This document shows positions 1-34,895 of a stretch of DNA of 34,895 nt, in pieces. The notes under the pieces were generated by a model that was not told where the DNA came from, did not search any database, and was given only the letters and a program-made list of their open reading frames with translations. Source of the DNA: Geobacteraceae bacterium (GTDB lineage Bacteria; Desulfobacterota; Desulfuromonadia; Geobacterales; Geobacteraceae); contig CAJPFF010000232.1 in NCBI GenBank assembly GCA_905339345.1, positions 1 to 34,895 of the forward strand, read 5' to 3'. Each line of letters opens with the position of its first letter. The stretch's first letter is position 1. The translations under genes were made by a program, and so were the position numbers.

Positions 1-132
1 GACGCCCGGGGGGCCATCTCGGTCACCGAGCGGGCCTCCTACATCGGCCGGGTGCGGAACGTGGCGCGCCTCTGCGCCGAGGGGTACCTGAAACTGCGCG
101 AAAGCCTCGGCTTCCCGATGCTGAAGAAGTAG
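1..132 (+). CDS. glyQ: Glycine--tRNA ligase alpha subunit, 3' end only
   Basis: The first 43 codons of the window are open from base 1 and end in TAG. The translated tail (a [17 protein letters not shown] stretch, then a [10 protein letters not shown]-type end) matches the conserved C-terminus of the alpha subunit of heterotetrameric glycyl-tRNA synthetase. The alpha subunit carries the catalytic core that charges tRNA-Gly. glyS follows 104 bases downstream on the same strand, the normal glyQS order, so one transcript is expected. The start lies outside the window. Family assignment rests on a short tail plus context. Confidence 0.85.
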
Positions 133-143
133 CCACCACGAAT

Positions 144-201
144 CCCCTCACCCGACCTTCGGCCACCCTCTCCCGAGGGGAGAGGGGCTGGGGGTGAGGG
201 G
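144..201. repeat. Extragenic palindrome between glyQ and glyS
   Basis: Nested inverted repeats: CCCCTCACCC (144-153) pairs with GGGTGAGGGG (192-201), and inside it CCCTCTCCC (166-174) pairs with GGGAGAGGG (178-186). There is no T-run after it, so it does not look like an intrinsic terminator. C-rich/G-rich palindromes of this composition are dispersed REP-like elements in many proteobacteria. Inside an operon such a hairpin could protect the glyQ message or tune the glyQ:glyS ratio; that is inference. Confidence 0.7.
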
Positions 202-236
202 AAAAGTCTTTCTCTTCTGAAAGGACAGATTTCGAT

Positions 237-2300
237 ATGGGTAAAGAGCTTTTCCTTGAAATAGGCACCGAAGAGATCCCGGCGGGCTTCATCCCCCGGG
301 CCATGGCCGAGATGGAGGCCCTCCTGGCGAAGGAGCTGGAGCACGCCCGCATCGCCTTCGGCGACATCCGGACCCTCGGCACCCCCCGGCGCCTGGCCCT
401 GGCGGTGAAGGGACTGCCGGCGGTCCAGCCCGACGCGGAGATTACCGCCATGGGGCCGGCGAAGAACGTGGCCTTCGACGCCGAAGGAAAGCCCACCAAG
501 GCTGCCGAAGGGTTCGCCCGGGGGCAGGGGGTGGACGTGGCCTCCCTGACGCTCGTCACCACCGAGAAGGGTGAGTACGTGGCCGCCGTCCGCAAGGAGA
601 GCGGCCGTCCGGTGCCGGACCTCCTGGCCGAGATCCTGCCACGGCTCGTTGCAAATATTCCGTTCCGCAAGTCCATGCGCTGGGGCGATCTCGATGTCCG
701 CTTCGCACGGCCCATCCACTGGATCGTGGCCCTGTTCGACGGCATCGTGGTCCCCTTCGGTTTCGGGAACATCGAGAGCGGCACCATCTCCCGGGGTCAC
801 CGCTTCATGGCCAACCAGCCGTTCCCGGTGCGGGACTTCGCCCATTACCTGGATGAGTGCGAGCGCCACTTCGTCATCCCCGACCCTGAGCGGAGAAAAG
901 AGATCATCCGCCGGGAGATCCACCGGGTGGCCAAGACGGCCGGCGGTCACCTCCTCCCCGACGAGGGGCTCCTCGAAGAAGTCTCCTATCTCTGCGAGTA
1001 CCCGAGCGCGGTCCACGGCACCTTCTCCGCCGAGTTCCTGAAGGTTCCCCGTGAAGTCCTCATCACCTCCATGCGGAGCCACCAGCGCTACTTCTCCATC
1101 GTCGACGACGCCGGGAAACTTCTCCCCGGCTTCATCACCATCAATAACACCCTCACCGAGGATCCCACCGTGGTGGTCAAGGGGAACGAGCGGGTGCTCC
1201 GGGCCCGCCTCTCCGACGCCCGCTTCTTCTTCGAGGAAGATAAGAAGGTCGCGCTTTCGACCCGGGTGGAGTCCCTGAAGAACGTGGTCTACCAGCAGAA
1301 GCTCGGCACCTCCTTTGAAAAGATGGAGCGGTTCCGGGCCCTGGCCGAAGGGCTGGCCGACCTCCTGAACCCGGTGGTGAAGGGGAAGGCCTCCCGGGCC
1401 GCGTTCCTCTGCAAGGCTGATCTGGTCTCCGGCATGGTGGGGGAATTCCCCGAGGTGCAGGGGATCATGGGGCGCGAGTATGCCCTCATCGAGGGTGAGG
1501 ACGCCGAGGTGGCAGCGGCCATCGCCGAGCACTACCTCCCGACCCAGGCCGGGGGCGAGCTGCCGTCGTCGGACATCGGCGCCTTCGTCTCCATGGCCGA
1601 CAAGCTCGACACCATCTGCGGCTGCTTCGGCGTGGGGCTCATCCCCACCGGCTCCGCCGATCCCTACGCCCTGCGCCGCTCGGCCCTGGGGATCATCAAT
1701 ATCATCCTCGACAAGGGGTACCGCCTCTCCCTGGAGGAGCAGGTGGACAAGGCCCTGGGGCTCCTGGCCCCCAAGCTCACCCGCCCGGCCGCCGATGTGA
1801 AGGCCGACGTGCTGGAGTTCTTCCGGGGACGGTTCGTGAACCTCATGGCCGACCGCTACGCCGCCGACGCGGTGGAGGCCGCCGTGGCCGCTGGCTGCGC
1901 CGACCTGGTGGATGCTGCCGCCCGCATCGCTGCCCTGGCCCAGTTCAAGTCCCACCCCGACTTCGAGCCCCTGGCCGTGGCCTTCAAGCGGGTCGGCAAC
2001 ATCGTGAAGGAAGGGGTGGACGTCGCAGTGGATCCGGCCCTCTTCCAGGACCCTGCCGAGGGGCTCCTCCACGATGCCGTCCAGGGTGTCGCCGCATCGG
2101 TACGCGGTAAGATCGCCGGTCGTGCCTATCTGGACGCCCTCACGGAGATCGCCGCCCTGCGGGGTCCCGTCGACACCTTCTTCGACAAGGTCATGGTCAT
2201 GGCCGAGGATGAACGGGTGCGGACCAACCGCCTGGCGCTCCTGACAGGGATCGCCCGGATGCTCGGTACCATCGCCGATTTCGCCAAGATAGCCGCCTAG
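237..2300 (+). CDS. glyS: Glycine--tRNA ligase beta subunit
   Basis: A 687-residue protein of the usual length for GlyS, the beta subunit of bacterial alpha2beta2 glycyl-tRNA synthetase. It opens with the conserved LFLEIGTEEIPAGF segment and contains MRWGD, FARPIHWI, GHRF and VLRARLSDARFFFEEDKK, all characteristic of the family. The central HD-like region (residues ~380-520) and the C-terminal anticodon-binding DALR-like region (~570-680) follow in order. The protein acts in the cytoplasm with GlyQ to recognise and charge tRNA-Gly. The start ATG has an AAGGA ribosome site about 10 bases upstream. The stop codon lies inside the left arm of the downstream terminator, so the gene ends the glyQS transcript. 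Confidence 0.97.
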   Translation: MGKELFLEIGTEEIPAGFIPRAMAEMEALLAKELEHARIAFGDIRTLGTPRRLALAVKGLPAVQPDAEITAMGPAKNVAFDAEGKPTKAAEGFARGQGVDVASLTLVTTEKGEYVAAVRKESGRPVPDLLAEILPRLVANIPFRKSMRWGDLDVRFARPIHWIVALFDGIVVPFGFGNIESGTISRGHRFMANQPFPVRDFAHYLDECERHFVIPDPERRKEIIRREIHRVAKTAGGHLLPDEGLLEEVSYLCEYPSAVHGTFSAEFLKVPREVLITSMRSHQRYFSIVDDAGKLLPGFITINNTLTEDPTVVVKGNERVLRARLSDARFFFEEDKKVALSTRVESLKNVVYQQKLGTSFEKMERFRALAEGLADLLNPVVKGKASRAAFLCKADLVSGMVGEFPEVQGIMGREYALIEGEDAEVAAAIAEHYLPTQAGGELPSSDIGAFVSMADKLDTICGCFGVGLIPTGSADPYALRRSALGIINIILDKGYRLSLEEQVDKALGLLAPKLTRPAADVKADVLEFFRGRFVNLMADRYAADAVEAAVAAGCADLVDAAARIAALAQFKSHPDFEPLAVAFKRVGNIVKEGVDVAVDPALFQDPAEGLLHDAVQGVAASVRGKIAGRAYLDALTEIAALRGPVDTFFDKVMVMAEDERVRTNRLALLTGIARMLGTIADFAKIAA

Positions 2301-2321
2301 CCCACGCTAGGCGGCTTTTTT
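2292..2321 (+). terminator. Intrinsic terminator of glyQS
   Basis: A perfect 9-bp stem, GCCGCCTAG (2292-2300) with CTAGGCGGC (2307-2315), has a 6-base loop and is followed by six T. The left arm includes the last codons and the TAG stop of glyS. Confidence 0.92.
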
Positions 2322-2346
2322 CATGTTTTAGCCCGGCTGAATCGTA

Positions 2347-2374
2347 TTGAGTGACACTTAATAAAATTTAATAC
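2347..2374 (+). promoter_or_regulatory. Candidate sigma-70 promoter of ppdK
   Basis: TTGAGT (2347-2352), a 16-base spacer and TAATAC (2369-2374) lie in an AT-rich stretch after the glyS terminator and 65 bases before ppdK. The -10 sits inside AAATTTAATACAG (2364-2376), a 13-mer repeated exactly at the promoter of the heme sensor kinase (23396-23408). Confidence 0.5.
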
Positions 2375-2439
2375 AGCTGAAGGGTTTTGACTTTCAGTAA
2401 ACGGCGGTTCCACCGCCACAACCACAGAGGAGGAGTGCA

Positions 2440-5106
<2,667 letters not shown>

Positions 5107-5135
5107 TTCTTCCGCAGCACCAGCGTATCGCCTTG

Positions 5136-5164
5136 AAAAGCCCCGGTCATCCGGGGCTTTTTTT
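5136..5164 (+). terminator. Intrinsic terminator of ppdK
   Basis: An 11-bp stem, AAAAGCCCCGG (5136-5146) with CCGGGGCTTTT (5151-5161), has loop TCAT and runs into a T tract. It lies 30 bases after the ppdK stop and is symmetrical enough to work on both strands. Confidence 0.93.
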
Positions 5165-5239
5165 CATAACACGCGCTCCCGTCACGCTCTTCACGATCCC
5201 TTCCTCTAATCACAAAATCAAAACGCGTTTTAAATCCAT

Positions 5240-5267
5240 TAAAGTGTCGCCCACCCTGTGCCGATAA
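5240..5267 (+). promoter_or_regulatory. Sigma-28 (FliA-type) promoter of a chemoreceptor gene
   Basis: TAAAGTGT (5240-5247), a 12-base spacer and GCCGATAA (5260-5267) closely match the flagellar sigma-28 consensus TAAAGTTT-N11-GCCGATAA; the -10 element is exact and the spacer is one base long. It lies 38 bases before the chemoreceptor start. This places the receptor in the motility/chemotaxis regulon. Confidence 0.82.
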
Positions 5268-5305
5268 GATATCAGATGTAAGTTTGTCGGTGGAGGTGTC
5301 GCGAT

Positions 5306-7399
5306 ATGTTCAGAAACAGGCTCGAATTCAAAGTGCTGGGAATTATTGGCGCAACCCTGTTTGTGGGGTTTGCCATCCTCGGCGTTACCGCCATCTGGCT
5401 GGAATACACCGCCCTGATGAAGCTCCAGACCAACAACACCCGGGGCCTCTCCACCCTTATCGTTCAGGAAATTGCCGAGTACATGATGGCGGGGGACATG
5501 GCGGTGATCGAGCGGTATGTTCAGAGGGTAAAGGGGAAAGGGACGGTGCTCGACCTGAAAGTGTTCGGCCCCGGCGGGAAGCCGTCAGGGAGCAAGAGTG
5601 CTCCCCCCGAACCGGCCGTGGTGGAGGCCATGGCGGCTGGCCGCGCCGGAGAGCGGCGGCACACTTTGGACGACGGCAGGCATGTGCTGAGTTTTGCCGT
5701 TCCCCTGGTGAACGAGGAGCGCTGCACGTCGTGCCACGAAAAGAGCGCCCGGTACACCGGTGCCATCATCCTCACCACCTCCCTTCAGGAAGGATACACA
5801 AGTGCCCGAAACCTGACCGTTGCCCTCACCGCAGCGGGCGTTATCTTCTTCCTGGCCATGCTCGGCGCCATGTACCTGTTCTTCCGGCGGACCCTTGTGC
5901 GCAATATCCGTGAGCTATCCGGCAGGATCCAGGTCATCGCCCACGGCGAGGGGGATCTCACCTCCCAGGTTCCGGTCCGCACCAGCGACGAGCTGGGCGA
6001 GCTGGCCGAGGGAGTCAACATGCTGATCGCCAAGCTGCGGGAGATTGTGACATCCCTCTACAGTCAGGCGGGGCACATCGCCATATCGGCCTGCCGCACC
6101 GTCAAGGAGACCGAAGGGCTTGTCTCCTCTACAGCCGAGCAGAAGGACCTTTCCACCTCGGTGGCGGTGGCGTCGGAGGAGATGTCGGCCACCCTGAACG
6201 ACGTGGCAGTAACCACCCAGCGGGCGGCCCAGCTCTCTCTGAATGTGGACCAGGCCGCCAAGGTGGGGATGACGACCGTGGAGGAGACCTCCCTGAGCAT
6301 AGACCAGATCCGTTCCAGCGTCCTCGGCACCCTTGACGCCATGGGGAAGCTGGAGCTCTCCTCAGGACAGATCGGCGAGATCGTCGGGATCATCGAGGAT
6401 ATTGCCGATCAGACTAACCTTTTGGCCCTCAACGCTGCCATTGAGGCGGCCAGGGCCGGCGATGCGGGGCGGGGATTCGCGGTGGTGGCCAACGAGGTGA
6501 AGACCCTCTCGAACCGTACCGCCGCGTCGACGCGGCAGATTGCCACCATTGTCCGGAGCATCCAGGGAGAGATCGGGGCGGTGGTTGCCGCCATCGACGA
6601 AGGAAAGGCGAAAGTGGAGGAGGGAGTCGAGAAGGCGGGTCATGCCCGGCAGCAGCTGGAGGGGATTCTCCGGCTGGCTGAGGAGTCCACGGACATGATC
6701 AACCAGATTGCCACGGCCACCGAGGAGCAGAGCGCCACAACTGTCGAGATTACGGAGAAGATCGGTCAGGTGTCAACGACGGCGGGATCGGTGAACGGCC
6801 AGATGGAGGAGACGGCCCGCATATTCCGCGAGCTTTCGGAAACGGCCGAGAAGATCTACGGTACCGTGGGCCGATTCAGTGTGGGATGCTACCACGATGC
6901 CGTCAAGGGGTATGCCGCGGAGTTGCGCGATCGGGTGACGGCAGTCATCGAGAAGGCGTTGGCGGAGCGTAAGATTACCCTCGATATCCTCTTCAGCGCC
7001 GATTACACGCCAATTCCGAACACTGCGCCCCAGAAGTACCGCACCCCCTCCGACCGGTTCTTCGACGAGCTCATCTCGCCAATCCAGGAGGAGGTTCTGG
7101 CCCGCGACGGGGGCATGTACTACGCCATCTGCGTCGACCGCAAGGGGTACTGTCCCTCCCACAACCTGCGCTATTCCCGCCCCCTTACCGGCGACCCCGC
7201 CGTGGACAAGGACCACAACCGCACCAAACGGATCTTCAACGACCGGACCGGCATCCGCTGCGCCACCAATACGCAGAGCTTCCTGCTCCAGACCTACCTG
7301 AGGGACACGGGGGAGGTGATGAACGACCTGTCGACGCCGATAACCATCGGCGGCAGGCAGTGGGGGGCCGTAAGGATCGGCTATCGGGCCGACGACTGA
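5306..7399 (+). CDS. Methyl-accepting chemotaxis protein with periplasmic c-type heme domain
   Basis: A 697-residue receptor. In order: TM1 (about residues 11-31), a periplasmic sensor domain with one heme-binding CTSCH at 140-144, TM2 (~171-193), a HAMP domain (~194-250), a cytoplasmic methylated helical hairpin with the signalling tip around [20 protein letters not shown], and an extra C-terminal domain of about 170 residues (~525-697). That last domain has [24 protein letters not shown] and [21 protein letters not shown], a PAS/Cache-like module found at the end of some receptors. The architecture matches the Geobacter heme-PAS receptor GSU0582. It probably senses redox state or a heme ligand and signals to CheA. 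GGAGGT precedes the ATG, and a sigma-28 promoter lies upstream. Its stop is 4 bases from the stop of the convergent receptor. Confidence 0.93.
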
Positions 7400-7403
7400 G
7401 GCT

Positions 7404-9110
7404 CTAAACCCGGAATCCGGTCATCGCTTCGTTCAGTTCGTCGATCTGGCGGGTGAGGCCGGTGACGGCCCCTTCCATGACCCTGGTGGTCTCCACATTT
7501 CCTTCGGACGTCCGCACCATGTTATCCACTGCCTGGACGATCTTTTCGGTGCTCTCGGTCTGGACCTGGCATGCCTGGCGGATCGTGGCGATCATTCGGG
7601 TGATCCCCTCGCTGGACCTGACGATGAGGGTGCTTGCGTTGCGCTGCTCCTGGGTGGAGTGTCGCACCTGTGAGGTGAGGTTCTTCATCCGGCCCACGGC
7701 GTCCGAGATGAGCCCTGTGCCGTAGGCCTGTTCTTCGGTGGCCCGCGCGATCTGTTCCACCATGCCGGCCACTCGCTCCACGGCGCCCCGCATATGTTCG
7801 CTGGCCTGGGCCTGCTCCACGGTGGTGCGAGCGATCTCGTTCACCTGCCCCGCCGCCATCTTCACGCCGTCGACAATCTTGTGGAGCGCCTCTCCCGAGC
7901 GGTACGACAGTTTCTCCCCTTCGGTGATCCGCAGTTCCGCGTGCCTAATGGCCGTCACCGCCCGCTCGCTCTCTTCCCGCAGCCCCGTGATGATGGTGCC
8001 GATCTCACCGGTTGAACTGGTGGTCCGCTTGGCGAGTTCCTTGATTTCATTGGCCACCACCGCAAACCCCTTGCCGTGTTCGCCCGCTTGGGCCGCGATG
8101 ATGGAGGCGTTCAAGGCGAGGAGTTTGGTCTGCTCAGCAATCTCGTTGATGACCGAAATGATCGTGCCGATGTGTCCCACCCGCTGCGACAGGGTCTCGA
8201 TGGTTTCCCCCACGGAACGGGAGGAGCGGCGGATCTCGTCGATGCCGGAGATGGTGCTCTCCACCGATTCGCGCCCCTGCTCCGCGTCCCGCAGTACCTC
8301 TTCGGAGATGGCGGCGGTCTCCACAACGCTCTTTTCTATCTGCTTGATGGACGTATCCATCTCGGCCACCAGCGATGCGGTCCGCATGGCGTCGTTCATG
8401 AGGGTGGAGGCATTGGAGCCGATCTCTTTCTCGGCAGCGGCCATCTGGATAATGGAGGAACTTACCTCCTCCACGGCGTTTGCGAGGGAATCCACATGGT
8501 TGGCCACCTCCTCGATGCTGGCCGACATCTGGAGGACCGACGAGGAGTTTTCGGCGGCGGTGCGGGAAAGCTGTTCCACCGACAGGGCCACGTCGGTAAC
8601 CGACCGGTCGATGGCGTGGATCCCTTCGGTGGTCCCCTGGACCGCCTCGGCCTGGACCTCTGCCGTGTCGACGCCCCGGTTGGCCGAAGCCTTGACCGTT
8701 GCCGCAATGGCGCGCAACTCGGTCACCGATGATTTTACCTTGGTGACCGTCCCGGCCAGGTGCTGGAGCATAGCGTTGAAGTTGGTGGAGAGCAGCCCCA
8801 GTTCGTCCTCTGTCTCGTCCCTGATCGTGATGGTCAGATCCCCCTCGGCTCCCCGGTCCATGGCTCCAGCCAATTTATTGACTCTCGTCACCAGCTTTCT
8901 GGCGGTGAGCATCCAGAGGACAAAGAGAAACAGGGCGGCATTGACGAGGGAGATGCCGAGGGTGAGGTGGGCGTATCCCTGGGCCGCCGGTGTGTCGCCG
9001 GCGTGGGAGCCGGCGGAATAGGCGCAGATGCTTCCGATCAGGGCAATGACGAAGCCCCCAAGGAGCGAGAAGCGGATCAGCCTTGAGCCGAGGCGCAGGT
9101 TATTTGCCAT
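7404..9110 (-). CDS. Methyl-accepting chemotaxis protein with minimal periplasmic loop
   Basis: A 568-residue receptor-like transducer. TM1 (~13-33) and TM2 (~48-69) are separated by only about 14 residues, so there is no periplasmic ligand-binding domain. A HAMP domain (~70-122) is followed by a long methyl-accepting signalling hairpin whose tip contains [21 protein letters not shown], then [17 protein letters not shown]. Any input must come through the membrane, the HAMP domain or a partner protein. AAGGAG lies 6-7 bases before the ATG. The DAC-like gene lies 126 bases upstream on the same strand, and a possible sigma-54 site sits in that gap. The 3' end faces the heme receptor with a 4-base gap and no separate terminator. 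Whether it feeds a flagellar or an alternative chemosensory pathway cannot be told from sequence alone. Confidence 0.93.
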
Positions 9111-9200
9111 TATGGTCTCCTTATGCGGTGACGTACCAGGGAGGTTTCGCTGATGCCCAGGGCAGGGGGCGGGCCATGGTGTCGGGCAATTTCATTAAGA

Positions 9201-9216
9201 TGCAAAGGATGTACCC
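9201..9216 (-). promoter_or_regulatory. Possible sigma-54 promoter of the minimal-loop receptor
   Basis: On the minus strand GGGTACATCCTTTGCA has GG and GC at the -24/-12 spacing (GG-N10-GC) and matches TGGCACGNNNNTTGCA at all but three defined positions. It lies about 90 bases before the receptor start, between it and the DAC-like gene. It would separate the receptor from the upstream gene. Confidence 0.35.
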
Positions 9217-9236
9217 GTATCTGTCGGGGTGCAGGG

Positions 9237-10511
9237 TCAGCCGAAGCGGTAGACCCGTTTGCCCCCGTGGTAAAGTTCAATGGGGCCGTCCTCCGATACC
9301 TTGATGACGCGGCCGAAGTAGGAGGCGGCGCTGGCTGCCGTGGTCCGTCCTCCCCCGGCCACCACTTCGCGCGTGTGGGAGGTGTCGATGATAAACCCCG
9401 TCTCCAGGAGCCTCCCCTTCGTGCTGAAGACCGTCATGCCGTCCGACGAAAGGAGCCGGAGCAGTTCTCCCGACTCTTTGAGCCTGCCGATGGTCTTTCC
9501 CTTTACGTTGCCGAAGAGGAGCGCTCCGAGGGGATCGCCTCCTCCCACGGAGCCCCGTTTCAGGGGGGCAAGCTGCCGGGGGCTCCGCTCGTGGATCAGG
9601 ACGACAGTGCCGTGGCGGGTCTTGGAGAGGGTGTAGACCGTCCAGAGCAGGTGGTTGATCTCCTCGTTTCCGAGGCTTGCGGCCAGAAAGGAGCGGATGA
9701 TGTCCGGGTCGAAGATCCCCCACTGACCCCGCCGCCGTACCAGGAGCTTGTCGGGGCTGATGATGACTTCGATCTCCGACGCCTCGTTGACCTTTACGGC
9801 GAAGGCTCCGGTGCCGGCGCTCTGCAGCAGCGCGAAGGCCCCCTGGTGGGTCTGACGGTCAACCTCCTCCCGTTCGGCCGTGGCTCTGGTCTTGATGATG
9901 CCGCTCACCTGCATCTGGATGTTGCCGACAAAAAGGGAACTCACCCCGTCGATGAACCGGTAGGTGAGCGGGTTGGCGAAAAAATCCGCATTGATGGTCT
10001 GGGGAGGGTGGAGATCGGTCCAGTCGTACTTCTGGGACCGGACCCGCCGGCTGAACTCCGGGAGCTTGGTCCGGTGAATGAGGAACCCGGTGGTGGCCGG
10101 TTTCCCCTCGTAGCGCTGGTAGGAGAGATTCTTCAGGAGCTGGATCAGTTGCTGGATCGACCAGAAGGCCTTGCGGTGGTCCCCTCGCAGGAAGCGGGCC
10201 ACGGTGATATCCATGATCGACGCCAGGAGCGCCGTGCGGAAATGGGCGGCGTACCCCTCCTGCTTGAACCCGGTGAACAGGGCGGCGAACGCGGCCAGGA
10301 GTTCGCGGCAGAAGACTTCCTCCGTTCGCGTGAAGGGGATGGCTCCGCGCCGCGCCGTAAATGTGTAGGGGAGATTGTCGATGGTGATCGCTTCGACCAG
10401 AGCCGGACCCTCTCCTCCGGGAACCTCTTCCCCGGGGATAAGACTTACCGTGGCCCCGCCGAGGAGGGTCTGAATGTTTCCCTTAATGTCATCGAAGGCT
10501 GCTGTCGGCAT
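9237..10511 (-). CDS. Protein with diverged diadenylate-cyclase-like (DAC) C-terminal domain
   Basis: A 424-residue soluble protein, no signal peptide or membrane helix seen. The last ~130 residues follow the DisA_N/DAC pattern: a strand with RHGTVVLI (299-306), then LLSSDGMTVFSTKG with DG at 357-358 where the family has DGA, then GGGRTTAASAAS at 386-397 where the family has G(T/A)RHRAA, then VIKVSEDGPIELY (402-414), as in CdaZ-type cyclases. The nucleotide-binding RHR is therefore RTT. Residues 1-290 are not recognised; they are mixed alpha/beta and could be a sensor region. It may make or only bind a cyclic dinucleotide, or have lost activity. A sigma-70 promoter lies upstream. A GGGAG ribosome site precedes the ATG. 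Confidence 0.7.
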   Translation of the reverse strand: MPTAAFDDIKGNIQTLLGGATVSLIPGEEVPGGEGPALVEAITIDNLPYTFTARRGAIPFTRTEEVFCRELLAAFAALFTGFKQEGYAAHFRTALLASIMDITVARFLRGDHRKAFWSIQQLIQLLKNLSYQRYEGKPATTGFLIHRTKLPEFSRRVRSQKYDWTDLHPPQTINADFFANPLTYRFIDGVSSLFVGNIQMQVSGIIKTRATAEREEVDRQTHQGAFALLQSAGTGAFAVKVNEASEIEVIISPDKLLVRRRGQWGIFDPDIIRSFLAASLGNEEINHLLWTVYTLSKTRHGTVVLIHERSPRQLAPLKRGSVGGGDPLGALLFGNVKGKTIGRLKESGELLRLLSSDGMTVFSTKGRLLETGFIIDTSHTREVVAGGGRTTAASAASYFGRVIKVSEDGPIELYHGGKRVYRFG

Positions 10512-10545
10512 CGGGTACTCCCGGTTCGTGGGGGTGGCGGCTTAC

Positions 10546-10574
10546 ATTCTAGCATCGTGGGAGACCGGCGACAA
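10546..10574 (-). promoter_or_regulatory. Sigma-70 promoter of the DAC-like gene
   Basis: On the minus strand TTGTCG (10569-10574), a 17-base spacer and TAGAAT (10546-10551), with TG one base before the -10 (extended -10). It lies 35 bases before the start codon and after the terminator of the FAH-family gene. Confidence 0.55.
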
Positions 10575-10607
10575 CTGCCGGGGACGAAATAGCGGCTGTA
10601 AAACGTC

Positions 10608-10634
10608 AAAAGGGGATGGACCTCCCATCCCCTT
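10608..10634 (-). terminator. Intrinsic terminator after the FAH-family gene
   Basis: AAGGGGATGG (10610-10619) pairs with CCATCCCCTT (10625-10634) around a 5-base loop. On the minus strand the stem ends in a short T run. It lies 19 bases after the FAH-family stop. Confidence 0.8.
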
Positions 10635-10653
10635 CTAATCCTAGGAATTAGAT

Positions 10654-11310
10654 TTATTTAACGGCAACCTGGAGCCGGGCAACGCCCGGTATCTCGGCCA
10701 CGAGTTCGTCTCCCGGGACAATGGCGCTGACGCCGGCGGGGGTGCCGGTGAGGATGATGTCGCCCGGTTCCAAGGTGAATATTCCCGAGAGGTAGCTGAT
10801 AATCTCGCGAACCGTGTGGATCATGAGGGAGGTGGAGCCGTCCTGGCGCGTCTTGCCGTTGACGGTGAGAAGGATTCGCAAATTTTGCGGGTCGGTGACC
10901 CGGTCGGCGGGGACGAAGGGGGAGAGGGGGCAGGCGGTGTCGAATCCCTTGGCTATTTCCCAGGGGAGTCCTTTCTTCTTGAGCTCGGCCTGTACGTCAC
11001 GGAGCGTCAGGTCGATGGCGACGCCGTAGCCGGCCACGTGCTCCAGGGCGCGTTCGGCCGGGATATCCTTTCCCGTGGTTCCGATGAGGACCGCCAACTC
11101 CGCTTCGTGGTGGCACTCCTTGGAGTAGGGGGGAATAACGATGGTGCCGCCGTCTTCGATGACCGAGGTGGCGGGCTTCATGAAGATGACCGGCGTGTCG
11201 GGTGTCTCGTTTCCCAGTTCCCTGATATGCTCCACGTAATTGCGGCCGATGCAGAGGATTTTACCGATGGGATACTCCGTGCCGCTTTCGGCCAAGGTGG
11301 CAAATTTCAT
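10654..11310 (-). CDS. Fumarylacetoacetate hydrolase (FAH) family protein
   Basis: A 218-residue protein, the compact single-domain FAH size (FAHD1/YcgM-like). KILCIGRNYVEHIRELG starts the core. The metal ligands are seen as Glu69 and Glu71 in HHEAELAVLIG and Asp100 in VAIDLTLRDVQ; a lysine follows in the AKGFD motif, and the C-terminal GDIILTGTPAGV is typical. Relatives hydrolyse acylpyruvates or fumarylpyruvate, or decarboxylate oxaloacetate, in the cytoplasm; the substrate here is not determined. An AGGAGGG ribosome site lies close to the ATG. It starts only 18 bases after the hairpin that ends the thiamin operon, so it depends on read-through or on a promoter inside the preceding gene. 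Confidence 0.88.
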   Translation of the reverse strand: MKFATLAESGTEYPIGKILCIGRNYVEHIRELGNETPDTPVIFMKPATSVIEDGGTIVIPPYSKECHHEAELAVLIGTTGKDIPAERALEHVAGYGVAIDLTLRDVQAELKKKGLPWEIAKGFDTACPLSPFVPADRVTDPQNLRILLTVNGKTRQDGSTSLMIHTVREIISYLSGIFTLEPGDIILTGTPAGVSAIVPGDELVAEIPGVARLQVAVK

Positions 11311-11328
11311 GATATCCCTCCTGAATGG

Positions 11329-11353
11329 AAAAAGGGCGGGTTGAAATCCGCCC
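11329..11353 (-). terminator. Terminator after the thiamin/radical SAM operon
   Basis: GGGCGG (11334-11339) pairs with CCGCCC (11348-11353) around an 8-base loop. On the minus strand it is followed by TTTTTC. It starts directly after the radical SAM stop codon. Confidence 0.72.
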
Positions 11354-12313
11354 CTACAGATTGCCCGCTTTAAGGCAGGCGCCGGTGAGCCGGCATCCCT
11401 GCCACGTGCCGCGGCGTTTCAGTTCGTTCACGATGGAATACCACATCTGGTTGTTCTTCAGGTCCCAGGTGGGGGCCACTCGGATGGCGAGGGGGGCCGA
11501 GCCGAAGAGGCGCTGGATGGCGATGCGCGACGGCAGGAGCTCCAGAAAGTCGCAGGCCGTGGCCACGTACTCTTCGTGGGTGATGGGTACGAACTCGCCC
11601 CGGTGGTAGAGCTCGGCCAGTCGTGTCCCCTTCACCGCGTGGAGCTGATGGAGCTTCACCGAGTTCACCGGAAGCCCCGCGATCAAATCGGCGGTCCGGA
11701 GGAACCCTTCGCGGGTTTCTCCGGGGAAGCCGTAGATCAGGTGGGTGCAGAGATCGATACCTCGGCCGGCGATCCGCCCCACGGCATCGAGATACTCGGC
11801 CAGGGTGTGTCCCCGGCCGATCTGCTGGAGGATGGCATCGTCCATGGACTGAAGGCCCAGCTCGATACAGACGTAGTGGCGCTTCGCCAAGTCGGCCAGA
11901 AGATCCATGGCCTCGTCCGACAGGGAGTCGGGGCGGGTGCCGACCGAGATGCCGACCACCTCCGGATGGGCCAGGGCACGGGTGTAGAGGTCCCTGAGCC
12001 TGTCGACAGGGGCGTAGGTGTTGGTGAACTTCTGGAAGTAGACAATGAATTTCTCGCTTCCCAGGCGGTGCCGGTGGTAGGCCATCCCCTCGGTCATCTG
12101 GAGCTCGATCGGTTTCTCGGCTACCGTTCCTCCGGGGGAGAAGGAGGCATTGTCGCAGTAGATGCACCCCCCCGTCCCCCGCGTGCCGTCGCGGTTGGGG
12201 CAGGTGAACCCTCCGTCCACGTTCACCTTGCTCACGCGGCAACCGAAGCGGCGGCGCAGGTACGTGCCGTAGGAGTGGAAACGGAGATCGGGATGGATGA
12301 GCGAATCGGGCAT
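11354..12313 (-). CDS. Radical SAM protein, TIGR01212 / YhcC type
   Basis: A 319-residue protein. The iron-sulfur cysteines are Cys38, Cys50 and Cys53 in FTCPNRDGTRGTGGCIYC; the CX11CX2C spacing, wider than the usual CX3CX2C, is diagnostic of the TIGR01212 branch. YFQKFTNTYAP, VGTRPDSL, ELGLQSMDD and THLIYGFPGETREGF follow as in that family. The reaction is not established in this family that I know of. The start lies 3 bases after the thiE stop, so it is the last gene of the riboswitch-controlled thiamin operon. It is neither ThiH nor ThiC by its cysteine motif and length. Confidence 0.9.
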   Translation of the reverse strand: MPDSLIHPDLRFHSYGTYLRRRFGCRVSKVNVDGGFTCPNRDGTRGTGGCIYCDNASFSPGGTVAEKPIELQMTEGMAYHRHRLGSEKFIVYFQKFTNTYAPVDRLRDLYTRALAHPEVVGISVGTRPDSLSDEAMDLLADLAKRHYVCIELGLQSMDDAILQQIGRGHTLAEYLDAVGRIAGRGIDLCTHLIYGFPGETREGFLRTADLIAGLPVNSVKLHQLHAVKGTRLAELYHRGEFVPITHEEYVATACDFLELLPSRIAIQRLFGSAPLAIRVAPTWDLKNNQMWYSIVNELKRRGTWQGCRLTGACLKAGNL

Positions 12314-12316
12314 CGG

Positions 12317-12958
12317 TTACTCGGTGCGGTTTTCCGGCGCCAGGAGCGACAGGAAGGCACGGGCTTCTTCTGTGGGGTTGCCGGCGCTGATGATGGCAGA
12401 GATGAGGGCGACGCCGGCGGCGCCTGCAGCCATGACCTCGCTGGTATTGCCCCGGGAGATGCCGCCAAGGGCGAAGACCGGGATGCGAAGAAGCCCCACC
12501 GCTTCGGCCAGCTGTTCTACCCCCACCGGGTCGCCATAGGCAGCCTTCGAGGGGGTAGGGTAGACGGGGCCGAAGGTGATGAAGTCAGCTCCCAACCTCT
12601 CGGCAGCCAAGGCACCCTTGAGGCCGTGGCAGGAGACGCCGACGAGTCTCTCCGTGCCGAGAAGCCGTTGGGCCACATCGGCGGGGATGCTCGCTTCCCC
12701 CAGGTGTACGCCGTCGGCTCCCACCGCAAGGGCGACATCCACCCGATCATTGATGAGGAGTTTCGCCCCGTAACGGTCGGTCAACTCCCGCATTGCACGG
12801 GCCAGCTCCAGAAGTTCCCGGGGGAAGAGGTCCTTTTCCCGAAGCTGTATGGCCCGCACCCCTCCCGCCAGGGCCTCCTCCACCACGGCCAGGAGATCCC
12901 GGCCAACCGTCTGGTGCCGGTCGGTGATGAGGTAGAGGGGAAAATCGACTTTACTCAA
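12317..12958 (-). CDS. thiE: Thiamine-phosphate synthase
   Basis: A 213-residue TIM-barrel enzyme joining the HMP-pyrophosphate and thiazole phosphate halves to give thiamine phosphate in the cytoplasm. Family motifs seen in order: [48 protein letters not shown] and FALGGIS. The start appears to be TTG at 12956-12958: it overlaps the thiG stop by 8 bases (TTGAGTAA) and has GAGGGA 5 bases upstream. No ATG in this frame gives a full-length protein. The overlap suggests translational coupling to thiG. Confidence 0.93.
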
Positions 12959-13733
12959 TCATTCCCTCGATGGGGCTCGATGCGGTGGCGTAGAGTTTTT
13001 TCGGGATGCGTCCCGCCCGGTAGGCGAGCCGTCCCGCCCGCACCGCCAGGTTCATGGCCTCGGCCATGGCGATGGGGTCCTTGGCGCCGGCAATGCCGGT
13101 GTTCATGAGGACGCCGTCAACGCCCAGTTCCATTGCAATTGCCGCGTCGGAGGCGGTTCCCACGCCGGCATCCACGATGACCGGCACTTTCACCGTCTCC
13201 ATGATGATCCGGATGGTGTAGGGATTGCGGATGCCGAGGCCGCTCCCGATGGGGGCACCCAGGGGCATGACCGCTGCGCAGCCGATATCCTCCAGCTTCT
13301 TGCAGACGATGGGGTCGTCGCTCGTATAGGGGAGGACGGTGAACCCTTCCTTGACAAGGATCGTGGCCGCCTTGAGGAGTTCCTCATTGTCGGGGTAGAG
13401 GGTCTTCTCGTTGCCGAGGACCTCCAGTTTCACCATGTCGCTCATGCCCGCCTCCCGGGCCAATCGGCAGGTGCGGACCGCGTCGTCGGCCGTGTAGCAG
13501 CCGGCGGTGTTGGGGAGAAGCGTATATTTCTTCGTGTCGATGAAGTCCAGGAGCGACTCTTTGGAGCGGTCGGTGATGTTCACCCGCCGCACCGCCACGG
13601 TGATGATCTCGGCACCCGAGGCCTCCAGGGCCGCCACCATCTGCTCGTTGCTGGCGTATTTGCCGGTCCCGACCATGAGGCGGGAGCTGAACTCCCGGCC
13701 GGCGATGATCAGCTTGTCGTTTGTAGTGGACAT
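12951..13733 (-). CDS. thiG: Thiazole synthase
   Basis: A 260-residue TIM-barrel enzyme that builds the thiazole phosphate of thiamin from deoxyxylulose phosphate, an imine and the ThiS thiocarboxylate. Motifs seen: [47 protein letters not shown] with the Schiff-base Lys at about residue 102, [27 protein letters not shown] and [14 protein letters not shown]. The ATG at 13731-13733 is chosen because AAGGAG lies just upstream and the protein then begins at the family position; the frame stays open 29 codons further upstream through thiS. thiS is 16 bases upstream. Confidence 0.96.
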
Positions 13734-13749
13734 GGGTAAGTCTCCTTTG

Positions 13750-13947
13750 TTATCCGCCGCCCACGAAGTGGACGATCTCGATCCGGTCTCCGGCGTTGAG
13801 TTGGGTCGATTCGTACGCACCCTTGGGGAGGATGTCGTGGTTCAGTTCCACGGCCACCCTCCGGGGGTCGATGTCGAGGGAACGGAGGAGTTCCTGAATC
13901 GACATGGGGGTGGCAGCCCGTGTTTCGCCATTGAGAATGATTTCCAT
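13750..13947 (-). CDS. thiS: Sulfur carrier protein ThiS
   Basis: A 65-residue ubiquitin-fold sulfur carrier starting MEIILNGE, with [18 protein letters not shown] and [10 protein letters not shown]. The C-terminal glycines are activated by adenylation and thiocarboxylated, and sulfur is passed to ThiG. The tail is Gly-Gly-Gly rather than the more usual Gly-Gly end preceded by another residue. The frame is open further upstream into the riboswitch leader, but the MEIILNGE start fits the family. It is the first gene after the TPP riboswitch. No thiF or thiH is seen in the window. Confidence 0.93.
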
Positions 13948-14007
13948 TGCTGTCTCCAGGTGCCCGTGCCGCCCGCGGCGGCCGATGGTATGCATGATCG
14001 TGTAAAC

Positions 14008-14028
14008 AAAAAAAGCCGCAGAAGCGGC
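14008..14028 (-). terminator. Riboswitch-controlled attenuator of the thiamin operon
   Basis: On the minus strand GCCGC (14024-14028) and GCGGC (14015-14019) form a short GC stem with a 4-base loop, followed by seven T. It lies about 30 bases after the TPP aptamer and before thiS, so TPP binding most likely stops transcription here. Confidence 0.85.
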
Positions 14029-14054
14029 CCGTGGTCGAGGAGTGACCATGGTGG

Positions 14055-14143
14055 ACGCTTCCCTACGCCGGCATTATCCGGATCAGGTTCAAAGGGTTGT
14101 CCGCCGCGGTGCGACAGACTCTCAGTCGAAACTCCCCTAGCGA
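14055..14143 (-). promoter_or_regulatory. TPP riboswitch (THI element)
   Basis: The minus strand carries the conserved aptamer cores CTGAGA (near 14120) and CCTGATCCGGATAATGCCGG followed by CGTAGGGAA (14062-14093). The CGCT at the 5' end pairs with AGCG at the 3' end to close P1. It binds thiamine pyrophosphate and shuts off the thiS-thiG-thiE-radical SAM operon through the terminator just downstream. The 13948-14266 stretch holds only this leader, the attenuator and the promoter. Confidence 0.96.
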
Positions 14144-14184
14144 GTTGGCGATATATGGTTGTAAAACGGTGTAACCTCCGAACA

Positions 14185-14213
14185 AAGCTAGCAAGTATGC
14201 CCGGGTTCGTCAA
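14185..14213 (-). promoter_or_regulatory. Promoter of the thiamin operon
   Basis: On the minus strand TTGACG (14208-14213), a 17-base spacer and TAGCTT (14185-14190), with an extended TG before the -10. The start site would fall about 35 bases before the riboswitch. Confidence 0.5.
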
Positions 14214-14266
14214 GCGTTTTCAAGTGATGGCATGTGGTGGAGGATAGGAGGGAGACGGTTGGTGGA

Positions 14267-14824
14267 CTACGATTTTCTGAATCGCTCGATGGTATCGAGG
14301 ACCTCCTGCTCACGACGGATCGCCTCGTTGCAGAAGTTCCAGATGTGGTAGCTTTCGAGCGCCAGTATGGTAAGGCCTGCCACGAAGACCGCCCAGTAAT
14401 TCTCGTTAAGGGCCTTGGCGAAATGGTAAAAGCCGTAGAAGGCAGTCAGGTATCCCACATGGGCGAAACCACTGTATTCCTCTTTCCCCCCCATCATGCG
14501 CGAAAGGATGAGGATGATGGCCGAGAAGGTATACAGGACGAGTGCCCCACTGATCATGATGGACGAGGGAGGTTTCCCGAGAGTCATGCGAACCGCCGGG
14601 GGGAGTGAGGGGAGGATGCTGAAATCCCCGAGGGCCACGATGCTGACCGCAATGAAAAGGGCCAGGGCCCAAAGCCCCCGGTTGGACTTGCTCCTCAGTT
14701 GCTTGATTCGCAGGATGGTTTCCTGGCGCACTGTGTCCCGGTCCGGTGGGGTGCCGGCCGCGTCGGGTTGGGGAGGGTTTCCCTGGGTCTGCTTCATGGG
14801 GGGTGTATCACGGGTGTCGGTCAT
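14267..14824 (-). CDS. Four-helix membrane protein of unknown function
   Basis: A 185-residue protein. A ~45-residue hydrophilic, proline-rich N-terminus leads into four predicted membrane segments: near GLWALALFIAVSIVAL, near ISGALVLYTFSAIILIL, near YLTAFYGFYHFA, and near YWAVFVAGLTILALESYHI. A charged tail follows (RREQEVLDTIERF). I do not recognise a family. It starts 11 bases after the stop of the heme-HAMP sensor on the same strand, so the two are almost certainly co-transcribed and could form one membrane complex. Histidines in helices 3 and 4 could bind heme b, but nothing proves this. No good ribosome site is visible before the ATG, consistent with coupling. No terminator is visible after it. 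Confidence 0.75.
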   Translation of the reverse strand: MTDTRDTPPMKQTQGNPPQPDAAGTPPDRDTVRQETILRIKQLRSKSNRGLWALALFIAVSIVALGDFSILPSLPPAVRMTLGKPPSSIMISGALVLYTFSAIILILSRMMGGKEEYSGFAHVGYLTAFYGFYHFAKALNENYWAVFVAGLTILALESYHIWNFCNEAIRREQEVLDTIERFRKS

Positions 14825-14835
14825 GAACGACGGTG

Positions 14836-15684
14836 TCAGGAGCGGCTGTCGGCGCCGTCGCCTTCGGCTGCCTTCTGCTGTTTCACTTCAGCCTGCGTAG
14901 CCTTCAGCCTGGCTGACATATCTTCGAACGAGCGGGCCAGTTCTCCGATCTCATCCCGATAGGCAGGCGCCTTCCGGTTCAGTTCCCCCCTGTTGATGGC
15001 GGTAACGTAGTTGGCCAGTTCTTTGATTGGGAGAAGGACATTGCGAAGAAGGAGCGCTGAAACACCTCCAACGGTCAGGATGAGGACCATGAGACAGAAG
15101 ACGATCATTCTGCCGCGCAGGGTGCCGAGGGTCTTCTGGAGCGGTGCCTCGGAGAGACCGATGTCGAGGGTGCCGAGGAGTTTCTGGGTGGGGCTGTGGA
15201 CGTGGCAGGCGGCGTTGAAGCAGTCTGGCTCGTTGTAGATGGGGACCGTGATAGCGATGACGTTGTGCCCCTTCTCGTTGATGAAGCGCCGGGCCTGTTC
15301 CATCCTTCCCATGCTGGTGAGCGGCACCGGACCGGCATGGCAGGCGATGCAGCCGGCGGCGTTTTTGTCAACGAGCTTATTCACATCCTCGGCGTGGGCC
15401 GAGAACATGATTACCCCTTTTTTGTTGAAGATGCGGGTGTGCTCAACCCCCTTCTGCTGACCGATGTTGTCGATGATATTGCGCAGCGTTTCGCGGTCGT
15501 CCTTCAGCATGGCGAAACGGGCCGATTTGACGATGGTTCCGGCCAGGTTGGTTTCGTGCTCTATGGCGTCATTGAGCATGTCGGTCTTGATGACCGAGTA
15601 GAGCAGGATGCAGCAGACCACGACGAAGCCGGTCACGGCGATGGCCGGCGGCACGGTTGCCTTTGCGGCGAAGCTTTTCAGCAT
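14836..15684 (-). CDS. Heme-binding periplasmic sensor with HAMP domain but no output domain
   Basis: A 282-residue protein: TM1 (~12-32), a periplasmic domain with CIACH at 112-116 and a second CFNAACH (CX4CH) at 155-161, TM2 (~192-213), a HAMP domain (~214-266), and a short charged tail that ends without kinase, cyclase or receptor module. The sensor resembles that of the kinase at 21.7-23.4 kb: the distance from the CxxCH His to the first Cys of CX4CH is 39 residues in both. A covalent heme c at the first motif is expected; the second may bind another heme or a metal. It must signal by protein contact, perhaps with the co-transcribed four-helix protein or the kinase. AGGGAG lies 6 bases before the ATG. 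It lies downstream of omcQ. Confidence 0.85.
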   Translation of the reverse strand: MLKSFAAKATVPPAIAVTGFVVVCCILLYSVIKTDMLNDAIEHETNLAGTIVKSARFAMLKDDRETLRNIIDNIGQQKGVEHTRIFNKKGVIMFSAHAEDVNKLVDKNAAGCIACHAGPVPLTSMGRMEQARRFINEKGHNVIAITVPIYNEPDCFNAACHVHSPTQKLLGTLDIGLSEAPLQKTLGTLRGRMIVFCLMVLILTVGGVSALLLRNVLLPIKELANYVTAINRGELNRKAPAYRDEIGELARSFEDMSARLKATQAEVKQQKAAEGDGADSRS

Positions 15685-15742
15685 GGGCGCTCCCTGGATG
15701 CGATTCGTTTCATTTAAAGGATACCCCGGTCGGCAGATAATG

Positions 15743-15771
15743 CAAGGGCGGGAGTTTTACCCCCGCCCTTG
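15743..15771. other. Intercistronic hairpin between omcQ and the heme-HAMP sensor
   Basis: CAAGGGCGGG (15743-15752) pairs with CCCGCCCTTG (15762-15771), a perfect 10-bp stem with no T-run on either strand. It may stabilise the omcQ message or lower expression of the downstream sensor rather than terminate. Confidence 0.6.
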
Positions 15772-15803
15772 GAAGACGACCTACTTATAACTAGTCAGGA
15801 TGA

Positions 15804-16793
15804 CTACATGTCGTGGCACTTGACGCAGTTTTCGCGCACGGTAAAGGCCTTTTTGCCGTCGTGGCAGGCGCCGCACGATTTGCCCTTCTCCATTTCGAGC
15901 ATCGTTACGACCTTGGCGCTGCGGCCCGCCTTGAAGATCTTGGTGTGGCAGGCGTTGCAGCTGTACATGCTCAGGTGGACTCCGTGGTCAAATCTGACCG
16001 GTCCGGCTCCCTTTACCTTGAAGTCAACATTCTTGACTGGGTGGCACTTGGCACACTGCTTCACGTCGAAGAGCCCCTTTCCGTTGTGGCAGGCGCCGCA
16101 CGACTTTCCCTTCTCCATGGCGGCCATGCCGACCGGCTTGTTGCGGCCCGGTGCGTAGAGTTTGTTGTGGCATTCGCCGCACTTCCTTTTCGCGGCATGG
16201 AGCTTGTGACTGAAGATGATCTTGCCAGTTTCCTTTGAAGTGAGGCCCACTTCCTTCACTAAATGGCAGCGTGAGCACTCATCCACGCTGAAGGCGGACT
16301 TGCCGTTATGACAGGCCCCGCAGGATCTCCCCTTTTCCATTTCGGCCATGGTGACGGGTTTGTTCTTGCCGGCCTTGAAGAGCTTGGGATGGCAGGAGCT
16401 GCAGTCGGAATACATGGCTAGGTGTTTCTTGTGGCTGAACGGCGTGGGGCCAGCGGACTTCACCTGGTAGGTGATTTCCTTTACCGCGTGGCAACGGGCA
16501 CAATCCTTGAGGGGGAAGACTCCCTCCTTGCCGGTATGGCAGGCGCCGCACGATTTTCCCTTCTCCATGTCGGCCATGGTGTAGGTCACCTTTTTCTTCA
16601 TGTCGAAGATGGCGGGGTGGCAGGCCTTGCAGTTGTTGTCGATCCCTTTCTTGCCGATGTGGACCTTGTGGCTGAAGACGATCTTGCCGGCGTCCTTCGT
16701 GTTGAAGACCACGTCCTTGATGCTGATGCCGAAGGCAAGACCGGCAATGGCGAGTGTGCAGGCCACGAGGGGAAGGGTGAAGCGGAATCTCAT
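15804..16793 (-). CDS. omcQ: Dodecaheme c-type cytochrome OmcQ
   Basis: A 329-residue exported protein with an N-terminal hydrophobic signal segment (residues ~4-22, no obvious lipobox) and twelve CxxCH motifs. The hemes form four repeated three-heme modules of about 75-80 residues: a FSHK.H/FDHG.H segment with one CxxCH, then MEKGKSCGACH(T/N/D)GK, then a C.(R/K/A)CH; the modules are clearly duplicated. This matches the 12-heme cytochrome next to cbcAB in Geobacter (OmcQ). It should be periplasmic or outer-membrane associated and store or relay electrons between inner-membrane oxidoreductases and outer-surface cytochromes; its exact partner is not shown. It has its own sigma-70 promoter, separated from cbcB by a strong terminator. 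AGAGGAGG precedes the ATG. Confidence 0.93.
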   Translation of the reverse strand: MRFRFTLPLVACTLAIAGLAFGISIKDVVFNTKDAGKIVFSHKVHIGKKGIDNNCKACHPAIFDMKKKVTYTMADMEKGKSCGACHTGKEGVFPLKDCARCHAVKEITYQVKSAGPTPFSHKKHLAMYSDCSSCHPKLFKAGKNKPVTMAEMEKGRSCGACHNGKSAFSVDECSRCHLVKEVGLTSKETGKIIFSHKLHAAKRKCGECHNKLYAPGRNKPVGMAAMEKGKSCGACHNGKGLFDVKQCAKCHPVKNVDFKVKGAGPVRFDHGVHLSMYSCNACHTKIFKAGRSAKVVTMLEMEKGKSCGACHDGKKAFTVRENCVKCHDM

Positions 16794-16832
16794 GTTAGCC
16801 TCCTCTGAAGGATTGAATGCTGATGCGCCAAA

Positions 16833-16860
16833 CTGGCTGGATTATAGGGAAGTCAGCCAG
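16833..16860. repeat. Inverted repeat around the omcQ -10 box (candidate operator)
   Basis: CTGGCTG (16833-16839) and CAGCCAG (16854-16860) are perfect inverted arms separated by 14 bases. The -10 box (16841-16846) lies between them, so a protein bound here would block or remodel the promoter. The protein is not known. Confidence 0.5.
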
Positions 16861-16869
16861 ATTAGTCAA
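16841..16869 (-). promoter_or_regulatory. Sigma-70 promoter of omcQ
   Basis: On the minus strand TTGACT (16864-16869), a 17-base spacer and a perfect TATAAT (16841-16846), about 48 bases before the omcQ start. This is among the best housekeeping promoters in the window. A second small inverted repeat, TAGCCG/CGGCTA at 16890-16910, lies upstream of the -35. Confidence 0.85.
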
Positions 16870-16920
16870 TTTTAAATACTGGTTTTTCATAGCCGTCGTG
16901 TTTCCGGCTAGTTGAGAGTG

Positions 16921-16963
16921 CATGAAAAAGGCGAAACGGGTTGTCCGTTTCGCCTTTTTCATG
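16921..16963 (-). terminator. Long bidirectional terminator after cbcB
   Basis: A perfect 19-bp inverted repeat, CATGAAAAAGGCGAAACGG (16921-16939) with its complement at 16945-16963, and a 5-base loop. The GGCGAAACGG core is flanked by an A run on one side and a T run on the other, so it can stop transcription on either strand. It separates cbcB from the omcQ promoter. Confidence 0.92.
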
Positions 16964-16978
16964 GTCAGACTCCTCAAT

Positions 16979-17653
16979 TTAGTGGTGCTTGACCTCTTCC
17001 CAGCCGTCCCACATGGGTTTGAAGTGGGCGAGCATTGTGTGCCCCATGGTTGCCAGGTAGATATGGACGAAGAGGAAGGCGCAGAAGCAGCAGGCGATCA
17101 GGAAGTGGGCACTCACCATGATCTTGAGGCCTCCCAGCAGCATGATCATTTCCCTGAGGGGCGCCACGTTGAGGATCAGGATGCCGGTGAGGATGACCAG
17201 TGGCATCAGCACGAGCATGAGTCCCATGTAGGCCACCTTCTGCATCGGGTTGAACTTGTCGTCGGGAGTTGCATGGTGCGGGCTCGGTCCCCCTTTGAAG
17301 AAGTGGTAGAAGTAGAAGAGCACCTGCCGGAAGATCCCCATCTTGATATCATAGGTGTTGGGGACGTAGAGCTTGAAGAGGTTCCCCTTCACGATCAGGT
17401 AGTAACCGAGCCAGATGGCGTAGAAGATTGCGACGGTGATTCCGGCGGTGTTGTGGAGCCTGATGGCTGCCTTGTAGGTCCCGAAAATGTTCACATACTC
17501 GGGGAACCTGATCTGGATGCCGGTGACGCAGAGGGTGACGATCCCGAGGGCGTTGATCCAGTGCCAGATCCTGACCGGCATGGGGGTAAGATAGATATAC
17601 TCTGCGTGTTCGGCGTGGCTCTCATGCACGGTATTTTCAGTGTGGGTGCTCAT
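16979..17653 (-). CDS. cbcB: Cytochrome b subunit CbcB of quinol oxidoreductase
   Basis: A 224-residue membrane protein of the hydrogenase/thiosulfate-reductase cytochrome b type. Four or five helices are seen; likely heme b ligands are His in RIWHWINA (~31), RLHNTAG (~67), VSAHFLI (~183) and VHIYLATMGH (~198-205), enough for two hemes. It starts 2 bases after the cbcA stop and has AAAGGAG upstream, so the two are coupled. In G. sulfurreducens CbcBA is known as the menaquinol oxidation route needed when acceptor potential is very low, near the thermodynamic limit of respiration. CbcB would take electrons from menaquinol and pass them to the CbcA hemes. Assignment rests on architecture and gene order. 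Confidence 0.9.
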   Translation of the reverse strand: MSTHTENTVHESHAEHAEYIYLTPMPVRIWHWINALGIVTLCVTGIQIRFPEYVNIFGTYKAAIRLHNTAGITVAIFYAIWLGYYLIVKGNLFKLYVPNTYDIKMGIFRQVLFYFYHFFKGGPSPHHATPDDKFNPMQKVAYMGLMLVLMPLVILTGILILNVAPLREMIMLLGGLKIMVSAHFLIACCFCAFLFVHIYLATMGHTMLAHFKPMWDGWEEVKHH

Positions 17654-17655
17654 GA

Positions 17656-18708
17656 TCAGTGCTCCTTTCTGTTCTTTCTGGTGAGGAATCTGAGGGTCCC
17701 GTGCACTCCGGCGAAGCCCATGCCGCCGAGGATGATGAGGCCGCCGACTATAGAGAGTGCGGTGCTGCGGGTGGAGCCCATCATGTAGAAGTCGGGTGTT
17801 CCGTAGAGGACGTCGAGGACGGCTCCTTTTTCGACGGCCATGCGTGTGAAGGTTCCGCTCTTGTCCGGGAAAGCAACGAAGCTTGTCTGCATGGCCCTGG
17901 GGCCGGAGGCGTGGCAGAAGGTGCAGTCCCAGCGATTGTCAAGGATCTGGTAGCTGTGGGTCACCTTCTCGGGGGTCATCATCCCCCAGAGTCTCATGTC
18001 GTCGTTTTTTGCATTGCGGTTGAAGGACCGCAGTTCCGCGAGGGAGATGAAGTTGTCGCCATTGGTGTCGATGAGCGATTTCACATCCTTGTCGCCCGGT
18101 ATGAGCTGGGTAAGCTCATCGTAGCTTGCCACCTTGAAGTCGCTATGGGCTTTTGTCCCCATCCGCTTCTCGACGTACATGGTTATGACGTAATTCTGCG
18201 ACCCGGTGTGACAGGTAATGCAGGGCAGTGCGTCGATGTGGAGGTCGGCCTGCGGGAGCCATTTTGCGTGGGTCGTTACCATCTTGGCGGTTTCGTGGCA
18301 CTTGGCGCACATGGCGTTCATGTCGCGGGCCGATGTCAGCATCGGCGGTTTCACCGCGTGGGGGTTGTGGCAATCGGCGCACGCGGCGTTGTTGGCGTGG
18401 AGACTTGCGGCGTACTCCTGATGGACCGGACTGTGGCATTCCTTGCAGGTGGCCCGCGAAGGTCTGATGCCGTCATTGGGGTGATTCACCGTCACCGATT
18501 CGTGGCAGGACGTGCACCCGATGACCGAGTGGCTGGTTTTTTTGTACTGGGCCGGGTCGATGAAGAGGTGAGACCCGCTTTTGCCGCTGATGTTTTTGTC
18601 GCCGTGGCAGTCGATGCATGCGTCCTCGGACTTCTCGGCGGCAAGGGCCGCCATCGGGAAGATCGAGAGAATCGACAGCACGAGAGCTGCTGATCGTAGG
18701 GTTGCCAT
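17656..18708 (-). CDS. cbcA: Heptaheme c-type cytochrome CbcA, membrane anchored
   Basis: A 350-residue protein with an N-terminal signal segment ending near ALAA, seven CxxCH sites (Cys31, 65, 88, 110, 134, 163 and 262) and a C-terminal membrane helix (~318-336) with a basic tail, so the hemes face the periplasm. Between hemes 6 and 7 is an EF-hand-like loop, [12 protein letters not shown] (214-225), with Ca ligands at positions 1, 3, 5, 9 and 12. The start at 18708 is chosen because GGAGG lies 7 bases upstream and the signal peptide begins there; the frame stays open 15 codons further. It is the electron-accepting partner of CbcB. It lies in the operon led by the mini-proteins and pseudo-receiver. 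Confidence 0.9.
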
Positions 18709-18776
18709 TACGTCGCCTCCTTTTTTTGTGCAGTTAATGCGTTGTTTCTTCATGGGGACCGCCTCCGCGAGTTTCC

Positions 18777-19010
18777 CTAGTGGTGGGAGGATTCCTTGGC
18801 CATGGGCTGTTCCTTCTTGAGCCCTTTTGCGAAGCCAAGCATCATGAGCAGAGCCGGAACGAGTTGGGCGACGACGATGAGGGCGCAGAAACCAAGGAAT
18901 ATCCAGACGAAGATTCCGCTGTTATCTTCCCGAGCTCCCGATGCGGCCAGCGCCGGTGCCGCTGTGCCGAGCCATACTGCGACTGTTTGTGCCAATGCCG
19001 AGCGTTTCAT
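18777..19010 (-). CDS. Exported single-helix mini-protein, copy 2
   Basis: A 77-residue protein with a signal-like N-terminus (to about ALAASGA), one membrane helix (about [25 protein letters not shown]) and a short charged tail ending in two histidines. It is a paralogue of the 79-residue protein at 19.5-19.7 kb: both share AASGA, a short acidic linker, a helix with FL.F.AL and QLVP.LL, and a following GL. Possibly it is an assembly factor or small subunit of the CbcAB complex, since it lies 68 bases upstream of cbcA. AAGGAGG precedes the ATG. Confidence 0.82.
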
Positions 19011-19058
19011 GGTGTCCTCCTTTTTCCTTTCTATTCCTTGGTTGGTTAACTGATTACG

Positions 19059-19451
19059 TTACCGTGCCGGTCGGTTGCTGAGGAGGTTTTCGAAGGCGCA
19101 CCGCACAACCTGGCGAATCTCTTCCTTGTCCTCCGGTTTGACCGGTTTCAGCGCGTGGTAGAATATTCCTTCCTTGCGGAGCTTGCGGATGACCGGGAGC
19201 GAGGGGTCGTCGGAGACGAGGATAATCGTCAGGTTCCGGTCGCATTTCTTGAGGAGCGGAATAAGTTCGCCGGCCTTGAACTCGTCGAACTCGCTCCCGA
19301 TCAGGACCACTTGCGCGGTCTTCTTGAGTATCCCGTAGAGGGCGTTGGCCGCGGAGTTGGTCACGATAACGTTGTAGCCTGCCTCGATGAAGAGATCCGC
19401 CAGTTCCTTGCGAGCGTCGGTATCGTTATCTGCTATGAGAAGTCCTAACAT
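19059..19451 (-). CDS. Receiver-domain protein lacking the phosphoacceptor aspartate
   Basis: A 130-residue single receiver domain. The acidic pocket (ADNDTD) is present near residue 8, the Ser of beta4 (ILVSDD) and the Lys-Pro of beta5 (HALKPVKP) are present, but the beta3 Asp is replaced: the strand reads QVVLIGSEFDEF, with Gly or Ser where Asp is expected. It should not be phosphorylated in the usual way. The start at 19451 is chosen for AGAGGA just upstream; the frame is open 14 codons further. It sits between the two mini-proteins in the cbcAB operon. It may bind a kinase, BccR or the pseudo-sensor as a decoy or adaptor. Confidence 0.85.
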   Translation of the reverse strand: MLGLLIADNDTDARKELADLFIEAGYNVIVTNSAANALYGILKKTAQVVLIGSEFDEFKAGELIPLLKKCDRNLTIILVSDDPSLPVIRKLRKEGIFYHALKPVKPEDKEEIRQVVRCAFENLLSNRPAR

Positions 19452-19504
19452 CGTTGTCCTCTCTTCGTCAGAATTGTTAACTCGTGTACCCATGACGTTC
19501 GCTA

Positions 19505-19744
19505 CTACCTCTTGCCCCCGGAGTCACCCATGGCTGATGCGTCGGATGGCTTGGCGAAAAGCCCTCTGATCATGGAGCCGAACAGGAGCAGGCCGGGGAC
19601 CAGCTGGAATGCTATAACCAGGGCGCCGAAGGCGAGGAAGAGGGTTGCCAGGAACCCGTTACTGTCGGATTCGGCGCCGCTTGCCGCCAATGCTGTGCCT
19701 GATGCTGCAAGAAGTGCAAAGAGTGATCTGATGGTGGTTTTCAT
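19505..19744 (-). CDS. Exported single-helix mini-protein, copy 1
   Basis: A 79-residue protein with a signal-like N-terminus (ALAASGA), one membrane helix (about LFLAFGALVIAFQLVPGLLLFG) and a Gly/Lys-rich tail. It is the paralogue of the 77-residue protein nearer cbcA. It is the first gene of the cbcAB operon, 55 bases downstream of the sigma-54 element. AGGAGG lies 5 bases before the ATG. No family is recognised and function is unknown. Confidence 0.82.
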   Translation of the reverse strand: MKTTIRSLFALLAASGTALAASGAESDSNGFLATLFLAFGALVIAFQLVPGLLLFGSMIRGLFAKPSDASAMGDSGGKR

Positions 19745-19798
19745 GTCATCCTCCTGGACAGGGAGTGGGACGATGTTGTCGTTTTGTTATTTTTTAAC

Positions 19799-19814
19799 TG
19801 CATCCGTTATGCCA
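19799..19814 (-). promoter_or_regulatory. Sigma-54 promoter of the cbcAB operon
   Basis: On the minus strand TGGCATAACGGATGCA has GG and GC exactly 10 bases apart and matches TGGCAC-N5-TTGCA with two changes. It is 55 bases upstream of the first gene of the operon. A sigma-54 activator gene (bccR) lies divergently next door, and known Geobacter work ties cbcBA expression to BccR. Confidence 0.8.
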
Positions 19815-19898
19815 GATTGATTAAATAATTTTAAGTGGCTGGAAATTGGGAGAAATCCGGTCCAATGACGCGGCGCTTCAGCGCACGGAGGGGGCAAT

Positions 19899-20051
19899 GT
19901 GTATAAATCAGCTATACGGGTCCGGGACGCCGCGGAGCCGCCTGAATTGCTGGTTGTTAGTAACACATTGAAATTGCGTCGAATTGTGGCTGCGGAGAGG
20001 GTGTATAAAATAATATACGGTTCTGTGCAGGCTGTATGACATTGAAATTGC
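19899..20051. repeat. Paired repeats, candidate activator (BccR) binding sites
   Basis: Two palindromes with identical flanks, GTGTATAAA..TATACGG: GTATA-N7-TATAC at 19901-19917 and GTATA-N6-TATAC at 20003-20018. Two exact direct copies of ACATTGAAATTGC lie at 19965-19977 and 20039-20051, 74 bases apart (about seven helical turns). All lie 85-240 bases upstream of the sigma-54 element, the usual enhancer distance. Confidence 0.6.
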
Positions 20052-20105
20052 TGAATAATAGTTCAAGAGGGGGGCGTCGGCCGAGAACGGCGACCCACAA
20101 GGTGT

Positions 20106-20134
20106 TTGACTTGTTATCCCGGTTGATGTAATTT
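20106..20134 (+). promoter_or_regulatory. Sigma-70 promoter of bccR
   Basis: TTGACT (20106-20111), a 17-base spacer and TAATTT (20129-20134), about 87 bases before the bccR ATG. A housekeeping promoter would allow standing levels of the activator. Confidence 0.6.
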
Positions 20135-20220
20135 AGAAACTACTAATTGTCTGTTGTTTTGTCGCCGGTCTGTAATGTCTGAGAAACCCCAGCGTTCGCG
20201 AGCGAAAAGGGAAGGTGGCG

Positions 20221-21633
20221 ATGGAAAACATCGATGTACTTGTAGTTGACGATGAAGCGGTCATTCGAGAAGGGCTGCGGCGCATCCTGGAGAAGGAGGG
20301 GTTCCATGTTGAGACCTCCGCCAGCGGGCAGATTGCCCTCGAACGGATGCAAGAGGAGAATTTCAGCCTGGTGATCACCGACCTGAAGATGCCCGGCATG
20401 AGCGGCATGGAAGTCCTCAAAGCGATCAAGGTCCTTCAGCCCGAAGTCCCGGTCATCATCATCACAGGATTCTCCACTGTCGACACCGCCGTCGAGGCCA
20501 TGAAGAACGGAGCATTTGACTACATCGCCAAACCCTTTACCCCGGAGCAGATTACGGAGAAAGTGAGGAAAGCTCTCGATCAGCGCGCCGTGCTGATCGA
20601 GAATATCTTTCTGAAGAAGGAGCTGGGAGAGCACCACGGCTTCGACCTCTTCGTGGGGGAGAGCAAGGAGATGCAGAAGGTCTATCGCCGCATCATCCAG
20701 GTGGCCCCCACCGACAGCACCGTCCTCATCACCGGCGAAAGCGGCACCGGAAAGGAACTGGTGGCCCGCGCCATACACAACCACAGCAACCGCCGTGAGA
20801 ATCCCTTTGTTGCCGTCGACTGTACCTCCCTGGCCGAGAACCTCCTGGAGAGCGAGCTTTTCGGCCACGTGAAGGGGTCCTTCACCGGTGCCATCCAGAC
20901 CAAGACCGGCCTTTTCAAGGTTGCCGACGGCGGTACCCTTTTCCTGGACGAGATATCGAACATAAGCCTCACCACTCAGGCGAAGTTGCTGCGGGTCCTC
21001 CAGGAGCGTGAGATCACCCCCATCGGTGGCACCCAGCCGGTCCCCATCGATATCCGTCTCGTCGCCGCAACCAACAAGAACCTCCGGACCCTGGTGAGCC
21101 AGGGGACCTTCCGGGAGGACCTCTTCTTCCGGCTTAACATCATCCCCATCGATCTTCCTCCCCTGCGCCAGCGCAAGGGCGACCTTCCCATCCTCATCGC
21201 CTATTTCCTTAAAAAGTTTTCCGAGGAAATGGGGCGGGAGATCCGGGGCCTTGCACCCGACGCCATGGCGCTTCTGGAGGACTACAATTTTTCGGGCAAC
21301 GTGCGGGAGCTGGAGAACATCATCGAGCGGGCCGTGGTGCTTGCGGAGGAGGATGTGATCCAGAAGGATGATCTGGAACTCCGTCTTTCCGGAGGAGAGG
21401 GAGGTGGAGCCGCCAGCTACATTCCCCAGACCGTGGAGGAGCTCAAGGAGACCAAGCGGCAGATCCGGGAGCGGGCCGTGGAGCCCATCGAGAAGGCCTT
21501 CGTCCTCCAGGCCCTCAAGCGTAATAACTGGAACATCACCCGCGCCGCCGAGGAAACGGGGATGCTTCGCCCCAACTTCCAGGCACTGCTGAAGAAGCTG
21601 CGGATTTCGGTGCGGAACCAGATGAGCAGTTGA
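20221..21633 (+). CDS. bccR: Sigma-54-dependent response regulator BccR
   Basis: A 470-residue NtrC-type activator. Receiver domain (1-120) with Asp54 in LVITDLKMPG and Lys in YIAKPF; AAA+ domain (~143-385) with Walker A GESGTGKE (172-179), the sigma-54 contact loop GSFTGA (219-224, Ser in place of the usual Ala), Walker B GGTLFLDE and a FREDLFFRL arginine-finger region; Fis-type HTH (~436-460, WNITRAAEETGMLRPNFQALL). ATG at 20221 is preferred to the in-frame GTG two codons earlier because AAGGGAAGG then has proper spacing. It is divergent from the cbcAB operon and convergent with a heme sensor kinase, its probable partner. Recognised as the regulator required for cbcBA expression in G. sulfurreducens. 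Confidence 0.93.
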   Translation: MENIDVLVVDDEAVIREGLRRILEKEGFHVETSASGQIALERMQEENFSLVITDLKMPGMSGMEVLKAIKVLQPEVPVIIITGFSTVDTAVEAMKNGAFDYIAKPFTPEQITEKVRKALDQRAVLIENIFLKKELGEHHGFDLFVGESKEMQKVYRRIIQVAPTDSTVLITGESGTGKELVARAIHNHSNRRENPFVAVDCTSLAENLLESELFGHVKGSFTGAIQTKTGLFKVADGGTLFLDEISNISLTTQAKLLRVLQEREITPIGGTQPVPIDIRLVAATNKNLRTLVSQGTFREDLFFRLNIIPIDLPPLRQRKGDLPILIAYFLKKFSEEMGREIRGLAPDAMALLEDYNFSGNVRELENIIERAVVLAEEDVIQKDDLELRLSGGEGGGAASYIPQTVEELKETKRQIRERAVEPIEKAFVLQALKRNNWNITRAAEETGMLRPNFQALLKKLRISVRNQMSS

Positions 21634-21664
21634 CCCGAGCCCGCAGATGCGGGATGCGGATGAA

Positions 21665-21695
21665 GAAAGGGGCACACGGATCGTGGGCCCCTTTC
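21665..21695. terminator. Terminator between convergent bccR and the heme kinase
   Basis: GAAAGGGGC (21665-21673) pairs with GCCCCTTTC (21687-21695) around a 13-base loop that can itself pair partly. It lies in the 93-base gap between two facing stop codons. The T-rich flank is weak on both sides. Confidence 0.6.
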
Positions 21696-21726
21696 TCGTT
21701 ACACGGGATGCGAATGACAGGAATGA

Positions 21727-23352
21727 TCAGGCAGGCTCCTGCGGCGCCGGACTGGCCGCCGTTGCCGATGCCGCCTCCAGCGCGCCTTCATGGTCCAGCG
21801 GCAGCCAACAGGTGAAGGTGGTACCCACCCCGACGGTGCTCTGCACGTCGATGCTTCCCCCATGACCCTCGATGATCCCGTAGGACACTGACAGTCCCAG
21901 ACCGGTCCCCTTGTTCTCCTTGGTTGAGAAGAAGGGGTCGAATATCTTGGAAAGGTTATCCTCGGGGATGCCGCAGCCGTTGTCGGTGATGGCCGCGTAG
22001 GCTTCCTTCCGTTCCTGGTCGAAACCGGTTCTGATTCGTATTTCCCCCGGTCCTCCGATGGCGTGGCAGGCGTTCAGGAGGAGGTTTATGAATACCTGTT
22101 CGATCTGGTTCGGGTCCATATGCATCTCGGGGATGTCGGGGTTGTACTCCTTGATGACGTTGATGTCGTGGAAGCACGCCTGATTGCAAATGAGGGTCAG
22201 GGTTGCGTCCATGATGGCATTGAGGGATGAGGGTTTCTTCTGGGGCATCGACTCCCGGGAGAAGTCAAGGAGCCCCTTCACGATCCGGGCGCAGCGCTGG
22301 GTCTCCTTGACAATCAGGTCCAGGTCTCCCTTCAGGGACGGATCGAGCTTTGAATCGCTGGAGAGGAGCGATGCGAAGACGAGGATGCCGGTCAGGGGGT
22401 TGTTGATCTCGTGGGCTATCCCCGCCACGAGCTCCCCCAGGGAGGCGAGCTTCTCCGAATGGACCAGCTGAGACTGGATCTTCTTGATCTCCTGGGTCCG
22501 CTCTTCCACCTTATCCTCAAGGTTCTTTCCCCAGTCCTCCAGTTCTACCCGGGCCTTCTTCAGGTTGATCGTCATCCCGTTGAAGGCCTCGGCCAAGTCG
22601 CCAAGCTCGTCGCGGTTCTTGACGGACACCCGGGCGTCCAGGTCGCCGCCGCCGATGAGGTGGGCGTGCCGGACCAGCGCGCGGACCGGCCGGTTGACCA
22701 GTCGCTGGGTCAGGAAGGTGAGGCAGAGGGCGATGAGGCCGATCTGCATGACCGTGAGGACGATGATCTCGTTGCGGTAGGCGTAGACCTTCTGGTGCAT
22801 CTGGTCGAGGGAGACGATGACGTCCAGGACGCCGAGGACCTTGGCCTCCTTGGGGTGGAAATGGCAGGGGGCCGTGAAGCAGCGCTCTTCATTGTAGATA
22901 GCCTTGGCGATGCCGAGGACTTCTCTCCCCTCCTTGCTCGTGAAGAGTCGGCTGCGGTTCATGGTAGTGGCGTGGACAAGGGGGGATGGCCCCGAATGGC
23001 ACATGCTGCATGCCTCGGCCTTCTTGTCGAGGAAGAGTCCGATTTCCTTGTTGTCGGTGGAGTGGGTGACGAGGCCGAACTTGTTGATCATCCTGATTCG
23101 CTCGATGGTCTCCCGCTGGGATCCTACCTCGTCGATGATCTGGTAGGCCCGCTTCAGGTTGTTCTCGAGCATGTGATAGTGGGTCGTGCGGATGATGGTT
23201 TCGCTCAGCTTGTCTGCATCGATGACCGCCTCCTCGAAGAGGAGTTTTTCAAGCTGCTCCACGTTGATGTAGGCGAAGAGCCCCATGGTGGTGAGGAGGA
23301 TGAGGCTGATGGCGAGGGAGAGTTTGGCGATGAGCGACAGGCGCAAGGGCAT
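21727..23352 (-). CDS. Sensor histidine kinase with periplasmic heme domain
   Basis: A 541-residue kinase. TM1 (~8-29), a periplasmic sensor with CSMCH at 115-119 and CFTAPCH (CX4CH) at 158-164, TM2 (~195-217), HAMP (~217-270), a coiled-coil, HisKA with GIAHEINNPLTG (phospho-His in AHE), and HATPase with a N box (NLLLNACHA), DNGCGIP, FDPFFSTKENKGTGLGLS. A short Ala/Pro tail ends it. The start ATG at 23350-23352 gives a clean TM1; a TTG 15 codons upstream is the alternative and has no ribosome site. It is convergent with bccR and is the obvious kinase for it. It should read redox state or a ligand at the heme. Its sensor matches that of the output-less sensor downstream of omcQ. Confidence 0.92.
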   Translation of the reverse strand: MPLRLSLIAKLSLAISLILLTTMGLFAYINVEQLEKLLFEEAVIDADKLSETIIRTTHYHMLENNLKRAYQIIDEVGSQRETIERIRMINKFGLVTHSTDNKEIGLFLDKKAEACSMCHSGPSPLVHATTMNRSRLFTSKEGREVLGIAKAIYNEERCFTAPCHFHPKEAKVLGVLDVIVSLDQMHQKVYAYRNEIIVLTVMQIGLIALCLTFLTQRLVNRPVRALVRHAHLIGGGDLDARVSVKNRDELGDLAEAFNGMTINLKKARVELEDWGKNLEDKVEERTQEIKKIQSQLVHSEKLASLGELVAGIAHEINNPLTGILVFASLLSSDSKLDPSLKGDLDLIVKETQRCARIVKGLLDFSRESMPQKKPSSLNAIMDATLTLICNQACFHDINVIKEYNPDIPEMHMDPNQIEQVFINLLLNACHAIGGPGEIRIRTGFDQERKEAYAAITDNGCGIPEDNLSKIFDPFFSTKENKGTGLGLSVSYGIIEGHGGSIDVQSTVGVGTTFTCWLPLDHEGALEAASATAASPAPQEPA

Positions 23353-23406
23353 GACCTCGGGTGTTTTGATACGGTAAAGGGTGATGAAGCGTAACAAATT
23401 TAATAC

Positions 23407-23435
23407 AGATTAATCTTTGCCGTGACATTAGTCAA
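23407..23435 (-). promoter_or_regulatory. Sigma-70 promoter of the heme sensor kinase
   Basis: On the minus strand TTGACT (23430-23435), a 17-base spacer and TAATCT (23407-23412), 54 bases before the ATG. It shares TTGACTAAT with the omcQ promoter, and the 13-mer AAATTTAATACAG (plus strand, 23396-23408) covers its start-site region. Confidence 0.65.
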
Positions 23436-23484
23436 GGCCGAGGTTCCTGCCCCGATGTGGTGCGGAACAAAGGAGCGGGTGCCG

Positions 23485-23513
23485 TTGACGGAGAAGGCGG
23501 GATCGGCTACCAT
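23485..23513 (+). promoter_or_regulatory. Candidate promoter of the alpha/beta hydrolase gene
   Basis: TTGACG (23485-23490), a 17-base spacer and TACCAT (23508-23513), 26 bases before the ATG. The -10 matches the consensus at only four of six positions. Confidence 0.42.
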
Positions 23514-23539
23514 CGGCCATTGTTATTTACGGAGAGACC

Positions 23540-24418
23540 ATGCGGATAACCTTCTTTGTCGCCCTGCTGACCCTATTCCTGCTGTGTGCAGGCTGTTCGT
23601 CGCTCCTGTTTTATCCCCAGCGGGAACTGGTGGACAACCCGCTGCTGCGCCGCTTTCCCGCAGAGGATGTCTCCTTCCGTGCCGCCGACGGCATCCGCCT
23701 CCACGGCTGGCTTTTCCGCCCAGCCGGACCGCCCCGGGGGAGCATCCTCGTTCTCCACGGCAACGCCGAAAACATCAGCACCCACGTGAACAGCGTGCTC
23801 TGGCTGGTCCAGGAGGGGTTCGCGGTTTTTATCGTCGACTACCGAGGCTACGGACTGTCCGGGGGGGAGCCGGACATTGACGGGATCCATCGGGATGCGG
23901 AGGCAGCCCTCGGGACGCTGCTGACGCTGCCGGGGGTGGACCCGGCGCGGGTCGCTGTGCTGGGGCAGAGCCTGGGGGGAGCCATCGCCATCCACCTGGT
24001 GGCGACCACCCCTCACAAGGGAGCGGTTCGGGCCCTGGTCGTCGACAGCCCCTTTGCCGGCTACCGCCTCATCGCCCGGGAGAAACTGGGCGGTTTTTTT
24101 CTCACCTGGCCCCTCCAGTATCCCCTTTCGCTCCTCTTCAATGACAATTACAGCCCTCTACGTTTCGTGGGAGAGGTGGCGCCGGTTCCGCTCATCATCA
24201 TCAGCGACGAGCAGGATCCGATTGTGCCGGCCCGCCACGGCAGGCTCCTGAACGAGGCCGCCGGGCCGTCCGCGCAGCTCTGGACCACATCGGGCCGCGG
24301 GCACGTGGGCTCCTTTGCCGACCCCGAACTGCGGCGCTCCCTTGTGGACTTTTTGGATCGGGTCTTCTCCGGCGGGTTGGGCAGTAATCCACCAGACGCA
24401 AATGCCATAAGGCGTTGA
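23540..24418 (+). CDS. Alpha/beta hydrolase, probable lipoprotein
   Basis: A 292-residue serine hydrolase of the YhfG/DUF1749-like alpha/beta type often written as a peptidase-like lipoprotein. The N-terminus is a hydrophobic segment ending LLCAGCSS; Cys19 is the likely lipid site, though Cys at -3 is not the usual lipobox residue. VLHGNAENIS forms the oxyanion region; the catalytic triad is seen as Ser144 in GQSLGG, Asp226 in SDEQDPIVP and His255 in GRGHVGSF. The substrate is unknown. GGAGAG precedes the ATG. It starts a new unit divergent from the heme kinase. A promoter for the next gene overlaps its stop codon. Confidence 0.85.
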   Translation: MRITFFVALLTLFLLCAGCSSLLFYPQRELVDNPLLRRFPAEDVSFRAADGIRLHGWLFRPAGPPRGSILVLHGNAENISTHVNSVLWLVQEGFAVFIVDYRGYGLSGGEPDIDGIHRDAEAALGTLLTLPGVDPARVAVLGQSLGGAIAIHLVATTPHKGAVRALVVDSPFAGYRLIAREKLGGFFLTWPLQYPLSLLFNDNYSPLRFVGEVAPVPLIIISDEQDPIVPARHGRLLNEAAGPSAQLWTTSGRGHVGSFADPELRRSLVDFLDRVFSGGLGSNPPDANAIRR

Positions 24419-24442
24419 CAACGTCTCGTTATATGGTACGGT
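24415..24442 (+). promoter_or_regulatory. Candidate promoter of the DUF3015 gene
   Basis: A perfect TTGACA (24415-24420) overlaps the stop codon of the hydrolase. After 16 bases comes TACGGT (24437-24442) with an extended TGG just before it. Confidence 0.45.
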
Positions 24443-24479
24443 TAGACAGCAATAAGAAAACTTCTATCAGGAGGCGCGT

Positions 24480-24944
24480 ATGAAAAGAATTCTTCTCGCA
24501 GCAGTATTCACCGTCGTTGCTGCCGGCTCTGCCTTTGCGGCCAGCGGCAAGGCAAACACTGGTTGTGGTCTCGGGACAGTCCTGTGGGGTAGCAAGGCCG
24601 ACAACTCAATTTTATCCCAGGCACTCCAGGCAACCACTAATGGGACCTTCGGCAACCAGACCTTCGGCATCACCTCCGGCACCCTGGAGTGCGGCACCCC
24701 CGGCAAGGTGGTGCAGAACGAGCGCCTGAACCACTTCGTCCGTGCCAACATGGACAACCTGGCCAAGGACATTGCCCAGGGCCGTGGCGAGTCCCTCGAC
24801 ACCTTCGCCGAGCTCCTCCAGGTGCCGGCCGAGAAGCGTCCCGGCTTCTATGCGGCTCTCCAGAGCAACTTCGGTTCGGTCTTCACCTCCGAGAACGTGG
24901 TGGTAGCCGAGGTGATCGACAACGCCGTTGCCGTTGCCAACTGA
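24480..24944 (+). CDS. DUF3015 family exported protein
   Basis: A 154-residue protein with a signal peptide (MKRILLAAVFTVVAAGSAFA, cut near residue 20). The mature start NTGCGLGTVLWG and the ALQATTNGTFGNQTFGITSGTLECG block are the DUF3015 signature; two Cys (in TGCG and LECG) may form a disulfide. The C-terminal half is helical. The family is periplasmic with no established function that I know of. An AGGAGG ribosome site lies 6 bases before the ATG. It is a single-gene unit with its own promoter and terminator. Confidence 0.9.
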   Translation: MKRILLAAVFTVVAAGSAFAASGKANTGCGLGTVLWGSKADNSILSQALQATTNGTFGNQTFGITSGTLECGTPGKVVQNERLNHFVRANMDNLAKDIAQGRGESLDTFAELLQVPAEKRPGFYAALQSNFGSVFTSENVVVAEVIDNAVAVAN

Positions 24945-24967
24945 TTTCCCGTTGTGATCAGACCAAT

Positions 24968-24999
24968 AAAGGGGGTGCGTCCCGCGGCGCGCCCCCTTT
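24968..24999 (+). terminator. Terminator of the DUF3015 gene
   Basis: AAAGGGGG (24968-24975) pairs with CCCCCTTT (24992-24999), with further GCG/CGC pairing inside and a weak T-rich tail (TTTCTAT). Confidence 0.78.
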
Positions 25000-25100
25000 C
25001 TATGTGTGCCGCCACCCGTCCGTCGAGGTGAAGCGGCCTTCTGCAATTGATTGTGACTATGCCCATGCCCGATTGCCCATACCGAAAAAGTTTCGATCTG

Positions 25101-27011
25101 ATGAGGATACATCCCCTGCTGACGCCGCTGCTGGTGCTTTTCGCATCCTTAGCGGGCTTTTCCGGTGTCTGTGCCGGAGCCGACGACCCTTACCTGGCGG
25201 AGATCCTGAAGCGGGCTGAGGAGCGACAGCTCCACCAGGAACGCACCTGGGAAGTGCTCCTCCACTACCGCCCCCGGGGCGAGGAGCGGGAGAGCCTGGT
25301 GGACGATCCCCGCTTCTTCCTCGCTCCAGATGGGAAGAGCGACCCTGCAGCGGAGCTGGCAGCTACTCTGCGGGGCCTCTTCGCCACCGACCCCCGCGGC
25401 GACGAACACCCCCGCTGCCGGTTTCCGGCCCGCGCCGCCTGGCTCGCCCAAGAGCTTGCCATCGACGGCGACCATCTTCCCCCCATGGCCTGTCCCCAGC
25501 TGGACGAGGCCATGAAGGCCGTCAATCCCCGGTCGGCGGTGCTGGTTTTCCCCTCTTCCCACCCCAACGGCCCCGCTTCCATGTTCGGCCACACCCTGCT
25601 GCGGGTGGGGAGCACCTACCAGAGTGACCTCCTCTCCTATGCCGTCAATTACGCCGCCCATACCACCGACACCAACGGTATCGTCTACGCCGTCAAGGGG
25701 ATTTTCGGAGGGTACTCGGGGTATTACTCGATCCTTCCCTACTACGCAAAGGTCAAAGAATACAGCGATCTGGAGCATCGGGACGTCTGGGAATATCCCC
25801 TCGCCCTAACCCCTGACGAGGTGCTGCGGATGGTGCGCCACATCTGGGAGTTGCGGGACATCGCCTCCGACTACTACTTCTTCGACGAGAACTGCTCCTT
25901 CAACCTCCTCTTTCTGTTGGAGGCGGCGCGGCCGCAACTGCGGCTTGCCGAAGCGTTCTGGGACCGACCGAGCTTCTGGGTGATGCCGGCCGACACGGTG
26001 GCGGTGATTGAGCGGGCAGGGCTCATTGAGAAGGTGACCTACCGCCCCGCCCAGGCGACCCGCATCCGGCAGCGGGCGTCCCTCCTTTCGCCGGAACTCC
26101 GCCGCGAGGCCCTGGAGACGGCCCGGGCGCCCCAAGGGGCAGCAGCGGTTGCCGTCTCGGGCCGCCCGGCGGAGGAGCGCCGCCAGATCCTCGACCTGGC
26201 CGCCGAGTATGTGCAGTACCGCTATTCCCGCAAGGAGCTGGAGCAGCCGGAATTCCAGCGGCAGTTCCTGCAGGTGCTCAAGGCCCGCAGCCCCCTGGGG
26301 CCCGATGAGTCGGACGCGGGGCGGGTTCCGGTCCCGCCTCTGCCGGAGACGGGGCACCTGCCGGGGCGGATCGGCCTCGGGGCCGGCTACCGGCACGATA
26401 CCCCCTTTGTGGAGCTGACGCTCCGGCCTGCGTACCACGCCCTCATGGATGCGGACGCGGGATACAGTGCCCATTCCCAGATCATCTTCAGCGAGGTGAG
26501 CGGCCGCTACTACCCGGAGAGGAACTCCATCAGGCTCCAGAAGTTCACGGCGGTGGACATCGTCTCCCTGGCCCCCCGGGACGAGTTCTTTTCCCCCATC
26601 TCTTGGAAGGTGAACGGCGGCCTTAACCGCCGCCCCTTTCCCGATGGCAGCGACCGCCTCTTCCTGCAGCTCAACACCGGTGGCGGCATGGTTTGGCAGG
26701 TGCCCGGCAACGGGGTCGTCTACGGCATGGCGGAGATGGACCTGAACGTGAGCGACCGCCTGCGGGACAAGGCGGTGCTTGGGGCCGGACTGTCGGCGGG
26801 GGTGATCGTCTCCCCCATGGACCCCTGGAAGGCGGCCCTCTCGGGGAGTGCCTTCGTCTACGGTCTCGAGTATCATGAGTACTACCGGCTGGCACTGGAG
26901 CAGAATCTGGCCCTGAGCCGCACCGTCGGTCTCGGCCTCGTGGCATCCTGGGAGCGGAGCTTCGACCACAACAGGGTCGAGGCCCGGTTGGTGGTTAATC
27001 GCTATTTCTGA
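25101..27011 (+). CDS. DUF4105 (Lnb-type) envelope protein with C-terminal beta-barrel-like region
   Basis: A 636-residue protein from the chosen ATG. A signal peptide (residues ~1-24, LLTPLLVLFASLAGF) is followed by the DUF4105 domain (~140-310) with VLVFPSSHPNGPASMFGHTLLR and FFDENCSFNLLFLLE; the conserved His and Cys (FGH, ENC) form an NlpC/P60-like pair. After a helical linker with charged repeats (~320-400) the last 220 residues look like outer-membrane beta strands (alternating hydrophobic, many Tyr/Gly, ending in VVNRYF with a terminal aromatic). Starts at 25047 (TTG) and 25059 are possible, but only 25101 puts the signal peptide at the N-terminus; none has a strong ribosome site. Substrate unknown. 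Confidence 0.82.
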   Translation: MRIHPLLTPLLVLFASLAGFSGVCAGADDPYLAEILKRAEERQLHQERTWEVLLHYRPRGEERESLVDDPRFFLAPDGKSDPAAELAATLRGLFATDPRGDEHPRCRFPARAAWLAQELAIDGDHLPPMACPQLDEAMKAVNPRSAVLVFPSSHPNGPASMFGHTLLRVGSTYQSDLLSYAVNYAAHTTDTNGIVYAVKGIFGGYSGYYSILPYYAKVKEYSDLEHRDVWEYPLALTPDEVLRMVRHIWELRDIASDYYFFDENCSFNLLFLLEAARPQLRLAEAFWDRPSFWVMPADTVAVIERAGLIEKVTYRPAQATRIRQRASLLSPELRREALETARAPQGAAAVAVSGRPAEERRQILDLAAEYVQYRYSRKELEQPEFQRQFLQVLKARSPLGPDESDAGRVPVPPLPETGHLPGRIGLGAGYRHDTPFVELTLRPAYHALMDADAGYSAHSQIIFSEVSGRYYPERNSIRLQKFTAVDIVSLAPRDEFFSPISWKVNGGLNRRPFPDGSDRLFLQLNTGGGMVWQVPGNGVVYGMAEMDLNVSDRLRDKAVLGAGLSAGVIVSPMDPWKAALSGSAFVYGLEYHEYYRLALEQNLALSRTVGLGLVASWERSFDHNRVEARLVVNRYF

Positions 27012-27048
27012 CGGGAACTGTCGGCTAATTTCGGTATACTCTTAAAAA

Positions 27049-27465
27049 ATGAGAAAAACGTCTATGACAAAGCGGAGTGTAGCGGCGCTGGCAACAACGG
27101 CGCTGGTCGCTTGCCTTGGAGGGTGCGCCATGACGGGGCCTGCCGGCCTGCCGCCATCTCAAGGTGTGGTGGCGGGGTCCGATGCGGTCGCGGTCATCTA
27201 TGTGCGACCCGGGTGCTCCTTCTGCCAGGAGGCCCGGGAATTCTTTGACGCGCGGGGCCTGCCGGTCCGTGAGCGTAACGTGGTGGCCGACCGGGGCGCC
27301 CTGGTGGAGATGCTTGATATTCATGTCCGCCGGTTCCCGGACGAGGAGCCCATTGTACCGCTGATAGTGATCGGCGACCGTGCGGTAAGAGGGTTCGACC
27401 AGCAAGAGGTCGAAAAGGCCCTTGACGAAGCGGGTCGCAAAACAGAATCAGGGAGTAAACCGTGA
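27049..27465 (+). CDS. Glutaredoxin-like lipoprotein
   Basis: A 138-residue protein with a signal peptide and lipobox (LGGC) placing a lipid-anchored thioredoxin-fold domain in the periplasm or outer membrane. The redox motif is CSFC in RPGCSFCQEAREFF; the cis-Pro is in IVPLIVIGD and the glutaredoxin-type GFD near the end is present. The start could instead be the ATG at 27064; a TATACT -10-like hexamer at 27035-27040 is very close to the first ATG. The stop overlaps the GTG start of the GH13 gene by four bases, so the two are coupled. Its redox partner is unknown. Confidence 0.8.
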   Translation: MRKTSMTKRSVAALATTALVACLGGCAMTGPAGLPPSQGVVAGSDAVAVIYVRPGCSFCQEAREFFDARGLPVRERNVVADRGALVEMLDIHVRRFPDEEPIVPLIVIGDRAVRGFDQQEVEKALDEAGRKTESGSKP

Positions 27466-30400
27466 CTATCATGCAAAATCCCACCTATTTTCCCTTTAAT
27501 CTGCAGCTGGCGGGGCGCTACTGGACCCTCTTGGACCTGGCGCCCTCGGCCCGGGAACTGGAGCGGCTGGGACGGCCGGCCATACTGTTTTGCCGCGAGT
27601 TGGCCGCGCGGGTTAACCGTCGGCCCGAGTGGTCTGGGAGGCCGGTTCAGGGGGGGCTCCTCAACCTTTACTCCCTCCAGGGGACCATCTTCCGGCACCT
27701 GATCGGCCGGTACTGGCAGGAGCAGGGAGCCGGAGTCATGGCGAAGGCCCTGGTTGATGCCGGCCTTCCCCCCGACTCCCCGGAGTTGTCGGCTCTTCTG
27801 GAGGGGTTCGGCACGCTGTTCCCGCCGGCCGCGGTTCTTTACGGCGAGGCCGAATCCCCCGCCGCCTGGCTTGCGGTTGGCGGAACCAGCCGGCGGCTCC
27901 AGGTGGTAAGCGAACTGCTGCTCCTGGCCCTGTCCGCAGAGAACCGCGCCCTGGACAGCTTCCGGGAGCTGGTGGACGATTCCGAGCTTGCGGCCACGAC
28001 CCCCTACCGCGCGGCCGTGGCCCGACTGGAGAAGGCCCTGGCCAATGCGCTCCCCGTGGCCGGTTTCGGCGTCTCACTGACGGAACTTCTCCGCGCGCCG
28101 CTGCGGGCCGCCCCCGATTCCCTGGCGGGCCAGCTGGCGTACATGAGGGCCACCTGGAGCCCCCTGTTGCCGAAGGAGCTTTTTGCCGGACTGGAGGTTG
28201 CCTTCGGCATCGTGGCGGAAGAGACCCGCCCCTTCTGGGGGGGCGGAGCCGGTCCTTCGCCGGTCCTGGAATTCGGCCCCGGAGTGGGGCTCCCCGCCCC
28301 CGATGACCACTATCCGGAGCATGAGCAGTTCTCCGCCGACGTGGACTGGATGCCCAACGTGGTCCTCATGGCCAAGATGGTCTATGTCTGGCTCGGCCAG
28401 CTCTCTGGCTGGTACGGAAAGGAGATTCACCGCCTCGACCAGATTCCCGATGCGGAGCTGGACAAACTTGCCCGGTGGGGGGTCACGGGGCTGTGGCTCA
28501 TCGGCATCTGGGAGCGCTCCACCGCCTCCCAGACCATCAAGCGGATGTGCGGCAACCCCGAGGCGATCGCGTCCGCCTACTCCCTCTACGACTACGCCAT
28601 CGCCCACGATCTGGGTGGCTGGGAGGCCCTGGCGGACCTGCGGGAGCGGGCCCTGAAGCGGGGCATCAGGCTTGCCAGTGACATGGTGCCGAACCACACC
28701 GGCATCTACTCCAAGTGGATCGTGGAGCACCCTGACTGGTTTGTGCAGCTGGACTACCCGCCGTACCCAACCTACCGCTTCACCGGCCCGGATCTCTCCT
28801 CCTCCCCCGAGGTTTCCGTCCACATCGAGGACGGCTACTGGGACAAGAGCGACGCCGCCGTGGTCTTCAAGCACTACGACCACCGCAACGGCCGCACCCG
28901 CTACATCTACCACGGAAACGACGGCACCAGCACCCCGTGGAACGACACGGCCCAGCTGGACTACCTGAACCCCGAGGTGCGGGAGGCGGTTGCACGCACC
29001 ATCCTCCACGTGGCCCACAATTTCCCCATCATCCGCTTCGACGCCGCCATGACCCTGGCAAAGAAGCACTACCAGCGCCTCTGGTTCCCCCAGCCGGGAC
29101 TGGGGAGCGGCGTTCCCTCCCGTGCCGAGCACGGCATGACCCGCGCCGCCTTTGACGCCGCCATGCCCGAGGAGTTCTGGCGCCAGGTGGTGGACCGGGC
29201 CGCCGCGGAGACGCCCGATACGCTCCTTCTGGCCGAGGCCTTCTGGCTCATGGAGGGGTACTTCGTCCGGACCCTGGGGATGCACCGGGTCTACAACAGC
29301 GCCTTCATGAACATGCTCAAGATGGAGGAGAATGCCAAGTACCGCCAGACCATCAAGAACGTCCTCGAATTCAACCACGAGATCCTGAAGCGCTTCGTCA
29401 ACTTCATGAACAACCCCGACGAAAAGACCGCCGTGGAGCAGTTCGGCAAGGAGAACAAGTACTTCGGCGCGGCGGTGCTGCTGGTGACCATGCCGGGGCT
29501 CCCCATGCTCGGCCACGGCCAGGTGGAGGGGTTCCACGAGAAATACGGCATGGAGTACAAGCGGGCCTACTGGGACGAGCCGGTGGACGAGCACCTGGTG
29601 GCTGAGCACGAGCGTCGGGTTTTCCCCCTCATGCGGCGGCGGCGCATCTTCTCGGGCTCCGAGAATTTCATCCTCTACGACTTTTTCGTGGAGGGGACCG
29701 TGAACGAGGACGTCTTCGTCTACTCCAACCGCCACGGCGCCGACCGGGCGCTCATCCTCTACCACAACCGGTATGCCAGCACCGCCGGGTGGATCAGGAG
29801 TTCCACGGCCCGGGCCGTTCGGATCGACTCGGGGGAGACGGTCCTTCGGCAGACCGACCTGGGGGAATCCCTGGGTGTGAACGCCGACGGCCGCCACTAC
29901 TACATCTTCAGGGACTACGCCACTGGCTTGGAGTACATCCGCCACGGGAGGGAGATTGCCGAGAAGGGGATGTTCGTGGAACTGGAGGCCTACGAATACC
30001 ATGCCTTCCTCGACTTCCGCGAGATCCGCGACGACGACTACGGCACCTGGGGGGCACTCTGCTTCGGGCTCCAGGGGCGGGGGGTGTCGAGCATCGACGA
30101 GGAGGTGCAGCTCATCCGCTTCGCACCTCTCGTCGAGCGGTTCAGGGAACTCTGCGTGCTCCTTCAAGGGGAGCTTGAGGCAGCACCCGCGGTGCAGCTT
30201 TCCCCAGGCTTCCGGGAGGGGATCGCGACGTTTTTGGAAGAACTCGACTTGGCTTCGGGGGCTGCCGGGGATGTGGTCGCAACGGCCGATGTCATGGCAG
30301 AGCGGCTCCAACGTCTCCCCGGTCTCTGGACGTGGACGGAGGGGGTGGAAGGTGAAGGGGGCCGGTGGCTTCTTGCGCTTTTCCTTGTCATCCACGAGGC

Positions 30401-30923
30401 CGGCAGGCTTGGCGGCGATGACGCGGAGTATCCCGTCCGGTCGGCCCAGTGGTTCGCAACTCTGGGCCTAAGGCGGGCGTTGGTCGACATCCTCCGTGAG
30501 GCCAGTGCGGAGTGGGACGAATCCAGCACCCTCGACCCCGATCGGCTGGTTTTTCTGGCGGACATCCTCATGGCCTATCCCGGGTTTGCGGAGCATCTCG
30601 GTGGTCTCAAGCGTGCCGAGGCCATCAAGACACTCGTCGCCGTCCGCCGGGTCAGGCGGTTCCTCGGCGTCAACCGCAGCGGCGTCGTCGAGTGGTTCGT
30701 CAAGGAACCGTTCGTGGAACTCCTCACCTGGTTCATCCTTCTGGCTGCCGTGACTCACACTCCGACGGGGGAGGAGTCTGGCGGATTTGGCGCTGAATTC
30801 GAATCCTTGTGCCGGGATATTGCCGCATTGACGGCTCTGGCGGAAGAGGCCGGTTACCAGGTCAAGAAATTCCTTTCCCTGGTGACTCCACCCACTGGTG
30901 AGCAGGAGGAGGTTTCCCTGTAG
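27462..30923 (+). CDS. Large GH13 (alpha-amylase family) enzyme
   Basis: A 1153-residue cytoplasmic protein, no signal seen. Residues ~1-290 are an unknown helical domain; the GH13 barrel spans ~310-770 with region I DMVPNHTG (Asp407, His412), region II IRFDAAMTL with the nucleophile Asp527, region III LLLAEAFW with acid/base Glu592, and region IV MNNPDEKT with Asp653. The region IV His before the Asp is Pro (NNPD), as in GlgE-type maltosyltransferases, so a transferase rather than a simple amylase is possible. Residues ~860-1153 form another helical region. Start is GTG overlapping the previous stop (GTGA), with GGGAG spaced 6 bases; an ATG 3 codons later lacks good spacing. Substrate unknown. 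Confidence 0.85.
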   Translation: MTIMQNPTYFPFNLQLAGRYWTLLDLAPSARELERLGRPAILFCRELAARVNRRPEWSGRPVQGGLLNLYSLQGTIFRHLIGRYWQEQGAGVMAKALVDAGLPPDSPELSALLEGFGTLFPPAAVLYGEAESPAAWLAVGGTSRRLQVVSELLLLALSAENRALDSFRELVDDSELAATTPYRAAVARLEKALANALPVAGFGVSLTELLRAPLRAAPDSLAGQLAYMRATWSPLLPKELFAGLEVAFGIVAEETRPFWGGGAGPSPVLEFGPGVGLPAPDDHYPEHEQFSADVDWMPNVVLMAKMVYVWLGQLSGWYGKEIHRLDQIPDAELDKLARWGVTGLWLIGIWERSTASQTIKRMCGNPEAIASAYSLYDYAIAHDLGGWEALADLRERALKRGIRLASDMVPNHTGIYSKWIVEHPDWFVQLDYPPYPTYRFTGPDLSSSPEVSVHIEDGYWDKSDAAVVFKHYDHRNGRTRYIYHGNDGTSTPWNDTAQLDYLNPEVREAVARTILHVAHNFPIIRFDAAMTLAKKHYQRLWFPQPGLGSGVPSRAEHGMTRAAFDAAMPEEFWRQVVDRAAAETPDTLLLAEAFWLMEGYFVRTLGMHRVYNSAFMNMLKMEENAKYRQTIKNVLEFNHEILKRFVNFMNNPDEKTAVEQFGKENKYFGAAVLLVTMPGLPMLGHGQVEGFHEKYGMEYKRAYWDEPVDEHLVAEHERRVFPLMRRRRIFSGSENFILYDFFVEGTVNEDVFVYSNRHGADRALILYHNRYASTAGWIRSSTARAVRIDSGETVLRQTDLGESLGVNADGRHYYIFRDYATGLEYIRHGREIAEKGMFVELEAYEYHAFLDFREIRDDDYGTWGALCFGLQGRGVSSIDEEVQLIRFAPLVERFRELCVLLQGELEAAPAVQLSPGFREGIATFLEELDLASGAAGDVVATADVMAERLQRLPGLWTWTEGVEGEGGRWLLALFLVIHEAGRLGGDDAEYPVRSAQWFATLGLRRALVDILREASAEWDESSTLDPDRLVFLADILMAYPGFAEHLGGLKRAEAIKTLVAVRRVRRFLGVNRSGVVEWFVKEPFVELLTWFILLAAVTHTPTGEESGGFGAEFESLCRDIAALTALAEEAGYQVKKFLSLVTPPTGEQEEVSL

Positions 30924-31023
30924 TGGTGGGACAGATGGCCCCGGAAGTTTGAGATTGACGGATGACGGCGTCCCAAGGGGGCGCCGTTCGTATGTGCTGT
31001 GTGTAGCCTGAAGAGGAGCGGTT

Positions 31024-31791
31024 ATGGGACTGTTCACGGGATTTCGACGAAAACGGCTCGCCGGGAGGGAATTCCCCCCGGCCTGGCTCGGGTTCATCGA
31101 GCGGAACGTCCCCTTCTACCGGATGCTCCCGCCGTCGGACCGGCAGGAACTGCTGGGGCATGTGCAGGTTTTTCTCGCCGAGAAATACTTCGAGGGGTGC
31201 GGCGGCGTCCAGGTGACCGACGAGGTGCGGGTGACCGTTGCCGCCCTGGCCTGTATCCTTCTCCTTCACCGCACAACCGACTACTATCCGCTCCTCTCCT
31301 CTATCGTCATCTACCCCGACGAGTACGTGGGGGAGCGCCGCCGCTGGGACGAGGCCGGGGTTGTCACCGAGGGGCCGGAAACCCGCATCGGCGAGTCGTG
31401 GGAGCAGGGGACGGTGGTTCTGTCGTGGAAGGATGTTCTGCTGGACGCCGAGGCCCCCGACGACGCATTCAACGTGGTGTTCCACGAGTTTGCCCACCAG
31501 CTCGACCATGAAGACGGGATTAGCGGCAACGAGGGGTTTCTGCCGGGGCTTCCCGAGGGATCGCGGTGGCGGGAGGTGTTCGAGGGGGAGTATGAACGGC
31601 TGATCGCCGACGATGAGGCGGGACGCTGGACCCTCCTGGACCCCTACGGGGCGGAGAGTCCAGCAGAATTTTTTGCGGTGGCGACCGAGACCTTCTTCGA
31701 GATGCCCGGGGAGATGCGCCGCCAGCATCCGGAGCTGTATGAGGCCCTCAGCCTCTACTACCGGCAGGACCCGGCGTCGTGGGACCGGTAA
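31024..31791 (+). CDS. mtfA: Zinc-dependent peptidase, MtfA family
   Basis: A 255-residue protein close to the length of E. coli MtfA (DUF980). The zinc site is HEFAHQLD (His154, Glu155, His158) with the third ligand in the downstream SPAEFFAVATETFFE segment. Family features FIERNVPFYRMLP near the N-terminus, VIYPDEYV and GTVVLSW are present. In E. coli MtfA is a cytosolic aminopeptidase that binds the glucose repressor Mlc; no such partner is seen here. It follows the GH13 gene by 100 bases on the same strand; the gap holds a weak hairpin (30965-30987) without a T-run. Confidence 0.9.
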   Translation: MGLFTGFRRKRLAGREFPPAWLGFIERNVPFYRMLPPSDRQELLGHVQVFLAEKYFEGCGGVQVTDEVRVTVAALACILLLHRTTDYYPLLSSIVIYPDEYVGERRRWDEAGVVTEGPETRIGESWEQGTVVLSWKDVLLDAEAPDDAFNVVFHEFAHQLDHEDGISGNEGFLPGLPEGSRWREVFEGEYERLIADDEAGRWTLLDPYGAESPAEFFAVATETFFEMPGEMRRQHPELYEALSLYYRQDPASWDR

Positions 31792-31807
31792 CCGGTAAGG
31801 GGGCGGC

Positions 31808-32731
31808 TCAGTTCTCCGCTACCTCGATCTCCACATAGGGGGAAAGGTTCGGATCGCTGGCGTGGCGCAGGGTCGCTTCCGTGTAAGCGAGCTTTTTGTC
31901 GTTGTAGCTGTACCCCGAGAGGACGATGACCTGGGCCGAGGTCTTGATACCGAATACCTCGGCCGGTGAGGCGGCGCTGTCGGCGTCCCCCGCTACGATG
32001 ACGGTCCGGTGGATCTCCTTGAGCTTTGCGTCGAAGAACTGCTCCACCGCACGCAGATCCCCCTTCACGGCATAGATCACCTGACGGCGCTCGCCGTCGT
32101 TCTGGCGCACGATGCGCACCTTCGAGCCGGGATAGCGGCCGGTCTTCGGTTCGGGGGCGATGGGCTCCACCGCGGGGATGATCTCGAGCCGTTTCCACGC
32201 CTTGCCGAAGTCCTCCTTCAGCGGGATGGTGAGTTCATTGATGGAAACGGTGAGGGGCATGAGGGGGAGATTGGTTAGCGGGTCCCTGGCGATTCCCTCG
32301 GAGATCTCGATGGTGTCCGGCGCCCCTGTTGCCGGGCGGGTGATGGTGATGGCAGCGTCGACGATGGTCCTATCCCATGCGAAGTCGCCGTAGTAGGCGG
32401 CGCCGTAGACGTTGATGCCGCGCTCAAGAAGGCCCTGGTTGAACTTGCGGACCGCCCTTCCATTGAGAATGGAGTCGGAGGTGAAGGTGAGGAGCCGCGA
32501 GCCTCCCTTTCCCGCTGTCACCTTCACGTCGCGATGGCGGATCGAGGGGGCGAAGATATGGATAAGCTCCCGGCTCTCCGGGGGCATCTCCCGTGCTTCA
32601 ACCGCCAGGTAATCTTTTCCCTGCCCTGCCGGCGAATCCTGGGCCTCGGTAGGGGAGGAGACGGCCGCGAGGCCGACGGCAAGAATCAGGGCGAGTTTCA
32701 CTCTATTCATGAGGTTCGTGCGGATGGACAC
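31808..32731 (-). CDS. Exported protein of unknown function
   Basis: A 307-residue protein with an N-terminal signal peptide (cleaved near SSPTEAQ, residue ~30). The rest is soluble, mostly beta, with no cysteines, no metal motif and no repeat that I recognise. The start is GTG at 32729-32731: AAAGGAG lies 8 bases upstream, and the ATG at residue 8 has no ribosome site. The gene is convergent with mtfA (16-base gap) and divergent from the DUF362 gene. The mature protein contains two similar EPIA/EPKT and ASDPNLSPY segments of no known meaning. It is probably periplasmic. Confidence 0.75.
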   Translation of the reverse strand: MSIRTNLMNRVKLALILAVGLAAVSSPTEAQDSPAGQGKDYLAVEAREMPPESRELIHIFAPSIRHRDVKVTAGKGGSRLLTFTSDSILNGRAVRKFNQGLLERGINVYGAAYYGDFAWDRTIVDAAITITRPATGAPDTIEISEGIARDPLTNLPLMPLTVSINELTIPLKEDFGKAWKRLEIIPAVEPIAPEPKTGRYPGSKVRIVRQNDGERRQVIYAVKGDLRAVEQFFDAKLKEIHRTVIVAGDADSAASPAEVFGIKTSAQVIVLSGYSYNDKKLAYTEATLRHASDPNLSPYVEIEVAEN

Positions 32732-32799
32732 GGGGTAATCTCCTTTGGGGCAGTCTGTCCCGGCTGGCCGGGGAGAGCTGATGGGATGAGAGAGTGCTC

Positions 32800-32828
32800 A
32801 TATTACATGGATTGGGGAAAATTTCCAG
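32800..32828 (-). promoter_or_regulatory. Possible promoter of the exported protein gene
   Basis: On the minus strand CTGGAA (32823-32828), a 17-base spacer and TAATAT (32800-32805), about 70 bases before the GTG start. The -10 is good and the -35 weak. Confidence 0.3.
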
Positions 32829-32989
32829 CTTTTCGTGTTGGGCGAGAGGAACGGTATCGGCAACGTTTTGTAACCATTGAGTTATGGTGCCTCGGTTGAC
32901 GAGGCGGAGAGCAACGATACCCTCAGCGGCTGGGGGACGTCAAGGCCTTATCGATACTTTCAGGTCATGCGGAACAAGGGGAGTGGCTC

Positions 32990-32998
32990 TGGTATACT
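32990..32998 (+). promoter_or_regulatory. Extended -10 promoter of the DUF362 gene
   Basis: TGGTATACT is an extended -10 element (TGn + TATACT), 44 bases before the ATG. No convincing -35 is present. Confidence 0.45.
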
Positions 32999-33041
32999 TG
33001 TTGTTCGTGGCTCGGACCGGGTAAGAGTAAGGGGGTTGCGC

Positions 33042-33923
33042 ATGGACAGACGGGCGTTTCTTAAACTGGTGGGGTTGTCATCGGTGTTTGCCGAGGGGGC
33101 GTTCAGGGGGCTTTTGGCCGTTGAGCAGCCCACGGTGGCCGTGGCCGAGGGGAAGGAGTACGGACGGACGACGCGCAACGCCGTGAATCTCCTGGGCGGA
33201 ATGAGGCGCTTCGTGAAGCCGGGGGACGTGGTGGTCATCAAGCCCAACATGGGGTGGGACCGGACCCCGGCCCAGGGGGCCAACACCCATCCCCTCGTGG
33301 TCAGGGCCCTGGCGGAGGAGGCCATTGCCGCCGGAGCGAAGCGAGTGAAGGTTTTTGACCGGACCTGCAATGACGAGCGGCGCTGCTATGTGCAGAGCGG
33401 CATGAGCGAAGCGCTCAAGGGGCTGCGCGCCATGGAGCTGAAGTTTATCGAGAACGAGCGGTTCCGCAAGGTCACCATCAACGGCAAGGCCCTCAGGGAG
33501 TGGGAGCTCTACGGCGAGGCCCTGTCCGCCGACGTCTTCATCAACGTTCCCGTGGCAAAGCACCACGGCCTTACCCGGCTCACCCTGGGACTCAAAAACG
33601 TCATGGGGGTCATGGGGGGGAACCGGGGCGGGACCCATCGGCACATCGAGGAGGCTCTGGCCGATATCAACGGCGTCGTGAAGAGCCACCTGACGGTCAT
33701 TGACGCCACCCGCATCCTGACCGACCACGGTCCCCAGGGGGGCGACCTGAAGGACGTAAAGGTCCTGAACACGGTGATCGCGTCCACCGACATCGTTGCG
33801 GCCGACGCCTACGCCACGACCCTCTTCGGCCTCAAACCCGCCGACATTGCCGTGACGGTGGCGGCCCACCGCCGGGGCCTCGGCGAGATGAACCTGAACC
33901 GGGTCCGCATCCTCAGGGGGTGA
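33042..33923 (+). CDS. DUF362 protein with twin-arginine signal
   Basis: A 293-residue protein starting MDRRAFLKLVGLSS, a twin-arginine (RRxFLK) motif, so it is probably exported folded by Tat, although the hydrophobic stretch is short. The DUF362 core follows: VVIKPNMGWDRTPAQGANTHP, INVPVAKHHGLTRLTLGLKNVMG and HRHIEEALADIN. The family often sits beside or is fused to ferredoxin domains, and the exact reaction is not known. The ATG at 33042 is chosen for AAGGGGG 7 bases upstream; the frame is open 55 codons further without a sensible start. A membrane 4Fe-4S protein follows 42 bases later, the usual pairing. Confidence 0.88.
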   Translation: MDRRAFLKLVGLSSVFAEGAFRGLLAVEQPTVAVAEGKEYGRTTRNAVNLLGGMRRFVKPGDVVVIKPNMGWDRTPAQGANTHPLVVRALAEEAIAAGAKRVKVFDRTCNDERRCYVQSGMSEALKGLRAMELKFIENERFRKVTINGKALREWELYGEALSADVFINVPVAKHHGLTRLTLGLKNVMGVMGGNRGGTHRHIEEALADINGVVKSHLTVIDATRILTDHGPQGGDLKDVKVLNTVIASTDIVAADAYATTLFGLKPADIAVTVAAHRRGLGEMNLNRVRILRG

Positions 33924-33965
33924 TCGAGGCATGAAGGGCAACAGCCGGATACCGGAAACAGGGCC

Positions 33966-34895
33966 ATGAAGAGGATTACCTCGGCACGGGTGAGCCAGCT
34001 TCTCTTTCTGGCCCTGTTCCTCGTTCTCTTCCTCAGGACCGAATACCGGGGGAGCGACGAGATCAACGGAGCGGTGAACGCCTTTTTCCGGGCCGATCCC
34101 CTGGTGTTCATGAGCTACCTCCTGGCGGCAAAGTCCTTCTCCTGGCTCGTCTTTCCGGGGCTTCTCCTCCTGGTTCTCACAGGGCTCCTGGGGCGGTTTT
34201 TCTGCGGGTGGGTCTGCCCCCTGGGGACGGTCCTCGACCTGGTGACCGGGAAAATCGCCAAATCCGCACCTATCCGGCTCATCAAGGGAAATCTCAAGTA
34301 CTGGCTCCTGGTCCCTCTCCTGGCCGCAGCCCTCTTTGGCGTGAACCTGGCGGGACTCCTGGACCCCATCGCCATCCTCGTCCGGGCCCTCGCCTTTGTC
34401 GTCCACCCGCTGCTGGGCGATGCCGTGAGGGGAGGGTGGGTGGCCCTCTACCGGATCATGGGGGAAGGGCGCGACCTCCTGGCTCCCGGCTATGGGGTGA
34501 TCCGCGACAACCTCCTCCCCTTCCGGGAGACCTTCTATCCCCTGGCATTCCTCTCGGCGCTCATCTTCATCGGCATCCTTTTGCTGGAACGGTACGAAAC
34601 GCGCAACTGGTGCCGAAACCTCTGCCCCCTCGGCACGCTCCTGGGGCTGGCCGCCCGCTTTTCACCCTTTGTTCGGGTCCCGGCGCATCTGCGCCGACTG
34701 CGGCGCCTGCCGCCACCTCTGCCCCACCTCCTTCGACCGGGAGATTCTCCAGAAGGAGGAGTGCATCCTCTGCATGGAGTGCCAGCTTCGCTGTCCCTCG
34801 GGGAGGGCCCGGTTCCGGCTCGCCGGTGTAGCTGCGGGAGAGGGGCCGCTTCTCCCCGGGCGGCGCGTCCTCCTGGGCGGTCTGGTGTCGGGCTT
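33966..34895 (+). CDS. NapH-like membrane 4Fe-4S protein, apparent frameshift, runs off the window
   Basis: From ATG 33966 the frame encodes a membrane protein with helices near VSQLLFLALFLVLFL, LVFPGLLLLVLTGLL and YWLLVPLLAAALFG, and two CxxxCP motifs typical of NapH/NosR-like electron carriers: FFCGWVCPLGT and NWCRNLCPLGT. At about 34,680 the frame breaks: in the next frame (+1) the sequence continues as RRICADCGACRHLCP and CILCMECQLRCP, two 4Fe-4S sites, while the original frame becomes Arg/Pro-rich and meaningless. One extra C in the CCC run at 34,679-34,681 would explain it. So the gene is either a pseudogene, a true frameshift or a sequence error. It follows DUF362 and should pass electrons from the membrane quinone pool to it. 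Confidence 0.75.
   Translation, partial: MKRITSARVSQLLFLALFLVLFLRTEYRGSDEINGAVNAFFRADPLVFMSYLLAAKSFSWLVFPGLLLLVLTGLLGRFFCGWVCPLGTVLDLVTGKIAKSAPIRLIKGNLKYWLLVPLLAAALFGVNLAGLLDPIAILVRALAFVVHPLLGDAVRGGWVALYRIMGEGRDLLAPGYGVIRDNLLPFRETFYPLAFLSALIFIGILLLERYETRNWCRNLCPLGTLLGLAARFSPFVRVPAHLRRLRRLPPPLPHLLRPGDSPEGGVHPLHGVPASLSLGEGPVPARRCSCGRGAASPRAARPPGRSGVGL

Follow-up and report, generated by a model that had tools for sequence, protein, structure and literature searches.

The window analyzed here, a stretch of 34,895 nucleotides from a Geobacteraceae bacterium (contig CAJPFF010000232.1 of assembly GCA_905339345.1), contains the gene of a receiver-like protein, PsR, which, exactly as the original prediction had placed it, lies between the genes of two small membrane proteins (mini1 and mini2; the three genes are referred to below as the triad) and just upstream of cbcA and cbcB (Table 1). 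CbcBA is a low-potential inner-membrane cytochrome (PMC12307469, PMC10553843). The adjoining sigma-54 response regulator is called BccR, a name that comes from the earlier sequence-only note and does not occur in the literature found. Further along the operon, a sensor-HAMP protein without a kinase shares about 30% identity with the sensor half of the histidine kinase, so that the operon holds, together with PsR, both a kinase-less sensor and a phosphate-less receiver. On the minus strand, the gap of about 185 bp between cbcB and the following cytochrome gene (16795-16980) has a strong site of the sigma-70 type (16869-16841, 11/12), and mirror-image open reading frames within it indicate an inverted repeat; the cytochrome gene downstream of this gap may have its own promoter.

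Table 1. Features of the triad locus and its surroundings (coordinates refer to the window).
Feature	Position	Strand	Basis or remark
185-aa membrane protein	14267..14824	-	Profile; Yip1-like match, weak and sub-threshold
Sensor-HAMP protein without kinase, one CxxCH	14836..15684	-	Profiles, locus map
Twelve-heme c7-type cytochrome, cbcC/omcQ-like by position	15804..16793	-	Profiles, locus map
cbcB, cytochrome b561 family	16979..17653	-	Profile match
cbcA, seven-heme cytochrome c	17656..18708	-	ATG at 18708 with Shine-Dalgarno; open frame extends to 18753
mini2, 77 aa, mini1 paralog, fused to PsR in two lineages	18777..19010	-	ORF, locus maps, tree
PsR, 130 aa	19059..19451	-	ORF, PF00072 match, fold model, Spo0F alignment; stop codon included
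Codons E94-K102 (EGIFYHALK), alpha4-beta5 turn and strand beta5	19146..19172	-	Most constrained part of the PsR family; entropy by element, matched BccR comparison
Gly52 codon (phospho-Asp position)	19296..19298	-	Aligned without gaps to Asp54 of Spo0F
mini1, 79 aa, single membrane segment after a signal-peptide-like start, short basic tail	19505..19744	-	ORF, locus maps, consensus
Sigma-54 -24/-12 promoter, TGGCATAACGGATGCA	19799..19814	-	About 55 nt before mini1; p ~0.05 alone, conserved across loci
Proximal palindrome, CGTATAGCTGATTTATACA, presumed BccR enhancer	19900..19918	-	85 bp from the -24 element
Distal palindrome, variant with N6, CGTATATTATTTTATACA	20002..20019	-	About 102 bp from the proximal palindrome
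BccR, sigma-54 response regulator, Asp/Thr/Lys intact	20215..21633	+	Profile match, receiver comparison
Histidine kinase: CxxCH-bearing sensor region, HAMP, HisKA, HATPase	21727..23397	-	ORF and profiles; start not refined

The assignment of the 130-residue product to the receivers holds: PsR matches the Pfam profile PF00072 with 33.6 bits (cut-off 30.2), the lowest score among the 65 above-cut-off receiver matches of the window's own, incomplete genome, and its AlphaFold2 model adopts the (beta-alpha)5 fold with a mean pLDDT of 84. Receivers, and above all Spo0F, are its nearest solved relatives in both sequence and fold. In the profile alignment with Spo0F, G52 pairs with Asp54, S80 with Thr82, K102 with Lys104 and H99 with His101, whereas D8 and N9 pair with the two acidic residues, of which the first (DD1) is thus kept and the second (DD2) replaced. 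Because the alignment runs through the active site without a gap, the phospho-acceptor has been lost rather than shifted, and a phospho-Asp at a displaced position can be rejected. The loss claimed at the outset, Gly or Ser in place of the phospho-Asp, is therefore real, with Gly as the substituting residue and Ser as the one that comes next; of the features said to be retained, Ser80 and Lys102 are indeed present, but the acidic pocket is preserved only by half. PsR is a recognizable receiver without the residues for phosphotransfer, in that Gly52 and Asn9 leave the catalytic set of acidic pair, Asp acceptor, Thr/Ser and Lys incomplete. The comparison supports the conclusion that PsR would be unable to use canonical Asp phosphorylation.

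Homologs of PsR were found in 35 of 48 genomes at the family level, in 158 of 277 genomes and 55 of 82 genera at the class level and in 39 of 395 genomes of a phylum sample, with one to four copies per genome; the source genomes are related, so that these numbers, like the locus counts given below, are non-independent. The 122 distinct sequences have Gly at the acceptor position in 83 cases, Ser in 19, Asp in 17 and Ala in 3. The loss is consequently conserved in the orthologs (G, S or A in 105 of the 122) but not universal, and a family-wide absence of Asp was rejected, since Asp was regained in several lineages (L075-L082 with L163/L164; L115/L116/L122; L151-L154), each time without the acidic pair. 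In these 17 sequences, the pair reads NK, EH or YQ; Asp52 and two acidic residues never occur together in the 122 homologs, and a complete active site is thus present in none. The lineages concerned are a possible case in which a residue has returned minus its chemistry. Across the family, DD2 is mostly Lys, Glu or Arg, K102 has changed to Glu in one lineage, and the T+1 position, a small residue in ordinary receivers, is Asp or Asn in 91 of the 122 sequences. I96, F97, E111 and A119 are invariant in all 122, and G95, Y98, R89 and R92 are almost so. Judged by this pattern of conservation, PsR is a maintained protein that has lost its switch.

In ordinary receivers, helix alpha1 and the beta5-alpha5 loop are the kinase-docking regions. 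We mapped the conservation of PsR per secondary-structure element and compared it, at the 28 loci that hold both psR and bccR, with that of the BccR receiver, whose Asp, Thr and Lys are intact. At these matched loci, variability in PsR was 1.8 times that of BccR in alpha1, 3.3 times in the beta3-alpha3 loop, 3.1 times in the beta4-alpha4 loop, 3.7 times in alpha4 and 3.2 times in the beta5-alpha5 loop, whereas strand beta5 was far less variable (0.17 bits, compared with 0.91 in the BccR receiver). PsR hence lacks a conserved kinase-docking surface (alpha1 and the beta5-alpha5 loop). With the regions linked to phosphorylation and the likely docking regions relaxed and one edge of the fold frozen, the distribution of constraint favors a contact partner other than a kinase.

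Candidates for such a partner are encoded on either side of PsR. A mini gene lies upstream of psR at 72 of 74 loci, and a second one follows it or is fused to it at 69 of 72, such that co-location or fusion with the mini genes is a constant feature of PsR. Even in the farthest homologs, in which the gene order is mini-mini-PsR, the order shifts while the set stays the same. The mini proteins combine a signal-peptide-like start with a single membrane segment, marked at its end by the motif Q-L-V-P, and with a short tail; the membrane segment of mini2 contains a conserved Cys and a conserved Gln; neither mini1 nor mini2 has a match above cut-off in Pfam, NCBIfam or PADLOC. Fusions of PsR to mini2 occur in two separate parts of the tree and thus arose at least twice, and the well-supported branches require at least three changes of fusion state, including a reversal in Desulfuromusa. 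Some of the fused genes contain a perfect Shine-Dalgarno sequence (AAGGAGGT) ahead of an internal ATG, which suggests that free mini2 is still made, and four others (L048, L056, L059, L069) have lost the internal start and are followed by a separate mini2 gene. The model of a fused protein comprises the receiver and then two long helices. Neighboring genes fuse readily, so that the fusions by themselves are suggestive only. Nonetheless, the tight linkage and the repeated fusion make it likely that PsR and the mini proteins form a membrane-side complex, and the near-obligate partners of PsR appear to be these two small membrane proteins, not the kinase. Lone mini genes with no psR nearby were also seen (L186, position 14151; L075, 3638; L114, 5439), one of which, in L186, has a TGTATA-N7-TATACA palindrome upstream.

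The triad shares its regulatory signals across loci. A high-scoring sigma-54 site precedes the first mini gene at 49 of 72 loci, and at 19 further triad loci every such site scores at least 13/15. When the upstream regions were searched for shared dyads with no prior assumption, the most frequent one was TGTAT-N9-ATACA (33 of 93 regions, compared with five or fewer in each of 20 shuffled sets), and its longer form, TGTATA-N7-TATACA, matches at 10/12 positions or better in 72 of 90 triad upstream regions, as opposed to 3.6% of shuffles. In most cases, the distance from the -24 element to the end of the nearer palindrome is 82-85 or 93-99 bp, and a second copy is found about 102 bp away. This spacing corresponds to about ten helical turns, and a pair so arranged before a sigma-54 promoter has a conserved enhancer layout. 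Of 37 triads whose fetched stretch contains no sigma-54 regulator, 31 have the palindrome; it is missing from three of the five triads that adjoin a different sigma-54 regulator and absent from the CbcAB-type triads of five loci (L103, L108, L110, L111, L121). Genome-wide, palindromes with at most one mismatch are rare: the 3.8 Mb of G081 contain only nine, of which one precedes a triad and two, at a distance of about 740 kb from it, separate bccR from its cytochrome operon, and the five of G089 likewise include sites in the bccR region and at the triad far from it. Nearly all genomes with PsR also have BccR (155 of 158), a nested distribution; in one of the three exceptions BccR is split over contigs, and the other two genomes are 81% and 73% complete. 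Conversely, 37 genomes carry BccR without PsR. The idea that PsR belongs to the BccR unit is borne out by this co-occurrence and by the -24/-12 promoter and shared upstream element found together at the triad. Most simply, BccR would activate the triad, whether in cis or in trans; its binding to the palindromes is suggested by their co-distribution and by the location of the sites.

Downstream of the triad, we find two types of quinol-cytochrome cluster, either CbcA/CbcB, as in the window, or a five-heme cytochrome with a 4Fe-4S protein and a polytopic membrane protein, the latter without a Pfam match and NrfD-like by size and position alone. One or the other is present at 46 of the 62 loci with enough sequence, and where a genome carries the two types together, each is often accompanied by its own triad (L110, L111, L121). 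Some triads are isolated beside unrelated genes, and no triad accompanies the CbcAB operon that adjoins bccR in G081 and G089. Given these solitary triads and triad-less operons, the association with quinol oxidases, though strong, is not absolute, and an exclusive link to cbcAB was rejected because triads also precede FeS/NrfD-like clusters or stand alone. In one family (L167-L170, in genomes G081, G083, G087 and G074), as many as four triads are scattered over a genome, none of them beside cytochrome genes, which implies that the module has a role for which neighboring quinol oxidases are not needed. A second type of CbcAB operon (L105, L109, L110, L111, L121) has its own triad, mostly without the BccR palindrome, and lies next to a long kinase and to a sigma-54 response regulator that is not BccR but shares ~35-40% identity with it; the sensor-HAMP protein of the window is absent from it.

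We give roughly even chances to the reading that PsR is a phosphorylation-independent cytoplasmic partner of mini1 and mini2 that acts on the membrane side as an output of BccR, not as an input to it. The kinase-BccR pair would switch on the triad alongside low-potential quinol:cytochrome complexes of the CbcAB or FeS/NrfD-like type, with BccR presumably activating the module by binding to the TGTATA-N7-TATACA palindromes, and the signal would run from BccR to the triad. PsR, mini1 and mini2 would then form a three-protein membrane-side module that is constitutively competent, independent of phosphorylation, and PsR may work through protein contacts of strand beta5 and the conserved alpha3/alpha4/alpha5 side. 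The genomic neighborhood points to an accessory factor for the assembly, recruitment or activity of inner-membrane respiration, and the module probably serves the quinol-cytochrome complexes. It is tempting, if distinctly more tentative, to speculate that the receiver fold, once a phosphate switch, has become the cytoplasmic subunit of a membrane module with paired single-pass microproteins that assembles, organizes or gates inner-membrane quinol oxidases, or the extra inner membrane in which they reside, when the electron acceptor approaches the energetic limit.

The original prediction had cast PsR as a phosphorylation-independent adaptor or feedback element on the kinase or BccR. In this role, PsR would bind the kinase, for instance at its HisKA domain, or the BccR receiver and thereby tune their signaling. 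PsR does share a regulatory unit with both proteins and almost never occurs without BccR, such models have been discussed for CmrT, another pseudo-receiver inside a two-component operon, and the pseudo-receivers of ShkA and CikA inhibit their own kinases. However, alpha1 and the beta5-alpha5 loop vary more than they do in the BccR receiver, the constant partners of PsR are the mini proteins rather than the kinase, triads are also found under another sigma-54 regulator and in three to four dispersed copies per genome, and BccR does without PsR in 37 genomes, all of which makes a feedback role unlikely. We are more doubtful still that PsR and mini2 sense the state of the quinone pool or thiols and relay it to the respiratory complex or BccR. 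The pseudo-receivers of CikA and KaiA bind quinones, RitR and HP1021 use redox dimers of Cys residues, and C70 and C118 of PsR are kept in 105 and 109 of the 122 sequences, respectively, beside the conserved Cys and Gln in the mini2 membrane segment; yet C118 is replaced by Tyr in one lineage, C70 is absent from others, and the two residues are expected on opposite faces of the modeled fold (alpha3 and alpha5). An intramolecular Cys70-Cys118 disulfide is likewise not favored by the order of the secondary-structure elements. By analogy, quinone or thiol sensing could also be a sub-mechanism of the output role. Finally, it is very improbable that PsR is a decaying receiver or still accepts a phosphoryl group at a displaced position, for instance Asp56. 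This Asp is frequent (101 of 122 sequences), and Ser80 and Lys102 are retained in the window, but Asp56 aligns four residues beyond the acceptor, at the usual Pro, the substitutions at DD2 and K102 weigh against a displaced site, and decay is excluded by the invariant positions, the class-wide retention and the presence of one to four copies per genome.

The mechanisms of bacterial pseudo-receivers have been termed a mystery (PMC12632262). PsR offers a clean case: it lacks an output domain, its active site has been lost throughout the class, and its membrane partners are defined and, in some lineages, already naturally fused to it. Most of the iron- and electrode-breathing Desulfuromonadia retain it along with the two tiny membrane proteins. 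The palindrome provides a testable BccR enhancer motif whose layout can be used to map the BccR regulon, and the module adds a short list of targets for low-potential respiration in relatives of Geobacter, in which the signal that builds the intracytoplasmic membrane is unknown (PMC10082016).

By gene order beside cbcA/cbcB (GSU0594/GSU0593), GSU0596 of Geobacter sulfurreducens is likely the PsR ortholog, and a complete Geobacter-like genome (G008) has mini1-PsR-mini2-CbcA-CbcB beside BccR, with a PsR that is 73% identical. In the literature found, GSU0596 and GSU0597 appear only in expression lists, as 'Response receiver' (PMC10599522) and as hypothetical protein (PMC11934962, PMC13407953), respectively, and a prior mention in the main CbcBA paper (10.1111/mmi.14801) is possible; the main text of the RpoN regulon paper contains no GSU059x entry.

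Pseudo-receivers occur widely and for the most part lack an explanation (PMC12632262, PMC4395418). The aspartate-less receivers described in these studies have the same PF00072 fold without a complete active site, but PsR differs from them in that it stands alone, is linked or fused to single-pass microproteins and bears the signature GIFYHALKP. The pseudo-receiver of FrzS from Myxococcus xanthus works by protein contact, binding SgmX through its alpha3-beta4-alpha4 surface, which is near the conserved side of PsR; FrzS, however, acts at the cell pole and with type IV pili, and the likeness considered here is that of the fold. CmrT of the Clostridioides difficile CmrRST system is, like PsR, a pseudo-receiver encoded in a two-component operon, and in one proposed model the kinase-regulator pair simply controls its expression, but it is a DNA-binding regulator of the OmpR family, whereas PsR has no output domain. 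The quinone-binding pseudo-receivers of CikA and KaiA provide a lead for a protein encoded beside quinol oxidases, although both are circadian clock proteins. Spo0F, the closest solved relative of PsR by sequence profile (1.3e-9) and among its top folds, shares with it the His at position K-3 but, unlike PsR, retains Asp54 and the acidic pair and becomes phosphorylated.
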